Assembly: GCA_012838795.1 (NCBI GenBank)
Contig: DUOO01000063.1
Location: 35,348 to 99,347, forward strand
From: Clostridiaceae bacterium
Lineage (GTDB): Bacteria; Bacillota; Clostridia; Saccharofermentanales; DTU023
Direction of reading: 5' to 3'
Length of the DNA stretch: 64,000 nt
Part shown: positions 1 to 64,000 of the stretch, in pieces
Layout: every line of letters starts with the position of its first letter
Position numbering within the stretch: position 1 is the first letter of the stretch
Position numbers and translations under genes: made by a program
Notes under the pieces: model-generated
What the model was told of the DNA's origin: nothing
What the model saw: only the letters and a program-made list of their open reading frames with translations
Database searches by the model: none

Positions 1-656
1 AGCTCGGTCCGAAAATATTAGCTGATATTGATAAGGCCTTATTAATTAAATTATTAATGATTTATACGATTGTGATTATGATTCTAAGCCTGTTCAGTTT
101 ATTCCATCCTATACTCAAAAACGGCCCAAGTGGCTTGCGCCAAGGAGTATTAAATATTGCAGCAGGTTTATATGTATCGTTACCCTTATTTGCCGGCTTT
201 TTATTACTTTACATTTTACCTGCAGGTTGGTATTTATTTGTTCTGGCAATTACGACACCGTGGGTATGTGATTCTGCAGCTTTATATTGCGGGATGTTCT
301 GGGGAAAGAAAAAGCTTGCTCCTCTGATCAGCCCGAATAAAACTTTTGCAGGTTTTTATGGCGGTATTATCGGTACAGTTATAATGTATATTCTGTTACT
401 AGTGTTTATAATACCAAGTTTATTCAAGATTGAAATTAATTTAGCTACATTAATCTTTGTGACAGTATTTGCTGTTGTCATCGCAATTTTGACTCAAATC
501 GGCGATCTTCTTGCTTCCGCAATTAAAAGACATTGTGAAATTAAAGATTTTTCGAATTTAATGCCTGGACATGGTGGCATTATGGATCGTTTTGACAGTA
601 CATATTTTACATTTATCAGCATTTTGACAATTGCTTTAATGGTATGTTTTTTCTAG
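1..656 (+). CDS. cdsA: Phosphatidate cytidylyltransferase, 5' end cut off
   Basis: This membrane enzyme converts phosphatidic acid and CTP to CDP-diacylglycerol, the precursor of bacterial phospholipids. The frame is open back to the first base of the window (it reads LGPKILADID before the ATG at 57), so the N-terminal part lies outside and the listed ATG is internal. Several hydrophobic membrane segments are visible. The CDP-alcohol signature is complete near the C-terminus: S-A-I-K-R, then K-D-F-S-N-L-M-P-G-H-G-G-I-M-D-R-F-D. The gene is followed after 9 bases by dxr. A cdsA-dxr-rseP order is common in Firmicutes, so an operon is likely. Identification is firm; only the start is unknown. 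Confidence 0.95.
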   Translation, partial: LGPKILADIDKALLIKLLMIYTIVIMILSLFSLFHPILKNGPSGLRQGVLNIAAGLYVSLPLFAGFLLLYILPAGWYLFVLAITTPWVCDSAALYCGMFWGKKKLAPLISPNKTFAGFYGGIIGTVIMYILLLVFIIPSLFKIEINLATLIFVTVFAVVIAILTQIGDLLASAIKRHCEIKDFSNLMPGHGGIMDRFDSTYFTFISILTIALMVCFF

Positions 657-665
657 TATTTACAC

Positions 666-1856
666 ATGGAAAATTATCAAAAACAAAAAATAATTATTTT
701 AGGTTCAACCGGTTCAATTGGTCAGCAGTCACTTAATGTTTGCCGCCGGTTGGATTTCGAAGTTGTCGGACTGTCTTGTTCAGCCAATATTGATCTTTTA
801 TTGGAGCAGATTAAAGAGTTTAAACCACGGAAAGTAGCTGTTGCGAATTATTATTCTGCTGTTGAATTGGCAGAACGTATCAAAAGTATACCGCAAATAA
901 ATACAGAGATTCTTTATGGTGAACAGGGTAATGTTGAATTAGCAAAGAGTGCATGTGATAAAATTGTTGTTGCGATAATCGGCTTTGCTGCATTAAAACC
1001 GTTACTTGCTGCAATTGAAGCTAAGCATACGATTGCTTTAGCAAATAAAGAAACCATCGTTTCTACCGGAAAATTTGTTTTGGAACGGGCTGAAAAATAT
1101 GGCGCGAAAATTTATCCGGTGGATAGTGAGGCATCGGCAATTTGGCAGTGTCTTACCGGTAAAAAACATGAAAATGAAGAAGTTAAACAAGTTTGGTTAA
1201 CTGCTTCCGGTGGTCCGTTTCATACATATGGCAAAGAACAATTTAATTCAATAACGGTTGAAGATGCTTTAAATCATCCTGTATGGTCGATGGGAAAAAA
1301 GATTACAATAGATTCTGCATCGATGATGAATAAAGGTTTAGAGCTGATTGAAATTTGCCGGTTGTTTAATTTAACCGGAAATCAAATAAAAGTCATAATT
1401 CATCCACAAAGTATTGTTCATTCAATGGTAGAATACGTAGATGGGTCAGTAATAGCTCAACTGAGCATGCCCAATATGGAATTACCGATTCAATATGCCT
1501 TGACTTATGACAAGAGAATAGCAATGCCGGATAAGCCGAAATTAAATTTTACGGAGCTTGGTCAACTTACATTTGAAGCACCGGATATGGAGCGTTTTCC
1601 CGCGTTGCGTTTGGCATATGAAGCCCAAGCTGAAGACGGGGCAATGCCGGCGGTGTTGAATGCTGCTAATGAAATTGCCGTCCAAGCTTTTTTGCAAAGA
1701 AAAATTTCATTTGTTGATATTTCGGAAACCGTAGAATTAACAATGAAAAAATTTCGTCATCATCATTTATATCGCAGTGTGATTCTGAATGATATTTTGG
1801 CAGCGGACCAATGGGCAAGAGAATATACTGACCATATTATTGCTCGAGCAGGATAA
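666..1856 (+). CDS. dxr: 1-deoxy-D-xylulose 5-phosphate reductoisomerase
   Basis: This cytosolic NADPH-dependent enzyme makes 2-C-methyl-D-erythritol 4-phosphate, the committed step of the non-mevalonate isoprenoid pathway. The N-terminal Rossmann motif reads ILGSTGSIGQQ. The metal-binding and substrate region includes PVDSEASAIWQ and, further on, the conserved stretches TASGGPF, NHPVWSMGKKITIDSASMMNKGLE and HPQSIVHSMVEY. At 396 residues the length is normal. It lies between cdsA and rseP, with short gaps on both sides. With ispG just downstream, two steps of the same pathway sit in this block. Confidence 0.97.
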   Translation: MENYQKQKIIILGSTGSIGQQSLNVCRRLDFEVVGLSCSANIDLLLEQIKEFKPRKVAVANYYSAVELAERIKSIPQINTEILYGEQGNVELAKSACDKIVVAIIGFAALKPLLAAIEAKHTIALANKETIVSTGKFVLERAEKYGAKIYPVDSEASAIWQCLTGKKHENEEVKQVWLTASGGPFHTYGKEQFNSITVEDALNHPVWSMGKKITIDSASMMNKGLELIEICRLFNLTGNQIKVIIHPQSIVHSMVEYVDGSVIAQLSMPNMELPIQYALTYDKRIAMPDKPKLNFTELGQLTFEAPDMERFPALRLAYEAQAEDGAMPAVLNAANEIAVQAFLQRKISFVDISETVELTMKKFRHHHLYRSVILNDILAADQWAREYTDHIIARAG

Positions 1857-1872
1857 CAGAAAAGGTAACTAA

Positions 1873-3183
1873 ATGACAATAGTAGGAATATTAGTAGGTT
1901 TATTAATCATCGGAATGATGATGTTGGTACATGAAGCCGGACATTTTTTTGCAGGAAAAGCATTGAAATTCAAAATAATTGAATTTTCGATATTTATGGG
2001 ACCAAGACTTTTTACCACAGAAAAAAACGGAATTAAATATAGCTTCAAATTATTACCGATCGGAGCATCAGTTCAATTTGCCGGTGAGTATCAGGATGAT
2101 GAAATGATCGATTCCGGCTCAATTGACTCTGATGATCCCGGTTTGTTTTTTAACAGACCGCGTTGGATGAGAGCAATAGTTGTTGTGATGGGGCCTGCGG
2201 CTAACTTTTTGACTGCATTTTTGGCTTCGGTAATTATGTTCTCTGCTTTTGGCGTGATGGTACCTGTGGCAGATCAACCACCTGAGAATTCGCTTGCGGC
2301 CGAACATGGTTTGACTGCAGGGGATAAAATCATTAGGATTAACGGTCAGCGGATTCGTACGGGTGCAGACTATTCTGTTGCAAGATCGTTGATTAATCCG
2401 CAAGAAACAATTTTTTTAGAAATCGAAAAATCAGACGGTAAACAAGAAATTCTCGAATTAAAACCCAAGACTCAAGCTAATTATCGATTAGGCATTGTTC
2501 AAGGTATCAGCGGTGAAAATGAAAATGTCGTTTTACACGTTGAACCTGATTCAAATCAAGGTAATCCGGTACTTGAGGTCGGCGATAAGCTTTTATCGGT
2601 TAATGGTATACCTTTTTCTGACAGTGCGGCGACTGATCTGATTTTTCAATCTAAAGGTGAAACAATGCATCTTGTTTTGCTGCGTGACGGAAAAGAAATG
2701 ACTGTTGATATGAAAACTACGTTATATCAAGATCCGGTTGATGCAGGGATATATTTTACAGAATCTCGAGCTTTCGGTGATATTCTATATCAGGCAATTC
2801 AATATCCGTGGTCGATTGTCAAATCGACAATCAGAGGCATTATAATGATAATTGACGGTTCGATGAAATTTTCAGAAGGCGTAACCGGACCTGTGGGAAT
2901 AGTAAAAATGTTCGGTGATGTTGTACAGGAAAGTCCCAATGTCAGTCTGATGATTCAACAATTATTATTTTATTTTATTTTGATCTCCGTTGCGATCGGT
3001 TTTACCAATTTATTACCGATTCCGCCATTAGATGGACATCACTTATTGATTTTGGCAATTGAAGGTATTAGAGGCAAAGATTTGCCGGAAAAATTTAAAC
3101 ATGTGGTTACTGCAATCGGTATGGTATTAATTCTGATTTTGGCAGGTTTGGTGATTTACTTTGATTTGCGGAAAATCTTTTGA
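1873..3183 (+). CDS. rseP: RIP metalloprotease (site-2 protease family)
   Basis: An intramembrane zinc protease of the S2P/RseP family, which cleaves membrane-bound regulators or leftover signal peptides within the membrane. The first membrane helix carries the zinc motif HEAGH (H20, E21, H24), and the second active-site motif NLLPIPPLDGHH lies near the C-terminus. Between them are hydrophobic segments and two stretches that look like PDZ domains (AAEHGLTAGDKI and a second one with GDKLLSVNG). Length 436 residues fits the family. An AAAGG-like ribosome site precedes the ATG. The substrate cannot be told from sequence; in other Firmicutes these proteases act on anti-sigma factors. Confidence 0.95.
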   Translation: MTIVGILVGLLIIGMMMLVHEAGHFFAGKALKFKIIEFSIFMGPRLFTTEKNGIKYSFKLLPIGASVQFAGEYQDDEMIDSGSIDSDDPGLFFNRPRWMRAIVVVMGPAANFLTAFLASVIMFSAFGVMVPVADQPPENSLAAEHGLTAGDKIIRINGQRIRTGADYSVARSLINPQETIFLEIEKSDGKQEILELKPKTQANYRLGIVQGISGENENVVLHVEPDSNQGNPVLEVGDKLLSVNGIPFSDSAATDLIFQSKGETMHLVLLRDGKEMTVDMKTTLYQDPVDAGIYFTESRAFGDILYQAIQYPWSIVKSTIRGIIMIIDGSMKFSEGVTGPVGIVKMFGDVVQESPNVSLMIQQLLFYFILISVAIGFTNLLPIPPLDGHHLLILAIEGIRGKDLPEKFKHVVTAIGMVLILILAGLVIYFDLRKIF

Positions 3184-3275
3184 TTACGAAGATTATTCCG
3201 GATTAATTATTCTTTTTTACTATAAGTATTGTTATAGGATATATAGAGTAATATTATATGGTGATTAATTATTGT

Positions 3276-4364
3276 ATGGAATATTTCAGAAGAAACACAA
3301 AAAAATTATGGGTTAAAGATGTTGCTGTCGGAGGTAATGCTCCTATTGTTGTCCAGTCGATGAATAATACTGATACCAGAGATATTGAAGCAACCCTGGC
3401 GCAAATAGAAGATTTAGCGGCAGCCGGTTGTGAGGTAACACGGGTTGCAGTACCGGATCAGGCTGCTGCCGATGCACTTAAAGCTATAGTTGAACGCTCA
3501 CCTTTACCGGTTATTGCAGATATTCATTTTCAAGCCGAATTGGCTTTACAAGCTTTGACAAGTGGTGTTGCCGGTTTAAGAATTAATCCGGGGAATATCG
3601 GATCTGAACAAAGAGTTAAAGAAATTGCCATTAAAGCATTGGAAAAGGGAATTCCGATCCGTATAGGTGTGAATTCAGGATCTTTAGATCCTGAAATAAG
3701 AGATAGAATGGGCGGAGTGAATGCTGATTCGATGGTTGCCTCGGTTTTGAAATTTTGTAAAATGTTAGAACAATATGATTTCTATGATATTTGTGTTTCA
3801 ATTAAAGCTTCTGATCCGAAATTGACAATTGACAGTTACCGAAAATTGTCCCGAGAAATAGATTACCCGTTACATTTAGGTGTTACTGAAGCCGGTACAC
3901 CGAGAGAGGGTATTGTACGATCGGCAGTCGGGATCGGTACTCTGTTAGCTGAAGGAATCGGTGATACTATAAGAGTTTCTCTGACGGCGGATCCTGTTCT
4001 GGAAGTAGAAACTGCTTATTCGATTCTCAAGTCTTTAGGTTTAAGATCAAAAGGTGCTTTGCTGATTTCATGTCCTACTTGCGGCAGAACTGAAGTTGAT
4101 CTGCAAGGCTTGGCGGAGCAAGTTGAAATTCTGTTGGCCGATGTCAGGGAACCGATCAAAGTAGCTGTGATGGGGTGTCCGGTAAACGGACCGGGTGAAG
4201 CAAGGGAAGCCGATTGTGGAATTGCCGGTGGCAGAAATACCTTTTCAATTTTCAGAAATGGAAAAGTTGTAGAAAAAGTTAGTCAGGAAAATGCTTTAAG
4301 TGTTTTGATTCGTGAAATTGAAATCGCGCGAAATAAATATATACAGGCACATCAAGAAAATTAG
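3276..4364 (+). CDS. ispG: 4-hydroxy-3-methylbut-2-en-1-yl diphosphate synthase (flavodoxin)
   Basis: IspG (GcpE) is a [4Fe-4S] enzyme that converts MEcPP to HMBPP late in the non-mevalonate isoprenoid pathway. Visible family motifs are VQSMNNTDTRD, the cluster cysteines in SCPTCGR and GCPVNGPGEA, and the GITEAG-like stretch HLGVTEAG. I place the start at the ATG giving MEYFRRNTKK, because this matches where the family normally starts; the ORF track begins six codons earlier (MVINYC) and neither ATG has a strong ribosome site. The length (about 362 residues) is typical of the short bacterial form. It is separated from rseP by about 90 bases that may hold a promoter. Confidence 0.95.
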   Translation: MEYFRRNTKKLWVKDVAVGGNAPIVVQSMNNTDTRDIEATLAQIEDLAAAGCEVTRVAVPDQAAADALKAIVERSPLPVIADIHFQAELALQALTSGVAGLRINPGNIGSEQRVKEIAIKALEKGIPIRIGVNSGSLDPEIRDRMGGVNADSMVASVLKFCKMLEQYDFYDICVSIKASDPKLTIDSYRKLSREIDYPLHLGVTEAGTPREGIVRSAVGIGTLLAEGIGDTIRVSLTADPVLEVETAYSILKSLGLRSKGALLISCPTCGRTEVDLQGLAEQVEILLADVREPIKVAVMGCPVNGPGEAREADCGIAGGRNTFSIFRNGKVVEKVSQENALSVLIREIEIARNKYIQAHQEN

Positions 4365-4406
4365 TAGATATCCGATATTCAGTCGGTTATATTTGGAGAT
4401 TATTGT

Positions 4407-7400
4407 TTGAAACAAAATTTAGCTGATATTTTTTCATATTTAAAAATAGAGATTACTGATCAAGACTTCTTATACTTTATACAACATTCTTTAACCGTTT
4501 ATAAACGAACGGAAGATGCTACTGATCCTGAAAAAGCAAATTACGATGTTAATCTTTTGGAAAAGATACATGTTGATAAAGTTCTGTGTAATTCAATAGG
4601 TGCTCTGTGCTTTACAATAACGGTACCGCAAGTTTTGTCCGCAAAACAAATTATGTTTTTAGAAAATAAGCTTGAACAACATTTTTCCATACCTCAGGTC
4701 ATAATTAAACAAATATCACAAACGGAAATATCTTCCGCTGAAAAAGAATGTTATGTACGGGACATAGAACCCTGGATAAAAAAACATGCGGATTTGACCG
4801 ATCATTTAACAGGACGTTTACTGGCTAAAGGTGAACTGACAGTTAGAGATAATAATCCCGTTTGGCTTTTGGATTCGGCTCATCTTGATATTGTTAATGA
4901 AAACGGCACAAATTGGTTGGATGTTTTTTGGCAAGCCTATGCCTGTATTCCCTGTCAATTTGACTTTGAGCCGGTTGACACACAATTTACGGCGAAAGAA
5001 AAGATTGAAACAACAGAGCAGCTTTTAAATGATGCAATACTTGAAGCATCTGAATTATATAATAATGAACTTGAGCAAATACTGGCTGAACAAAGAAAGC
5101 GAAAAAAAGCTTCAACTTCAAAGTTAACCAAGAATAAATATCGTCGAAAACATCGAAAATCTGATAAAATCCTGTGGGGAAAACCAGGACCGTCGATTCC
5201 GTTAATAAAACTCAATGAGATAAACAATGAAACTGATCGGGCTATGTTTGAAGGTCATGTTTTTATGTTTGAAACTAAAATTACCCTTAACGGCAGATTG
5301 TTGGTTAAATTTGCGATTACTGATTTAACTACATCGTTATCTTGCACAATTTTTACCGACCCTGAGGAGAAAGCTGTACTTACCGAAATTATTGAAGATA
5401 AATATATCAGGGTAACAGCAGAAATATTTTATGATGATCGATATGAAAAAGATTTTGTAGGTAAAGTACTGTGTATAGAAAAAGCTAAAAAACCTGAGGT
5501 ACGCAAAGATAATTCTCCTCAAAAAAGAGTGGAATTACATATTCACTCGAAGATGTCAGCTAAAGACGGAACAATCAATCCTAAAGATATTGTTAAAGCG
5601 GCATTTGATTTTGGCCATTCTGCAGTTGCTATTACTGATCATGGTGTGATGCAAGGTTTTCCGGAAATTTGCAACATGGCTGAGAAGTTAGAACGAGACG
5701 GCAAACCTTTTAAAGTAATTTACGGTGTTGAAGGATATCTTTTAGATGACGGATTTGATTGTATTGCTTATGAGGTCGAAGGCAAAGATTTATCAGATGG
5801 TTTTATCGTAATCAAAGTTCATACAAACGGCAATGAAAATGAATATAAGGCAATTAGTTATATTGAAGCTTTAAAACTTAAACCTACAGATTTATCCAAA
5901 TATGAATTTGAAATTGCGGATAAATTTGAACATTTTTTTGAAACTTTTTCAAATTCTTCAGATGATACAAATATTAATAATAATGATTTGCCGTTAATTG
6001 AAAAAAAGTCGTCGGATTTCGGCTCCGATATTGATATAATGCAAAAGTTGGCAATCTTTTTGGAAAATTTACCGATTGTAGCATCGGATGCATTAAAACA
6101 ATTGAATTTTTTACGTTATGCCGGTTTTAATGTTGCAGGTACGGATCCGCGCATAAAATTTAATCCGCCGTTAATTGAATTTAACTTATTAGTTCAAGCA
6201 TTTACAAAAAAAATACCGGGAAAAACACAATTTTTAAATGAACCGGATTCATATGATATATATTCAATTGCCGGGGTTTTTCCTGAGATTATTGCAGAAT
6301 GCGGAATAACTGATCTGATTGAATTGAACAGTCTGGTTGATTGGCAGTCATTTGAACAACTGAAGGAACAACGCAAGAAAACAAACCATATTGTACTTTT
6401 GGCAAAAGATTTATTGGGACTATACAATTTATATCGTATATGTTCAGATTCACATTTGAAATACTTTTATTATTCTCCAAGAATTCCACGTTCAGTACTA
6501 AATTATTACGGAGCAGGAATTATTAAAGGGATGGCATGTGTAGACGGAGAAATATTCGGTGCAATTTTACAAATATATAATGAATGTCAAGGCGATTTCG
6601 AATTAGCTAAGCAACAATTAAATAATCCTGACTTGCTTCTGCTGGCAAATCAATATGATTATTTGGAAATTCAACCTCTTACCAACAATAGCTTTTTGCT
6701 GCGTGATACGGAATCTTATGTTCAATCTATTTTTGACTTGCAGAATTTGAACAAAATGGTTATTGAACTGGGTAAAATTACAGGCAAACCGGTTTGTGCA
6801 ACTTGTGACGCTCATTTTTTGAATCCGGAAGATGCAATATATCGGAAAATCCTGATGACAAATATGAATTTTGATGATACGGAAGAGATGGCTGATTTGT
6901 ATTTCCGAACAACTGATGAGATGTTGCTGGAATTTTCATATTTAGGAGAAGAATCGGCAGAACAGGTTGTAGTACATAATCCGAATTTGATAGCCGATAT
7001 GGTAGCTGAAGGAATCAGACCTTTTCCGAAAGGTTCATTCCCGCCTTTAATCAAATCCGCCGATCAGGATATCCGAAAATTGACGATGGAAGAGGCTTAT
7101 CGAGTCTATGGACATCAGGGAGTTTTGCCCGAAATTGTAGAAAATAGAATTGACAGAGAGCTAAATTCGATAATAGATAACGGTTTTGCCGTAATGTACT
7201 ATATTGCACATTGTGTAGTCAAGAAATCAAATCAGGACGGTTTTCTGGTCGGTTCACGCGGTTCTGTGGGATCTTCTCTGGTGGCTACACTTTGCGGTAT
7301 AACCGAAGTCAACCCTCTGCGGCCACACTATGTATGTCCTGAATGTAAATATTCCGAATTTGATAATAGTGGTAATTACGGTTCCGGATATGATCTGCCG

Positions 7401-8930
7401 GCAAAGAAATGTCCGTATTGTACAACTGACCTGAAACGTGACGGACAAGACATCCCGTTTGAAACTTTCCTTGGTTTTGCCGGTGATAAACAACCGGATA
7501 TCGATCTCAATTTTTCCGGATTTTATCAAGCGAAAGCTCATCAATTTATCGAAGAAATGTTTGGAGCTTCTCAGACTTTCAGAGCCGGAACAATCAGCAG
7601 CTATGCCGAGCGTAATTCCGCAGGAATGGTTCTGAAATATTTTGAAAATAATGAAATACCGGTCAGTTCGACCGAAGTTAAACGTTTAGCACAAGGTTTA
7701 CAGGGAGTTAAAGCGACTACCGGACAACATCCAGGCGGTATTGTTGTTGTACCTAAAGAAAGAGAAATTTTTGATTTTACACCGATTCAGTATCCTGCCA
7801 ATAAAAAAGATTCCGGTGTTATTACTACACATTTTGACTTCCGCTCTTTGGATGAAACTATCTTAAAACTGGATATTTTGGGACATGATGATCCTTCGAT
7901 GCTAAAAGTTCTGAGTGATGCTACCGGTGTTAAGGCTACCGATATTCCGATCCCGGATGAAAAAGTCATGTCGTTATTTTATAGTACGGAAGCTTTGGGC
8001 ATTCCGGATAGTGAGTCTACAATTAAAAGTGCAACGATCGGTTTACCCGAACTTGGAACAATGCTTGTCAGAAACATGATTGCTGAAACGAAGCCAACAA
8101 AGTTTTACGATTTAGTACAGATTTCCGGTTTGTCTCATGGAACTGATGTCTGGACCGGAAATGCTCAAGAATTAATTCGCAACGGAACTTGTACAATAGA
8201 CGAGGTTATCGGTTGCCGGGACAGCATCATGACTTATCTGATTTATCGCGGTCTGCCCAAGAAAAGTTCTTTTGATATTATGGAAAGAGTTCGCAAAGGC
8301 AAAGGTTTGTCGGAAGAACAAGAAGAGTTAATGATTGAGCATCATATTCCTCAATGGTACATTGACAGTTGTAAAAAAATTAAATATATGTTCCCGAAAG
8401 CTCATGCCGTGGCTTATATTGTTTCAGCTTTACGGATTGCCTGGTATAAAATATATTATCCGGAAGCATATTATTGTGCATTTTTTACTATTCGGGCAAA
8501 TGAATTTTCTTCTGAAGAATTATGTTTGCCTGCTAATGAAATTCGAATTAAGCGGGCGGAACAAAGAAAAAACTGGAATCAACTGACACCACAGGAACAA
8601 AAGCGTCATTTTTATTTAGAATTAGTTGAGGAAATGCAACAAAGAGGAATTGATTTCTTACCGATAGATCTTGATAAATCCAAAGCAACCGAGTTTTATT
8701 CGCCTGGAAAAGGAAAAATCAGACCTCCCTTTAATGCAATACCGAATATCAGTGAAACACTCAGTAATCAAATTGTAAAAGCTCGTGATACGGGAGGAGA
8801 GTTCAAGACTCGCGAAGAATTGGCACGTCGAGCGGAACTGGGCACGGCATCAATTGAATCTTTGGCAAAAGCCGGTGTTTTGGATGACTTGGCTGAATCT
8901 GCACAGATAGATCTATTTTCGCTGTTGTAA
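4407..8930 (+). CDS. polC: DNA polymerase III alpha subunit, PolC type, with a seemingly inactive exonuclease domain
   Basis: PolC is the main replicative polymerase of Firmicutes. The start is TTG, eight bases after GGAG. Order of parts: N-terminal domains, OB fold (about 278-365), PHP domain opening with H378-I-H380, a DnaQ-like exonuclease insert (about 466-640), the rest of PHP, a C4 zinc finger (CPEC, CPYC), the polymerase core with D1031 and D1033 in PDIDLNFSG, and C-terminal domains. Polymerase motifs such as TTGQHPGGI, LKLDILGHDDP, GLSHGTDVW and YMFPKAHA are intact. In the exonuclease insert the usual Exo I D-x-E aligns with K470-V-H472, and the Exo II Asp aligns with Q565. Standard proofreading should therefore be lost. 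The nine expected PHP metal ligands are present: H378, H380, D387, H412, E442, H661, C711, D801, H803. At 1507 residues it is slightly longer than the roughly 1440 of well-known PolC proteins. Assignment is certain; exonuclease loss rests on a manual alignment. Confidence 0.97.
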   Translation: MKQNLADIFSYLKIEITDQDFLYFIQHSLTVYKRTEDATDPEKANYDVNLLEKIHVDKVLCNSIGALCFTITVPQVLSAKQIMFLENKLEQHFSIPQVIIKQISQTEISSAEKECYVRDIEPWIKKHADLTDHLTGRLLAKGELTVRDNNPVWLLDSAHLDIVNENGTNWLDVFWQAYACIPCQFDFEPVDTQFTAKEKIETTEQLLNDAILEASELYNNELEQILAEQRKRKKASTSKLTKNKYRRKHRKSDKILWGKPGPSIPLIKLNEINNETDRAMFEGHVFMFETKITLNGRLLVKFAITDLTTSLSCTIFTDPEEKAVLTEIIEDKYIRVTAEIFYDDRYEKDFVGKVLCIEKAKKPEVRKDNSPQKRVELHIHSKMSAKDGTINPKDIVKAAFDFGHSAVAITDHGVMQGFPEICNMAEKLERDGKPFKVIYGVEGYLLDDGFDCIAYEVEGKDLSDGFIVIKVHTNGNENEYKAISYIEALKLKPTDLSKYEFEIADKFEHFFETFSNSSDDTNINNNDLPLIEKKSSDFGSDIDIMQKLAIFLENLPIVASDALKQLNFLRYAGFNVAGTDPRIKFNPPLIEFNLLVQAFTKKIPGKTQFLNEPDSYDIYSIAGVFPEIIAECGITDLIELNSLVDWQSFEQLKEQRKKTNHIVLLAKDLLGLYNLYRICSDSHLKYFYYSPRIPRSVLNYYGAGIIKGMACVDGEIFGAILQIYNECQGDFELAKQQLNNPDLLLLANQYDYLEIQPLTNNSFLLRDTESYVQSIFDLQNLNKMVIELGKITGKPVCATCDAHFLNPEDAIYRKILMTNMNFDDTEEMADLYFRTTDEMLLEFSYLGEESAEQVVVHNPNLIADMVAEGIRPFPKGSFPPLIKSADQDIRKLTMEEAYRVYGHQGVLPEIVENRIDRELNSIIDNGFAVMYYIAHCVVKKSNQDGFLVGSRGSVGSSLVATLCGITEVNPLRPHYVCPECKYSEFDNSGNYGSGYDLPAKKCPYCTTDLKRDGQDIPFETFLGFAGDKQPDIDLNFSGFYQAKAHQFIEEMFGASQTFRAGTISSYAERNSAGMVLKYFENNEIPVSSTEVKRLAQGLQGVKATTGQHPGGIVVVPKEREIFDFTPIQYPANKKDSGVITTHFDFRSLDETILKLDILGHDDPSMLKVLSDATGVKATDIPIPDEKVMSLFYSTEALGIPDSESTIKSATIGLPELGTMLVRNMIAETKPTKFYDLVQISGLSHGTDVWTGNAQELIRNGTCTIDEVIGCRDSIMTYLIYRGLPKKSSFDIMERVRKGKGLSEEQEELMIEHHIPQWYIDSCKKIKYMFPKAHAVAYIVSALRIAWYKIYYPEAYYCAFFTIRANEFSSEELCLPANEIRIKRAEQRKNWNQLTPQEQKRHFYLELVEEMQQRGIDFLPIDLDKSKATEFYSPGKGKIRPPFNAIPNISETLSNQIVKARDTGGEFKTREELARRAELGTASIESLAKAGVLDDLAESAQIDLFSLL

Positions 8931-9025
8931 TAATTTTGTTATGGTATTGATGTTTTCTGAAAATTATTTTGCATAATGTCAGCTGCAACTGATATTTATA
9001 TGACTTTAACAATAAGAGGGCAATT

Positions 9026-11329
9026 ATAGAAAATATAATTAGCAAAAAATTCATAAAAGTTTATCTGCTGGATTCAACACTTGATTTTGATCAGGAATAT
9101 ACTTACTTACCTAAAGAAGAAGCAGAGCATTTCATAGGCCAATTGGTAGAGGTTCCTTTTGGGCACGGTAATTCTTTACGCAGGGCAGTTATTTCTGCTG
9201 AAGAAAATGAAACTGAATTCAAAGATCTAAAACGTATTGCAAAAGTATTGATCAGTCAGCCTGTTTATCTGCCGGATCAAATTGAATTGGCAAAAGAAAT
9301 GAAACGCAGGTATTTTTGTTCAATCGGTCAAGCTTTGAAAACTATCAGTCCTCCTACGGTTTTTACAATAGGCAAAAAAAGTGCCAGAGCTTGTAGTTTA
9401 ACAGATCGTGATATTGCGGAAGATATGTTATGTGATAATTTATTGACTAGTTTGCAACAACAGCGGGTTGTCGAAATGTTGCTTCAAGTTGAAACTGCTT
9501 CTGTTCAGGAAATAACACAGGCATGTCAGGTAACACCTTCAGTACTTAAGACTTTAGAACGAAAAGGAGTACTGAAATTTTTTACAAAAAATATAGATCG
9601 TGAATTTAAACAACCGGAAATTTGGCCGGAAGCAGAAGTAGAACACTTGAATCAGGATCAGGAAAAAGCTGTTCAAGGAATTCTTGACTTAGCCACAATG
9701 AACGAAACAACAGATGTTGATTTTCAACAAAGTAAAAAAATTTCAAAGTTAAAAGAAGCTTTGTTATTTGGTGTTACCGGCAGTGGAAAAACAGAAGTTT
9801 ATTTAAGAGTAGCAGAACAAATGCTTGAATATGGCAAAACTGTCATTATTTTAGTACCGGAAATATCTTTGACTCCATTGATGATAAGCAGATTTACAAA
9901 AAAATTCGGAGAAAAAATTGCCGTTTTACATAGTAGATTAACTGCAACCCAACGTTTTGAGCAATGGCAAAGCATTTTGTCTCAGGATAAACAAATTGTG
10001 GTAGGGGCACGTTCAGCGATTTTTGCTCCCTTGAAAAATATCGGTTTAATTATTATTGATGAAGAACAAGAGAGTTCATATCGTTCCGAAAGCACACCTC
10101 GTTACAATGCACATGAGATTGCCAGAATCAGAGCGATTCAACAAAATGCATTACTTTTATTAGGATCTGCTACTCCTGCAGTTGAAACTTTTTTCCGTAC
10201 TCAAATCGGAAAATCCGTCAGATTTGAATTGCCGCATCGGGCCAAACCGGCTTCTTTACCGAAAGTACATCTATGTCAAATGAAAAATGAATTTGCCCGT
10301 GATGATTTTGACGGAGTATTCAGCAGACAATTGATTCAAAATCTCAGAGTAACTTTTGCAGATGGTGGTCAAGCTATGTTGTTTTTGAATCGCAGAGGTC
10401 TGACTTCAACTTTACAATGTAAAATCTGCGGATTTGTTGTAAAATGCGATAATTGCGAAGTGCCTATGACGAGACATTTGAACAGACATTACAAGCATAA
10501 AGAGAGGTTAATATGTCACTATTGCGGAAAAATCATACCTGTAATTACAACTTGCCCTCTGTGCGGAAGTGCGAAAATGGAAAGCTCGGGACTTGGTACA
10601 CAGAGAGTGGAGCAAGCTTTTGCCAAATTGTTTCCCGAATATAAAGCGTTGCGTATGGATTTTGATACAACAATCGGAACAGATGCTCATCAAAAAATAT
10701 TATCTCAATTCGGCAGAAAGGAAGCCGATTGTCTGATCGGTACACAGATGATTGCAAAAGGTCATGACTTTCCGAATGTACGGACAGTCGGTATTTTGTC
10801 TGTTGATTCAATGCTTAATACAGGTAATTTCAAATCGGAAGAACGTGCTTTTCAATTAATAACTCAGGCCGCGGGCAGATCCGGCAGATCAGATATTCAA
10901 GGTGATGTTTTTATTCAAGGTTATAATTTGATAAACCATGTGATTAAAAGTGCTTCTGCACAGGATTATATTGAGTTTTATAACTCTGAAATGGAATTTA
11001 GAATGCGGGCAAAATTTATTCCTTTCGGAAATATCGGATTGGCGTTGTTTCAAGGCTTGAATGAGTTAATTGTTAATTCTGAAGCAGATTTTATGTATGA
11101 ATATTTAAATAATATAATACAATCAAATCGCGATTTTTTCAGTAATACCATGATTTATTCACCCGCTCCTGCACCGATTCCTCGTTTACGCAAAAAGTAT
11201 CGTTATCGTTTAATCGTTAAAAGCGACAATATTCTTAAAATTGCTCAGTTGTTTACTTTGGAATCAAGGCGCAAAATGGTAAAAGGTGTAAATCGCAGCC
11301 TGGATATTAACCCTGAACACATGCTATAA
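9026..11329 (+). CDS. priA: Primosomal replication restart helicase PriA (start codon unusual)
   Basis: PriA is a 3'-5' DNA helicase that reloads the replisome at collapsed forks. Visible motifs are Walker A in FGVTGSGKTEVY, a Walker B reading DEEQ where most PriA proteins have DEEH, GSATPAVET, the zinc-binding pairs CKIC, CDNC, CHYC and CPLC, and the helicase end GTQMIAKGHDFPNV and QAAGRSGR. The ORF track starts at TTG 9143, but the frame upstream is clearly PriA-like (KVYLLDSTLDFDQEYTYLP leading into VEVPFG). No ATG, GTG or TTG occurs in frame there before the polC side. A good ribosome site, AAGAGGG at 9014-9020, lies 5 bases before an ATA at 9026. I therefore place the start at ATA 9026, with ATT as an alternative. 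If TTG 9143 were used, the N-terminal 39 residues would be lost. Confidence 0.93.
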   Translation: MENIISKKFIKVYLLDSTLDFDQEYTYLPKEEAEHFIGQLVEVPFGHGNSLRRAVISAEENETEFKDLKRIAKVLISQPVYLPDQIELAKEMKRRYFCSIGQALKTISPPTVFTIGKKSARACSLTDRDIAEDMLCDNLLTSLQQQRVVEMLLQVETASVQEITQACQVTPSVLKTLERKGVLKFFTKNIDREFKQPEIWPEAEVEHLNQDQEKAVQGILDLATMNETTDVDFQQSKKISKLKEALLFGVTGSGKTEVYLRVAEQMLEYGKTVIILVPEISLTPLMISRFTKKFGEKIAVLHSRLTATQRFEQWQSILSQDKQIVVGARSAIFAPLKNIGLIIIDEEQESSYRSESTPRYNAHEIARIRAIQQNALLLLGSATPAVETFFRTQIGKSVRFELPHRAKPASLPKVHLCQMKNEFARDDFDGVFSRQLIQNLRVTFADGGQAMLFLNRRGLTSTLQCKICGFVVKCDNCEVPMTRHLNRHYKHKERLICHYCGKIIPVITTCPLCGSAKMESSGLGTQRVEQAFAKLFPEYKALRMDFDTTIGTDAHQKILSQFGRKEADCLIGTQMIAKGHDFPNVRTVGILSVDSMLNTGNFKSEERAFQLITQAAGRSGRSDIQGDVFIQGYNLINHVIKSASAQDYIEFYNSEMEFRMRAKFIPFGNIGLALFQGLNELIVNSEADFMYEYLNNIIQSNRDFFSNTMIYSPAPAPIPRLRKKYRYRLIVKSDNILKIAQLFTLESRRKMVKGVNRSLDINPEHML

Positions 11330-11364
11330 TCTAGTTTGCAGAATAGATAGAAGTGAAGTGAAGT

Positions 11365-11883
11365 ATGGCATTGAGAAATATAGTAAAAGTTAATACTGAA
11401 GCAGAATCTGTTTTATATAAAAAAGCCAGATTAGTTGAGAAATTTGATGAAAACCTTAAAATGTTGGCAGAAGATATGATTGAAACTATGCATCAGGCAA
11501 ACGGTGTGGGCTTGGCCGCTCCTCAAATTGGTTTGTTGAGAAGGATGTTTGTCATGAATGTAGATGCCGAAGAAGGCGATTTTGTTATTATTAATCCTGA
11601 AATCAGCGAGATGGAAGGTGAGAGCATAGAATATGAAGGTTGTTTGTCTTATCCTCAAATGTTCGGCAAAGTCAAACGACCGCTTAAATTAAAATTGAAA
11701 TACGATGATTTAAATGGTGATCCTCAAGAGATGGAAGCTGAAGGGTTAAAAGCAAGATGCATTTGTCATGAAACGGATCATTTAGATGGTATTATGTTCA
11801 CGGAAAAAGTCATAGGCGGATTGGTTCATGAATCTCGATTGACAGAAGATGCAGATAATATTGATCAAGGACAACTTGATTGA
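11365..11883 (+). CDS. def: Peptide deformylase
   Basis: This metal-dependent enzyme removes the formyl group from the N-terminal methionine of new proteins. All three family motifs are seen: GVGLAAPQIG, EGCLSYP (metal-binding Cys), and HETDHLDG (metal-binding His pair and catalytic Glu). The length of 172 residues is normal. It sits directly upstream of fmt, which makes the formylated initiator tRNA, so the two genes handle opposite ends of the same cycle. An AAGTGAAGTGAAGT stretch precedes the ATG and only weakly resembles a ribosome site. Confidence 0.97.
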   Translation: MALRNIVKVNTEAESVLYKKARLVEKFDENLKMLAEDMIETMHQANGVGLAAPQIGLLRRMFVMNVDAEEGDFVIINPEISEMEGESIEYEGCLSYPQMFGKVKRPLKLKLKYDDLNGDPQEMEAEGLKARCICHETDHLDGIMFTEKVIGGLVHESRLTEDADNIDQGQLD

Positions 11884-11967
11884 TTCTTGTAGATTTAAGA
11901 TATTGATATCAGTGAGTATTAAAAAGTCATATATTCTTATTTATACAGAGAATATGAGGAAAATAAT

Positions 11968-12930
11968 TTGAACAAAATCTCAGCAAATAGCAAAATGAAA
12001 AGAATTATTTTTATGGGCACACCGGATTTTGCTGTTCCTGCATTAAATGCTTTGATTGAACATGGTTTTAATATTGTGGCGGTAATTAGTCAACCTGACA
12101 GGCCACAGGGACGCAAACAAAAAGTAGTGCCGACTCCTGTTGCAAAAGTGGCTGAAAAATACAATTTATTATTGCTACAACCTGAATCAATCAATCAATC
12201 AGAAACTATACAGAAGGTTATTTCTTTAGATCCCGATCTGATAATAACTGCAGCATACGGTCAAATATTGCGCCAAAAGATTCTGGATATTCCCAAATAC
12301 GGTTGTGTCAATATTCATGCTTCATTATTGCCTTTGTACAGAGGGGCAGCTCCGATTAATGCCGCAATTATTGATGGTCAAACAGAAACCGGGATTACGA
12401 TTATGCAGATGGATCATGGTTGTGATACCGGAGATATTCTATTACAAAAAAAGATTACGATCGATAATGATGCAACTGCCGGTTCACTATTTGACGAATT
12501 AGCTCAATTGGGTGCTGAAACAATTGTTGAATTTTTACCGGAGTTTTTTACAGGCAATGTTGTTAGGCTTGCACAAGATGATAATGATGCTACTTATGCT
12601 CCTAAAATGACGCGTAAAACAGGCAAAATTAATTGGCAAAACAGTGCGATCATGATTGACAGACTAATCAGAGGAACTCAACCTTGGCCGGGATGTTATA
12701 CATATTATAAAGGTCAACGCATGAAAATTTTTGCGGCAGATATCATTTTTCAAGAAAGAATGCAAGGTGAACCGGGCGAGCTATTGTCTTGTGACGGCGG
12801 CTTAATTATCCAATGCGGTTCAGATGCAATTAAACTAAAAGAAATTCAAATTGCTTCCGGCAGACAAATGTGTACGGAGATTTGTGCTCATAATTATATT
12901 CCCGGGATCATTTTAGGAAAAGATGAATAA
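11968..12930 (+). CDS. fmt: Methionyl-tRNA formyltransferase
   Basis: Fmt transfers a formyl group from 10-formyl-THF to initiator Met-tRNA. Clear motifs are the N-terminal RIIFMGTPDFAVPAL, the catalytic and folate-binding region NIHASLLPLYRGAAPI, and the ITIMQMDHGCDTGDIL stretch, followed by the C-terminal OB-like domain. The start at TTG 11968 is supported by AGGA seven bases upstream. The ATG at 11995 gives the more usual N-terminus MKRIIFMGT but has no ribosome site, so nine additional residues are likely present. The upstream partner is def. Confidence 0.96.
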   Translation: MNKISANSKMKRIIFMGTPDFAVPALNALIEHGFNIVAVISQPDRPQGRKQKVVPTPVAKVAEKYNLLLLQPESINQSETIQKVISLDPDLIITAAYGQILRQKILDIPKYGCVNIHASLLPLYRGAAPINAAIIDGQTETGITIMQMDHGCDTGDILLQKKITIDNDATAGSLFDELAQLGAETIVEFLPEFFTGNVVRLAQDDNDATYAPKMTRKTGKINWQNSAIMIDRLIRGTQPWPGCYTYYKGQRMKIFAADIIFQERMQGEPGELLSCDGGLIIQCGSDAIKLKEIQIASGRQMCTEICAHNYIPGIILGKDE

Positions 12931-12944
12931 TTAAGGTGGAAAAT

Positions 12945-13637
12945 ATGTGGTATTGGTACTTATTAATTCCTATATTATTTTTAAGTCTTATTGCTCAGGC
13001 GAGAGTTAAGAGTACTTTTAATAAATATAATAATATCGGGACAAAAAGCGGATTAACAGGAACACAGGCGGCAAGAATGATTCTGAATATGAATAATTTG
13101 CACAATGTCCGAATTGAAGGTGTCAGTGGTGAATTAACTGACCATTATGACCCCAGATCAAACGTATTACGTTTATCGGATTCTACCAGAGACGTCAATT
13201 CAATTGCTGCTATCGGTGTAGCAGCACATGAAGCAGGACATGCAATCCAAGACGGAGTCAATTTTGTACCAAATAAGATAAGAGCTTCTCTGGTGCCGGT
13301 TGCCAGAATCGGTTCGGCAGCCGGTCCTTATTTAGCCATTATCGGAGTAGTGATCAGTTATTCGGTGGAATTCGGCATGACACTTGCATATATCGGCTTA
13401 GCATTATATGTCTTTGCTTTTTTGTTTTATCTGGTAACCTTACCTGTAGAATTTAATGCAAGCAACAGAGCTGTTAAGATTCTAAGTGCGACCGGTATTC
13501 TGGCACCTGATGAGCTTAAAGGTGCGAAAAAAGTTTTAAATGCGGCGGCCATGACTTACGTAGCCTCGACAATTTCCGCGTTATTTTCGCTTTTGAGAAT
13601 AGCTGTGATTGTCTTAAGCGGCAGAAGGCGTGACTAG
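12945..13637 (+). CDS. Zinc metallopeptidase of the YugP family (membrane)
   Basis: A membrane protein with a zinc-protease motif HEAGHAIQ, belonging to the putative neutral zinc metallopeptidase family (YugP of Bacillus). Its physiological substrate is not established. It has an N-terminal membrane segment (WYWYLLIPILFLSLIA), the HExxH stretch in the middle, and further hydrophobic helices after it. PVEFNASNRAVKIL near the C-terminus is typical of the family. The start is taken at ATG 12945 because AAGGTGG lies five bases upstream; the ORF track begins at a GTG that is part of that ribosome site. It sits between fmt and rsmB, as in many Firmicutes. Confidence 0.9.
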   Translation: MWYWYLLIPILFLSLIAQARVKSTFNKYNNIGTKSGLTGTQAARMILNMNNLHNVRIEGVSGELTDHYDPRSNVLRLSDSTRDVNSIAAIGVAAHEAGHAIQDGVNFVPNKIRASLVPVARIGSAAGPYLAIIGVVISYSVEFGMTLAYIGLALYVFAFLFYLVTLPVEFNASNRAVKILSATGILAPDELKGAKKVLNAAAMTYVASTISALFSLLRIAVIVLSGRRRD

Positions 13638-13718
13638 CAAAAAGTGATTTAATTCAAATATTTTAGAAGTATTTTCATAAATACAAATTCATTGTTGATA
13701 TTTCCTGACTGATTATTA

Positions 13719-15080
13719 ATGACAACTTACGATTATCCGAGATCAAGAGCAATACAAGCATTGAACATGATTTTAAATCAAGACAAATTTTCCAATGATG
13801 TCTTGAATACTTTATTAATTGATCCTAAATTATCAAATTTAGATCGTAAATTTGTGACTGCTTTAGTCTATGGGGTTTTAGACTATTTGCCTTTAATTGA
13901 TCAAATTATCAGCAGTGCCTCTCAGCGCTCACCGGATAAAATTGATTCTGTTGTTATGAATATTTTAAGACTTGGTGTCTGGCAGCTTGAATTTGCAAAT
14001 AAAATACCCAAATCTTCAGCCGTTGATGAAAGTGTCAAACTGGCTACACGCTTCAATAAACGATCTGCCGGCAGTTATATTAACGCAGTTTTACGGAATG
14101 TCATTCGTAATCCGTTAAAATTGATGAAAAAACAAGAACATCTGAAATATGGCATGACTTCTGAAATCTTCGGTATGTATAAAAAATGGTTTGGTGAAGG
14201 AGATGCCAAATCGGTATGTAACAGTTATTTGACAGCTGATCCTCGACTGACAGTATTGTTCAGAGGTACGGCAATCGAAAAACGAAATTGGATTTCGGAG
14301 CTCAATGAAATCGGTATTACAATCCGGCCGGGGATTTTAATACATAATTCTTATATATTGGATAATTTACCGGCCGGCGTACAGGATTTACCTGGTTATC
14401 AGCAAGGCCTGTTTTATGTTCAAGATGAATCTTCAATGTTAGTTGCAGAAGTCATGCAGTTAAAAAAAGATCAACTGATTCTGGATGCTTGTGCAGGATT
14501 GGGCGGCAAGTCATTTGCATTATTGAATCAAATTCCGCAACTGGAAATTACTGCATTAGAACCTAATCAGGAACGTTATCAAGGGTTACAAGATAATATA
14601 CAAAGATTGAAAATTGATCGGATAAAAGATTTGAAAATTGATTTGCAGAGTTTTGTTCGAAGTTATTCTAATAGTCGATATTTTGATCAAATTCTATTAG
14701 ATGTACCTTGTAGCGGTTTAGGGGTTCTGAGAAACAAACCGGAAATTAAATTAAATTTAAGTTATGACACATTGCAGGAATTCCCTGAAATTCAAATTGA
14801 TTTACTGGAACATGCCGCAAAATTATTAACTTCAACAGGAAAACTATTATATAGCACATGTACAATAAATCCTGCGGAGAACGAACAATTGATTGCCGAA
14901 TTTTTGGCATCTCGAGCAGGTCGGAATTTCAAAGTAATTGATCTATCATATGTTTTAGATTTAATTAAGCCGGAATATATAGAAGAGATACAAGACGGCT
15001 TGAATTGCTACGGTTTGAGTATCAGACCGGACAAGATTCCTGTTGACGGATTTTTTATCAGTTATTTAATAAGAAAATAG
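13719..15080 (+). CDS. rsmB: 16S rRNA (cytosine-967 C5) methyltransferase
   Basis: RsmB (Sun) is an S-adenosylmethionine-dependent RNA methyltransferase acting on C967 of 16S rRNA. The first 130 residues form a NusB-like RNA-binding domain (SRAIQALNMIL, and LRLGVWQLEF). The SAM-binding domain follows, with LDACAGLGGKS. The catalytic cysteines are in DVPCSGLGVLRNKPEI (motif IV) and STCTINPAENE (motif VI). Length 453 is normal. It lies between the YugP-like peptidase and rlmN, in a block of translation genes. Confidence 0.95.
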   Translation: MTTYDYPRSRAIQALNMILNQDKFSNDVLNTLLIDPKLSNLDRKFVTALVYGVLDYLPLIDQIISSASQRSPDKIDSVVMNILRLGVWQLEFANKIPKSSAVDESVKLATRFNKRSAGSYINAVLRNVIRNPLKLMKKQEHLKYGMTSEIFGMYKKWFGEGDAKSVCNSYLTADPRLTVLFRGTAIEKRNWISELNEIGITIRPGILIHNSYILDNLPAGVQDLPGYQQGLFYVQDESSMLVAEVMQLKKDQLILDACAGLGGKSFALLNQIPQLEITALEPNQERYQGLQDNIQRLKIDRIKDLKIDLQSFVRSYSNSRYFDQILLDVPCSGLGVLRNKPEIKLNLSYDTLQEFPEIQIDLLEHAAKLLTSTGKLLYSTCTINPAENEQLIAEFLASRAGRNFKVIDLSYVLDLIKPEYIEEIQDGLNCYGLSIRPDKIPVDGFFISYLIRK

Positions 15081-15185
15081 AATGTTAATATTAAATATGT
15101 CAAAATAGAGCAGCTGAACTTTCAAAAAATATTTAGCAGAAGAAAATATTAATTATTAAATATAGAATTTTCATAAGCGAGTAAA

Positions 15186-16232
15186 ATGAACAAACAAAAT
15201 AAACCAAGAATTTTTTATGATTATGATTATCCGGACTTAGAAATCTTGGCTGAAAAATATAATTGGCCTAAATTTCGGATAAAACAATTACTGGAATGGC
15301 AAGCTAAAAGCATTCAGTCAACTTCCGGAATGACAAATATTCCAAAAGATATGCGTATCGTGCTTGAACGAGAGATGGTCTGGCCCGCTTTGAAGATTGT
15401 TAAAATTGAACGCTCGAAAGTTGAACCGGTTAATAAATATCTTTTTGAACTATCCGACGGAAATATTATTGAAACTGTTTCAATGCATTACAATTATGGA
15501 CATTCAGTTTGTTTGACAACTCAAGTCGGATGCAAAATGGGTTGCGGGTTCTGCGCTTCTGCCAAACCGGGCTTTAAGCGCAATTTGACTGCCGGAGAAA
15601 TGCTTGCTCAGATTACAATGATTTCTCATATGGAACAATCACACATAAGTCACGCTGTTCTGATGGGGATTGGTGAAGCTTTAGATAATTATGATCAAAC
15701 AATTAAATTCTTAAACAGACTCCGCTCGAAATTTGGCTTTACGATGAGTATGCGAAATATTACTTTGTCTACTTGCGGTTTAGTGCCGCAGATCAAAAAA
15801 TTGGCAAAAGAACATTTGCCGATAACCTTGGCGATTTCACTTCATTCAGCTGATCAGGCTATAAGAAATATGCTGATGCCGATATCAAAACATTATCCGA
15901 TTGAAGAGATTGTTCAAGTGGCAGATTATTACTTTGCTGAAACGGGTCGTCGAGTAACCTATGAATATACTTTGTTTGACAGAATCAATGATCAACCTGC
16001 ACATGCGGAACAATTGGCAAAATTATTAAAAGGTAAGCCGGTTCATGTAAATTTGATTCCTGCCAATGAGGTAGCCGATTCTATTTGGACTGGATCTGCC
16101 AAAGATGCGATTAATAATTTTTTATTAATTTTAAATAAAAATAAAATTAATGCCACAATACGCTATTCCGCCGGTCAAGATATAACTGCAGCATGCGGGC
16201 AGCTGAGAAGACAAAATATACAAAATAATTGA
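15186..16232 (+). CDS. rlmN: Dual-specificity 23S rRNA/tRNA adenine-C2 methyltransferase (radical SAM)
   Basis: RlmN methylates C2 of A2503 in 23S rRNA and of A37 in certain tRNAs by radical chemistry. The radical-SAM cluster motif is seen as C-K-M-G-C-G-F-C. The catalytic cysteine near the C-terminus is in ITAACGQL, and the NxTLSTCG region carries another conserved Cys. The N-terminal domain includes the family-typical RIKQLLEWQ. At 348 residues the length fits. It is followed by about 125 bases holding a promoter for the phosphatase-kinase operon. Confidence 0.96.
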   Translation: MNKQNKPRIFYDYDYPDLEILAEKYNWPKFRIKQLLEWQAKSIQSTSGMTNIPKDMRIVLEREMVWPALKIVKIERSKVEPVNKYLFELSDGNIIETVSMHYNYGHSVCLTTQVGCKMGCGFCASAKPGFKRNLTAGEMLAQITMISHMEQSHISHAVLMGIGEALDNYDQTIKFLNRLRSKFGFTMSMRNITLSTCGLVPQIKKLAKEHLPITLAISLHSADQAIRNMLMPISKHYPIEEIVQVADYYFAETGRRVTYEYTLFDRINDQPAHAEQLAKLLKGKPVHVNLIPANEVADSIWTGSAKDAINNFLLILNKNKINATIRYSAGQDITAACGQLRRQNIQNN

Positions 16233-16270
16233 CAGAAACTAATCAACTTACCAATGCCAATTTGTAAAGC

Positions 16271-16299
16271 TTGCCACTATTTATGCTTAATGCTAAAAT
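16271..16299 (+). promoter_or_regulatory. Sigma-A type promoter before the PP2C/PASTA-kinase operon
   Basis: TTGCCA at 16271-16276 and TAAAAT at 16294-16299 are separated by 17 bases, each box one base off consensus. The next gene starts about 60 bases downstream. This would drive the phosphatase, kinase and rsgA genes separately from rlmN. Confidence 0.5.
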
Positions 16300-16359
16300 T
16301 AGAATTTGCAATCATAAGTATGCTCGTGATCGGTGACAGTATATATGGAAGAATTAAAT

Positions 16360-17109
16360 ATGTTAAAAAAGTTTAAAGTAGCCGCTTTATCCGATATTGG
16401 ACTAGTACGTGAAGGCAATGAAGATAATTTCGGTTTTGTAACCTTCGAAGAGGATTATCCTTTTGTTTGTATTGTTGCTGACGGTATGGGTGGTCACCTT
16501 AACGGTGAGTTGGCTAGTAAAATTGCTGTCGAATATTGTCAAACTCGTTTAAAAAAAGATTTGCCGCTCGAAAATGAACCGCAAACCATTAAGAATTTAT
16601 TGAATGATGTTATTCAAAAAGCCAATATAAAAGTATATTTAACTTCTTTGGAAACTCCTAAAAATAAAGGTATGGGAACAACTTTGACTATTGCGGTTTT
16701 TTACCAATCAAGTGTTTATATCGGTCATATTGGCGATTCGCGTTGCTATTTATTACGTGACAGATATTTAGATTGTTTGACTATCGATCATACGGTTGTT
16801 CATGAAATGATTGAAGCCGGAACAATTACTGAAGCAGAAATCTATACACATCCACAAAGACATGTATTGACCCAAGCACTTGGTGCCTCCGGATATTTAA
16901 GACCTGATATTGTACATATGGACTTGCAAAAACAAGATCGCTATTTGTTGTGTAGTGACGGGTTACATGGTTATGTCGGAGAAAATGAAATTGAAAATAC
17001 GCTTGCCCAAAACAATGAACCGGAAATTATTTGTGAGATATTAATTAACAAAGCAAATAAAGTGGGCGGCAAAGACAATATCACTACGGTTGTAGTGCTT
17101 TATGAGTGA
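16360..17109 (+). CDS. prpC: PP2C-type Ser/Thr protein phosphatase (Stp/PrpC)
   Basis: This is the metal-dependent phosphatase that reverses phosphorylation by the PASTA kinase encoded next. PP2C motifs in order are SDIGLVREGNEDN, ADGMGGHLNGELAS, GDSRCYLLRD, SDGLHGYV and GGKDNIT, supplying the metal-binding aspartates. I choose ATG 16360 (MLKKFKVAALSD) since GGAAGAA lies just upstream and the family starts here. The ORF track adds nine residues from an earlier codon. The kinase gene follows after about 20 bases. The pair typically controls cell-wall synthesis, division and spore or dormancy exit in Firmicutes. Confidence 0.95.
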   Translation: MLKKFKVAALSDIGLVREGNEDNFGFVTFEEDYPFVCIVADGMGGHLNGELASKIAVEYCQTRLKKDLPLENEPQTIKNLLNDVIQKANIKVYLTSLETPKNKGMGTTLTIAVFYQSSVYIGHIGDSRCYLLRDRYLDCLTIDHTVVHEMIEAGTITEAEIYTHPQRHVLTQALGASGYLRPDIVHMDLQKQDRYLLCSDGLHGYVGENEIENTLAQNNEPEIICEILINKANKVGGKDNITTVVVLYE

Positions 17110-17130
17110 TTTTGTCATTTGGAGGGCTTA

Positions 17131-19356
17131 ATGAAAGTCAATAAGCGAAATTTGGCATCCGGTACAGTCTTAGGCGGACGTTATAGCGTTGTTCGAACTC
17201 TGGGACAAGGCGGGATGGCCCATGTATATATGGCTGAAGACTTGCATAACAAGTCTTATGTTGCTTTAAAAGTTATGCGTGATGAATTGTCAGATGATCC
17301 TGAGTTCATCAGACGTTTTGCAACCGAAGCAAGAGCTGCTGCAAGTCTTGATCATCCGAATATTGTAGCAGTTCTTGACTATGGACAGGATAAAGATGTC
17401 AGATATATTGTCCAAGAATATGTTGAAGGAAAAACTTTAAAAGATTTAATCCGTGAACAGGGTGCACTGGATTATCATTTAGCCATACCGCTAATGGTTC
17501 AAATAGGTCTTGCTTTAGAACATGCTCATAAAAGAGGTGTAATTCATCGTGATATGAAACCTCAAAATGTAATGATTACATCGGATATGGTTGCCAAGGT
17601 TACCGATTTCGGAATTGCCAGAACGACTAATGCAAATACGATTACTTTAACCGGTGGTGTGGCTTTCGGATCGGTACATTATTTTTCTCCGGAACAAGCA
17701 AGAGGGAGTCACGTTACCGAGCGCTCGGATTTGTATTCACTGGGGATAATGTTATATGAAATGTTGACAGGGGAATTGCCGTTTGACGGTGATTCTTCAG
17801 TAGCAGTTGCAATCAAACAGTTGCAGGAAATGCCGGACCCGCCAAGTCGATATAATCCAAAACTGCCGCGTTCTTTGGATAATATCGTTTTTAAAACAAT
17901 TCAAAAAAGTCCGGGTAATCGATATGCATCAGCGAGAGCTTTTGTCGATGAGTTGGATGCTTTTCTAAGAAATCCGCAGGGAAGATACGGAGTTATAGCC
18001 GGTAGCCGTAATAAAGTTGAAGCTTCCTCGTCTTTTGGAGGTCAAACAAAAGGTTCAAATTTTGAAAAAATTCATGAACTGGAATCTTCGATTCACAAAA
18101 GCCGCAGAACACGGACCAGAGATACATCGGTTGTTGTGATAATAATTGTGGTTACGGTTGCCGTTGTAGTTGCCGGTTTATATTGGTTGATAAATTCCAT
18201 TAAAAAATCTAATGCGCAAAACGGCGAAGATTTTTTTGTTTTAGAAGATTATACGGGTGAAAACATCGAGATTGTTGCTAATCAGTTGATAAATGAACAT
18301 GGTTTAGAAATTGAAAAAGATTTATTTATTGAATGGAAAACCAATGATGTTACTAAGGGCAACATTTATGATCAGGAGCCGAAACCTAAACAAAAATTCT
18401 TTGTCGGTAAAGACAAATTAAAGTTGATGGTTAGTGCCGGAAATGAAATTTCTTATGTTCCGGATGTTATCGGTGAAACTAAGGAAAATGCCAGTAATTT
18501 GCTTGAGAGCATGAATTATAATGTATTAATTAAATATCAAAGTTCGGAAACATACGCAGAGAATATCGTAATAAATTCTTTGCCGCGTCCGGGGAGCGCT
18601 TTACCGCCGGGTGAGAAAGTAACAATTTACGTTTCTGAAGGTCCGTCTGATGCAACCGAATTAACAACTGAAGTACCATATATTGTCGGATATACTTGGG
18701 AAGCTGCAATGCAAATCCTTTCTGATGCAAATTTGAATATAGGTGAGGCTACAGGCATTGACGGCAGTGTCGCAGAAAAAGATCGGATTATTATTAAACA
18801 ATCTCCTGCAGAAGGTGTAATGGTCAGAATTAATTCTGAAGTTGCCGTTACCTACGGAACTTCAAAACAATACGACGAATATATGAATCCTACGGAAGCG
18901 ACTACATCCAAAGGTGTGACCAAAATGCCCAATTTGGTAGGTAAAACGTGGGATGTTGCATATAATCAGATTACTAATTGGAGTGCGGACAGTATCCCTG
19001 ATAATATTAAAGTTACTTACATCAGTGCAGCATCAAAAGCAGAAGCTTACCATATGACAAATCCGGAAAAAGCCTATATTTTAAGTCAATCAGTTAGTCC
19101 GGACACAAATTTAAAAAGTGTGAATGAGATTCTCTTTATGCTCGGTACTTACGCGGATTATCAGGAAATGTTAAATCCGACAGAACCGCCGACCACAACG
19201 ACGGAACCGACTACTACACCGCCAACAACCGAAACACCGACAACTACGGAACCGCCAACGGATCCGACTTTGCCAACAGATTCCTCGATTAATCCTGAAC
19301 CTGAACCTGAGCCTGAACCTGAACCCGAACCGGATCCGACCCCGGAAGGTGGTTAA
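17131..19356 (+). CDS. prkC: PASTA-domain Ser/Thr protein kinase (PrkC/PknB family)
   Basis: A membrane kinase that senses peptidoglycan or lipid II through extracellular PASTA repeats. The kinase domain has the glycine loop GQGGMAHVYMAED, the lysine in ALKVM, HRDMKPQN, DFGIAR and SPEQARG. One transmembrane helix follows (VVVIIIVVTVAVVVAGLYWL). About four PASTA repeats are then visible, with lines such as VPDVIGETKENA, VPYIVGYTWEAA and MPNLVGKTWDVA. The C-terminus is an unusual low-complexity tail: Thr/Pro rich, then about seven Glu-Pro pairs, ending PDPTPEGG. I take ATG 17131 because GGAGGG lies just before it; the track start TTG 17119 is just upstream of that site. The operon partner upstream is the phosphatase and rsgA follows. 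Confidence 0.95.
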   Translation: MKVNKRNLASGTVLGGRYSVVRTLGQGGMAHVYMAEDLHNKSYVALKVMRDELSDDPEFIRRFATEARAAASLDHPNIVAVLDYGQDKDVRYIVQEYVEGKTLKDLIREQGALDYHLAIPLMVQIGLALEHAHKRGVIHRDMKPQNVMITSDMVAKVTDFGIARTTNANTITLTGGVAFGSVHYFSPEQARGSHVTERSDLYSLGIMLYEMLTGELPFDGDSSVAVAIKQLQEMPDPPSRYNPKLPRSLDNIVFKTIQKSPGNRYASARAFVDELDAFLRNPQGRYGVIAGSRNKVEASSSFGGQTKGSNFEKIHELESSIHKSRRTRTRDTSVVVIIIVVTVAVVVAGLYWLINSIKKSNAQNGEDFFVLEDYTGENIEIVANQLINEHGLEIEKDLFIEWKTNDVTKGNIYDQEPKPKQKFFVGKDKLKLMVSAGNEISYVPDVIGETKENASNLLESMNYNVLIKYQSSETYAENIVINSLPRPGSALPPGEKVTIYVSEGPSDATELTTEVPYIVGYTWEAAMQILSDANLNIGEATGIDGSVAEKDRIIIKQSPAEGVMVRINSEVAVTYGTSKQYDEYMNPTEATTSKGVTKMPNLVGKTWDVAYNQITNWSADSIPDNIKVTYISAASKAEAYHMTNPEKAYILSQSVSPDTNLKSVNEILFMLGTYADYQEMLNPTEPPTTTTEPTTTPPTTETPTTTEPPTDPTLPTDSSINPEPEPEPEPEPEPDPTPEGG
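19293..19338 (+). repeat. Six-base tandem repeat coding for Glu-Pro pairs
   Basis: The end of the PASTA kinase gene contains about seven near-identical copies of CCTGAA/CCTGAG/CCCGAA coding for Pro-Glu dipeptides. Such a run may change length by slippage. It gives a stiff acidic extracellular tail. Confidence 0.8.
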
Positions 19357-19378
19357 TTAATGTTAGGTTTTAACTAAA

Positions 19379-20281
19379 ATGAAGAAACTGCAGGCTAATC
19401 AAGCGGTAATAGTGAAAGGTGTGGCAGGTCAATACAGTTTACATCGTTATGAACCTTATTTCTCTGGTATTGCAGTAGCAAGAGGTATATTTCGTAAAGA
19501 CAAAATAATTCCCTTGCCGGGTGATCTGGTGGAATATTCTGCATCGGGAGATCCGGATATTCCGTTTGTTATCGAAAACATCCTACCGCGTAAAAATGAA
19601 TTGAAAAGACCGCCGATGGCAAATCTGGATATTTTATTGATCACAGTTTCTACAGGGTTGCCTGAGCCTGATTTTTATTTGATTGATCGCATGGCAGCAT
19701 ATGCCAATATCTTGAATATTACTCCCTATATTTTATTAACCAAGACAGATATTGACGATTCTAATGTTTCGGAAATTCTTGATAACTATCGTCCTGCCGG
19801 CTTCCCGATCTATCAATTAGGTTTTGAAAACGAGATGGAACTGCAAAGATTAAAAAATGATATAAGAGGAGAAATTGTGGCATTTGCCGGGCAAAGCGGA
19901 GTAGGTAAATCGACATATTTAAACCTGCTTTTCGGGAATTCGTTAATGGAAACAGGTGAGTTATCACATAAAGCCGGCAGGGGCAAACAAACGACACGCC
20001 ATATTGAATTATTTCCTACAGGAATAAGTTATGTAGCTGATACACCGGGTTTTCAAACACTTAATTTAGCCGAAACCGAGATTACCGGAACTCAATTTGC
20101 TGCCGGTTATCCTGAAATAAACAGATTATCCGAAAATTGTCGTTTTAATAATTGTACTCATCTGCATGAACCCGGTTGTGCCGTTATAGAAGCCGGTTCC
20201 GATCAAATAAATCCGAAAAGACTGAAACGTTATCAGTTTTTACGAAGTGAATTGGATTCTTTTTATCAAAATATGTATTAG
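19379..20281 (+). CDS. rsgA: Ribosome small-subunit-dependent GTPase A
   Basis: RsgA is a circularly permuted GTPase that checks 30S subunit maturation. It has an N-terminal OB fold, then the permuted G motifs: TKTD (G4), GQSGVGKST (G1) and DTPGFQ (G3). The C-terminal zinc site reads C-R-F-N-N-C-T-H-L-H-E-P-G-C. Length 300 is normal. It follows the kinase after about 20 bases. This prpC-prkC-rsgA-rpe-thiN order is widespread in Firmicutes, and RsgA is a known target of PASTA kinases in some species. Confidence 0.96.
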   Translation: MKKLQANQAVIVKGVAGQYSLHRYEPYFSGIAVARGIFRKDKIIPLPGDLVEYSASGDPDIPFVIENILPRKNELKRPPMANLDILLITVSTGLPEPDFYLIDRMAAYANILNITPYILLTKTDIDDSNVSEILDNYRPAGFPIYQLGFENEMELQRLKNDIRGEIVAFAGQSGVGKSTYLNLLFGNSLMETGELSHKAGRGKQTTRHIELFPTGISYVADTPGFQTLNLAETEITGTQFAAGYPEINRLSENCRFNNCTHLHEPGCAVIEAGSDQINPKRLKRYQFLRSELDSFYQNMY

Positions 20282-20419
20282 AATAAGGAATAATTTAGAT
20301 GATTTAATTTGAAAACAGTTATAATAAATTGTAGCTAAGAATCATTTTAGTTATAGTAAAGGTTAATGTCAGGAAGTAAAGATCAAAACAAATACAAAAA
20401 ATTGTTATAAAGGAGTCTT

Positions 20420-21106
20420 ATGTTAACTAAAAACAAGAATAGTGATATTGTAATCTGTCCAAGTGTATTATCAGCTGATTTTGCTAATTTAGCGTCTGAT
20501 CTTGAAACAATCAGTTCTGCTGATTGGCTTCATTTTGATGTGATGGATGGACATTATGTTCCTAATTTATCATTTGGACCTGTTGTCGCATCTGCGGTGA
20601 AACCATATTCCAATTTATTGCTGGATGTTCATTTGATGGTTTCACAACCGGATGAATGGTTTGAACCTTTTGCCGAAGCCGGCGCCGATTCTTTGGTTAT
20701 TCATCAAGAAGTTGCTGTACATGCGAACAGATCACTCCAGAGAATAAAAGAATTAGGTTGTTCAGCAGGTATGGCAATAAATCCCGGAACACCGATTGAA
20801 ACTTTATACGAACATTTACCATATTTGGATTTGGTCTTGATTATGACTGTTAACCCGGGATTTGGGGGACAGTCATACATTGAATCAATGGACGATAAAA
20901 TTCGCAGAATGCGTAAAATGATCAATGAATCCGGTTATGATATTTTCCTGCAGGTAGATGGCGGTATCACCAGTGATAATATTGAAAGAGTTGCTGCTTG
21001 TGGTGCCAATGCTTTTGTTTCCGGAAGCGGTATTTTTAAGAAATCGGATCGAGTTGCTGAAATTAGCTTAATGCGTAAATTAGCAGAAAAGGGATATACA
21101 GGTTAA
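20420..21106 (+). CDS. rpe: Ribulose-phosphate 3-epimerase
   Basis: This pentose-phosphate pathway enzyme interconverts ribulose 5-phosphate and xylulose 5-phosphate. TIM-barrel family motifs are SVLSADFANL, HFDVMDGHYVPNLSFGP, DVHLMV, MTVNPGFGGQ and VDGGI. Length 228 is usual. The ATG follows AAAGGAGT. The stop overlaps the thiN start by one base (TAATG), which points to translational coupling. The 138 bases before it contain no strong promoter. Confidence 0.97.
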   Translation: MLTKNKNSDIVICPSVLSADFANLASDLETISSADWLHFDVMDGHYVPNLSFGPVVASAVKPYSNLLLDVHLMVSQPDEWFEPFAEAGADSLVIHQEVAVHANRSLQRIKELGCSAGMAINPGTPIETLYEHLPYLDLVLIMTVNPGFGGQSYIESMDDKIRRMRKMINESGYDIFLQVDGGITSDNIERVAACGANAFVSGSGIFKKSDRVAEISLMRKLAEKGYTG

Positions 21107-21810
21107 TGCTGGATGTTGCCATTGTTTTAAGCGGTGAGATAGCTGACAGGGAAGGATTTGATTATTTAGTCCGCTCAGCCGCATATCTTGTTGCAGTTGA
21201 CGGAGGCTTAAATCATTTGGTTGATTTAGATATCATACCGGACTTGTTTTTAGGTGATTTTGATTCTGTGGGCAAAGATGCTTTAGCAAAAGCTGAACAA
21301 TGGCAAATAGATATAATAAAATTCCCTGTACATAAAAATTATTCTGATTCGGAATTAGCAGTTAAAGAAATACTTTTCGGTCAAAGATTCGATTTAATTG
21401 CAGCTAAACCGGTAATTGGTTTATTGGCTGCTTTCGGTTCGCGTTATGATCATTTATTAAATAATCAATTACTGGCGAAACGTTTTATTGAACATGCAGA
21501 TTTCATTTTGTCTGACGGTTTACTTTTACAATGGATTTTAGCCGGCCCTCGTAAGTTCAGTTTGAATTGGCCATGTACTGAAGCAAATTTGGCAAAAGAA
21601 TATATATTCTCTGTCTTAGCATTGAGTAAATCAGTAAAAAATCTCACTATTTGTAATAGTGAATATATATTAAATAAATACGATTTACATTCCGGACATT
21701 CTATAGGTATAAGTAATCTAGCTCAAAACGCCGATTACAAAAGAACTTCGGAAGTAGAAATAAGTTTTGATAAAGGATGTTTAACCGTAATTATTTTACC
21801 TGAAGATTAA
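21106..21810 (+). CDS. thiN: Thiamine pyrophosphokinase
   Basis: This enzyme transfers pyrophosphate from ATP to thiamine to make the cofactor TPP. Family motifs are VAVDGGLNHLVDLDIIPDLFLGDFDS, KNYSDSELA and AFGSRYDHLLNN. The C-terminal beta domain contains the HSGHSIGIS-like end. Length 234 is a little over average. It overlaps rpe by one base and belongs to that operon. No TPP riboswitch precedes it, so control is likely through the operon promoter. Confidence 0.92.
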   Translation: MLDVAIVLSGEIADREGFDYLVRSAAYLVAVDGGLNHLVDLDIIPDLFLGDFDSVGKDALAKAEQWQIDIIKFPVHKNYSDSELAVKEILFGQRFDLIAAKPVIGLLAAFGSRYDHLLNNQLLAKRFIEHADFILSDGLLLQWILAGPRKFSLNWPCTEANLAKEYIFSVLALSKSVKNLTICNSEYILNKYDLHSGHSIGISNLAQNADYKRTSEVEISFDKGCLTVIILPED

Positions 21811-21854
21811 ATTACTTTGTTGTAATTAATTCTATATACAAATAATATTAAACT

Positions 21855-22580
21855 ATGGCGGAAGATTTAAATCTGAAAAATTCGAACACGGAAATTGTAA
21901 CTGAAGATCCAAGAACATGGAGTCTTTTTAAGGGTTTGACGGAAGAAGAATATATTGAACTTGCTTCAAGTGTCAGAATTCTTGATTTTACACGCAATCA
22001 GACAGTTTTCAGACCGGGAGATTCTGCCGATAGAATGTACATTGTTATTTCCGGCAGAATGAAAATAACTCAGTTAATGCCTGATGGCCGACCACAAATT
22101 TTATATATTTATAATCCGGGAGATTTTGTCGGAGGCTTAAATATCTTGAGTGGTGATCAATATTTGTATTTGGGAGAAACTTTAGAAGATAGTAAAATCG
22201 GACAAATCGGTAAAAACATTTTTTCAGAATTTGCTCTTACCAGGGTCGATTCTTTGATTGAAATATTAGCAAAATCTTTTGATCGGATTCGCTGGGCCGA
22301 ATCGCTTATTTCCAGGCTTTCAGCGTCCAATGCGGAAATTAAAGTTGCAGGACTTTTAATCAGTTTAATCGATTCCTATGGAATTAAGAAAAACGATAAA
22401 ATTCATCTTAAACTTTCGATTAATCGGGAAGAAATGGGGAGTTATGCAGGTTTGACCCGCGAAACAATGACCCGCAAATTAAACGAGTTCCGTAATAAAG
22501 GTTATATTGGTTTTAAAGGTCATCGCACAATTGTTATTAAAGATTTACCCGCTTTACGAAGGATTATATATTTAGTTTAG
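21855..22580 (+). CDS. Crp/Fnr-family transcription regulator
   Basis: A cyclic-nucleotide-binding-fold regulator. The N-terminal beta-roll spans about residues 20-130 (RPGDSADRMYIVISGRMKI), and the C-terminal winged helix includes NREEMGSYAGLTRETMTRKLNEFRNKG. There is no clustered-cysteine motif at the N-terminus, so a Fnr-type iron-sulfur sensor is unlikely. The effector and targets cannot be inferred. It may be the last gene of the rpe-thiN transcript, and it faces folP with only 17 bases between the stop codons. Confidence 0.88.
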   Translation: MAEDLNLKNSNTEIVTEDPRTWSLFKGLTEEEYIELASSVRILDFTRNQTVFRPGDSADRMYIVISGRMKITQLMPDGRPQILYIYNPGDFVGGLNILSGDQYLYLGETLEDSKIGQIGKNIFSEFALTRVDSLIEILAKSFDRIRWAESLISRLSASNAEIKVAGLLISLIDSYGIKKNDKIHLKLSINREEMGSYAGLTRETMTRKLNEFRNKGYIGFKGHRTIVIKDLPALRRIIYLV

Positions 22581-22597
22581 CTAAAAAATATTAGTTA

Positions 22598-23557
22598 TTA
22601 ACGATCATATTGCGGAAGATCTGAATTTTCTGCAAGATCGGCTTGGCAGATAGCTTCACCTATTCTTGCAGCTAACAGATGTTCTTTGACTGTATGGGTT
22701 CTGACAATTTCAACACCTTTGCTGGCCGCGATTGCAGTCAGTGCGGCGGAAGCCAAATCGCGATTGGCAAAACCCGCCTCTGTTGCTGGATTTGTATTAA
22801 TATGAGCATTTTGCAATAAATTAATCAGGAATCTTTTACGTGAAACTCCTAAAAAAATCGGGAATCCTAATTTTTTGATTGTAGTTATATTATTAATTAA
22901 TTGAAGATTTTCTTTTTTTGTTAAACCGAAACCAATACCGGGATCAAGATATATTTGTTCAGTTTTAATGCCTGCTTGCATTGCGATAGTTAAAGCTTTA
23001 TCAAAAAAGTATTTCATTACTTCAAGAATCGGCTTTTCGGCCATATCTGCGTATTCAGCTGAGGTAAAAACAGAATAATTATCTTCAAGACAAAATTTTG
23101 GAAAGTACATACTGCTTGAATGTTGCGGTCGTGCCATAACAGGGTTGAACATTAAGACAAAAAGCGGGTGGCGACCTGAACCTGCAATAAGATCAGCCAT
23201 ATTCGGATCCCCGAAGAGACCGGTAATATCGTTAATGATGTCTGCGCCTATATCTAAACAATGTTCGGCAACATCTGCCTTCCAGGTATCAACTGATAGT
23301 GGTGAATCGGATTTTTGTTTTAATTCTCTGATCACCGGATCAATTCTCTCTATTTCTGTTTGGGCGGAAATCAATGTGCTGCCGGGACGAGTGGATTCTC
23401 CTCCGATATCCAAAATATCAGCTCCCTGAGCTATTAAATCCAAACCGTGTTCAATAGCTATTTCCGGATTATAATATAGATTTCCGTCGGAAAAAGAATC
23501 AGGTGTTACGTTGACTATTGCACAGATTTTTGTTTTATATTGTTTTTTATCGGTCAT
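22598..23557 (-). CDS. folP: Dihydropteroate synthase
   Basis: FolP joins p-aminobenzoate to dihydropterin pyrophosphate in folate synthesis and is the sulfonamide target. Motifs seen are AIVNVTPDSFSDG, DILDIGGESTRPGS and LDPGIGFG, then the C-terminal R-T-H-T-V motif. Length 319 is slightly above the usual 270-300. The other folate genes are not nearby. It follows the tyrosine recombinase gene by 20 bases on the same strand, so they may share a transcript. Confidence 0.95.
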   Translation of the reverse strand: MTDKKQYKTKICAIVNVTPDSFSDGNLYYNPEIAIEHGLDLIAQGADILDIGGESTRPGSTLISAQTEIERIDPVIRELKQKSDSPLSVDTWKADVAEHCLDIGADIINDITGLFGDPNMADLIAGSGRHPLFVLMFNPVMARPQHSSSMYFPKFCLEDNYSVFTSAEYADMAEKPILEVMKYFFDKALTIAMQAGIKTEQIYLDPGIGFGLTKKENLQLINNITTIKKLGFPIFLGVSRKRFLINLLQNAHINTNPATEAGFANRDLASAALTAIAASKGVEIVRTHTVKEHLLAARIGEAICQADLAENSDLPQYDR

Positions 23558-23577
23558 AACTAAAATCTTTCATTTTC

Positions 23578-24564
23578 TCATTTGTTATCAGTGAAATCCG
23601 ATTTGCGATAGAGGTTCAGCGGATTATTTTCTACTGCCTGATGCAGCATTTCGTCATTGATATGAGTATAGATCTCCGTAGTTGAAACACTGGTATGACC
23701 AAGTATTTGTTGTAAACTGCGTAAATCGACCTGACCGTATTGATACATCAGGGTAGCGGCAGTATGACGCAATTTATGAGCTGAATATTTTTTGGGATCA
23801 AGGCCGGCTTTACTGATATATTTTTTTACTATATTTTGTACGGCTCTTTGTGAAATTCGACGTCTATTCCTGCTCACAAATAACGGATCACCTTTTTCTT
23901 CAAGTCTTGGCTCAATTCTTTCCGGCAAGTACGCATCAATTGCTTGCAGGGAAATAGAATTGAGATAGATTGTTCTTTCTTTGCCACCTTTACCCATAAC
24001 AGTCAGAGTCTCTTCAGCAATATCACCAAGATTTATGCTGCATAATTCAGAAAGTCGCATACCGCAATTAAGAAATAAAGTTAATATACAATAATCACGA
24101 CTTGAAAACTGATCATCGGAATTTGCTGCTTCAGCCAAAACGGATATGCTCTCATCAATAGTAAGGTATCTGGGCAATTTTTTCTGTTGTTTTGGTGATT
24201 CTAATTCAGCAGCAGGATTATAGTCAATTATTTTAGCTTTGGAGGAAAGAAAATTATAAAAAGATCTGATTGCAGAAATACGACGTGATCTGGCGGCCGG
24301 ACCGTTATCTCGTTCATTGCCCAACCAGGCGACAAAACGATACATTTCGCTCAATTTGATTGAACGCAGGAATTCTTCGTCAATGTCGGTAATTGAAATT
24401 TCTTCAAATGACGAATCTTCCGCAACTAAATTGCGATGTTTTTTTAAAAACCGAAAAAACATTTCCAAGTCATAACGATATTCTTGGATTGTTCCGGGTG
24501 CTCTTGCTTTTATACCGGAAAAATAGCTAAAAAACTCTTCTAACCAATAAAAAGTATTTTTCAT
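23578..24564 (-). CDS. XerC/XerD-like tyrosine recombinase
   Basis: A site-specific recombinase of the phage-integrase family. The N-terminal SAM-like DNA-binding domain covers about residues 1-110. The catalytic set is complete: Arg in CGMRLSEL, Lys in GKGGKERTIY, H-x-x-R in HKLRHTAAT, His in LGHTSVSTT and the Tyr in TEIYTH. The length of 328 residues and a chromosomal housekeeping context fit a Xer protein for dimer resolution more than a mobile-element integrase. I cannot decide between XerC and XerD, and no att or dif site is visible nearby. GAGG precedes the ATG. Confidence 0.88.
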   Translation of the reverse strand: MKNTFYWLEEFFSYFSGIKARAPGTIQEYRYDLEMFFRFLKKHRNLVAEDSSFEEISITDIDEEFLRSIKLSEMYRFVAWLGNERDNGPAARSRRISAIRSFYNFLSSKAKIIDYNPAAELESPKQQKKLPRYLTIDESISVLAEAANSDDQFSSRDYCILTLFLNCGMRLSELCSINLGDIAEETLTVMGKGGKERTIYLNSISLQAIDAYLPERIEPRLEEKGDPLFVSRNRRRISQRAVQNIVKKYISKAGLDPKKYSAHKLRHTAATLMYQYGQVDLRSLQQILGHTSVSTTEIYTHINDEMLHQAVENNPLNLYRKSDFTDNK

Positions 24565-24633
24565 ATTATGCTGCCTCTGTTTATAATTATATGATAAAAT
24601 ATGATAATTGTTATTACAGGAGGTTTACAAATA

Positions 24634-25725
24634 ATGAAACGTAAGTATAAAGTCGGGATTGTCGGCGGTACCGGTTATGTAGGTCAAAGATTTTTAACCT
24701 TACTTGATAATCATCCTTGGTTTGAAACAACAATGATCGCAGCCTCCTCAAGATCTGCGGGAAAAACATACGAAGAAACGATGCAGGGTCGGTGGAAAAT
24801 AGATGCAATAATGCCTGAAGCGGTTAAAAATATAGTTGTCCTAAGCAGTGAAGACTTAGCTTCATTTATTGACCGGGTAGATTTTGTTTTCTGTGCGGTT
24901 GATATGGAAAAATCGGAATTAATTGCTCTGGAAGAGTCCATTGCCAAAATGGAAACACCGGTTGTATCAAATAATTCGGCAAATCGTTGGACACCTGATG
25001 TTCCGATGATTATTCCGGAAATCAATCCCGAGCATTCGGCAATTATCGAAGTGCAAAAACAACGTTTGGGGACAAAATCCGGGTTTATTGCAGTGAAACC
25101 TAATTGTTCAATTCAAAGTTATGTACCTGCTTTAACCCCTTTGGCTGATTACGGAATTGAAAAAGTTCTGGTTTCTACTTATCAAGCTGTATCCGGTGCA
25201 GGTAAAACTCTTGCAGAATGGCCTGAAATCAATGCTAATGTAATTCCTTACATAGGTGGTGAAGAAGAAAAATCGGAAAAGGAACCGCTGCGAGTTTGGG
25301 GAAAATTGAATTCTGATAACACAGAAATTGTTTTGGCGAACAAACCGCTTATTTCCGCACAATGTTACAGAGTTCCGGTACAAGACGGACATACGGCCTC
25401 AGTAGCGGTAAAATTTGCGGAAAAACCGACTAAAGAAGCCATCTTAAAAGCTTGGGCTGAATATCTGCCGTATCCGCAACAAAAGAAATTCCCGACAGCT
25501 CCGCAACCTTTCTTACAGTATTTGGAAGATGATAATCGTCCGCAACCAAAATTGGACGCTAACTTCGGAAAAGGTATGGGGGTAAGTATCGGCAGATTAA
25601 GAGAAGATAATATTTTTGATTATAAATTTGCTTGTCTGTCCCATAATACCTTGAGAGGAGCAGCAGGCGGTGCTGTTTTGACGGCTGAATTATTAGTTGA
25701 TCAAGGTTATATAAATTTCAAATAA
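24634..25725 (+). CDS. asd: Aspartate-semialdehyde dehydrogenase
   Basis: Asd reduces aspartyl phosphate to aspartate semialdehyde, the branch point to lysine/diaminopimelate, threonine and methionine. The N-terminal Rossmann motif is VGIVGGTGYVGQRF. The catalytic cysteine is in VKPNCSIQSY and the substrate region YQAVSGAGKT follows. The sequence type is the longer one shared with archaea and some Clostridia rather than the classic E. coli form. I take ATG 24634 since GGAGG precedes it; the track start at 24601 would add eleven residues including that ribosome site. It lies divergently from the recombinase gene, 69 bases away. Confidence 0.94.
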   Translation: MKRKYKVGIVGGTGYVGQRFLTLLDNHPWFETTMIAASSRSAGKTYEETMQGRWKIDAIMPEAVKNIVVLSSEDLASFIDRVDFVFCAVDMEKSELIALEESIAKMETPVVSNNSANRWTPDVPMIIPEINPEHSAIIEVQKQRLGTKSGFIAVKPNCSIQSYVPALTPLADYGIEKVLVSTYQAVSGAGKTLAEWPEINANVIPYIGGEEEKSEKEPLRVWGKLNSDNTEIVLANKPLISAQCYRVPVQDGHTASVAVKFAEKPTKEAILKAWAEYLPYPQQKKFPTAPQPFLQYLEDDNRPQPKLDANFGKGMGVSIGRLREDNIFDYKFACLSHNTLRGAAGGAVLTAELLVDQGYINFK

Positions 25726-25751
25726 AGTAAAAATAAACTAAAAGGTAATAT

Positions 25752-26783
25752 ATGGTTACAATCAAAGACATTGCAAAAAGAGCAGGGGTATCATATGCAA
25801 CTGTTTCACGGGCTTTAAATAATAAAGCAGATGTTAACGAGAATACACGTAAAATGATTGTAAAATTAGCTGAGAAAATGGGTTATCGGCCGAATGTGAT
25901 AGCTCAGAGTTTGGTAACCAAAAGAACTAAACATATCGCCTTGATTGTTCCTGATGTTTCAAATCCGTTCTTTGCCGAATTGTCGCGTTCAATCAGTGAG
26001 GCTTCGAATAAAGCAGGTTATATCGTGACTGCCTGCAATACAGGTTGGGACAGTAAACGTGAAAATTTTATGTTGGAACATATGCAAAGTCAGCAGGTTG
26101 CGGGAATTATTATAAAACCGACAGCATTTTATAAACCGGAAACGTTCGATTCAATTAATATTCCCTTGGTAGTATTTTGGCATCCTTACAAGAATGAAAC
26201 TGATTTTATCGAAATTGATCATTCTGCCGGTGGAAAAATGGCAACTGAGCATCTGATCGAATGTGGTTATAAAAATATTGCCTATATCGGAGGTGATGCC
26301 TTGTCTCCGGCAAATCAATTAAGATCTTTGGCATATCAACAAGCTTTACAAGAAAATAATTTTCAGGTTAAGCATGATTTGATCATTTATGGAGGTTTTG
26401 ATCTGCAAAGCGGTTATGATCGAATTAAAAAGCTTCTTGAACAAGGTTCAGTCCGACCGGATGCAGTTTTTTGCGGAAACGATTACATTGCATTAGGTGT
26501 ATTGCAATATTTATACGAAAAGAAAATTCGAGTTCCGGAAGATTTCGGTGTAATAGGATATGATGATATATATTTTTCCGGCTTGCCGATGATTAACTTG
26601 ACTACGATAGCTCAACCGCGCGATGAAATGGGTTCTTCTGCTGTCAAATTGATTTTGGATCAAATTGATTTTATGAAAAACAATGCGGATAAAGACAATA
26701 TTAAGAATAATTATCGTAAACCTGCCCGAATTTTATTAAAACCGGCTTTGAAAGTAAGAGGTACCACACGCAAACCGGCATAA
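25752..26783 (+). CDS. LacI-family transcription regulator
   Basis: The N-terminal helix-turn-helix is canonical: VTIKDIAKRAGVSYATVSRALN, followed by the hinge YRPNVIAQSL. The C-terminal periplasmic-binding-like domain (IALIVPDVSNPFFAELS, VIGYDDIYFSGL, TTIAQPRDEMG) senses a ligand, usually a sugar or, in CcpA-like members, HPr-Ser-P. Length 343 is normal. No sugar-use genes are adjacent, so a global or distant target is likely. AAAGGTAATAT leads into the ATG. Confidence 0.93.
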   Translation: MVTIKDIAKRAGVSYATVSRALNNKADVNENTRKMIVKLAEKMGYRPNVIAQSLVTKRTKHIALIVPDVSNPFFAELSRSISEASNKAGYIVTACNTGWDSKRENFMLEHMQSQQVAGIIIKPTAFYKPETFDSINIPLVVFWHPYKNETDFIEIDHSAGGKMATEHLIECGYKNIAYIGGDALSPANQLRSLAYQQALQENNFQVKHDLIIYGGFDLQSGYDRIKKLLEQGSVRPDAVFCGNDYIALGVLQYLYEKKIRVPEDFGVIGYDDIYFSGLPMINLTTIAQPRDEMGSSAVKLILDQIDFMKNNADKDNIKNNYRKPARILLKPALKVRGTTRKPA

Positions 26784-26870
26784 ACGATTATATTCTTTCA
26801 AATAAAACTTTCTGTCAATCAAAAATTGTTTAGTTTATTGTTATTCTAAAATCATATATAAGGAAATTTT

Positions 26871-27551
26871 ATGGAAAAACATTCTGCAAATCCAAATAAT
26901 GAATATAATAAAATAACAGACAGCAATATAATAAGAAACATCATACAGGATTACCGGTTAAAGCCTTTAGGTAATCAAAGACGAGCGGCAATTATATTAT
27001 TACTGATTGAAATTGCTGACGAACTGCATTTGATTTTTCAAGTCAGAGGTAATACGATCAGGCAACCGGGCGAATCTTCTTTTCCGGGTGGGGGAATAGA
27101 AGAAGGGGAAACACCGCTGCGAGCAGCTTTACGTGAAACACAAGAAGAAATGGGCATTCCGTCCAATGAAATTGAAATTTGGGGTGAAATAGATACTTCC
27201 ATAAGTGATCAGCATATAGTACATTGTTTTGTCGGTTTTTTACCAAATTTTAATTTAAGCGATTTACAACCTGATCCCTATGAAGTCGATCATTTTTATA
27301 CTGTAGAACTGAATTACTTTCTGGAACATGAACCGACTTTTTATAAATTGGAAACAAAACCTTTACCGGATTCAGATTTTCCTTTTGAAAAAATAAAAGG
27401 CGGGATCAATTATCCGTTTTATAATCTGAATAAATGGTTGCCGTTTTACACTTTACCGGAACACTTAAATGACGTAGTACTCTGGGGTTACACCGCAAGA
27501 TGTGTTTATCGTTTTACCGAAATTATCAAGAACGCCTCAAAATCCATGTAA
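26871..27551 (+). CDS. NUDIX hydrolase, CoA-pyrophosphatase-like
   Basis: The full NUDIX box is present: G-G-G-I-E-E-G-E-T-P-L-R-A-A-L-R-E-T-Q-E-E-M-G. Just before it, RQPGESSFPGG resembles the extra motif of CoA pyrophosphatases (YeaB/NudL type), which cut CoA into phosphopantetheine and 3',5'-ADP. Length 226. A strong hairpin terminator follows the stop by 20 bases, and AAGGAAA precedes the ATG, so it may be a single-gene unit. Its link to the CoA genes coaBC and coaX at 33-34 kb is suggestive only. Confidence 0.85.
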   Translation: MEKHSANPNNEYNKITDSNIIRNIIQDYRLKPLGNQRRAAIILLLIEIADELHLIFQVRGNTIRQPGESSFPGGGIEEGETPLRAALRETQEEMGIPSNEIEIWGEIDTSISDQHIVHCFVGFLPNFNLSDLQPDPYEVDHFYTVELNYFLEHEPTFYKLETKPLPDSDFPFEKIKGGINYPFYNLNKWLPFYTLPEHLNDVVLWGYTARCVYRFTEIIKNASKSM

Positions 27552-27570
27552 ATTATTAAATGAAATATAT

Positions 27571-27609
27571 AATGACAAATTTTGACATTGTCAAAATTTG
27601 TCATTTTTC
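27571..27609 (+). terminator. Intrinsic terminator after the NUDIX gene
   Basis: A perfect 17-base inverted repeat (AATGACAAATTTTGACA and its complement) with a single T between the arms ends in a run of five T. It closes the NUDIX transcript and separates it from the lipoprotein gene. Confidence 0.8.
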
Positions 27610-27816
27610 TATAACTACACTTTATTCTATTTGTTATTAGTATAATTTTAATAACCGGGCTATTTTCAGCAGTATTTTATAGAAACAAGTGTTTTAAATT
27701 GTTAAGTTTTTGCATTGTCTAAATTATCTGAGCAGCATAGCAATTATATTGATTGCACAGCTAGAGTCGTAATTAAATCGGAAAATATCTATAAGCAATA
27801 TTACAGGAGGATATCA

Positions 27817-30204
27817 ATGAAAAAATTGAGAATGGTATCTTTTATTTTACTTTTTGCTTTTCTTTTTCAAATAATCGGTTGTTCTAAAAAAAATAATTTG
27901 AATATACCAACTGATTCTACAAAGATTGAAAAAACCGAAAAGATGCAAACTGATGGTTTTACAGCTGATGACAGTAGGGTCAAGCAACCAACTGAGCAAA
28001 AAGTCAAAACTGAACAGGTAACCCTCTCAGCAGACCAAACATCTGCCGAAATATGTGACATCAAAGTTGATGTCGGAGATTTTGTTTTAGATGGAGAAGA
28101 AGAATTAGTTGTTACTGTACTCGAACAAGAGGTTTTAGAAGAAGAAGATAAACAAATTGATGTATATGAAATTTCCATAGGGGATAAAAGTGAACTTAAT
28201 GATTTCATAACGATTAGAATGCCGTATAGAACAGATTTTTGTGATGCCGGCGAAGATCCTGCAGAATGTGTTCAAGGACAGTACAAAAATGAAGAAACCG
28301 GACTATGGGAAATAATTCCTTATTCAGTAGATAAAGAAAATCAAGAAGTAGTAATAATGACAGACCATCTTTCAAAATTCGGGGTATGCTACGTAAGAAA
28401 TGCCGGTGCCAGAAATGCATATGTTTCTATGGATATCGGATCACCCGATTTTGAAGACAGTGAACTGGCGGGAATAGTTGAAGAATATTTAGAAAGTACC
28501 AACAAAAGTTTATTGATGCAAGAGACCGGTGCAACTGTATTAGATAATTTATTCAGTGCAAATGAAGCTTATGATAAATATGCTAGAGGATATGCAGATA
28601 ATTTAGCAAAATTGTTTACAATAGGCGAAAAAGATTTTGGCGGTTTGTTTCATGAAAAAGTTTCATCTGCAATGGAAGGAATTGGATATGCTGTACTTGC
28701 GATAAAAACGGCCAATCTTCTTGTAAATGATGGAAGTAATAAAGATAAATTAGATTTAATAAATAGTGTTTCTACTACTGCAATTAGTTATCTTATGGGG
28801 AAATTAACTTCAGGCGGTTCAGCGTATTTTAATTGTGCCATGGTTGCTGTATGGATATTTGGTGAAGGTGTAAATTATGCTTACAACAAAAATTATGAAA
28901 TTAAAATGGAGAAACTAGCGAGACTTTATGAATATTTCAATGAAGAATGTAATTTTTCTACAATTAAGCACACTGCAAGAAGTCTTGAAGACTGGAGAAT
29001 GGAAATTATCAAAATAATTGAGGAAAACCAAAATACTCCGGAACAAATTGACATTTTAATAAATCAAGAAATTGATACATATTTAGCTAAATTTTGGAAT
29101 ATCGGTCTTGATAATGCGACTCTTGTGTCAAGTATGGAATATGAAAGCAGGGGAAGAGAAGGTGGTTTAGAAATAGCTATTCCGATGAACTGGCAAGAAG
29201 AAAGAGATCAAATAACTGCAGATTATAAACATAATTTATTAATTAAACTTGTTCCTGTAAAAGAATCTATTGCAATGTATTTTAAAAATAAAGCTATTCA
29301 AGAATATCAAAACATGTTAAATGAAGTAGAATATTATTTTAACACTCCGATAGAAACCTATGTTTATGAAATAATAGATGAAGACGAACAAACATATAAA
29401 TATCCGGGATATACAGTTCAATTCGGTCCTTTATCTGAAGATGCTGATATTGAAACATGGACTACCGGAACCATTGATGAAAACGGACAACATAAAACAT
29501 CGTTTACAATTTTGGGTTATCTTATCTCCGGGTCTCCAACCGAAGTGTATCTTTATGAACCGGATGCCGACTTATTTGAAGATGAACCGGCGGAAATACT
29601 TCAGTTAAGTATTTCTGAAATAGATAAAAAAGCATATGCCGGTATTGACGGTGGAGTAGAAGGCAGATTTGAAGGAACATATACTAATATAAGCGGTCCA
29701 ATTGAAGTTAATTCCACAACAATTAGTAACAGATTACATAATTATGTTAAGAACTTAGAAGGCTGGACACCTAAAGACAATTGGGAAAGTTGGTTAACCG
29801 AAAGATTCAATGAGGAACTTAGTATCAGCGGAAAAATAAATGTAGAAAAAGTATTGCCGAATGATCCCGGAGATAATGAATATGATATGTATTTTACTGT
29901 TGTTTCAGTTATTAATAATATTGCTAAGTCATTTCCTTGTCAGAATTATGCAAAATTGGAGGATGATCAATTTAAAATATATGAAGGAATGGTTAAGGGA
30001 ACATTAGACGTTACAATAGATGAAGAAGAAGAAATAATACGAATCACAGGAAATAATTTAGAATTTGCTTTTACCGGTGAAGAATTGAACGCAATAGTTG
30101 GAGAATTAGCAATGCCGGTAAATTATGAAGCATATTATCTCTATTTTGATGTGGATGCTACTAAACCATTGGAAGCGGGATTTGAAACATACGATGATGA
30201 ATAA
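27817..30204 (+). CDS. Large lipoprotein of unknown function
   Basis: I do not recognise a characterised homologue. The start is ATG 27817 because AGGAGG lies seven bases upstream; the track start at 27715 has no ribosome site. The N-terminus is a lipoprotein signal (MKKLRMVSFILLFAFLFQ, lipobox IIGC), so the mature protein of roughly 775 residues is probably anchored outside the membrane. After a polar linker, one domain (DIKVDVGDFVLDG to TDHLSKFGVCYV) looks like a beta-sandwich such as ZU5 or an Ig-like fold, with two cysteines in FCDAGEDPAEC that could pair. The rest is mixed alpha and beta and acidic. It meets dagK tail to tail with three bases between stop codons. Confidence 0.8.
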   Translation: MKKLRMVSFILLFAFLFQIIGCSKKNNLNIPTDSTKIEKTEKMQTDGFTADDSRVKQPTEQKVKTEQVTLSADQTSAEICDIKVDVGDFVLDGEEELVVTVLEQEVLEEEDKQIDVYEISIGDKSELNDFITIRMPYRTDFCDAGEDPAECVQGQYKNEETGLWEIIPYSVDKENQEVVIMTDHLSKFGVCYVRNAGARNAYVSMDIGSPDFEDSELAGIVEEYLESTNKSLLMQETGATVLDNLFSANEAYDKYARGYADNLAKLFTIGEKDFGGLFHEKVSSAMEGIGYAVLAIKTANLLVNDGSNKDKLDLINSVSTTAISYLMGKLTSGGSAYFNCAMVAVWIFGEGVNYAYNKNYEIKMEKLARLYEYFNEECNFSTIKHTARSLEDWRMEIIKIIEENQNTPEQIDILINQEIDTYLAKFWNIGLDNATLVSSMEYESRGREGGLEIAIPMNWQEERDQITADYKHNLLIKLVPVKESIAMYFKNKAIQEYQNMLNEVEYYFNTPIETYVYEIIDEDEQTYKYPGYTVQFGPLSEDADIETWTTGTIDENGQHKTSFTILGYLISGSPTEVYLYEPDADLFEDEPAEILQLSISEIDKKAYAGIDGGVEGRFEGTYTNISGPIEVNSTTISNRLHNYVKNLEGWTPKDNWESWLTERFNEELSISGKINVEKVLPNDPGDNEYDMYFTVVSVINNIAKSFPCQNYAKLEDDQFKIYEGMVKGTLDVTIDEEEEIIRITGNNLEFAFTGEELNAIVGELAMPVNYEAYYLYFDVDATKPLEAGFETYDDE

Positions 30205-30207
30205 TTA

Positions 30208-31227
30208 TTAATCAATAATAGACGATTTATCCGTAATCAGCCTTTGTGAATAGTCTCCGACAAAAGCAAACGGTATTTTTTTAGGGACGACATCGATTTG
30301 CAAATGTTCAGTTTCAAAAATAATGCCATCAAAATTTCCAATAAAAGGTTTGCCGTCAGCGGATTTGACTGATATTTTATTTAACAAACCCATATTGAGC
30401 TTGTCCTTTTGAGTTTCAATTGAACCGTTTTTATAATGGATTGCTAATTTGGCAAATTGTAAATGATTAAATTTCGGAGCGATCACATAATTCAATAGAT
30501 TATCTTGCAGATCACAACCGGGAGCCGGATTAAAGCCGTTACCATAAAAACCGCCATTGCAAAATGCTGCTAATAGTGAATCAATTTGATGATCTTTATT
30601 TTTGAAAGAAAAAATATATTCTCTGGTCTGTAAATTAAAAAAATGTTTTAAGACTGCAAACGTATAAGCAGAACCTTTGAGCCAGGGGCTTTTATGTAAA
30701 TAATGAAAAGCAGTCTTTAAAATCTCCGTATCAAGACCGATGCTCGCAACATTCATGACATAAGTAGATTTAATTAATGCTAAATCGTTATTAAAGATCG
30801 TATCCGGACCGTCACCGATAAGTTGCATATTACCGGTAAGTTGTAAAAGATCCACCGGTGAAATTTTTAATCTAGATAAATCATTTAAAAAGTAATCTAA
30901 ATTAAACTTGTTATAATGCAATTTACAAAAATCATTTGCTGTACCGAAGGGGAGAACACCCAGTGCGGTATTTGTCTGTAAATTAGCGATGACATTAGTA
31001 GCTTCATTTATACTTCCGTCTCCGCCGGCAACAAAAATAATACCTTTTTCACCATGTTTATAAGCAAATTCTTTGACTAGTTCTTTTAAATGATCGGCAT
31101 GTTGAGTGATTAAATAATATACATCAAGGTTTCGATTATTATCGGTAAAATTCTTGATCTTAGTGATGACATCTTTGCGAACCTTTGCCTCACGATTACT
31201 AAACAGGAATAAGACATGTTCTCTCAT
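30208..31227 (-). CDS. Diacylglycerol kinase catalytic-domain lipid kinase (YegS/DagK-like)
   Basis: A soluble lipid kinase of the DAGK_cat family, which in Gram-positives recycles diacylglycerol from lipoteichoic acid synthesis. Motifs seen are IIFVAGGDGSINEATNVI (nucleotide loop, GGDGS) and LPFGTANDFCKLH. The C-terminal domain holds AFCNGGFYGNGF (GGGM-like) and PFIGNFDGI-like (DGE-type). Length 339 is slightly longer than the typical 300. Exact lipid substrate is not certain. The gene is the last of the minus-strand group that starts with coaBC, though 337 bases separate it from the next gene upstream. Confidence 0.88.
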   Translation of the reverse strand: MREHVLFLFSNREAKVRKDVITKIKNFTDNNRNLDVYYLITQHADHLKELVKEFAYKHGEKGIIFVAGGDGSINEATNVIANLQTNTALGVLPFGTANDFCKLHYNKFNLDYFLNDLSRLKISPVDLLQLTGNMQLIGDGPDTIFNNDLALIKSTYVMNVASIGLDTEILKTAFHYLHKSPWLKGSAYTFAVLKHFFNLQTREYIFSFKNKDHQIDSLLAAFCNGGFYGNGFNPAPGCDLQDNLLNYVIAPKFNHLQFAKLAIHYKNGSIETQKDKLNMGLLNKISVKSADGKPFIGNFDGIIFETEHLQIDVVPKKIPFAFVGDYSQRLITDKSSIID

Positions 31228-31564
31228 TTGTTATGACCGCTTTCAAATTATCTTTCAAGTTATAATGATAACATTATTTATTAATAAATTGCATTATAAA
31301 ATAAATTATTCTTTCGAGAACTAATCAAGTGCAAATTTCACCAGAGATAAGTTAATGAACAGAAACTAAAAGCAGAAGTGACAGAATATGATGCAGATTT
31401 GTTTCGCGTTAATAAACAATCAAATTCTCATATATTTGTTGAACTTCGCAAAATAATAGTTTTACGAAGTCAGAAGGAAAATAATTTTATTAAAGTTAAT
31501 TTTAATAAAATTTAATATACTTTTTTTATTATCAAGTCGGAACTCGATTAAACAATTTCTTGAA
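31228..31564. other. AT-rich intergenic stretch between lipid kinase and unknown membrane gene
   Basis: This 337-base stretch has no supported gene. On the minus strand it must hold the leader of the lipid kinase; TATAAT near 31290 (minus strand) could be a -10 but lacks a good -35. An inverted repeat AATTTTATTAAA/TTTAATAAAATT around 31483-31513 could act as a weak terminator for the unknown gene at 31565. A 44-codon GTG frame on the plus strand is not convincing. Confidence 0.4.
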
Positions 31565-32362
31565 TTAATCTTCTGTTGAGTTTGTTTGAGGATCAATATC
31601 TGTTTCTGAGCTATTTTCCGGATTATCATTAATTTCCGATTTTTTAATATTCTCATCGTAATTTTCACCGTACATACTTTTGATTCCGATTATTCTTCTG
31701 AAATCAACAAGATCCTTAATTGGATTCAATGCGTACAAAATAATTACAATTATTATAAATAACATTAATGTGATCAAAATTCGTTTTAATAGTGACTGGC
31801 GTTTTTCTTTTTTTATACCATGATGAATTTTACTTAATGTTGTATATCCAACTAACTCATAAACTTTTGATCCATTCCTGCGATCAATCTCCCAAGGCTT
31901 ATAAGAAACTTGCTCTCTTTGTGAATCAGGTAAATTGATATTTCTTGCCGGTTTTAAATATTGTTTCAATGTTTCGGTATTTAATCGAATGGCAGGTTCT
32001 TTTATGATGGTATCATCATTTGAGAACTTTCTATTTGATCCTACAGGGTCCGGTTCAAGGATGTTTTCATAAATAAATTCATTAATCTCATTTTTCGGTA
32101 AATAATTTACGGATTTTTCAATCAGGGTTTCTGAATTATTAATTTGAAGTGAATCTTCAACAATATCCGAACTCTCATACTCAGATACTTGCTCAAAATC
32201 AATATTTGATACTTGATCAGAATTTATATTTTGTGCCTCGAAATTATTCTCAGAAATATTAATACGTCTGATATTGACTGGTGTTTGAATATTTTCCGTC
32301 TCATCTATATTTAAATTATAGTTATTATTAGAAATAATATTATCTGAATTATCTGATTTCAT
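31565..32362 (-). CDS. Hypothetical single-pass membrane protein
   Basis: I cannot name this 265-residue protein. The first 150 residues are rich in Asn, Ile, Glu and Ser, low in complexity and likely disordered. A short basic stretch (IKKEKRQSLLKR) is followed by one strong transmembrane helix (ILITLMLFIIIVIILYAL), so the N-terminal part should be cytosolic and about 60 residues lie outside, ending in an acidic Ser/Asn-rich tail. AAGGATCC precedes the ATG. It is downstream of coaX by about 190 bases on the same strand. A regulatory membrane protein (for example an anti-sigma type) is possible but there is no motif to support it. Confidence 0.65.
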   Translation of the reverse strand: MKSDNSDNIISNNNYNLNIDETENIQTPVNIRRINISENNFEAQNINSDQVSNIDFEQVSEYESSDIVEDSLQINNSETLIEKSVNYLPKNEINEFIYENILEPDPVGSNRKFSNDDTIIKEPAIRLNTETLKQYLKPARNINLPDSQREQVSYKPWEIDRRNGSKVYELVGYTTLSKIHHGIKKEKRQSLLKRILITLMLFIIIVIILYALNPIKDLVDFRRIIGIKSMYGENYDENIKKSEINDNPENSSETDIDPQTNSTED

Positions 32363-32550
32363 TAACTGGATCCTTGAAAAGTCATTTAAACCATATATAT
32401 TATAACAATGTTCTTATTTGAAGTCATCATATGTAATCTTGTGCGGATAAATGCAAATCGAAATAAATTTATTGAAAATTATTATACAGTTAATCGCAAA
32501 TATAAGATGATTCAATAAATTTTCATTTTTAAAATTAAAAACAACCTGCT

Positions 32551-33342
32551 TTAATTTTTAGCTAAGTCCCCTTTGATATTCTTACTGCACTTGAAAATAA
32601 TTTTCATTCCCTCAAAAGCAATATTTGGATTATAAGCATCAATCAGGTCACTATTTTCATAAAATAAACGACCTAAACCACCGGTAGAAATCACATTAGG
32701 CCGATCGTTTAATTCTTTCATCATCCTGCGAATGATATGTTCTACTGCTCCGATATATCCGAAAAAAATACCGGAATGCATACCGCTTACCGTATTATTG
32801 GCCAAGATGGATTCCGGTTTCTTGATCTCTACTTGAGGCAGCTTGGCCGTCCTGAGGTGGAGGGCTTGAGCGGAAATTTCAACTCCGGGCATAATAACGG
32901 TATACTGGAAGACACCGTCTTGGTCAACATAGTCAAAGGTGGTTGCCGTACCGAAGTCAATGACCATGGTACTTCCTTCATATAAGCTGTGGGCGGCGAC
33001 TACATTCACGATGCGATCCGCTCCTACTTCTTTCGGATTTTCGGCTTTAATAATGATACCGGTTTCAATTTCAGGACCCACCGTTAAAATCTCTACATCA
33101 AAATAATTTTGAAACAGGCGCTTAAAACTGTCCTGAATCTTGGGTACAACGCTACTGATTATTACATCCTTAATATCTGCAGGTTTAATATGTTTGGTTC
33201 TAAGTAAATCAATTAATAAAATAGCCAACTCATCGGAGCTTCGTTCTGTTCTGCTATTGATTCTAAACCTCGCAACCAAATCTTCACCATGGAAGACACC
33301 AAATAAAATCTTGGTATTTCCAATATCTATAGTCATCAACAT
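32551..33342 (-). CDS. coaX: Type III pantothenate kinase
   Basis: CoaX phosphorylates pantothenate, the first step of CoA synthesis, and is typical of bacteria lacking CoaA. The ASKHA-fold phosphate motifs are present: MTIDIGNTKILFGVF at the N-terminus, GADRIVNVVAA, and DFGTATTFDYV, then the second phosphate motif ISTGGLG. Length 263 is normal. It starts within two bases of the coaBC stop, so the two genes are almost surely co-transcribed and together cover three steps from pantothenate to phosphopantetheine. Confidence 0.96.
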   Translation of the reverse strand: MLMTIDIGNTKILFGVFHGEDLVARFRINSRTERSSDELAILLIDLLRTKHIKPADIKDVIISSVVPKIQDSFKRLFQNYFDVEILTVGPEIETGIIIKAENPKEVGADRIVNVVAAHSLYEGSTMVIDFGTATTFDYVDQDGVFQYTVIMPGVEISAQALHLRTAKLPQVEIKKPESILANNTVSGMHSGIFFGYIGAVEHIIRRMMKELNDRPNVISTGGLGRLFYENSDLIDAYNPNIAFEGMKIIFKCSKNIKGDLAKN

Positions 33343-33343
33343 C

Positions 33344-34546
33344 TTATTTCACCTTTTTAATCTTTAACAGTTCATCTAAAATTAATTCTGACAAATCTTT
33401 TTTGCTCATCAGTGTTAAGGCTTTAGGTTCTTGATTAGGCCATAACAAAGTTGCTACATTGGTCGTTGCGCCAAAGCCTGCACCTTCGTCTCTTAAAGAA
33501 TTTGCCACCAACATATCACAATTTTTCTTTTGGAGTTTGGCTTTGGCATTATCTAATAAATCTTCTGTTTCCATGGCAAAACCACATAACACTTGATGAG
33601 CTTGTTTATGCTCTCCGGCCCATGCCAAAATATCCGGATTTCTGACAAATTTTACTTGCAAGTCACCTTCTTGTTTTTTGATTTTATTTCGAAACGTTTC
33701 TGTCGGTCGGTAATCAGCTACAGCAGCAGCTTTGATCAGAATATCCGTCTCAGAGAAAACTGATTGAACGGCATCAAACATGTCACGGGCCGAGATAACT
33801 TTTATCAAAGAAACCCCGGGCGGAGCCGTTATGTTAGTCGGTCCGGAAATAAGATTAACCGTGGCTCCTCTTGCTTGAGCCGCCTCGGCGATACTGTATC
33901 CCATTATGCCGCTGGAGTGGTTAGTAATGAAACGTACCGGATCTAAAGCTTCTTGTGTAGGACCTGCCGTTACAGTAATCTCTAAACCTGTTAAATCTTG
34001 TTTTTGATTAATTTCCAGCAACTTTTCTGCAGTTTCTTGAATGATAGACACCTCAGGTAATTTACCGGAACCGAAATCACCACAAGCTAACAAACCTCGT
34101 TCACTTTCTAAAATATGAATGCCTCTATTTTGCAGAAGTTCTAAGTTTGCGACAGTAGCTTGATGATTTAACATATTAGTATTCATCGCAGGGCATAACA
34201 AAATGGGACTTCTGGTTGCCAGCATAGTGGTGCTGAGCAGATCATCGGCCAGACCATGAGCCATTTTCGCAATGAGGTTTGCTGTAGCAGGTGCAATAAT
34301 AATAATATCCGCCCATTTGGCCAAGTGAATATGGCTGATCTGATCATAATGTACATCCGGCGTAAACATTGCCTTAGGTACAGCTCTGCCTGTTAAAGCT
34401 TCAAAGGTTAACGGGCTCATAAAAGCCCGGGCATGCTTGGTCATAATGACTTGTATTTCATACTTCTTAGAAAGATTGCTGACCAGCTGTGCCACCTTAT
34501 AAACGGCAATTCCGCCGGAAATGGCAACTAAAATTTTCTTCTTCAT
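33344..34546 (-). CDS. coaBC: Bifunctional phosphopantothenoylcysteine synthetase/decarboxylase
   Basis: The N-terminal flavoprotein half (about 1-185) decarboxylates phosphopantothenoylcysteine; it shows KKKILVAISGGIAVYK, the conserved PAMNTNM and the GLLACGDFGSGKL flap with its cysteine. The C-terminal half is the CTP-dependent ligase, with TAGPTQEALDPVRFITNHSSG and the later KK-type lysine region (NKIKKQEG). Length 400 is typical. A promoter with near-consensus boxes lies about 80-100 bases upstream, and coaX follows directly. Confidence 0.97.
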   Translation of the reverse strand: MKKKILVAISGGIAVYKVAQLVSNLSKKYEIQVIMTKHARAFMSPLTFEALTGRAVPKAMFTPDVHYDQISHIHLAKWADIIIIAPATANLIAKMAHGLADDLLSTTMLATRSPILLCPAMNTNMLNHQATVANLELLQNRGIHILESERGLLACGDFGSGKLPEVSIIQETAEKLLEINQKQDLTGLEITVTAGPTQEALDPVRFITNHSSGIMGYSIAEAAQARGATVNLISGPTNITAPPGVSLIKVISARDMFDAVQSVFSETDILIKAAAVADYRPTETFRNKIKKQEGDLQVKFVRNPDILAWAGEHKQAHQVLCGFAMETEDLLDNAKAKLQKKNCDMLVANSLRDEGAGFGATTNVATLLWPNQEPKALTLMSKKDLSELILDELLKIKKVK

Positions 34547-34622
34547 ATAATCTCTCTTGCCCTCATGTTCATAGTACTTTTATCGTTATCCGATTAATCA
34601 AAATAAATAAGATACAAATGGC

Positions 34623-34650
34623 ATTGTACTAATCTTCAAGTAAATGTCAA
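34623..34650 (-). promoter_or_regulatory. Sigma-A type promoter for coaBC-coaX
   Basis: On the minus strand TTGACA (34650-34645) and TACAAT (34628-34623) are 16 bases apart. The coaBC ATG lies about 75 bases downstream. Both boxes are consensus or one base off. Confidence 0.65.
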
Positions 34651-34754
34651 TATGAGAATGTCCGGAAATGATAGGATAATTATGAATCCTGAATTTTACC
34701 TGCCGGTATAAGTTGGACTTTCTCAGTCTATGGTTAGTTAACTATAATGAAAAA

Positions 34755-34793
34755 GAACAATCGTTTGACATAGAACAATTGTTTTGTTATATT
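34755..34793 (+). promoter_or_regulatory. lexA promoter with two LexA (SOS) boxes
   Basis: TTGACA (34765-34770), a 17-base spacer and TATATT (34788-34793) form a strong sigma-A promoter. Two near-palindromes, GAACAATCGTTT (34755-34766) and GAACAATTGTTT (34773-34784), closely fit the Gram-positive SOS box GAAC-N4-GTTC. Their centres are 18 bases apart; the first overlaps the -35 box and the second fills the spacer. LexA should therefore repress its own gene. Confidence 0.75.
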
Positions 34794-34854
34794 TTTATCA
34801 AGTATAACTTATTAATAATAACATGATTAATTATAATATATCCAGGAGTTGTTT

Positions 34855-35487
34855 ATGAGTGAAAAATATCGTTTTACCAGAGCGAATGTTGACGAAACAG
34901 CAGAAAAAGTTTATCAGTTTATCGTTAAATATATAACGAAAAACACCTACTCACCTTCTGTTCGTGATATTTGCAGAGGAGTAGGGATTAAGTCAACATC
35001 GACAATTCATAATCATTTAAATAGATTACAAGATGATGGCAGAATAACATACAGTGATGGGAAACGTCGTGCAATCGTTGTTCCGGAATTAGAGTTGAAG
35101 AATGACATAAGACAGGCACCGTTAATTGGTAAAGTTACTGCCGGTTCGCCTATTTTAGCAGTAGAAAATATCGAGCGTAATATTCCGATTCCAGATTATT
35201 TTGATCGTTATCCCAACATGTATGCCCTTGAAGTCAAAGGGGATTCCATGATTGACGCTGCAATCATGGATGGTGACATTGTTTTTGTAGACAAACAAAA
35301 TTCTGCAAATTCCGGAGATATTGTAGTAGCTTTAATTGAGGATGAGGCAACAGTAAAAACTTTCAAAATAATAGATAATAAACCGTTTCTCATTCCGCAA
35401 AATACGGCCTATAGGCCTATCCCCTTTGATCATGAAGGTTGTAGTATTTTAGGAATAGTTAGAGGTGTACTCAGGGTATCTGTTTAG
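34855..35487 (+). CDS. lexA: SOS response repressor LexA
   Basis: LexA represses DNA-damage genes until RecA filaments trigger self-cleavage. The N-terminal winged helix covers YSPSVRDICRGVGIKSTSTIHNHL. The cleavage site is the Ala-Gly bond in GKVTAGSP. The catalytic Ser is in VKGDSMIDA and the catalytic Lys in EATVKTF. I choose ATG 34855 because AGGAG lies six bases before it; the TTG in the track is two codons earlier and too close. Its last 39 bases overlap the 3' end of hfq on the other strand. Two LexA boxes in its promoter indicate autoregulation. Confidence 0.96.
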   Translation: MSEKYRFTRANVDETAEKVYQFIVKYITKNTYSPSVRDICRGVGIKSTSTIHNHLNRLQDDGRITYSDGKRRAIVVPELELKNDIRQAPLIGKVTAGSPILAVENIERNIPIPDYFDRYPNMYALEVKGDSMIDAAIMDGDIVFVDKQNSANSGDIVVALIEDEATVKTFKIIDNKPFLIPQNTAYRPIPFDHEGCSILGIVRGVLRVSV

Positions 35488-35778
35488 CACTTTTTTATAG
35501 CGGTAAGCTTCATTAAAAATATAGTTAACGTCGTTTTTGGGTTTAATACAACATAAAGATGATAAAAAATACAATTGTTGTGCACCGCTTTGTTCTAATA
35601 CAATACTATCCTGATCAAAACCTACAATATAACCTTCCGCAGTATAAGAATTATTCATTTCCAAAATAACGGGTATTTCTTTTTTTCTGCAATAATTTAG
35701 GAAACTGTCCTGCATTCTCCTGCCGCTCGTTAAAGTTAGTGAGGTTTTATCAGCAATATTGTTATTTTTGGTATTCAT
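35449..35778 (-). CDS. hfq: Divergent Hfq-like RNA chaperone
   Basis: Hfq forms hexameric rings that help small RNAs pair with mRNAs. The Sm1 part is well matched: MQDSFLNYCRKKEIPV, then NN at the usual turn, GYIVGFDQDSIVLEQSG and QQL. The Sm2 part is not: where other Hfq proteins have I-Y-K-H-A-I-S-T-I after QQL, this one has Y-F-L-S-S-L-C-C-I. The Tyr-Lys-His of the proximal RNA pore is thus replaced. Length 109 includes a 20-residue N-terminal and a 29-residue C-terminal extension, and the C-terminal tail is encoded antisense to the lexA end. AAAGGAGAAG precedes the ATG. Position next to miaA-mutL-mutS supports the call. Confidence 0.85.
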   Translation of the reverse strand: MNTKNNNIADKTSLTLTSGRRMQDSFLNYCRKKEIPVILEMNNSYTAEGYIVGFDQDSIVLEQSGAQQLYFLSSLCCIKPKNDVNYIFNEAYRYKKVLNRYPEYTSNYS

Positions 35779-36096
35779 TTTTACTTCTCCTTTAAAAAAT
35801 TATTTTAAAACATAGCGCTAGTTTTCAATATTAATATATTAAAATAATAATTATCTCAATATAGATAAATTATTTGTAAATCTTAATAAAATTGATAAAA
35901 ATTGATAAAATCAAGAAAATTTAATAGTAATAATTGCTAAATCATATAGTAAAATTATAGAATATTTCTATTAATTACAGAGACATTATAAAATAGATTG
36001 TTGCAAATAGAAACTGTCAACATTAACAATATTTAGTCTTTATTTTATACATAATAACTATAAAGAGTTGAAATAACTTATATTGATATTAATAAA
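35779..36096. other. Very AT-rich gap between miaA and hfq
   Basis: This 318-base stretch is almost entirely A and T and has no credible gene. It contains a minus-strand TTGACA (36020-36015) and a TATAAT (35990-35985), but they are 24 bases apart and do not make a normal promoter together. TCTATT at 17 bases is a poor -10. hfq may still have its own promoter here, with a leader of about 200 bases. Confidence 0.4.
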
Positions 36097-37032
36097 TTAG
36101 AGATTCAGCAGTTTAAGAATTTGATTTAAAGAATTTGAGTTACCGAAATCATTAATACGATTTAGATCTTCACGCGCATTAAACCAAGTGAATTGTCTTT
36201 TGGCGTAATTACGTGTGACTTGACTGATTCGTTGTTTGATTGAACTTAGATCTGTTTTTCCATCAAGATAAGAAACAGTTTCTTTGTAACCGATAGCTTG
36301 AAAACTTTGTGCCTTACGAATAAAAGGATATTTAATCAAAATGTTTTTAACTTCTTCTACTAGACCCATTGTAAACATTTTTTCAACTCTCAGATTAATC
36401 TGTTTATAGAGTTGTTGCCTGTCCGGATATAAATAAAATGCACAAAACTTAAAATCCGGTCCTTTAGCGTGTGACTTTTCATAAATTTGAGATTGAGTAA
36501 GACCGGTAGTTTGATATATTTCGAAAAAACGGCGGATACGTCGTATATCATTGCTTGAAATTCTATCACCGGCTTGCGGATCTATTTCATTCAATCCGGA
36601 ATACCAAATTAATCTATTATCATCAGTAATTTTTTGATTAATTTCTTTACGAACTTCATGATTTATCGGAGTATCAATAAAAATTAATCCGTCCAGTAAA
36701 GCATTAATATATTGTCCGGTTCCTCCGCAAACAATGACCCGCTTTCCTTTTTCAAGGATTTGGTTAATCGCAGCGGTTGCCTCTTTACTATACTGAGCTA
36801 CACTGTAGGTTTGATCAGGATCAATAATGTCGATCATATGATGACGTATAACAGATTGAGTCTCAGATGATACTTTTGCCGTACCGATATCCAATTCACG
36901 ATATATTTGCATGGAATCAGCAGAGACGATTTCTGCCTCAAGTAATTTTGCTAATTCAACCGCTAAACTCGATTTACCTGAAGCGGTTGGTCCGCAAATA
37001 ACAATTATCTGATCTGTAAGATCTATATTCAT
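36097..37032 (-). CDS. miaA: tRNA dimethylallyltransferase
   Basis: MiaA adds the dimethylallyl group to A37 of tRNAs reading codons that begin with U. The P-loop is GPTASGKSSLA, followed by VSADSMQIYRELDIGTAKV, a substrate loop HHMIDI, and GGTGQYINALLDG. The C-terminal region has AIGYKETVSYLDG and RNYAKRQFTWF. Length 311 is normal. miaB, which further modifies the same base, is the first gene of this cluster, with mutS and mutL between them. Confidence 0.96.
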   Translation of the reverse strand: MNIDLTDQIIVICGPTASGKSSLAVELAKLLEAEIVSADSMQIYRELDIGTAKVSSETQSVIRHHMIDIIDPDQTYSVAQYSKEATAAINQILEKGKRVIVCGGTGQYINALLDGLIFIDTPINHEVRKEINQKITDDNRLIWYSGLNEIDPQAGDRISSNDIRRIRRFFEIYQTTGLTQSQIYEKSHAKGPDFKFCAFYLYPDRQQLYKQINLRVEKMFTMGLVEEVKNILIKYPFIRKAQSFQAIGYKETVSYLDGKTDLSSIKQRISQVTRNYAKRQFTWFNAREDLNRINDFGNSNSLNQILKLLNL

Positions 37033-37134
37033 ATTGATTTCCCTGTTAACCTATTAAATAATTAAACGGTATTAATAGTACAACAACTATCTAAATGATA
37101 ATTTTTCAAAAAAGATTATCCGGACAATTATTAT

Positions 37135-38973
37135 TTAAACAATTCTTTTGAAAAGCTTTTCCAAATCGGTTTGTCTTAACTCGATAATCAAGGGTCTGCC
37201 ATGAGGACAATGATAAGGATTAACTAATTCAGTTAAGTCGGAAATTAATTTTTTCATCTCATTATAACTAAGGTTATCATGAGCTTTAACTGCAGCTTTG
37301 CATGCTACGGTATAAAGCAACTCATCATGTTTATCTTCTTGAAAAAATGATTGATCCAGAATCGAATCAATTAAGGATTTAACTGCAGAAACCGGATTCG
37401 AAAACTTTTTACCGGTATCAGGAACTGTTCGAATGATAATCGTATTATTTCCGAATAGACCAATTTCAAATCCCAAACGATCAAATTCAGCTAAATTTTC
37501 CTCAACTAAAGCCATCTCATGTGTAGTTAATTCCAGAGTTTCATTTTGTAATAAAATTTGTTTATTTAATAGTTGATTCTTATTTTTCATGTACTGATCA
37601 TGCAATTGTTCATAGATGATTCTTTCATGTGCTGCATGTTGATCTATAATTATAAAACGATTCTCATGTTCTAATAATAAATACGTTTGAAAAACCTGGC
37701 CGATTAACCTCGAATCCTTTAGATAAGATAATTCGGTTTGGCGTGCTTCAGGATCAGCTTGATCAGTTTGTTGATGCATAATAAATGCCCGTGCTTGTTC
37801 GGCAGGATGAATACGTTCATCTGCATTATATTTTTGTTTGGTTGCTTGAGTAATTGTCTCCTTCAATGGATTGTTTGCATGAGGTTTCTTTTCATCAAAA
37901 CTATAGTCCAGGGGTGTTTCTTTAAATTTTACTGATACAGGTGTGATACTATCATAGAAGCTACTCGAAATTTCGCCCTTTATAACAGTAGAACCGGATT
38001 CTAAAGCTTCTCTGATACCGTGATATACGGCACGAAAAACAATTTGCTCATCCCAAAATCTTACTTCGGTTTTTTGCGGATGCACATTGATATCTACTAA
38101 ATTCAAAGGTATTTCCAAATTGATAACCAAGCTGGGAAACTTTCCTTTCATAAACCATGTCTTGCATGCTTCGGTAATTGCTGCGGAGACGATCCGGGAC
38201 GCAATACTTCTTCCATTAACCAACACGATTTGCCGACTGCGATTTCCTCTGGAGACTTGCGGTGTTGTAATATAACCCGATAATTTTACAGGTTCAAAGA
38301 AATAATCAACTTCAACCATTGCTTCAGTAGTCTCTTTACCGAATAGAACATAAATTGTGCTAAGCAAATTATTGTTACCGGGAGTATGCAGCAGATTATT
38401 TTGATTCGATGTCAGACGAAAAGAGACATCTGATCTTGCTAAAGCTAATCGTGTTAATAAATCAGCTATATAACCTTGTTCAGTTTGATCTCGTTTCAAA
38501 AATTTATATCTGGCAGGAACATTATAAAATAAATCCCGAATTTCAATTTGAGTTCCTTCAGGACATCCGACTATTTGAGATTTAATTAATTTTCCACCTT
38601 CAACGATTACTTCAAACCCCTGTTCTTGGCCGATTTGTCTTGTGTGCAGATTAACTTTTGCAACTGCCGCAATACTTGCTAAAGCTTCACCGCGAAACCC
38701 CATCGTCGTCAAATGTTCTAAATCGGAAATTTTATTTAATTTTGACGTAGCATGTCTTTCAAAAGCTAATACAGCATCTTCCGGTGTCATACCACAGCCA
38801 TTATCGCTGATTAGAATTCGTTTAATGCCGCCTTGTTCAATATCACAATTAATAATAGATGCACCGGCATCTAATGAATTTTCAATCAATTCTTTGACTA
38901 CTGAGGCCGGTCTTTCAATTACTTCTCCGGCTGCTATTCCGTTTGCAGTTATAGTATCTAAAATTTGAATCAT
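37135..38973 (-). CDS. mutL: DNA mismatch repair endonuclease MutL
   Basis: MutL couples mismatch recognition by MutS to strand cutting. The N-terminal GHKL ATPase has IAAGEVIERPASVVKELIENSLDAGA, ISDNGCGM and GFRGEALASI. The C-terminal domain carries the endonuclease motif DQHAAHERIIYEQL together with ACKAAVKAH and CPHGRPLI, so it belongs to the nicking type found in bacteria without MutH. Length 612 is typical. It lies 23 bases after mutS. Confidence 0.97.
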   Translation of the reverse strand: MIQILDTITANGIAAGEVIERPASVVKELIENSLDAGASIINCDIEQGGIKRILISDNGCGMTPEDAVLAFERHATSKLNKISDLEHLTTMGFRGEALASIAAVAKVNLHTRQIGQEQGFEVIVEGGKLIKSQIVGCPEGTQIEIRDLFYNVPARYKFLKRDQTEQGYIADLLTRLALARSDVSFRLTSNQNNLLHTPGNNNLLSTIYVLFGKETTEAMVEVDYFFEPVKLSGYITTPQVSRGNRSRQIVLVNGRSIASRIVSAAITEACKTWFMKGKFPSLVINLEIPLNLVDINVHPQKTEVRFWDEQIVFRAVYHGIREALESGSTVIKGEISSSFYDSITPVSVKFKETPLDYSFDEKKPHANNPLKETITQATKQKYNADERIHPAEQARAFIMHQQTDQADPEARQTELSYLKDSRLIGQVFQTYLLLEHENRFIIIDQHAAHERIIYEQLHDQYMKNKNQLLNKQILLQNETLELTTHEMALVEENLAEFDRLGFEIGLFGNNTIIIRTVPDTGKKFSNPVSAVKSLIDSILDQSFFQEDKHDELLYTVACKAAVKAHDNLSYNEMKKLISDLTELVNPYHCPHGRPLIIELRQTDLEKLFKRIV

Positions 38974-38996
38974 AATTAGCTTTCCTTTTTATTGAA

Positions 38997-41618
38997 TTAT
39001 ATTTTACCCTTTGCTTCAGCAATTAACTCTTCAAGAATTTTTCTGGCGTCCACCGGACTAACATAATCCATATCAATATTTTTAAGTTTATCAATTACTT
39101 TATTGGTTTGATTAAAACTTTGGGCAGCAGAAAACAAGTCTAATTGACCGTCAAACGGTCTGGCAGATTTTTTTACGGTTAATCTGCGACCTTGATTATC
39201 GCGCTCAAGTTGAAAGAGGATTTCTCTGGCTCTATCTACGACAGAATCAGGCACTCCTGCTAATTCGGCAACTTCAATACCATAACTTTGTCCTGCACAA
39301 CCATCTTCAATTTGATGTAAAAAAACAATTTTACCATCTTGTTCAGTTGCTGAAATATGACAATTAAAAACTCCTAGAGTCGATTCCGCTAAATCTGTTA
39401 ATTCATGATAATGTGTGGCAAATAAAGTTCTGGCATTGATATATTCGGGGTCGACAATATGCTCAATGACCGACCAAGCAATCGACAAGCCGTCATAGGT
39501 ACTGGTTCCCCGGCCGATTTCATCTAATATTAACAGACTTCTCGATGTCGCATTACGCATAATTTGTGAAACTTCGTTCATTTCAACCATAAAAGTAGAT
39601 TGACCGCCGGCCAGATCATCCGCAGCTCCGACTCTGGTAAAAATCCGATCGGTAATACCTATTTCAGCAGAATCAGCAGGGACATAACTTCCGATTTGGG
39701 CAAGCAAAACAATCAAAGCTACTTGACGCATAAATGTAGATTTTCCTGACATATTAGGACCGGTTAAAATCATTACTTTTTTCTCGCCATGATCGAGATA
39801 AGCATCATTAGGTACAAATTGTCCGTAATCTAATGTTTGTTCAACTACCGGGTGTCTGCCATTGGAGATTTCTATTGTCAAATCTTCGGTTAACAGCGGT
39901 CTGCAATAATTATTCTGCTCCGCCACTTCAGCCAGTCCTGACAACACATCAATTTGGGATAAGACATCAGCATTAGCTTTCAACTGCGATAAATAAGTAA
40001 TAGTTTCATTTCTGATTTCTAAAAATAATTCATATTCTAAAGAAATTAATTTTTGCTCAGCGCCGAGAATTTTATCTTCCATGATTTTTAATTCTTCAGT
40101 TATGTAACGTTCAGAATTGGTTAAGGTTTGTCGTCTGATATATTCTTGCGGCACCGCATCTAAATTAGTTTTTCTTACATCGATATAATAGCCGAAAACA
40201 CGATTATAGCCTATTTTAAGTGATTTAATTCCGGTTCTTTCTCTTTCTTGAGTTTCAAGATTTAATATCCACTGTTTACCGTTTTGTGTAGCGTCTCGAT
40301 AATTATCAACTTCAGAATTAAAACCTGTACGGATTAAATTCCCTTCTTTAATTGATATTGGCGGTTCATCGACAATTGCAGTATTTAACAAATCCATTAA
40401 ATCGGGTAAATCCTGTAATTGTTTGTTCAATGAATTAATATATGGATCATCGAAATCATTTAAGATGTCTTTGATCGGTCCGATTTTTTCCAAAACCGAG
40501 ATTAAAGATACCAGATCTCTTGCATTGATTTGCCCTAAAGCAATACGTCCGCACAGTCTTTCCAAATCATAGATACCGGTAAATTGTTCAATTAGATTTT
40601 GACGCAAGATAAAATTATCAAGTAACGTAGAGATAGCATCTTGTCTGCGCACAATTGTATTAATATCCAAGAGAGGCTGTTCGAGCCAATAACGTAATAA
40701 CCTGGCTCCCATGCTGGTTTTAGTACGATCAATAGCCCAAAGCAGACTCCCTTTGCGTTTTCTGTCGCGCAAAGTTTCAGTAAGTTCAAGATTACGCCTG
40801 GCATTTTGATCGAGAATCATAAAAGCATCTTGTTGGTAAGGTTTGATTTTATCAATATCATCAGGCAGAGTGAACTGAGTAGATTGAACATAGGTTAACA
40901 AGGCGGCAGTGGAAGCAGCCCATAAAGAGTAATCATTAGTTTCGATCATCGGGAATTTTGCAATATTATCATGATTAAAGTCAGTGTCAGGTTGTACTGA
41001 CAAGGTAATAGTTTCTCTTTGCATGAGGTCATGACAAGTTTTAGAATCTGCAAATTCTTGATTGCAAATTATTTCGGATGGTTGAAAACGTGCTAATTCA
41101 TCTAACAACTTAAGTGTTGTAGCTCCATAAGTAATTTCTGTAGTTTCAAATAAGCCGGAACTGATATCGCAAACAGCAAGTCCATAATATGAGCCTTTTT
41201 GAAAAATAGAAGCCAAAAATAAATATTTTTGTTCATCAATTGCACTCTGATCGGTTAAAGTACCCGGAGTTATTACCTTGACAACCTCTCTTTTAACCAA
41301 GCCCTGAGCTTCCTGCGGATCTTCTACTTGTTCAACAATAGCGACTTTGTAGCCTCGATTGACCAGACGAAGGATATAATTATCCGCAGCATGATGAGGT
41401 ACACCTGCCATCGGTGCCCTTTCAGCAAGACCGCATTCTCTGCCGGTTAAAGCTAATTCTAATTCTTTAGAAGCTAATACCGCATCATCAAAAAACAATT
41501 CATAGAAATCTCCCAACCGAAAGAAAATTAAACAGTCAGGTCTCTTCTTCTTTTCTGCAACATATTGCTGCATCATCGGAGTTAATTCTTCACAACTTAC
41601 TTGTTCAAAACTCAACAT
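38997..41618 (-). CDS. mutS: DNA mismatch recognition protein MutS
   Basis: MutS binds mismatched base pairs and small loops. The N-terminal mismatch-binding motif F-x-E is seen in FRLGDFYELFF. The C-terminal ATPase has Walker A TGPNMSGKSTFMRQ, Walker B LLILDEIGRGTSTYDG and the family end helix-turn-helix (AELAGVPDSVVDRA). Length 873 is normal for MutS1. The start overlaps the miaB stop by seven bases. With polC proofreading in doubt (see findings), the presence of a full MutS/MutL pair is relevant to mutation control. Confidence 0.97.
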   Translation of the reverse strand: MLSFEQVSCEELTPMMQQYVAEKKKRPDCLIFFRLGDFYELFFDDAVLASKELELALTGRECGLAERAPMAGVPHHAADNYILRLVNRGYKVAIVEQVEDPQEAQGLVKREVVKVITPGTLTDQSAIDEQKYLFLASIFQKGSYYGLAVCDISSGLFETTEITYGATTLKLLDELARFQPSEIICNQEFADSKTCHDLMQRETITLSVQPDTDFNHDNIAKFPMIETNDYSLWAASTAALLTYVQSTQFTLPDDIDKIKPYQQDAFMILDQNARRNLELTETLRDRKRKGSLLWAIDRTKTSMGARLLRYWLEQPLLDINTIVRRQDAISTLLDNFILRQNLIEQFTGIYDLERLCGRIALGQINARDLVSLISVLEKIGPIKDILNDFDDPYINSLNKQLQDLPDLMDLLNTAIVDEPPISIKEGNLIRTGFNSEVDNYRDATQNGKQWILNLETQERERTGIKSLKIGYNRVFGYYIDVRKTNLDAVPQEYIRRQTLTNSERYITEELKIMEDKILGAEQKLISLEYELFLEIRNETITYLSQLKANADVLSQIDVLSGLAEVAEQNNYCRPLLTEDLTIEISNGRHPVVEQTLDYGQFVPNDAYLDHGEKKVMILTGPNMSGKSTFMRQVALIVLLAQIGSYVPADSAEIGITDRIFTRVGAADDLAGGQSTFMVEMNEVSQIMRNATSRSLLILDEIGRGTSTYDGLSIAWSVIEHIVDPEYINARTLFATHYHELTDLAESTLGVFNCHISATEQDGKIVFLHQIEDGCAGQSYGIEVAELAGVPDSVVDRAREILFQLERDNQGRRLTVKKSARPFDGQLDLFSAAQSFNQTNKVIDKLKNIDMDYVSPVDARKILEELIAEAKGKI

Positions 41619-43150
41619 ATTAATTGTTTCATGATCCCTTCTATGGAAAAAGATTTAGCGTTAATTAATTCTACCAGACAATATTTACCTTCAAAAAAAT
41701 CTCCGTTAAATGTATTTTGCATGGTAAATGCATCTTTGGGCAGTGATTCCTTAATTTCTTCGGAAATAGACAGATTAATCAATTTAAAATCTGCTGTTCT
41801 CCCCGTTAAAATATTTGGATCACCATGACTTACACCCTCTAATAATACTTCCGTCGTTTTACCGATTACCTTCAGATTAGCTTCCAGACTATGAGCATTC
41901 TGTAATTCTGTCAAACGTTCAAAACGTTCAGTGATTACTTGCGGATCAATATCATATTTATATTCGGCAGCCGGTGTTCCCTCCCGTGGTGAATAAATAA
42001 AGGTAAAAGCACTGTCAAATTTTACCTGACGCATCAAATCCAATGTGTCAGCAAAATCTTGTTCGGTTTCCCCGGGAAAACCAACGATAATATCTGTTGT
42101 CAGACTAATTTCCGGTCTTGCTTTACGTAATTGTTCTACGATTTCTAAATATCTTGCGCGATTGTGTCTGCGGCGCATAAGTTTTAAGATTCGGTCACTG
42201 CCGGATTGTAAAGGTAAATGCATATGAGGCTCGATATTTTGATATTTCCCGATAATATCAATTAATTGCTGATCAATATCACGCGGATTGGGACTCATAT
42301 AACGAATTCTTTTCAAACCGTCAATTTGAGCTGTTGCTTCCAGTAATTCAGCGAAATTTTTCGGACCTTCTATTATTCCTCTAAAATCTTTTCCCCAAGC
42401 ATTTACATTTTGGCCAAGCAACATTATTTCAGTATAACCGTCTTTCACCAAATCTGCTATTTCTTGATAAATTGATTTGAAGCTGCGACTTAATTCCCTC
42501 CCTCTGGTGTAGGGTACAATGCAGAAAGTACAGAAATTATTGCAGCCATACATGATTGAAACCAATGCTCTGAATTTACGTGACCGAGTGATCGGCAGAT
42601 GTTCTTGTTCTACCATCAAGTTTTTATCGGATACAGCAATTACCCGTTTTCTATTTGTCAAACTATCAAAGAGCAATTGAGGCAACCGAAAAATATCATG
42701 CGGGCCGAAAATCAAATTTACAAATGAGAAGCTTTTTTTTATCTTAGCTATATGTTGACCTTGAGTCATCATACAACCGCAAATTATAGTAAAACGTTGC
42801 GGATTTTGTTGCTGCAGAGTTTTAAGTATCCCCAAATGACCAAATAATCTTGTATCAGCATTTTCCCGAATACTGCAGGTATTGATTATTGAAATGTCAG
42901 CTGTTTCATAATTATCAACCAAAACAAAACCTGAGGCATCCATGATACCTGCAATTATTTCGCTGTCATTTTCGTTTTGTTGACAACCGAATGTTTGAAT
43001 ATAGTATGCGGGTTGTTGACCTTTTTCTTGCGTCAACTGTTTAATATAAGCCTGAAGCTTGGTTAAGTACGATTTTTGCGATTCATGTAATGCATCGTTT
43101 TGAGATTTGGCATCTAAATTTTTATGTTGATTATTTATGATTTCGTCCAT
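41612..43150 (-). CDS. miaB: tRNA-2-methylthio-N6-dimethylallyladenosine synthase
   Basis: MiaB is a radical-SAM methylthiotransferase acting on the i6A37 made by MiaA. The N-terminal UPF0004 domain has TFGCQQNENDSE, TCSIRENA and GCMMTQG, giving three cluster cysteines. The radical-SAM motif is G-C-N-N-F-C-T-F-C-I-V-P. GFPGETEQDF and the C-terminal TRAM domain follow. Length 512 includes an N-terminal extension of about 50 residues. It heads the mutS-mutL-miaA group. Confidence 0.96.
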   Translation of the reverse strand: MDEIINNQHKNLDAKSQNDALHESQKSYLTKLQAYIKQLTQEKGQQPAYYIQTFGCQQNENDSEIIAGIMDASGFVLVDNYETADISIINTCSIRENADTRLFGHLGILKTLQQQNPQRFTIICGCMMTQGQHIAKIKKSFSFVNLIFGPHDIFRLPQLLFDSLTNRKRVIAVSDKNLMVEQEHLPITRSRKFRALVSIMYGCNNFCTFCIVPYTRGRELSRSFKSIYQEIADLVKDGYTEIMLLGQNVNAWGKDFRGIIEGPKNFAELLEATAQIDGLKRIRYMSPNPRDIDQQLIDIIGKYQNIEPHMHLPLQSGSDRILKLMRRRHNRARYLEIVEQLRKARPEISLTTDIIVGFPGETEQDFADTLDLMRQVKFDSAFTFIYSPREGTPAAEYKYDIDPQVITERFERLTELQNAHSLEANLKVIGKTTEVLLEGVSHGDPNILTGRTADFKLINLSISEEIKESLPKDAFTMQNTFNGDFFEGKYCLVELINAKSFSIEGIMKQLIC

Positions 43151-43222
43151 ATGTTAAAAGAATCCTTGTTAATAATTTTATCATAATCTGAATATTAAAT
43201 TATATAACAGAAATCTTGAAAA

Positions 43223-45694
43223 TCATAATTTAGGTTCAGGTGAGCATAAAAATCGTTTTATAAACCATTTTAATTTCGGGATTGTTTGTGCGGTGAATAA
43301 TTCTGATTGATTATAAATGTTCAACAAGTTATCATAATTAACAGAACTCGGTTCGCGTTCAGCATATAATACCTGTTCAATGGCCTGATATGCTGAATAG
43401 GTATCCTGATTATTCCAATCAAAAGTTTTCAGCATAGTCGCAAATATTGTTAGAATTGTATTGTGAGATTCATAGCTTCCGCCATTTAGTTTATAAAGGT
43501 ATTTTAAATCTTCCCATATATAAAGCACACTCTTTTTTAAATCACCGTCAAATCTGTTTGACAACCAATTCGGGTTGTGACGTCTTTTATATACTCTTTT
43601 TCGCCATATTAGATAAAGCAATAAGCCGGCTATTAATAATAAAATCAGAATTATCATCAGCAGAGTTTTGCCAATAAGATTTCTATGTTGTTCTTCGGGA
43701 CTTAAGTCAGGTTTATTCGGTTCAGTTTGAATGTTTGGCGTTTCGGTTACTAAAGGTTGTGTAGGTTCTGTTTGAGTAGGTTCGGTTTCAGAAGGTTCCG
43801 GCAATAAAGCAGTGAGTTCTTGTTCTTTTTCTTGATCCGTCTGAATATTTTCCAAGGCTGCAGTCGGTGTCGCATCAAAAGGCACCCAACCCAACCCTTC
43901 AATTTTAATTTCAGTCCAGGCATGAGCCTGATCGGTGGATATTACTCTTTCATATTGATCTTTCGGTAAATTATGGTCTTTAATGCCTTTAATTAAAAAG
44001 CCTTCAACATAACGTGATTCAAAACCTGCCTCTCTGGTTAAAACTGCCAATGCTGTTGCGAAATAAGTGCAATACCCTTTTTTAGTCGAAATAAAATGCT
44101 CGAAAAAATCTTGATTAGCAGGTACTTCTTCTACTTTAAGATTATAGCTGAAATTATTTTTCAGATAATTGATAATTGAAATTAATTGATTGGCTTTTAC
44201 ATTTTGGTCAGTTATATCTTGATAAATAATATTTGCCAAATTAGGCTCTATTGCTTCCAGAAAACTGCGATAACTTTTATAATTAGCGATTGTTTGATTT
44301 GAGAAAATCAAATTGCCAACATTTGCATCGTTTTCGATCAAATTAAGATAATTTGCGGTCGACCCGAGACGTGAAACATAGCCGTTGACGAGATAACCCG
44401 GATTCGGGATTTGTAAGGAAGCATAGATTTGTCCGTCAGGATTGAAATAATACATTATCTCAGAGATGTCTCCGGCAGAACTTAAATTGTCGTCAATATT
44501 ATCGGTATTTTCATTTGCCAAATTAATTATTTCTAACGGTTTTCCGCCATGGAAAATGGCTTGTATCGGCTGATAAATCGGAGAAATAGTGAGTGGTGTA
44601 TCCGTAAAATAGTTTTCGATTACTCCCAGTGGCAGATTAGAATGATCAGGATAACCAAAAGCTTCGGCCTGTTGATCAATCGGATCTTCGTTATAGAATA
44701 AATAATTAGTGCTCATCGAAGATGCACGCCAAATATTTTGTTCAAATTGATTGAATACTGTGCCGCGTAAATAAAAAGGAGAACCCGGACCTTTAACGTT
44801 CATAAAAGGAATATTTTTCAATTCTACCGGGCCGCCCAGACGGACATCTTGGGGATAATACCCCGCATCACGGATACTGAATTCAAAGTAATGAACTGTA
44901 TCAGGCATTTTTTTGCTTGATTTGATTAATTGATTAAGTTGGTCACTTAATTTTTCGTTCCGAAAAGTATCTTGCGGCAGAACTGACTGGAGGGAGAATA
45001 TTAACGCCAAAATAATAGTAATTAATGCTAAGGGTGGAATTTGCCAGACCTTACGCCAGGAAAAACCGAAAATGCTTTGTCTTGCAAAAGTTATGATGAT
45101 GCATAATAAACCGATGAAAAAAGCCGGAAGAGATATGTCTTGTTGATTGATATGAACAATGACTATGATCGGTACAATCCAAACAATTAATAAATTAATA
45201 GGTGCAGGTTTGACATAGATAAATAACATACCGACAATTATTGACAAAAGAGCTACATAAACCGGAAAATATTCCGGCATTACTTCAATTGTCGGATCTA
45301 ATGCTAAGCCCCATTTGATTGAATCAATAATGCCGAGAGCATGTGTTCTGATAAAATCGAAAAAGGGCTGACCGATTGATTTACTGAAAAAGACACCCAG
45401 AACTGAGGTTAAGGCAAGAATCCCCAATGTACTTAACCCTGCGATTTTCGGATATTTTACTAATAAAAGAAAAAATAATATAACTATAAGTTTAGGAAAC
45501 CAGGCATAGTGGTATGGATAATCAAGCCAGACCGAATTTATTAATAATTTAAACCAAATTAATGAAAAAAGATAAGCAATGCCGGTATAAAAAATAGTAT
45601 CTATAATAATTTTGAATTTATTAATATTTAGTTTTTCATTTTCAAAATCAGCAATATTAGGGGCAATATCAATTGAGGCAAATTTATTCCGCAT
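43223..45694 (-). CDS. Membrane transglutaminase-like protein (TgpA family, DUF4129 end)
   Basis: A polytopic membrane protein with an external transglutaminase-like cysteine-protease domain. About seven N-terminal membrane helices (residues 30-225) are followed by an extracytoplasmic region. The catalytic triad can be read as Cys in GYCTYFATALA, His in DQAHAWTEI and Asp in PFDATPT. A Thr/Glu/Pro-rich linker and one more helix (TLLMIILILLLIAGLLLYLIW) lead to a short cytosolic DUF4129-type C-terminus. Its start overlaps the DUF58 gene by 11 bases. MoxR-DUF58-transglutaminase clusters are widespread; their exact role is unresolved. Confidence 0.9.
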   Translation of the reverse strand: MRNKFASIDIAPNIADFENEKLNINKFKIIIDTIFYTGIAYLFSLIWFKLLINSVWLDYPYHYAWFPKLIVILFFLLLVKYPKIAGLSTLGILALTSVLGVFFSKSIGQPFFDFIRTHALGIIDSIKWGLALDPTIEVMPEYFPVYVALLSIIVGMLFIYVKPAPINLLIVWIVPIIVIVHINQQDISLPAFFIGLLCIIITFARQSIFGFSWRKVWQIPPLALITIILALIFSLQSVLPQDTFRNEKLSDQLNQLIKSSKKMPDTVHYFEFSIRDAGYYPQDVRLGGPVELKNIPFMNVKGPGSPFYLRGTVFNQFEQNIWRASSMSTNYLFYNEDPIDQQAEAFGYPDHSNLPLGVIENYFTDTPLTISPIYQPIQAIFHGGKPLEIINLANENTDNIDDNLSSAGDISEIMYYFNPDGQIYASLQIPNPGYLVNGYVSRLGSTANYLNLIENDANVGNLIFSNQTIANYKSYRSFLEAIEPNLANIIYQDITDQNVKANQLISIINYLKNNFSYNLKVEEVPANQDFFEHFISTKKGYCTYFATALAVLTREAGFESRYVEGFLIKGIKDHNLPKDQYERVISTDQAHAWTEIKIEGLGWVPFDATPTAALENIQTDQEKEQELTALLPEPSETEPTQTEPTQPLVTETPNIQTEPNKPDLSPEEQHRNLIGKTLLMIILILLLIAGLLLYLIWRKRVYKRRHNPNWLSNRFDGDLKKSVLYIWEDLKYLYKLNGGSYESHNTILTIFATMLKTFDWNNQDTYSAYQAIEQVLYAEREPSSVNYDNLLNIYNQSELFTAQTIPKLKWFIKRFLCSPEPKL

Positions 45695-46895
45695 AACTAT
45701 TCACCTTTCTTGAATGAGCAATTTCGACATTGATATTGAAACCGGATAAATGCTCGATGTGTTCTTTAGCATCTTCATAAGTACTATTTTGATCAATTGC
45801 AAATACCAGATGCAAACTTCCTATTTTAGTTCTTAAAGCTCTCAAATCGGCAACCAAACTATGATTTAATTCATGAGTTATGATATATAAAATATTTTGT
45901 TCATTGCCTAATCTTTCATCATGTAATTGTTCAGAGAAAGGAACCACTATGCGGTAAGGCACAAAAGCCAGCTGTTTTCTCAATAAATCAGATTCATTCA
46001 TGTGAATAGCTTCTTCTACTACAAGCTCAGGTTGATATGTTTTAAGCCTGACAGTCGCTTCTTGACTGAGAAAAATTTTAATTGCCGAATAGGTATGATC
46101 AAGCATGAAATTTCTTAAATATAATAGACGATTACTCTCTTTATTATATGTTTTGAAGAAAACTTCCGGTAAATTAAGCAATATTGTAACTGTACGATCA
46201 TCTTCTTTGTCAAATTCTTTAACCATCCATTCTTGCATACGAGCAGATAGCTTCCAATGAATGAATTTCATTGAATCACCATTTTCCATGGTCCGTAACC
46301 GATCAATTTCATCTAAAAGAGTTTGACTTTTGCCTGTGGGAAATTCCCCCGCTTCCAATTGATTACTTAGATATTCATGATAATTGTCACCCGTGTTTTC
46401 CAGTGGTAATACATAAACGTTAGGAAAATTGATTTGATTTGCAGAAAAAGATTTTAATCTGAAGAAACCGAAAATATCATTGATAGTAACAGATAACCCG
46501 TCAACAGTAAACGGACCTGTAAATGTCGGTATGGCGGTCAAACGGATATCCTGATAACTATTCTGCGAGACAAATAGAGTAGATTTAATCTGATCTTGAT
46601 CAAAATGCAAAGTATTAGCTTTGATCATAATACGTAACGCCATAGTTTGCATTTTGCTGAGATTGGTAAATCTGATATACCAACATGCGGCTTGACCACG
46701 TTCAATAAATTCCAATTCAGGAATAGCTTTAACGATTAACTTTCTGCGTATCCAAAAACCGTAAAGTATTGAGAATATCGGCAAGGATAATAAAAAAAGC
46801 ATTAAGATCATGATAAATTTATGCTCAATTAATTGGTTGCCGATAAAAGTTGCTGCAACAGCAATTAGCCAAAAAACAAAACGTAAACGGAACAT
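45684..46895 (-). CDS. DUF58 domain membrane protein
   Basis: The protein has two N-terminal membrane helices (residues about 1-47), then an extended beta region and the DUF58 core. The family hallmark around SMKFIHWKLSARMQEWMVKEFDKEDDRTVTILLN is present. DUF58 proteins contain a von Willebrand A-like fold and are thought to be adaptors for MoxR ATPases. It lies between the transglutaminase and MoxR genes, with a 9-base gap to MoxR, so one operon is likely. Biochemical function is not known. Confidence 0.9.
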   Translation of the reverse strand: MFRLRFVFWLIAVAATFIGNQLIEHKFIMILMLFLLSLPIFSILYGFWIRRKLIVKAIPELEFIERGQAACWYIRFTNLSKMQTMALRIMIKANTLHFDQDQIKSTLFVSQNSYQDIRLTAIPTFTGPFTVDGLSVTINDIFGFFRLKSFSANQINFPNVYVLPLENTGDNYHEYLSNQLEAGEFPTGKSQTLLDEIDRLRTMENGDSMKFIHWKLSARMQEWMVKEFDKEDDRTVTILLNLPEVFFKTYNKESNRLLYLRNFMLDHTYSAIKIFLSQEATVRLKTYQPELVVEEAIHMNESDLLRKQLAFVPYRIVVPFSEQLHDERLGNEQNILYIITHELNHSLVADLRALRTKIGSLHLVFAIDQNSTYEDAKEHIEHLSGFNINVEIAHSRKVNSYAE

Positions 46896-46903
46896 AAATA
46901 AAA

Positions 46904-47854
46904 CTATCTTTCCGGAACTGGAACCTGTTTTAATACGGAATAAATCACATCATCATTGGTGATTCTTTTTAAGCGACTTTCCGGTGTTAAGGTAATCCGA
47001 TGTGATAACACGGGAATTGCCAAGGCTTGAACATCATCAGGTCTGACATAATCACGACCTTTGATTAACGCTCTGCTCTTAGCAGCCTGCATTAACATAT
47101 TTGAAGCTCTGGGGCTTGCACCCAAACTGATATCCGGATGACGTCTGGTAGCTGCAGTTAATTCGGCAATATATCGTTTTACGGAAACAGCACAATGAAC
47201 ATGTAAAGCCTGTTCTCTCATCCAAAGAACATCATTACTGTCAGCAACTTTTTGCAATTTTTCCAATGGTTGATCGTTTGAATACAAGTTAAGAATTTCA
47301 ACTTCTTGCTCGATTGTAGGATATCCCAGATCGATTTTTAACATGAAACGATCCAATTGAGCTTCCGGCAAAGGATAAGTGCCGACGTGATCTACCGGAT
47401 TTTGAGTAGCTAAAACGATAAACGGTTGAGGGATATTGTAAGTTATTCCGTCAACTGTAACCTGATTCTCTTGCATTACTTCAAGCAAAGCAGATTGTGT
47501 TTTAGGTGAGGTACGGTTAATTTCATCTGCCAGTACCATTTGGCTCATCACAGCACCCGGTTGGAATTCAAATTCCCCTGTTTTTTGATTATACAGACTG
47601 AAACCGGTTACATCTGAAGGCATCAAATCAGGAGTAAACTGAATTCTTTTAAATGTAAGATTCAACGACTTTGCCAATGCTGAAACCAAAGTAGTTTTAC
47701 CGATCCCCGGCACATCTTCAATTAATACATGTCCTCCGGCTGTCAACGCAATTAATAAAGACTCAATGACATTTTCTTTACCGATCATAACACGATTAAT
47801 ATTTTGTTCAATAATATTGCATAAATTTCTAAACGTCTGTGCTTGTATTTGCAT
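46904..47854 (-). CDS. MoxR-family AAA+ ATPase
   Basis: A chaperone-like AAA+ ATPase that remodels or inserts metal or cofactors into partner proteins with VWA/DUF58 folds. Walker A is DVPGIGKTTLVSALA and Walker B is MVLADEINRTSPKTQSALLEVMQE. Sensor 1 reads ATQNPVDHVGTYPLPEAQLDRF. The lid has GASPRASNML. Length 316 is normal. It heads the DUF58-transglutaminase group, with an unknown membrane protein upstream. Confidence 0.95.
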   Translation of the reverse strand: MQIQAQTFRNLCNIIEQNINRVMIGKENVIESLLIALTAGGHVLIEDVPGIGKTTLVSALAKSLNLTFKRIQFTPDLMPSDVTGFSLYNQKTGEFEFQPGAVMSQMVLADEINRTSPKTQSALLEVMQENQVTVDGITYNIPQPFIVLATQNPVDHVGTYPLPEAQLDRFMLKIDLGYPTIEQEVEILNLYSNDQPLEKLQKVADSNDVLWMREQALHVHCAVSVKRYIAELTAATRRHPDISLGASPRASNMLMQAAKSRALIKGRDYVRPDDVQALAIPVLSHRITLTPESRLKRITNDDVIYSVLKQVPVPER

Positions 47855-47882
47855 CTGAAAACCTTTCTGATAATAATAAGAA

Positions 47883-48557
47883 TTAACCCGGTTCTTTCAT
47901 ACCGAGTTCTTCTCTTGAGCGTATATTATCCATTCTTTTGTTATAAAAACGCACCTTGCTTCTAATTTCAGGACGTTTGATTAAACGTCTGAAATTATTG
48001 TTGCCATGCATTAAAATCATAATTATTAAATCTTGATTCATACGCACATTATAGATAAATTCGTTTTTTAATTTTAATGAAACAAATATAACGAATTTTT
48101 GTGCATAATTGCGATTGTTACGAATTAAATTTCTGATATAGTTAAAAACCGGATAACCCGATTCCCGATTAACAAAATTATTAATTTCACTATCTGTCAA
48201 ATTTAATAAATACTGACCTTTAGTAATAAATATCGTGTCTACTTCGGTTAAGTTAATCTTGAATTCATCTTGTTCAGCTTGAAAAAAAAGATCATCTCTG
48301 CGTGTCAAAATCAAATCGATATTTTGGTTTGTTACCAGATTTAAACCTTCGATCAAAACAAACTCTCCAACCCATTTTACTTTTGATTTTCTTTTGATTT
48401 TATTTAAACGATAATTAATGCTGATGATTTTTACTGTTTGAAAAGTCAATCCGCTCACGGACAAAATTAACAAAGGTAAACCAATCCAGATATTGAGATT
48501 CCCATAGATGATAAGAAATAGTGATGTGATTAATATTAATAAATTAGTGATTATCAT
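47883..48557 (-). CDS. Hypothetical membrane protein in the MoxR/DUF58 cluster
   Basis: I do not recognise this 224-residue protein. Two short membrane helices at the N-terminus (IITNLLILITSLFLIIYG and LPLLILSVSGLTF) are followed by a basic cytosolic domain of about 165 residues. Segments such as FVLIEGLNLVTNQNIDLILTRRDDLFF and YAQKFVIFVSLKLKNEF could fit a nuclease-related (NERD-like) or restriction-fold core, but the usual catalytic residues are not evident. It is the first gene of the MoxR cluster, 28 bases before MoxR. AGAGGAA precedes the ATG. Confidence 0.7.
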   Translation of the reverse strand: MIITNLLILITSLFLIIYGNLNIWIGLPLLILSVSGLTFQTVKIISINYRLNKIKRKSKVKWVGEFVLIEGLNLVTNQNIDLILTRRDDLFFQAEQDEFKINLTEVDTIFITKGQYLLNLTDSEINNFVNRESGYPVFNYIRNLIRNNRNYAQKFVIFVSLKLKNEFIYNVRMNQDLIIMILMHGNNNFRRLIKRPEIRSKVRFYNKRMDNIRSREELGMKEPG

Positions 48558-48765
48558 TATTTAACAGATTCCTCTTTTTCCTTAGATTATTATAACTTAA
48601 ACTTAAACTGTGAACCACAATTTAATCTGATAATTGCCAGAGAAAAAGCCTGTATTGTTAAAGTTGTGTTACAATATTAAAACAGATCAGTTATATTTTA
48701 GTTCTGTCGCCAAATTGAAAAAAATTTAGAAATAACAGAACACTATTTTCAAAGGAGATATAATT

Positions 48766-49284
48766 ATGGATTTTTTAGATTTAGTAAAGTCGCGTTATTC
48801 ATGCAGAGCTTATACGGATCAACAAATTGAGGATAGTTTAATTCAAGAAATATTAGATGTCGGAGGTAATGCTCCTGTTGGCAACGGAGCATATGACAGT
48901 CTGAATTTTACTGTTGTAAAAAGCGAAGAAGCGCTGGACAGAATCCGTGAGTATTCTGCTAAGACCGGAAGTGATCGCAGTCTGGGTGCGAAAGTAATTA
49001 TTTTTGTATCTTCCAATAATCTTAAAAACCCGATTTCTTATGAAAATGTGGCTTGTGCGGTTGATCATATGGCATTGGCCGCCAGTAATTTGGGCTTAGG
49101 AAACTGTTATTTGTATGGTTTTATCCGTGATATGGTTCAGGAAAATGCACCACAACTTGATGTCTTGAATTTAGCTGAAGGTTACGTACCGGCTGCTGCA
49201 TTGGCTATCGGCTATCCTGATTTAAGCCGGGTCAAACCTCCCAAAGTTGAATTAATCAGCAAAGTTAAAATAAATCACGTATAA
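48766..49284 (+). CDS. Nitroreductase-family flavoprotein
   Basis: A small FMN-dependent oxidoreductase of the nitroreductase family. The N-terminal RYSCRAYTDQQI is the FMN-binding start (the usual RRSxRxF-type motif), GNAPVGNGAYDS follows, and the middle has CAVDHMALAASNLGLGNC, which contacts FMN and the dimer partner. Length 172 is on the short side but typical of the clostridial type. AAAGGAG lies eight bases before the ATG. The substrate is not predictable. A weak hairpin follows the gene. Confidence 0.88.
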   Translation: MDFLDLVKSRYSCRAYTDQQIEDSLIQEILDVGGNAPVGNGAYDSLNFTVVKSEEALDRIREYSAKTGSDRSLGAKVIIFVSSNNLKNPISYENVACAVDHMALAASNLGLGNCYLYGFIRDMVQENAPQLDVLNLAEGYVPAAALAIGYPDLSRVKPPKVELISKVKINHV

Positions 49285-49306
49285 CTTAAATAATGCCGGA
49301 TTTACA

Positions 49307-49337
49307 TAACCCCACTGCTCTGGCCGTATTGGGGTTA
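49307..49337 (+). terminator. Possible hairpin after nitroreductase
   Basis: TAACCCCA and TGGGGTTA form an 8-base stem with a 15-base loop 23 bases after the stop codon. There is no T-run, so termination is uncertain. Confidence 0.35.
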
Positions 49338-49502
49338 ATTGGTAATTTACACATTGTTTAAGATTATAGAACAATATTTTGATTTAAATAAAATAATTCC
49401 TCGCATTTTATTATCATACTATGAAATAAAATAATAAAGTTATTATATAGTTAATTTTAAAATAATTATTTATTAGAACACTTCATGCGATAAAATAGTA
49501 AC

Positions 49503-49553
49503 TTGACAATTTGAACATTGTTCAGTATTATTAATTTGAACATTGTTCAAAGG
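49503..49553 (+). promoter_or_regulatory. Autoregulated promoter with two TetR operators
   Basis: TTGACA (49503-49508), 17 bases, TATTAT (49526-49531). The palindrome TGAACATTGTTCA lies in the spacer (49512-49524), and again at 49537-49549 where it extends to a perfect TTTGAACATTGTTCAAA. The centres are 25 bases apart. The arrangement fits repression by the TetR protein encoded directly downstream. Confidence 0.7.
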
Positions 49554-49564
49554 TGGAGGTTACT

Positions 49565-50200
49565 ATGAGGAATAGTAAGCAAAGTGAAAACAACTTTCAA
49601 AATTATTCTGACGTTAAAGAAAAAATTATCGAGACTGCAATCACGTTAATTAAAAATTCAGATGGCTTAGTCGAAAATATTACCATACGTGAAATTGCCC
49701 AAAAAGCGGATGTTGCGGTTGGACTTATTAATTATCATTTTGGTTCTAAAAGCAGATTGATCGAAACTTGTGTACAACGAATCATAAGTAATGTTATGAA
49801 AACTTTTTCCGGGACAGAAGATTTGAAGAGTGATCAAAATCAGGAACGAAAAATCAGTTCTGCTTATAAAAATAATTCAAATATTGCATCTTTCACCGCA
49901 AGAGTTTTTACCTTTTTAATTGAAAATCCGGAGATTTCGAAAATATCCATGCTGGCCGATCTGGCACAGCCAAATTCGAAAAGCAATTCTTCTGTAAGTT
50001 TTAGAGCAATTTTCAAAGCAATCCCGGACACTGAGCAAGAGGAAATCAGAAAGTTAAAGGCATTTATACTTCTGGCCAGTATTCAATCCGCTTTCTTAAA
50101 CAGACAGATTATTGATCAGCTTTTGGGGTTTAATATGAATAAGCCGGATGATTACAAGCATTTCTTCCGTCTTATAACGCAAATCATCGGTATTACATGA
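49565..50200 (+). CDS. TetR/AcrR-family regulator
   Basis: The N-terminal helix-turn-helix is clear: IIETAITLI, then NITIREIAQKADVAVGLINYHFGSKSRLIETCV. The C-terminal ligand domain is of unknown specificity. I use ATG 49565 (MRNSKQ) because AGGTGGAGG lies just upstream; the track starts at a GTG within that site. Two palindromic operators lie in its promoter. The alpha/beta hydrolase gene follows after 22 bases and is probably the controlled partner. Confidence 0.92.
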   Translation: MRNSKQSENNFQNYSDVKEKIIETAITLIKNSDGLVENITIREIAQKADVAVGLINYHFGSKSRLIETCVQRIISNVMKTFSGTEDLKSDQNQERKISSAYKNNSNIASFTARVFTFLIENPEISKISMLADLAQPNSKSNSSVSFRAIFKAIPDTEQEEIRKLKAFILLASIQSAFLNRQIIDQLLGFNMNKPDDYKHFFRLITQIIGIT

Positions 50201-50222
50201 TCTTCACAGGAGAATTTATAAT

Positions 50223-51152
50223 ATGACTGACACTAATAAAAAAGTAAAGGGTCGAAAAATGAAATGGCTGTTTCTCGTTTTTTTAATATTAATTATTCTC
50301 TATTTAATCGTTCAAGGTTTTCGCTGTTCCAAAGGCTCAAAAACGGCACAAGATAAGCTTCATTCATATCAAGTAAAGACTGCAAATCTTTCATATGGTT
50401 CAATGACCTATATAGATGAAGGACAAGGCGAAGTTATTTTGTCAGTCCATGGAATATTCGGCAGATATGATCAAGCTTATGATAATATCAAAAACAGAGA
50501 AAGCAAAAATCGCCTACTGGCACCGTCGCGTTTCGGTTATCTCGGTTCTGCGGTAAAAGGAACCGGAACCCCTGCAGATCAGTCTAAAGCATTTAACGAA
50601 CTGCTCGACAGTTTGGAAATTGATCAAGTCTTTGTTTTGGCCACTTCGGCCGGAGGTACGCCTGCTATTCGTTTTGCTCTTGATTATCCGGAGCGTGTTA
50701 AAGGATTAATCTTATTTTGTTCCGCTATGCCTGTAAATGAAAAACCGGATACATACCTTGAATATCAAGCACCACCGGAACCGCTTCTGTCCGATTATGC
50801 GATGTACTTAATCAGTCCCCTTATGCCTGCCTTAATGGGTATGCCGGCGTCTACCGTAGAAACCATACTGCCGATTTCTGAAAGAAAAACCGGAGTTATT
50901 TTAGATGGCAAATTGACAAATCCGGATATGGAAAGAAATTTCGATCAATATCCAATTGAAGAACTAATCCCGCCGGTCTTGATTCTTCATTCGGAAGATG
51001 ACCCTGTTGCAAGTTTTAAGAAAGTTGAAAATGTACAGCATCGTTTTCCGAACCTCACACTCGTCACCTTCCCTGATGGAGGCCATATGATGACAGGACA
51101 CGGTGAAGAAATAGATATAGCACTTGAAAATTTCATGAACCGATATAAGTAA
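50223..51152 (+). CDS. Membrane-anchored alpha/beta hydrolase
   Basis: The protein has one N-terminal membrane helix (MKWLFLVFLILIILYLIV) and an alpha/beta hydrolase fold behind it. The oxyanion region is SVHGIFG, the nucleophile elbow is TSAGG (Ser in ATSAGGTPA), the acid is likely in HSEDDPVA, and the His is in DGGHMMTGH. Length 309. CAGGAGAA precedes the start. Together with the TetR gene it forms a two-gene unit closed by a hairpin terminator, resembling inducible detoxification or lipid-ester hydrolase units. Substrate unknown. Confidence 0.88.
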   Translation: MTDTNKKVKGRKMKWLFLVFLILIILYLIVQGFRCSKGSKTAQDKLHSYQVKTANLSYGSMTYIDEGQGEVILSVHGIFGRYDQAYDNIKNRESKNRLLAPSRFGYLGSAVKGTGTPADQSKAFNELLDSLEIDQVFVLATSAGGTPAIRFALDYPERVKGLILFCSAMPVNEKPDTYLEYQAPPEPLLSDYAMYLISPLMPALMGMPASTVETILPISERKTGVILDGKLTNPDMERNFDQYPIEELIPPVLILHSEDDPVASFKKVENVQHRFPNLTLVTFPDGGHMMTGHGEEIDIALENFMNRYK

Positions 51153-51279
51153 TTAATCCATAGGATATACAATTGCATGTCCATCCGAAGATTCTAAAAT
51201 TTATATTTTTTCAATGTGTTTGATAAATAGTTAAAATAAATTGTTAATATCCATTAGAAATATTTATCTTCGATTTTTT

Positions 51280-51305
51280 AAAAGACCTTGACAGGTCTTT
51301 TATTT
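51280..51305 (+). terminator. Intrinsic terminator after the TetR-hydrolase pair
   Basis: AAAAGACCT and AGGTCTTTT form a 9-base stem with a TGAC loop, running on into ATTTT. It lies about 130 bases after the hydrolase stop. Confidence 0.65.
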
Positions 51306-51326
51306 TGAATTAAAATTTACCTAATC

Positions 51327-51358
51327 AGTTAATTAGTTAAATAGTTAACCAGTTAACA
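51327..51358 (+). repeat. Four tandem 8-base repeats before the GntR gene
   Basis: AGTTAATT, AGTTAAAT, AGTTAACC and AGTTAACA stand head to tail, each starting AGTTAA. They end about 24 bases before the GntR ATG, where an operator or promoter would be expected. The last two contain GTTAAC palindromes. They may be the binding site of the GntR protein. Confidence 0.6.
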
Positions 51359-51381
51359 AATATAGTAAGAAGGGAGCATCC

Positions 51382-51756
51382 ATGAAACTGAATAATCAGG
51401 ACCAGAGACCTATTTACTTACAAATACAGGAAGGATTGGAGAATGCAATTCTTGGCGGAACCTATGCTGAAGAAACACAGATACCATCTACGACAGAATT
51501 GTCTCAAGTCTTTCAAATTAATCCGGCCACTGCCGGTAAAGGAGTAAACACCTTGGTTGATGAAGGTTTTTGCTACAAAAAACGCGGCATTGGTATTTTT
51601 GTTAAAAAAGGAGCACGTGAAATGTTGAAGAAAAAACGACAAACTGCTTTTAAGGAGACTTACCTGTCTCCCCTGATTAAAGAGGCAAAGCAGTTGGATA
51701 TTTCCATGGAAAATCTTATCCGGTGGATTAAGGAGGCAGATGATGCAAACAATTAA
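51382..51756 (+). CDS. GntR-family regulator, YtrA type
   Basis: A short GntR regulator with only the winged-helix domain and a small C-terminal dimer arm. Visible features are RPIYLQIQEGLENAILGG, QIPSTTELSQVFQINPATAGKGVNTLVDEGF and KKRGIGIFV. Length 124 is typical for the YtrA group, which controls ABC transporters encoded next to it. AAGGGAGC precedes the ATG. Its 3' end overlaps the ABC ATPase start by 14-17 bases. Confidence 0.93.
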   Translation: MKLNNQDQRPIYLQIQEGLENAILGGTYAEETQIPSTTELSQVFQINPATAGKGVNTLVDEGFCYKKRGIGIFVKKGAREMLKKKRQTAFKETYLSPLIKEAKQLDISMENLIRWIKEADDANN

Positions 51757-52600
51757 AGTATGTGATGTTTCAAAGAATTATCGTGATGTTTTAGCCTTAA
51801 ATAAGGTCAACCTCGAGTTGCAAGCAGGAAAAATATATGGTCTGTTAGGACGAAACGGAGCAGGCAAGTCAACCTTGCTCAAAATTATTGCTGATCGAAT
51901 CAGGCCGACAAGCGGACAAATACTCTATGATGGTAAAACCGTCTTAGATGATAGTACTTCACGCCAGCTGTACTTTTCCGAACCGGATAAAACTTTTCCT
52001 GAATTACTCAAGGTAAAGGAACTCTGTTACTACACGAGTCAATTCTATCCTAAATTTAATCTTGATGAGGTACAGCAGATTTTACAGAACTTTGGAATTA
52101 ATGAGAAAAAGCGGCTTAATCAGTTGTCTACCGGAAACTTTGCGATTGTTCGCTCTATTGTTGCGCTGCAGACCAGGGCAGGATTTATCTTCCTCGATGA
52201 ACCAACCTTAGGGCATGATGCCGTCAATAGAGAGTTATTTTACAATGAGGTTTTACGTATCTATCGGGAAGAGCAAAATACAATTGTTCTCTCCACGCAT
52301 TTGATTGATGAAATCAGCAATTTATTAGAAGAGGTGATATTCATTGACCGCGGTCAGATTTTCCTGGAAGATAATTTGGATAATATTATTACATCTCACT
52401 TATATATAACGGGTCCTTCAGAGCAGATAGAACGGATTGAAAGATCATATTCAGTGATCGAAAAGAAAGAAAATCTTGGGTTTGTTTCTTTACTCATACG
52501 CCCGACTTCCGTAACTCCGGACCTACCCGATGGCGTTAAAACAAGCCGTGCCGGTTTACAAGATATTTTTATTGCTTACAGCAAGAAGAAAGATAAGTAG
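51743..52600 (+). CDS. ABC transporter ATP-binding protein
   Basis: The ATPase has Walker A GLLGRNGAGKSTLLK, a Q-loop-like region at FPELLKVKEL, a signature that reads LSTGN in place of LSGGQ, Walker B FIFLDEPTLGHDA and the H-loop His in VLSTHLIDE. Length about 285. Two ATG codons in a row lie behind AGGAGG; I favour the second (51743) on spacing. The gene overlaps the GntR gene and is followed after 9 bases by its membrane partner. The unit resembles YtrA-YtrB type transporters linked to antibiotic or cell-wall stress. Confidence 0.93.
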   Translation: MQTIKVCDVSKNYRDVLALNKVNLELQAGKIYGLLGRNGAGKSTLLKIIADRIRPTSGQILYDGKTVLDDSTSRQLYFSEPDKTFPELLKVKELCYYTSQFYPKFNLDEVQQILQNFGINEKKRLNQLSTGNFAIVRSIVALQTRAGFIFLDEPTLGHDAVNRELFYNEVLRIYREEQNTIVLSTHLIDEISNLLEEVIFIDRGQIFLEDNLDNIITSHLYITGPSEQIERIERSYSVIEKKENLGFVSLLIRPTSVTPDLPDGVKTSRAGLQDIFIAYSKKKDK

Positions 52601-52609
52601 GAGGTTTAT

Positions 52610-53401
52610 ATGAAGACTAATAGAAAAAACAAATCTTTATTATTGATATCAGTCAAGATATTAGCCCGTGACTATAAGAAGTATATTCTCAGCTTCTTAG
52701 GTGTGATGACGTTTATGTATCTTGTAGAATTTATTGTCGCTCTTACCAGTGGTAATGTAAAAATTGGCGGTATTGAAGGCGTATATTCCATTGCCTGCTT
52801 TGTATCCGGATTAGTCACATTCAAAGAGGAATACTACTTCTTGGCACAGAACCAGATACCCAAAATAACAATTAACAGGGCTTTTATTATTGAAGGCTTT
52901 TGTTTTGGAATACTTACCAGTTTTATGGTTGATATTTACTTTCATCTAATGCAATGGATCAGTCGCAGTTTAGGTCTTTATACACCGGGATTCTTTGCTC
53001 TGACCCCAATACCGATAGATCAAGGCGGATTAATTGGTTTCGGTCAGATATTGCTATTCCTCATCTTCTTGTACGTAACAATATATTTTATCGGTCTTTT
53101 ACTTGCCACGATTAATTATCGTCTTAACTGGCTAGGCAGAATTATTTTCTGGGTGCCTTTCGGTATTATTACTCTGAATGGTCTGATTGGCAGCTTGGAA
53201 TATCTGATCGACAAAACAGCAATAGAAGATTTGGACGTTCCTTCTCTCATCCTTGCCAAACCCTTTGTCAATGGCATCAATTGGATTCTGCAAAGCCTTG
53301 GCAACTTTATTATCGCAAGTTCTTTAATGATAATAATTTGTATTACCATAGGTTCTCTTCTCTTCCGCGGAGCTCAGCTTAAATATAGCAATGTAAAATA
53401 A
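52610..53401 (+). CDS. ABC transporter membrane subunit (unclassified)
   Basis: A 263-residue membrane protein with about six helices: for example YILSFLGVMTFMYLVEFIVAL, GVYSIACFVSGLV, ILLFLIFLYVTIYFIGLLL, IIFWVPFGIITLNGLIG and FIIASSLMIIICITIGSLLF. It has no family motif I can name. Location right behind the ATPase with AGGAGG at its start makes it the permease half. The stop codon is immediately followed by a strong hairpin. Confidence 0.82.
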   Translation: MKTNRKNKSLLLISVKILARDYKKYILSFLGVMTFMYLVEFIVALTSGNVKIGGIEGVYSIACFVSGLVTFKEEYYFLAQNQIPKITINRAFIIEGFCFGILTSFMVDIYFHLMQWISRSLGLYTPGFFALTPIPIDQGGLIGFGQILLFLIFLYVTIYFIGLLLATINYRLNWLGRIIFWVPFGIITLNGLIGSLEYLIDKTAIEDLDVPSLILAKPFVNGINWILQSLGNFIIASSLMIIICITIGSLLFRGAQLKYSNVK

Positions 53402-53445
53402 GATATCAGGGGTTGTCTTAATATTTTGAGACAACCCCTGATATC
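53402..53445. terminator. Perfect 17-base inverted repeat between convergent genes
   Basis: GATATCAGGGGTTGTCT and its exact complement are separated by 10 bases, starting right at the permease stop and ending 25 bases from the MerR stop. No T-run follows on either side. It probably ends both transcripts. Confidence 0.6.
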
Positions 53446-53470
53446 GAATTTGATAAATCTGTTGCGGACT

Positions 53471-54310
53471 TTATTTTCCTAATATATAAATATGATTTGA
53501 GCTATCAGTACTGGTTTGAATTTGGCATTCCAGCTGTAACGATTTTTTCGGATTTTGTCTGATTACCGTTTGTAATAGTATGGTTGGCAAAGCAAAGCTC
53601 AACTCTAATTTATCCGGTTTAACTTCCAGATAATAAATGATTTCATCTGTATTTCCGATTTGGCACAAATCATCTATTATTTCATGTAAATATTTCCAGC
53701 CATGAAATTCTTTTATAATATTATGATCGGAAATATTAAAATTATTATCCGGTTTATAATTCAATGTTGAGAAATTTTCTATTGTTTGTATTATTTGCTC
53801 TTCTGTAATACCACTTCCGCCATAGTCAATGGCATTGTCATCATGGAAAAGTGCATTCGTAAACAATTCTTCCCATTCTTCTACATAAGAATTGAGTTCG
53901 TTTTCTGTGAGATTAAATTCTTGTCGGATTAGTTCCGGTTTAAACACTTCTTTGAATTTGTCTTTGATCAGCCGAAATAATTTTGTCATAGTGCTTTTTT
54001 CGATATGATAGGTTTCTTTGATTTTAATTGTTTTTGCCAGTTTGTCCTTTAACTTATCGATTTTCTGATCGAAAGCAAGGCAAACTTCTTCATCAGATAA
54101 CTGTAATAAGCATTTGATCTCAGTAATACTGAAATCGGCCAATTGAAGATTCTTAATTTTAATATAATCGTACAATTGATTTTTATTATAGTATCGATAA
54201 CCATTCTCAACATCAACGAAGGCAGGTGATAGTAAATTGACCTGGTCATAATATCGTAAGGTTTGAGTTGAGCATTGGCAGAGATTGGCAAACTCTTTGA
54301 TTTTTATCAT
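53471..54310 (-). CDS. MerR-family regulator with a large C-terminal domain
   Basis: The N-terminal MerR winged helix is intact: IKIKEFANLCQCSTQTLRYYDQVNLLSPAFVD and NGYRYYNKNQLYDYIKI. A coiled helix (FDQKIDKLKDKLAKTIKIKETYHIEK) links to a C-terminal domain of about 165 residues that I cannot assign; it may bind a small effector, as in BmrR or TipAL. Length 279 is typical of drug-binding members. GGGGG lies seven bases before the ATG. The promoter has the 19-base spacer usual for MerR control, so it most likely regulates itself. Confidence 0.88.
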   Translation of the reverse strand: MIKIKEFANLCQCSTQTLRYYDQVNLLSPAFVDVENGYRYYNKNQLYDYIKIKNLQLADFSITEIKCLLQLSDEEVCLAFDQKIDKLKDKLAKTIKIKETYHIEKSTMTKLFRLIKDKFKEVFKPELIRQEFNLTENELNSYVEEWEELFTNALFHDDNAIDYGGSGITEEQIIQTIENFSTLNYKPDNNFNISDHNIIKEFHGWKYLHEIIDDLCQIGNTDEIIYYLEVKPDKLELSFALPTILLQTVIRQNPKKSLQLECQIQTSTDSSNHIYILGK

Positions 54311-54329
54311 ATCTATACCCCCTACTCAA

Positions 54330-54360
54330 AATATATCTTTATAGTTTACTTTAAGGTCAA
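54330..54360 (-). promoter_or_regulatory. MerR-type promoter with 19-base spacer
   Basis: On the minus strand TTGACC (54360-54355) and TATATT (54335-54330) are 19 bases apart, with the imperfect palindrome CCTTAAAGTAAACTATAAAG between them. This is the layout typical of MerR-activated promoters. The MerR ATG lies about 20 bases downstream. Confidence 0.65.
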
Positions 54361-54373
54361 GCTTATTTTTTCT

Positions 54374-55150
54374 TTAGTCAATCGATTCCTGAATTAAGGC
54401 AATGATTCTTTTATCAGTTAAATAATTTTCATGTTCAATATCAGAATAAATATGTAAATCGACCGTTTCATAATTGTCGGCCAATTTTTTTTGAATTTCA
54501 CTTTTCAATGTCAGATCGGTATCGGAACCAATGACAGTTACCGGACAAGTAGTATTTTTTGCGTATTCAGTCACTATTATATTGTTGGATATGAATACCT
54601 TAAACGGTCCCCGAAAAATCGGTATGATTTTATTATAAAGATCGGAAAAATCCCGAAAACCGGCCAACAAAAATAAATGATCACATTTACGAACAGATGC
54701 GAGGTAGGCAGCCATGCCACAACCATAACTATGACCAATCACAACTATTTTTCTCCCCGGATAATGATCCGCAGCCCAATCATAAAACTCCTCAGTTGAT
54801 GCTTGCATTGTGTGCAAATTCATTTTCCCGCGGCTGTCTTGCGTGCCGTAATAGTCAACAGCAAGAAATGGAACATCATAGAAAGAAGCATAAATACCTA
54901 CGGTATTGTAGGCAACATAAAACGAACCGCCAAAGCATAAAATAATAGTATTGGATTCATTTGTCAGATTATAACCATAACCTGTCAACTTTTTTGTATA
55001 GTGTATTTTCTGTGGAGTCACATTGACTTCATCCATCTGTTTCTTCCCTTTATAAAAAGAATAGGAAATGGTCAGTAAAATTGAATTACTCAAAAACCCG
55101 ATAATCAAAATCCACATAACAATTTTTAAAATAACTCTAATGACTTCCAT
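54374..55150 (-). CDS. Alpha/beta hydrolase with N-terminal membrane anchor
   Basis: A 258-residue protein with an N-terminal helix (VILKIVMWILIIGFLSNSILL) and an alpha/beta hydrolase fold. The nucleophile elbow is G-H-S-Y-G-C-G, the catalytic acid is likely in GSDTDLTL and the His in DIEHENYLTD. Its start overlaps the upstream FMN-reductase gene by 14 bases, so it is part of that operon. Substrate unknown. Confidence 0.85.
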   Translation of the reverse strand: MEVIRVILKIVMWILIIGFLSNSILLTISYSFYKGKKQMDEVNVTPQKIHYTKKLTGYGYNLTNESNTIILCFGGSFYVAYNTVGIYASFYDVPFLAVDYYGTQDSRGKMNLHTMQASTEEFYDWAADHYPGRKIVVIGHSYGCGMAAYLASVRKCDHLFLLAGFRDFSDLYNKIIPIFRGPFKVFISNNIIVTEYAKNTTCPVTVIGSDTDLTLKSEIQKKLADNYETVDLHIYSDIEHENYLTDKRIIALIQESID

Positions 55151-55805
55151 TTATCTTATCTTCCTCTTGTTTTCGTAAATAATAATTTGGAGCTTCCGGA
55201 TCGTGTCCGTATTTCTTAAGATTATTTACTACTAAAAAAGTAAGAAATTTTGTGAAAATACGGGTTGTGAGTTTACCAGGAGGAGGTTGTGCCTCTTCGT
55301 ACAGGCTATTGGGAGATTGAACTCCCTCAACAATGTTCCGGATAAACTTATCAAAAGCCGGGACAATTCTCTTGCGGTTCATATGTTTTTCCAGAGGTTT
55401 TCCGTCCAACATAGCCCCGATACCTAATACAAAACCGCCTTGCCATGACAGATGATTCTGTTCTGCAAATAATTTAAGACAGATAAGTCCGTGCTGATGT
55501 GTATGGATATAGGGCATACCCCCGTTGATGATGCCATAAAGTTTTTGACCGGAAAAATTTCCCTTAATCGAAGCTAATTCAAGTAATTCAATTAGTCTGG
55601 CAGGATAAGTATTGATATAGCAAGGTCCTGATATGATAATGGTTCCGGCCTTTTGCATTGCAAGTACCAATTCATCCAAACTACCTCTCTGGGGCAAAAA
55701 GAATATTTTACCACCGGTGACAACTTGGACGCGTTCAAGTAACATGGCGCTGGTTCCTTTATGTCTGGGGCTGGCACAAATAAGCATTATATTCGACTTA
55801 TTCAT
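55137..55805 (-). CDS. Flavodoxin-fold NAD(P)H-dependent oxidoreductase
   Basis: A flavodoxin-like protein with the FMN phosphate-loop pattern at the N-terminus (MLICASPRHKGTSAMLLERV). SGPCYINTYPARLIELLEL and GIINGGMPYIHTHQHGL correspond to the other flavin-binding loops. The C-terminal third is less conserved and has a hydrophobic helix. I choose ATG 55805 (MNKSNIML), with CAGGAG seven bases upstream; the track adds six residues. It overlaps the end of the neighbouring iron-sulfur flavoprotein-like gene by eight bases. Confidence 0.83.
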   Translation of the reverse strand: MNKSNIMLICASPRHKGTSAMLLERVQVVTGGKIFFLPQRGSLDELVLAMQKAGTIIISGPCYINTYPARLIELLELASIKGNFSGQKLYGIINGGMPYIHTHQHGLICLKLFAEQNHLSWQGGFVLGIGAMLDGKPLEKHMNRKRIVPAFDKFIRNIVEGVQSPNSLYEEAQPPPGKLTTRIFTKFLTFLVVNNLKKYGHDPEAPNYYLRKQEEDKINGSH

Positions 55806-56334
55806 GGATAATCTCCTGTACAATATTATTAAGTGAGACCCTATTTAATCTGCTGTCAAGAATAAATGTCTGTCCTTTGACACTCATGATCTTTCGGTTT
55901 TCCTGATGAAGATGTAAAAAGGCTGAGCATTCTGCTTCATTCAAATTATCTCCTATACCAACCATATAATAGTTCATGCCAACTCTGCTCATTCCCTTTA
56001 CTATTTCTCCGTCTTTCACCCGGTAGCGAGGATCTCCGAGAGCCGCCATACGGTCCATCACCTTCTTGATATGGTGGCTGACACTGCCAAATACTACAGG
56101 AGAAACCAGTACAAGTGAACGGCACACCGCTATTTTGGGCAACAGTAATTGCATGTCATCTTGGATAATGCAACGGCCAAAAGTTTTCCCGCTACAGCTG
56201 TTACAAGCCGCACATGGTTTGATTTGGAGGGCATCGGCGGAAAAACGAACAATTTCAGTTTCACTAAGATGCATTGCTTCCTCCAGCGTCGGACCCCAAT
56301 TTCCTCTGTTGTCATCTGAGATGATTAATATCAT
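55798..56334 (-). CDS. Iron-sulfur flavoprotein-like NAD(P)H oxidoreductase
   Basis: A 178-residue NADPH-dependent FMN reductase family protein. The N-terminal FMN loop (ISDDNRGNWGPTLEEAM) is followed by a cysteine group C-A-A-C-N-S-C-S-G-K-T-F-G-R-C, the compact motif that holds a [4Fe-4S] cluster in Isf-type flavoproteins. LVSPVVFGSVSHHIKKVMDR then forms the second flavin loop. It is co-transcribed with MarR upstream and a second flavodoxin-fold protein downstream. The physiological electron donor and acceptor are unknown. Confidence 0.87.
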   Translation of the reverse strand: MILIISDDNRGNWGPTLEEAMHLSETEIVRFSADALQIKPCAACNSCSGKTFGRCIIQDDMQLLLPKIAVCRSLVLVSPVVFGSVSHHIKKVMDRMAALGDPRYRVKDGEIVKGMSRVGMNYYMVGIGDNLNEAECSAFLHLHQENRKIMSVKGQTFILDSRLNRVSLNNIVQEIIHE

Positions 56335-56345
56335 ATGTTGTCCTC

Positions 56346-56843
56346 TTATTTGTTAATATCTTGTGCGATAAATTTTAAATTCTGATACAATTGATCGATC
56401 ACCATTCGTGCTTTGGCCAAATCTTCATCGGATATTCCTGCGAACAAATTATCCATAAAAAGGCGATTGCTTTGCCTATATTTTTGTTCAAACACTTCAA
56501 CTGCAGGGGTAAGCTTCACAAGTGTCCTGCGTTGATCTGCTTCATCTTTTTCCAGGATAATAAATCCGGTTGACTGTAACCGTAACAGAAGTTGCTTCAT
56601 ATTTTGATGAGAAGTTCCCACAAAGTTGGCTATTTGAGAAATAGAGGGTAAAGGCTGCAGCATACAGGCTCCCAGTAAGGCAAACCATTGTTTCCATGTT
56701 ATTTCTTCAAATACATAATCCCCCACAGTTTGCATACGGTTAGCAAATGCAGTTAACATGCCGAAAAGGTAATATCGATCATCTATACTGTTCAGGTCAA
56801 TGGACATGTGGATATTATCCGGTTGGATTTTATTTTGCTTCAT
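56346..56843 (-). CDS. MarR-family regulator
   Basis: A 165-residue winged-helix repressor. The DNA-binding core is LPSISQIANFVGTSHQNMKQLLLRLQSTGFIILEKDEADQRRTLVKLT, where D-E-A-D-Q-R-R is the usual wing pattern. It has one Cys (in GACMLQP), which may or may not sense oxidants. The start overlaps the FMN-binding protein stop by four bases (ATGA), showing translational coupling. It probably controls the promoter in the palindrome at 57293-57340. Confidence 0.92.
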   Translation of the reverse strand: MKQNKIQPDNIHMSIDLNSIDDRYYLFGMLTAFANRMQTVGDYVFEEITWKQWFALLGACMLQPLPSISQIANFVGTSHQNMKQLLLRLQSTGFIILEKDEADQRRTLVKLTPAVEVFEQKYRQSNRLFMDNLFAGISDEDLAKARMVIDQLYQNLKFIAQDINK

Positions 56844-57250
56844 GGGGTCTCACCGCTTATTAATGCTTCTAATACAGCAGTTTTAATGATTACACTTGAG
56901 GCTGTTGCACCACTTATACTGTCCACATCCGGACTGTTATTTTTAACGATGCTATCACAAATTGCTTCAGCACCATAACCGGGGCCGTGACTATGTTCCG
57001 GAAGATTTACCCGGAGGATTCGGCCATCACGCACAGTTACCTCTACTTGCGCAGTAACCAAAAGTGCAGATGCACTTCCCTCGTAAACTCCATTGGGTAT
57101 ATCCGAGATATTAACCATGGTAAAATCTTGTTCAGCGTATTTATTTATCTGTTGACTCATTAAAAAGAAAACGACAGCAACAATCACAAACAACAGAATA
57201 GCTGACAAAATGAGAATTCGTTTGATCTTCTTATTACCCTTCTTTTCCAT
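56840..57250 (-). CDS. Membrane-anchored FMN-binding domain protein
   Basis: The N-terminal helix (ILILSAILLFVIVAVVFFLM) anchors an extracytoplasmic FMN_bind domain. The motif V-D-S-I-S-G-A-T-A-S matches the sequence in which ApbE-type transferases attach FMN covalently through a Ser or Thr phosphodiester. YEGSASALLVTAQVEVTVRDGRI is the preceding beta sheet typical of the domain. Length 136. It is the first gene of the MarR-flavoprotein operon. No apbE gene is seen in this window. AAGGAGAAGAT precedes the ATG. Confidence 0.9.
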   Translation of the reverse strand: MEKKGNKKIKRILILSAILLFVIVAVVFFLMSQQINKYAEQDFTMVNISDIPNGVYEGSASALLVTAQVEVTVRDGRILRVNLPEHSHGPGYGAEAICDSIVKNNSPDVDSISGATASSVIIKTAVLEALISGETP

Positions 57251-57292
57251 AGAAATCTTCTCCTTGAAAATAAGTAATATATTACCTATTTA

Positions 57293-57340
57293 AGAATAAT
57301 ATGACACAGAATGTCTGTCAAGATATTCTGTGTCATATTA
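57293..57340 (-). promoter_or_regulatory. Promoter of the FMN-binding/MarR operon inside a palindrome
   Basis: On the minus strand TTGACA (57321-57316) and TATTCT (57298-57293) are 17 bases apart. The -35 lies in the 12-base loop between the arms of a perfect 16-base inverted repeat (AATATGACACAGAAT core), and the -10 touches the downstream arm. This may be the MarR operator. The same hairpin could also end the DUF4097 transcript. Confidence 0.55.
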
Positions 57341-57420
57341 GAAATTTAATTATTTAAGCATAAAGTTGACCCTAATTGTTCGTAGTATTTTTCACAATAT
57401 AATATTATTTTATTACATTA

Positions 57421-58230
57421 TTATTCTGAAAAATTAATTTTGGCAGAACCGACCCCACCTTCAAAAAGAAGCTCAATATCACCTTGACCAAGTTGTGTAT
57501 TATTATTTACATTATCTTGATCTACAAGAATTTCGCCTAATCCTTTTTTGATAATTAGTTTATAATCACCTGCAGAACCTGTTAAATTAATTTGACTGGA
57601 GCCGACGCCCATTTTGAATGTGTTCTTGCCTGATAACTTACCTGAAAACTCAAATTGACCCACACCCATATCCAAATCCAGATTATTAAACAAACTGTCT
57701 GTAATATTAAGTTTTCCGGCTCCGCCCTCTATTGAAGCTTTGTCACTTGCAGATATGTTTTGCAGGGTAGCTTTTCCGGCACCAAATTTTATATCGAAAA
57801 TATTTGTTCGTATATTTTCTAAGTTTGTCGCACCAGCGCCTGTATTGATTTCTGCTTTTTCCAAAATCTGATCTTCGGGAATATAAAGAGTAAGTTCGGC
57901 TTCATTATATATATTATGGAAAAATGATTTTTTATCCTTAATCAGGAGTTTATTATCATTTTCGGTTACAGTTAAATATTTATAATTGCTTTCTACTCTG
58001 AAGTTGGAATCAGTTGTTGATTTCACTTCCAGATCAATGCTATTGATATCTATGTCCAAAACACTGATAATATTTTCTATTTCATATGTCATATTTTCAC
58101 CTTTTACATCAGGAGTAAATATAGGAATCATAAAAGATAAAACATACATAATTCCGCTGATTATACTGATTATAATAATAACTGCCAAAGCTATAGCAAT
58201 ATATTTTATAGTATCGTGCCAAGATCTCAT
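57421..58230 (-). CDS. DUF4097-type adhesin-fold membrane protein
   Basis: A 269-residue protein with one N-terminal helix (IAIALAVIIIISIISGIMYVLSFMI) and a long right-handed beta region of repeating short strands, such as EINTGAGATNLENI, FGAGKATLQNI and GVGQFEFSG. The Gly-(Ala/Val)-Gly steps recur about every 20 residues, as in DUF4097 toastrack proteins. Its start overlaps the LiaF-like gene by four bases. These pairs are linked to envelope stress in Firmicutes. Confidence 0.87.
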   Translation of the reverse strand: MRSWHDTIKYIAIALAVIIIISIISGIMYVLSFMIPIFTPDVKGENMTYEIENIISVLDIDINSIDLEVKSTTDSNFRVESNYKYLTVTENDNKLLIKDKKSFFHNIYNEAELTLYIPEDQILEKAEINTGAGATNLENIRTNIFDIKFGAGKATLQNISASDKASIEGGAGKLNITDSLFNNLDLDMGVGQFEFSGKLSGKNTFKMGVGSSQINLTGSAGDYKLIIKKGLGEILVDQDNVNNNTQLGQGDIELLFEGGVGSAKINFSE

Positions 58231-58931
58231 ATAATATTTACTCCTCCGAAGACACAGTTTGCTTCAATATATAAAGTTAATGCTTTATCTTGCTGATTGT
58301 ACTGATTTTCCGTTTTGTTTCGCTTGTCGGAGACACCACCGAAAAGTGCATTGGAATCGATATTAACTTGCACATAATCCGGTACTTTTATATCGATTCC
58401 CGCAAAAACAGCTGAGGCCGTAATCATACAGTCTTTCTCGATACGAGCATTGCTGAGGTCACAAGTAATACTGCCGAAAACAGCATCTAATACCGTACCT
58501 TCAAATATTTGTCCATCATAATTGATTGTATGGGTTGAGAAAGCAGCAGTATCTTTTTTGAACGATTGACTGTCGTTTTTTAACTCTTTAATTTTTTCAC
58601 TTGTCTTTATATTAAATGAAGAACCGAATATCATTTTTAAACCAATCAGAACAATTATCACCGGAATAGCTAATTTCCAAACCAAAGCGAATTCGAGAAT
58701 GCCTTGGGCAGAAAGAAGTAAAGCAACACCGATTATCAGTCCTATTATACTGCCGAATTTATCTCGTTTGCTAAACAAGCCGACAAGAGATGGAACAATA
58801 ATAAATAAAGTCCACCAACCTTTGAAAAAGACACTTATTTCAGTAAGCCCCAGTGCATTTAAAGCAAAAATAGAACCTAAAACTACCAATGCTATGCCCC
58901 AAATTATTCTGCTGATATTTTTGTTGTTCAT
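58227..58931 (-). CDS. LiaF-like membrane protein with toastrack domain
   Basis: The N-terminal half contains about four membrane helices (IIWGIALVVLGSIFALNALGL, WWTLFIIVPSLVGLF, IIGLIIGVALLLSAQGIL, LAIPVIIVLIGLKMIFGS). The C-terminal half (ILDAVFGSITCDLSNARI to CVFGGVNII) is the toastrack domain of LiaF and PspC-like proteins. LiaF normally restrains the LiaRS cell-wall stress system, but no liaR or liaS gene is in the window. AAAGG precedes the ATG. Confidence 0.87.
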   Translation of the reverse strand: MNNKNISRIIWGIALVVLGSIFALNALGLTEISVFFKGWWTLFIIVPSLVGLFSKRDKFGSIIGLIIGVALLLSAQGILEFALVWKLAIPVIIVLIGLKMIFGSSFNIKTSEKIKELKNDSQSFKKDTAAFSTHTINYDGQIFEGTVLDAVFGSITCDLSNARIEKDCMITASAVFAGIDIKVPDYVQVNIDSNALFGGVSDKRNKTENQYNQQDKALTLYIEANCVFGGVNII

Positions 58932-59010
58932 AATATTGCCTTTCTAACTCCGAAACTTAGTTAATTTATTGTATCAAGGAGTATCAAGATAAAGATAGCA
59001 AATTTTTGTA

Positions 59011-59039
59011 AAAATAGATTAATACCAAGTTTATATCAA
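59011..59039 (-). promoter_or_regulatory. Candidate promoter for the LiaF-like operon
   Basis: On the minus strand TTGATA (59039-59034) and TATTTT (59016-59011) are 17 bases apart, giving a leader of about 70 bases before the LiaF-like ATG. The boxes are one and two bases off consensus. Confidence 0.45.
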
Positions 59040-59173
59040 AGTTAAAAGATAAGACAAATAAAATTCTATGATCCGGAGAAAGATATCATAGAGCGAGGCA
59101 TTTTACTATAAAGATATCTTTTTCAGATATACTTATTTAAGCTTAAATCTTTAATAATAATTCAATAATAACA

Positions 59174-59207
59174 AAGAAGCTTACAACTTTTAGTTTGTAA
59201 GCTTCTT
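59174..59207 (-). terminator. Terminator of the tRNA operon
   Basis: On the minus strand AAGAAGCTTACAA pairs with its complement around an 8-base loop, followed by TTGTTATT. It lies just after the tRNA-Trp 3' end. Confidence 0.7.
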
Positions 59208-59211
59208 ACAT

Positions 59212-59286
59212 TGGCAGGGGAGACAGGATTTGAACCCGCAACCGACGGTTTTGGAGACCGTTGCTCTACCGTTGAGCCACTCCCCT
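59212..59286 (-). tRNA. tRNA-Trp (anticodon CCA)
   Basis: The cloverleaf starts AGGGGAG and ends CTCCCCT-G-CCA, with the CCA encoded. The anticodon loop CTCCAAA gives CCA. The T-arm has GGTTCGAATCC. Confidence 0.95.
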
Positions 59287-59330
59287 ATAAATACGCAAAT
59301 CAGCACTTTTTGAAAATGCTGATTTGCATT

Positions 59331-59417
59331 TGGTGCCGGAGATGGGACTTGAACCCATACGCCCTTTCGGACAACAGATTTTGAGTCTATCTCGTCTGCC
59401 GGTTCCGACACTCCGGC
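59331..59417 (-). tRNA. tRNA-Leu (anticodon CAA)
   Basis: An 87-base class II tRNA with a long variable arm, starting GCCGGAG and ending CTCCGGC-A-CCA. The anticodon loop CTCAAAA gives CAA, reading UUG. The T-arm has GGTTCAAGTCC. It is transcribed ahead of tRNA-Trp. Confidence 0.95.
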
Positions 59418-59430
59418 GAGTTACTAAACA

Positions 59431-59459
59431 AATATAACAAAGAAAAAAATCAATGTCAA
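59431..59459 (-). promoter_or_regulatory. Strong promoter of the tRNA-Leu/tRNA-Trp operon
   Basis: On the minus strand TTGACA (59459-59454) and TATATT (59436-59431) are 17 bases apart. The start point would lie only a few bases before the tRNA-Leu 5' end. Confidence 0.8.
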
Positions 59460-59504
59460 TTTAGATTATTATTTTGTCATTAATATTCAGAGTTGTATAT
59501 TTTT

Positions 59505-62500
59505 TTAATCTTCAACTTCTATATCATCCGGATTTTTCATGTTTTCCGATTCATCATTGTCATCTTTATTATCTTGATTATCTGAGGTGTTGTCTTTATT
59601 ATTTTGATCAGCATTATCATAATGATCATTATTATTTCTTACAGATCTTTTATTTATTAGATCTTCATGCTTTTTCTTGTCAAATGTTTCAAATGTATCA
59701 TGATAACTTTTTGGAGATAATTCAATAATTTCGGGTAATATTTCTTCAGTAGTTTTTAAGGTTACATCAGTTTGATTTTGTGATGGTTCATCAGAATGAG
59801 ACTGTTCTCCGGCATCAGATTGAAACGGTTTATCAGATCGTGCAGATTCACCGGATGGCATGTTTTTCTTTTCTAAAGAATCACTAACAGCAAGAGCAAT
59901 CGGCCTGATCCTTGAACCTGTATCAGTATTATTTAATTCATCTGTTTGTAACAAGATTCTTTTTTTAGTTTTATGCCGTTCTATTAAGAAAGTAATAATA
60001 ATTAAGAATACACCTAGCAATATGCTTGCACCACTGATTATTACGGCATGCTCAAATCCTTGTGGAATAAATGTCAACTCGATTTGATTGTTCCCTGCTT
60101 CGACCGGAATTAACATTAATGAATCAGAAAAAGGTTTTATCTCTATTTGTTGGTGATTAACTTCTGCTTTCCAACCGGGATCATAAGTTGAGGTGAAAAG
60201 CAAATAACCGGAATCCGGGCATTCAATTTCTGCAGTTAAATTATCGGAGCTATGCATTGTGGGATTAACGGAAATTCTTGATAAATTATCATTCCAATAT
60301 TCAAATTTTTCCTTATCTATTACAGCCGCTTCAAATTCGATAGTACCGTTATGTGAATCATCTTTATTTACATCAAATACAACCCGTACTTTTTCACCTT
60401 GATTTAAATAACCTAAATCTGAAATTGAGGTGCCTTTACGGCTTAAATTTTGTTTATAAGTTAATTCAGTCGTATTATCAGTCTGTTCATCTGACTGCTT
60501 ACTTATATATACTTGATCGAATCGTAAACCTGTCACATCCCAGGCAATCGTGTGATAACCGGATTCATTTGCTCCAATTTCAAAAGAGAATTCAGCTTGT
60601 TCATCTGCCAGGAGATCAACTTGAAATTTATTATCCGATATTTCCATAATAGTACAACCGACAGAATTATCAGAATAATAACTCGCAGCTTGCAAAATTT
60701 CCCTTTCACCGCCAAAAGCATTGATTAGATTTCTTTGATTGACGAAACTTGTATCATCTGAATTGGTTTGGAAAGAATCCGCAATGTCGGGAACAAAATA
60801 CAATAATGGTAAAGCATATTCATTTTCATATAATGCGGTAATACCATCAGTTTCTTTTGCTTCATAAAATGAAATTTGCTCTTCCCTGTTCTGATCCAGA
60901 ATCTTGTATTTAATCCCGAACAAAGAATCCATAATAATATTTGAACCGGTATTTTGATAACTGTTAATTCCGTTATTGTCATAACCTAAATGAGCAAATA
61001 ATTGAACCGGTTCCTTAGGATAAGTGGAAGCAAAAATAGTTAATCCGGGAAATCCGTACAACATCGGATCATTGACGCATTTATCCGGCCATAATGCTGC
61101 TCTCGCATTCGGAGATTCCTGCTTGATTTGCTGAACTCTTTTCAATACGGAAGTCGGATATTCACCTGCTAAATAACCATCGCGTGATCCGTAATATTCA
61201 TTGTCGTTGATTGAAGCGATTCCGACCATGGTATTGATCGTAAGTTCGACAACCATGATGAATAATAATGCTAAAGAAATAAATCTTTTTTGAACTTTAG
61301 GATCTAGGCCTGTATTAAATATAAGAGTAAAAATGAATAAAACCAAAATTGTAACTAAGATTAATGAAAATTTATATTGTTCCCGGTCAATTTTTTGCAA
61401 TAACAATAAAAGAATGATCCAAATCCCGAGAGTTTTCGACCAAGACACTTTGTCGTAATTATGCCAAGAATCATAAGCGGTTATAGCCATTGAGCATAAA
61501 AGAAAAATTAAGACAAAAGAATTTCTGAACGGTAATTGATTAGGATAATGAAAACCATGCCAAATAAAGTTCAGAACATTATTATTCAGACTGATAATTA
61601 AAAAAAACATCAGAACTGTATGAACTACTTTGGTAGAATAAGAAATTCGTTTACTGCTGAAAAAAAACGGAATGATTATGAGTAAGATCGCACCGGCATA
61701 AAGATTCGGCATACCGTCTCTGATGGATAACGGTGCCAAAGTCATTAATCTGCTGACAAAATCAATGAAAGGTTGAAAGAAATCAATTGATTTTGGAAAC
61801 ACATCCCCGGAAGCGGAAGTTCTGCTCAGAGCCATAATAGTGGGCAATAAAGTAGTTGCAGCCATTCCTCCGGCCAGTAACGAACCGCCGGCGAATTTCA
61901 GAAGACATTTCCCGGCATGTCCTTTGATTGTTTTCAGTTCTTTATTGTTATTAGTTTCCTGAATATATAAAACTAAATAATAGAAAACTAAGAAGAAACA
62001 AACAAAAAAAGCCGTATAATAATTTACAATTAATATTAGTGCAAGACTGACAATATAGAGCCAGGTTCGTTGATTCCTGATCAGATATGTTAAACCGAGA
62101 ATTGCTATCGGCAATAGAATTATAGTGTCTAACCACATTATATTCCAGGAATAGGCCAGTGAATATCCGGATAGCGCATATCCGCAAGCGATTGCCAGAT
62201 AAAACCAGCTATGACGTTTGCGGGAAAAATAACTATAACAATAAAACGTTAAACCGCTGGCAGCAATTTTTAAAACAGTTAATAATAAAACTGCTTCACT
62301 GATTTGCTGTTCCGAAAATAACAGTAATAATAAATTAAACGGACTGGCCAGATAATAAGTAATTGCTGAGAAAAAATTAAATCCCAGACCTCCGGACCAG
62401 CTTATGAACAGTGAATCACCACTCAATAATTTTGACCTCAACTCGCGTAAAAAAGGAGCATATTGATGATATAAATCAATAGTTAAGATATGTTTCGAAC

Positions 62501-62690
62501 CGAACGGATAGACGTTTTGAATGGCATATGCCAGACCTATAATCAGCAAAGGTAATAAAAATGCCAATAAAAAGTATTTACTTTGACCAAGTTTGCTGAG
62601 TTTTTTCTGGTAATCAAAAGAATTTTGAATTTCAAATGAAGTTTGAGTTTTTAGTGCTGTTTGGGATTTTTCCATAAATGAATGCTCCAA
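59505..62690 (-). CDS. YfhO-family polytopic membrane protein
   Basis: A 1061-residue membrane protein of the YfhO family, whose members are glycosyltransferase-like (GT-C type) and in some Gram-positives modify lipoteichoic acid. The first 470 residues hold about 12 membrane helices with an early extracellular loop (GSKHILTIDLYHQYAPFLREL) that fits the GT-C first-loop pattern with an acidic residue. A large external beta domain follows, ending SGYLLFTSTYDPGWKAEV, which is a common line in this family. A last helix (AVIISGASILLGVFLIIITFLI) leads to a cytosolic disordered tail of about 140 residues, rich in Asp, Asn, Lys and Ser. The tail is not typical of the family. Confidence 0.9.
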   Translation of the reverse strand: MEHSFMEKSQTALKTQTSFEIQNSFDYQKKLSKLGQSKYFLLAFLLPLLIIGLAYAIQNVYPFGSKHILTIDLYHQYAPFLRELRSKLLSGDSLFISWSGGLGFNFFSAITYYLASPFNLLLLLFSEQQISEAVLLLTVLKIAASGLTFYCYSYFSRKRHSWFYLAIACGYALSGYSLAYSWNIMWLDTIILLPIAILGLTYLIRNQRTWLYIVSLALILIVNYYTAFFVCFFLVFYYLVLYIQETNNNKELKTIKGHAGKCLLKFAGGSLLAGGMAATTLLPTIMALSRTSASGDVFPKSIDFFQPFIDFVSRLMTLAPLSIRDGMPNLYAGAILLIIIPFFFSSKRISYSTKVVHTVLMFFLIISLNNNVLNFIWHGFHYPNQLPFRNSFVLIFLLCSMAITAYDSWHNYDKVSWSKTLGIWIILLLLLQKIDREQYKFSLILVTILVLFIFTLIFNTGLDPKVQKRFISLALLFIMVVELTINTMVGIASINDNEYYGSRDGYLAGEYPTSVLKRVQQIKQESPNARAALWPDKCVNDPMLYGFPGLTIFASTYPKEPVQLFAHLGYDNNGINSYQNTGSNIIMDSLFGIKYKILDQNREEQISFYEAKETDGITALYENEYALPLLYFVPDIADSFQTNSDDTSFVNQRNLINAFGGEREILQAASYYSDNSVGCTIMEISDNKFQVDLLADEQAEFSFEIGANESGYHTIAWDVTGLRFDQVYISKQSDEQTDNTTELTYKQNLSRKGTSISDLGYLNQGEKVRVVFDVNKDDSHNGTIEFEAAVIDKEKFEYWNDNLSRISVNPTMHSSDNLTAEIECPDSGYLLFTSTYDPGWKAEVNHQQIEIKPFSDSLMLIPVEAGNNQIELTFIPQGFEHAVIISGASILLGVFLIIITFLIERHKTKKRILLQTDELNNTDTGSRIRPIALAVSDSLEKKNMPSGESARSDKPFQSDAGEQSHSDEPSQNQTDVTLKTTEEILPEIIELSPKSYHDTFETFDKKKHEDLINKRSVRNNNDHYDNADQNNKDNTSDNQDNKDDNDESENMKNPDDIEVED

Positions 62691-62774
62691 ATCAAATCTG
62701 TTATATTATTTAAATAACGAAATTGAGTTTTACTATTTCGCTAACCTGTTTTTCATTTTAACAGAAATTGATCA

Positions 62775-62812
62775 GATAAAAAACAAAGGATGATGTCAGC
62801 TACATCATCCTT
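62775..62812 (-). terminator. Terminator after the DUF948-like gene
   Basis: On the minus strand AAGGATGATGT pairs with ACATCATCCTT around a 5-base loop and is followed by TGTTTTTTATC. It ends the YtxH-DUF948 transcript. Confidence 0.75.
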
Positions 62813-62844
62813 GTAAATATCTTAATTTAATATTAACTTTATAA

Positions 62845-63363
62845 TTAAGTTTTCTTTTTCGATTTCTTCCTCGATTTATTATGCTTGCGTTTAATTCTTC
62901 TTAAAAACCCGATAATGCCGAGAATTTTTGAAAATTTTGATGTAATTCCTTGAAGATTAATTCCGGAAGCAGCTTTTTTACCTTTGGAAAAAATATTATT
63001 GACAGTTCCGATAACATTGTTTGTAATATCGGCAACTGTTTCAACGGTTGTACCTACAGAAGTGGTCACATCTGCAACTTTATCTATAATACCGGGTATA
63101 TTTTTTGCTGCGGATTCCGTAATTGTATTTACATCCGCTAAAGTTTGATCTGTTTTTTTGATAATATCGGGTAATTGATTAACCGTTTGTGTCAAAGGCA
63201 AAGCCATTTCATCTAAAAGATCTTTTGCTTTTTTGAATGTTGCAGCCAAACGATAAAATAAAACCGCAAGTAAAACTATCGCTACAATACCCGCTAAGTA
63301 TAATAAAACACTCAATAATTCACTTAAAGAAATAGTAACTTCACTAACAATTAGATAAGACAT
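62845..63363 (-). CDS. DUF948/YtxG-like membrane protein
   Basis: One N-terminal helix (LLSVLLYLAGIVAIVLLAVLFY) is followed by a long amphipathic helical region with repeating Thr/Val/Asp (TDQTLADVNTITES, VADVTTSVGTTVETVADITNNVIG), as in DUF948 proteins such as YtxG. The C-terminus is strongly basic (RRIKRKHNKSRKKSKKKT). Length 172. It lies 28 bases after the ytxH gene; these neighbours are often paired in Firmicutes and linked to general stress. Confidence 0.8.
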   Translation of the reverse strand: MSYLIVSEVTISLSELLSVLLYLAGIVAIVLLAVLFYRLAATFKKAKDLLDEMALPLTQTVNQLPDIIKKTDQTLADVNTITESAAKNIPGIIDKVADVTTSVGTTVETVADITNNVIGTVNNIFSKGKKAASGINLQGITSKFSKILGIIGFLRRIKRKHNKSRKKSKKKT

Positions 63364-63391
63364 GAAACCACCAACTTCAGTTATATTAAGC

Positions 63392-63724
63392 TTAAGCTTC
63401 TTTTGTTACTTCATCTGTATCTTCTGCAACGACATCAGCCGCTTCTTCTGCAGCCTTATTTTTTCTTTTCAGAAATTTTTCTGAAACTTCTTGGCTTTTG
63501 TCCTTTACAAAATCAGCAACTGTATGAGAAGCTTCAACAGCTTTTTCGTAACCTTTTTCAGCTAATTTTACAATATCTTCACGAGTTTCTTTGCCTGATT
63601 GCGGTGCAAGCAACAATCCTGCAGCTGCGCCGAGCAATAATCCCGCTAAAGTACCGATGACAACATTAGCTCTGGCTTCCGATTTTTTTTGGTAGCCAAA
63701 TAAATTTCCAAATAAATCTCCCAT
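63392..63724 (-). CDS. YtxH-domain protein
   Basis: The family signature is clear: a single glycine-rich helix VVIGTLAGLLLGAAAGLLLAPQSGKETREDI, followed by an amphipathic helix and an acidic Ala/Glu-rich end (KAAEEAADVVAEDTDE). Length 110. Such proteins are general-stress and envelope-associated with no known enzymatic role. GGAGAAAATATA precedes the ATG. Confidence 0.9.
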   Translation of the reverse strand: MGDLFGNLFGYQKKSEARANVVIGTLAGLLLGAAAGLLLAPQSGKETREDIVKLAEKGYEKAVEASHTVADFVKDKSQEVSEKFLKRKNKAAEEAADVVAEDTDEVTKEA

Positions 63725-63816
63725 TATATTTTCTCCTTTTCTGTTATTTATATTTTAAAAATATTAATGTTATAGCTTATTATACATCAAAAGGATTTAT
63801 TAATAAAATGTTTTGT

Positions 63817-63852
63817 GAAAAAAGCAAGAATAATGGTCTGACCATTATTCTT
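63817..63852 (-). terminator. Terminator of rnpB
   Basis: AAGAATAATGGTC and its exact complement are separated by one base, followed on the minus strand by GCTTTTTTC. It lies about 30 bases after the rnpB 3' end. Confidence 0.8.
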
Positions 63853-63880
63853 TGTATTTTTAAAAATTATTTATGAAAAA

Positions 63881-64000
63881 ATCTGAGTAAACCTGTAAGC
63901 CGGGTTCTGTCGAGGACAATCATCTATCTAGATCCGGGATTTCGCCCGGATTCAAGCCACCTCCACGAAACGTGCGGGTCACACTATTGTTTCTCCACGG
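63881..64000 (-). ncRNA. rnpB: RNase P RNA, 3' part (runs off the window)
   Basis: The minus strand carries the conserved 3' end of bacterial RNase P RNA: ACAGAACCCGGCTTACAG, preceded by GATAGATGATTGTCC, and the GGAGGTGGCTTGAATCCGG region. RNase P RNA removes 5' leaders from tRNA precursors. Its 5' part lies beyond base 64000. Confidence 0.9.

Follow-up and report, generated by a model that had tools for sequence, protein, structure and literature searches.

The window analyzed here is a 64,000-nucleotide stretch of the genome (2.09 Mb, 96% complete) of a Clostridiaceae bacterium. It carries polC within the gene order cdsA-dxr-rseP-ispG-polC-priA-def-fmt, which is standard in the family (Table 1). 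The gene begins with a TTG start codon with GGAG upstream of it, and its product matches the NCBIfam PolC equivalog model TIGR01405 over the whole protein (1260 bits against a cut-off of 1043). Pfam searches recovered the PHP, polymerase, finger and HhH domains, and the protein is intact for the OB, PHP, polymerase and HhH regions as well as the clamp-binding motif. The three catalytic aspartates of a PolC-type polymerase (D1031, D1033 and D1156) are present. A prior sequence-only reading of this locus had proposed that the proofreading exonuclease of this enzyme is dead while the flanking PHP and polymerase motifs are intact; the latter part is borne out by the recovery of all nine PHP ligands together with the three polymerase aspartates. 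The frameshift that it had discounted is likewise absent, the reading frame being open and the proteins of seven species being alike.

Table 1. Features of the polC locus and mismatch-repair genes in the window (coordinates are window positions)
Feature	Position	Strand	Evidence
ispG, preceding polC	3258..4364		
polC, 1507 aa	4407..8930	+	NCBIfam polC_Gram_pos above cut-off
PHP N-terminal half; metal ligands H378 H380 D387 H412 E442	5526..5762	+	Pfam, residue table
Inserted DnaQ-like domain, catalytically dead, residues 455-655	5769..6371	+	residue table, profile alignment, no RNase_T match
Exo I stretch IVIKVHTNG (Asp to K470, Glu to H472)	5805..5831	+	profile alignment
Exo II stretch VASDALKQLNFL (Asp to Q565)	6078..6113	+	profile alignment
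Order-specific conserved patch RYAGF..PRIKFNP	6114..6167	+	conservation in relatives
Exo III remnant PDSYDIYSI (HRA deleted, single Asp D617 remaining)	6243..6269	+	profile alignment
PHP C-terminal half; metal ligands H661 C711 D801 H803	6372..6896	+	residue table
Polymerase catalytic D1031 and D1033 (PDIDLNF)	7497..7505	+	residue table
Third polymerase catalytic Asp, D1156	7872..7874	+	residue table
C-terminal clamp-binding motif QIDLF	8904..8918	+	sequence
priA, following polC	9143..11329		
mutL, mismatch repair retained	37135..38973	-	
mutS, mismatch repair retained	38997..41618	-	

The DnaQ-like exonuclease domain (hereafter Exo) inserted in the PHP domain lacks four of its five DEDDh residues. 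In place of the D-x-E, D and H-x4-D of active enzymes it displays K470 and H472 (at 5814 and 5820), Q565 (at 6099) and a deletion of the histidine, with one aspartate left, and the window PolC has no Pfam match to RNase_T even at E<=10. Using hhalign, we compared five Exo domains of the window's genus with 14 intact PolC Exo domains and obtained a colinear profile alignment (E 2e-18). In this alignment the DVETTG of intact PolCs pairs with KVHTNG at Exo I and VAHNAxFDxGFIR pairs with VASDALKQLNFLR at Exo II, while HHRAxDDA at Exo III stands opposite a gap followed by SYDIYS. This colinearity implies that the Exo III histidine has been deleted and that D617 is the only aspartate at a catalytic position; the LTGIT region is also missing. 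Alignment with the Enterococcus faecium PolC cryo-EM structure 9QPC, in which the catalytic D431 and E433 are both alanine (PMC12592400), gave the same losses. Thus, the three substitutions named in the earlier reading are exact to the letter and its statement that Exo III shows at most one key residue holds; a hunt for a DEDD set at shifted positions found no alternative set in the colinear alignment. From these alignments we infer that the Exo insert is a pseudo-exonuclease that cannot hold the two catalytic metal ions.

The domain nevertheless appears to be folded. An AlphaFold model of the window PHP and Exo regions (mean pLDDT 90, pTM 0.89) has the PolC structures 9QPC/9QRN as its best PDB matches and places the insert within the PHP domain; further matches of its Exo part are the exonuclease domain of Thermotoga maritima PolC (2P1J), RNase T and an S. 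thermophilus DnaQ domain. When modelled alone (pLDDT 81), the Exo domain matched the same DnaQ-like families with TM-scores of 0.4-0.55. About 22 residues (roughly 516-539), at the LTGIT site of intact enzymes, are modelled with low confidence. The dead insert is accordingly placed by the models among DnaQ-like domains, a fold that it is predicted to keep.

The dead Exo domain is under relaxed but still purifying selection. Pairs from the genus give dN/dS values of 0.16-0.38 for Exo, whereas the polymerase lies at 0.03-0.05 and the first half of the PHP domain at 0.01-0.15. Their dN ratio of Exo to polymerase is 4.9-8.1, compared with 2.2-2.8 in five exo-intact pairs, with the pairs being non-independent and dS near saturation in several of them. 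The ratio spans 2.1-8.3 in other exo-dead genera, and relaxation is hence not uniform. While the catalytic columns have dissolved, all 24 dead and all 15 intact PolCs of the order share R570, K584, F585 and N641, and nearly all share R582, G573 and L569; outside the order, R570, R582 and K584 vary. The invariance of R570, K584, F585 and N641 suggests that the domain has a role other than catalysis or is constrained by folding, either of which may explain the retention of the dead domain in the order; the conserved patch could, for its part, reflect nothing beyond such a folding constraint.

The change is shared by relatives, as the sequence-only reading had suggested checking: all seven sampled genomes of the genus are exo-dead. 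Their Exo I substitutions differ (N/E, Q/D, K/N and K/H), and glutamine is found at Exo II in 7/7. The PolC L005 (genome G003) is a probable intermediate, whose NLETTG has Exo I Asp replaced by Asn but keeps the Glu and TTG, with Exo II already Gln. Across the order, which is related to Saccharofermentans, the 39 complete PolCs divide into 24 with a retained but dead Exo and 15 with the DEDHD set; Saccharofermentans species of the order are also exo-dead (L063, L070). One PolC (L017), listed as DEDED in the residue table, was rejected as an intact enzyme; this reading is a misalignment, since its printed segments, LASLALLYDD and LLTTQGLTDLQSL, are degenerate. A DnaE1 tree of the order requires six changes to account for the exo-dead state, five of them forced by starred branches, and a PolC tree built without the Exo columns, with losses counted as irreversible, gives about eleven Exo losses (six retained-dead, all in this order, and five shortened or excised elsewhere), both trees being from quick methods with long-branch warnings and mostly draft genomes. 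The phylogenies suggest about six independent inactivations of Exo in the order, with the domain being kept.

In a survey of 108 Clostridia genomes, 17 outside the order have a PolC without an RNase_T match in the PolC frame. The insert between two PHP ligands measures 17-26 residues in 14 of these, 58 in one and approximately 150-160 in two. Degraded or short Exo remnants, with 58-162 residues between the PHP ligands, occur outside the order in families f36 and f24 (L232, L233, L234), and f36 also includes members without a PolC match. These 17 correspond to the exo-less type of PolC, which makes up 6% of PolCs and has been known since Timinskas et al. 2013 (PMC3919608). Hence, a PolC without a working Exo, which the earlier reading had thought unusual in Firmicutes, is less so than claimed, given both that study and the 17 cases of our survey. 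According to a 2026 survey of polymerases from more than 3000 species, the domain inactivated in Pol III alpha subunits is PHP and not DnaQ (PMC12926913); judged by their catalytic residues, the exo-dead PolCs of this order are counterexamples to that statement.

The PHP site of the window PolC has the complete nine-ligand set (HHDHEHCDH). All 28 PolCs with a dead retained Exo likewise have 9/9 PHP ligands and an intact polymerase DDD, and the 17 PolCs without a recognizable Exo from other Clostridia families also show 9/9 (45/45 in total). Among exo-intact PolCs the PHP site deviates in 12/91, of which 10 are from Bacilli (Fisher p 0.009, confounded by lineage); since Clostridia have an intact PHP by default and the contrast stems from the Bacilli, we do not claim complementarity of PHP and Exo as a statistical law. 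A mirror image is seen in L026 (G012, genus g7), the sole order member with a broken PHP: its PHP is degenerate (HKDRELLNH) and its Exo is DEDHD, the opposite of its nearest relatives, g4 and g1.

In Mycobacterium tuberculosis DnaE1 the PHP domain is the proofreader, and mutation of D23 or D226 inactivates it; Geobacillus PolC, with one of the nine PHP residues altered, has no exonuclease (PMC5636811). By alignment and residue table, the window PolC has an aspartate, D801, where Geobacillus/Bacillus-type PolCs have asparagine. Given the nine ligands kept, the precedent of the M. tuberculosis enzyme and the aspartate at 801, PHP exonuclease activity is a reasonable prediction, and it does not follow, as had been claimed, that this polymerase is without a 3'-5' exonuclease of its own. 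It is probable that error correction has shifted from Exo to the PHP domain of PolC. Work on Escherichia coli, on the other hand, raises the prospect that PHP may be a pyrophosphatase or purely structural (PMC4822814, PMC3666897).

Searches of the host genome found no PF00929 match that would represent a stand-alone DnaQ, and compensation by such a protein was rejected as an explanation. There was also no match in it to PF01612, the Pol-I-type DEDDy exonuclease; this family was unmatched in 7/7 genomes of the genus, and also in B. subtilis, whose Pol I domain is dead. PF00929 proteins occur in only three genus members, and the ones inspected were Cas2-DnaQ fusions and one DEDDh-BRCT protein. 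The RNase_T proteins L200, L201, L202 and L214 have a Cas2-like N-terminus (confirmed by Pfam as Cas2CT1978 in L200), and in two of the seven genus members such a fusion is the only DnaQ-type nuclease found. A search for a second polymerase, by contrast, did yield one: DnaE1 with an intact PHP, which is intact in 20/20 genomes examined. A mutator state that includes loss of mismatch repair was discarded, as both MutS and MutL are encoded in the window.

The reading that we favor, and consider fairly probable, is that the window encodes a working, clamp-bound C-family PolC with a folded pseudo-exonuclease, with proofreading by its own PHP and/or by the PHP of DnaE1 in trans. The trinuclear metal site of its PHP would then correct its errors, DnaE1 PHP might serve in trans as an alternative or in addition, and MutS/MutL would back up PHP proofreading. 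Exo would be a dispensable proofreader in Clostridia because these are redundant in this respect, with PolC PHP, DnaE1 PHP and PolC Exo. Retention of the dead domain might reflect a need of the PHP loop for a filled insert, or else docking of the R570/K584/F585 patch to DNA or a partner. Counting against this reading is that conservation of the PHP, being the clostridial default, may predate the loss of Exo.

The strongest competitor, a serious one although we place it somewhat short of an even chance, is that PolC has ceded the role of main replicase to DnaE1, which would copy the genome and proofread with its own PHP, and the exo-dead PolC would be an accessory or gap-filling enzyme heading to loss. 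Every genome in which DnaE1 was sought does have it, with an intact PHP and in most cases a clamp motif, and polC is absent from two sister genera, g3 and g5, which are DnaE1-only Clostridia of 1.4-2.3 Mb (L150-L160), a finding that weakens the case for PolC as the main replicase. In 11 genomes of these genera polC is cleanly missing, with ispG followed directly by priA across a gap of ~100-190 bp on contiguous contigs, and polC-less g3 is sister to exo-dead g2 in the DnaE1 tree. The degraded Exo remnants of family f36 beside its PolC-less members fit the same course, and the idea was voiced for Clostridia by Timinskas et al. 2013 (PMC3919608). However, the polymerase and PHP parts of exo-dead PolCs are under strong purifying selection (dN/dS ~0.03-0.15), unlike a decaying gene, the clamp motif is kept in most of the exo-dead PolCs, and one of the three polC losses (G051) falls among exo-intact relatives.

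That the lineage lacks effective polymerase proofreading altogether and is a constitutive mutator leaning on mismatch repair appears improbable. Consistent with it, the genome has no DEDD proofreader of the families searched (PF00929, PF01612) and has kept MutS and MutL, but both of its C-family polymerases have a complete PHP site, and the exo-dead state is old, genus-wide and was reached repeatedly. We hold it to be very unlikely that Exo retains activity by way of a metal site that is shifted or non-canonical. Its retained length and fold, a dN/dS below 1 and the remaining D617 might be read in that way; against this, besides the lack of an alternative DEDD set and of the His-Arg-Ala and LTGIT elements, the substituted positions vary between genera (K/N/Q; H/E/D/N) and no new conserved acidic residue has emerged, only D561 being frequent (19/24). 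An artefact of assembly or binning, or a chimeric or phage polC, can be practically dismissed: the genus genomes are draft, multi-contig assemblies, but seven independent ones agree, the gene order is standard and the frame is open.

A bolder proposal, which we advance only tentatively, is that replicative proofreading in the order passed wholly from the DnaQ type to the PHP type several times, with the dead domain kept as a docking or structural module around R570/K584/F585. If true, the order would offer a natural series from active Exo via pseudo-exonuclease to polC loss. More generally, a clostridial replisome has up to three candidate proofreaders, and exo-dead PolCs bear on which of them works; close relatives that differ only in the PolC DnaQ site (within g6; g1 versus g7) make the question testable. 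The window PolC is also a good test protein for whether any PolC PHP proofreads.

The window PolC shares with the Bacillus/Enterococcus/Geobacillus-type PolCs (9QPC, 3F2B) the OB-PHP(Exo insert)-Pol-HhH order, the clamp motif and the polymerase residues, with 28% identity to 9QPC over PHP and Exo, but differs from them in having lost the Exo catalytic residues. It also has the full nine PHP ligands, whereas the one altered in Geobacillus PolC (PMC5636811) is an Asn for Asp in the alignment. Like the exo-less PolCs of Clostridia and Negativicutes, it is without DnaQ-type activity as judged from its residues, has an intact PHP (as in the 17 checked) and has DnaE1 as a partner; in those, however, the insert is mostly excised to 17-26 residues, whereas here the domain is kept, apparently folded and constrained, though dead. 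PolCs with a retained dead Exo can thus be seen as a halfway form between normal PolC and the exo-less PolCs already known. In its complete nine-ligand PHP the window enzyme resembles M. tuberculosis DnaE1 and the Pol III alpha of Thermus, and PHP proofreading is predicted for it; unlike these, it is a PolC whose PHP loop houses a pseudo-exonuclease. Finally, Pol I orthologs with a dead 3'-5' exonuclease (e.g., that of B. subtilis) likewise keep a DnaQ-fold domain without its catalytic residues; those enzymes are Pol I, whereas the one described here is a Pol III alpha.
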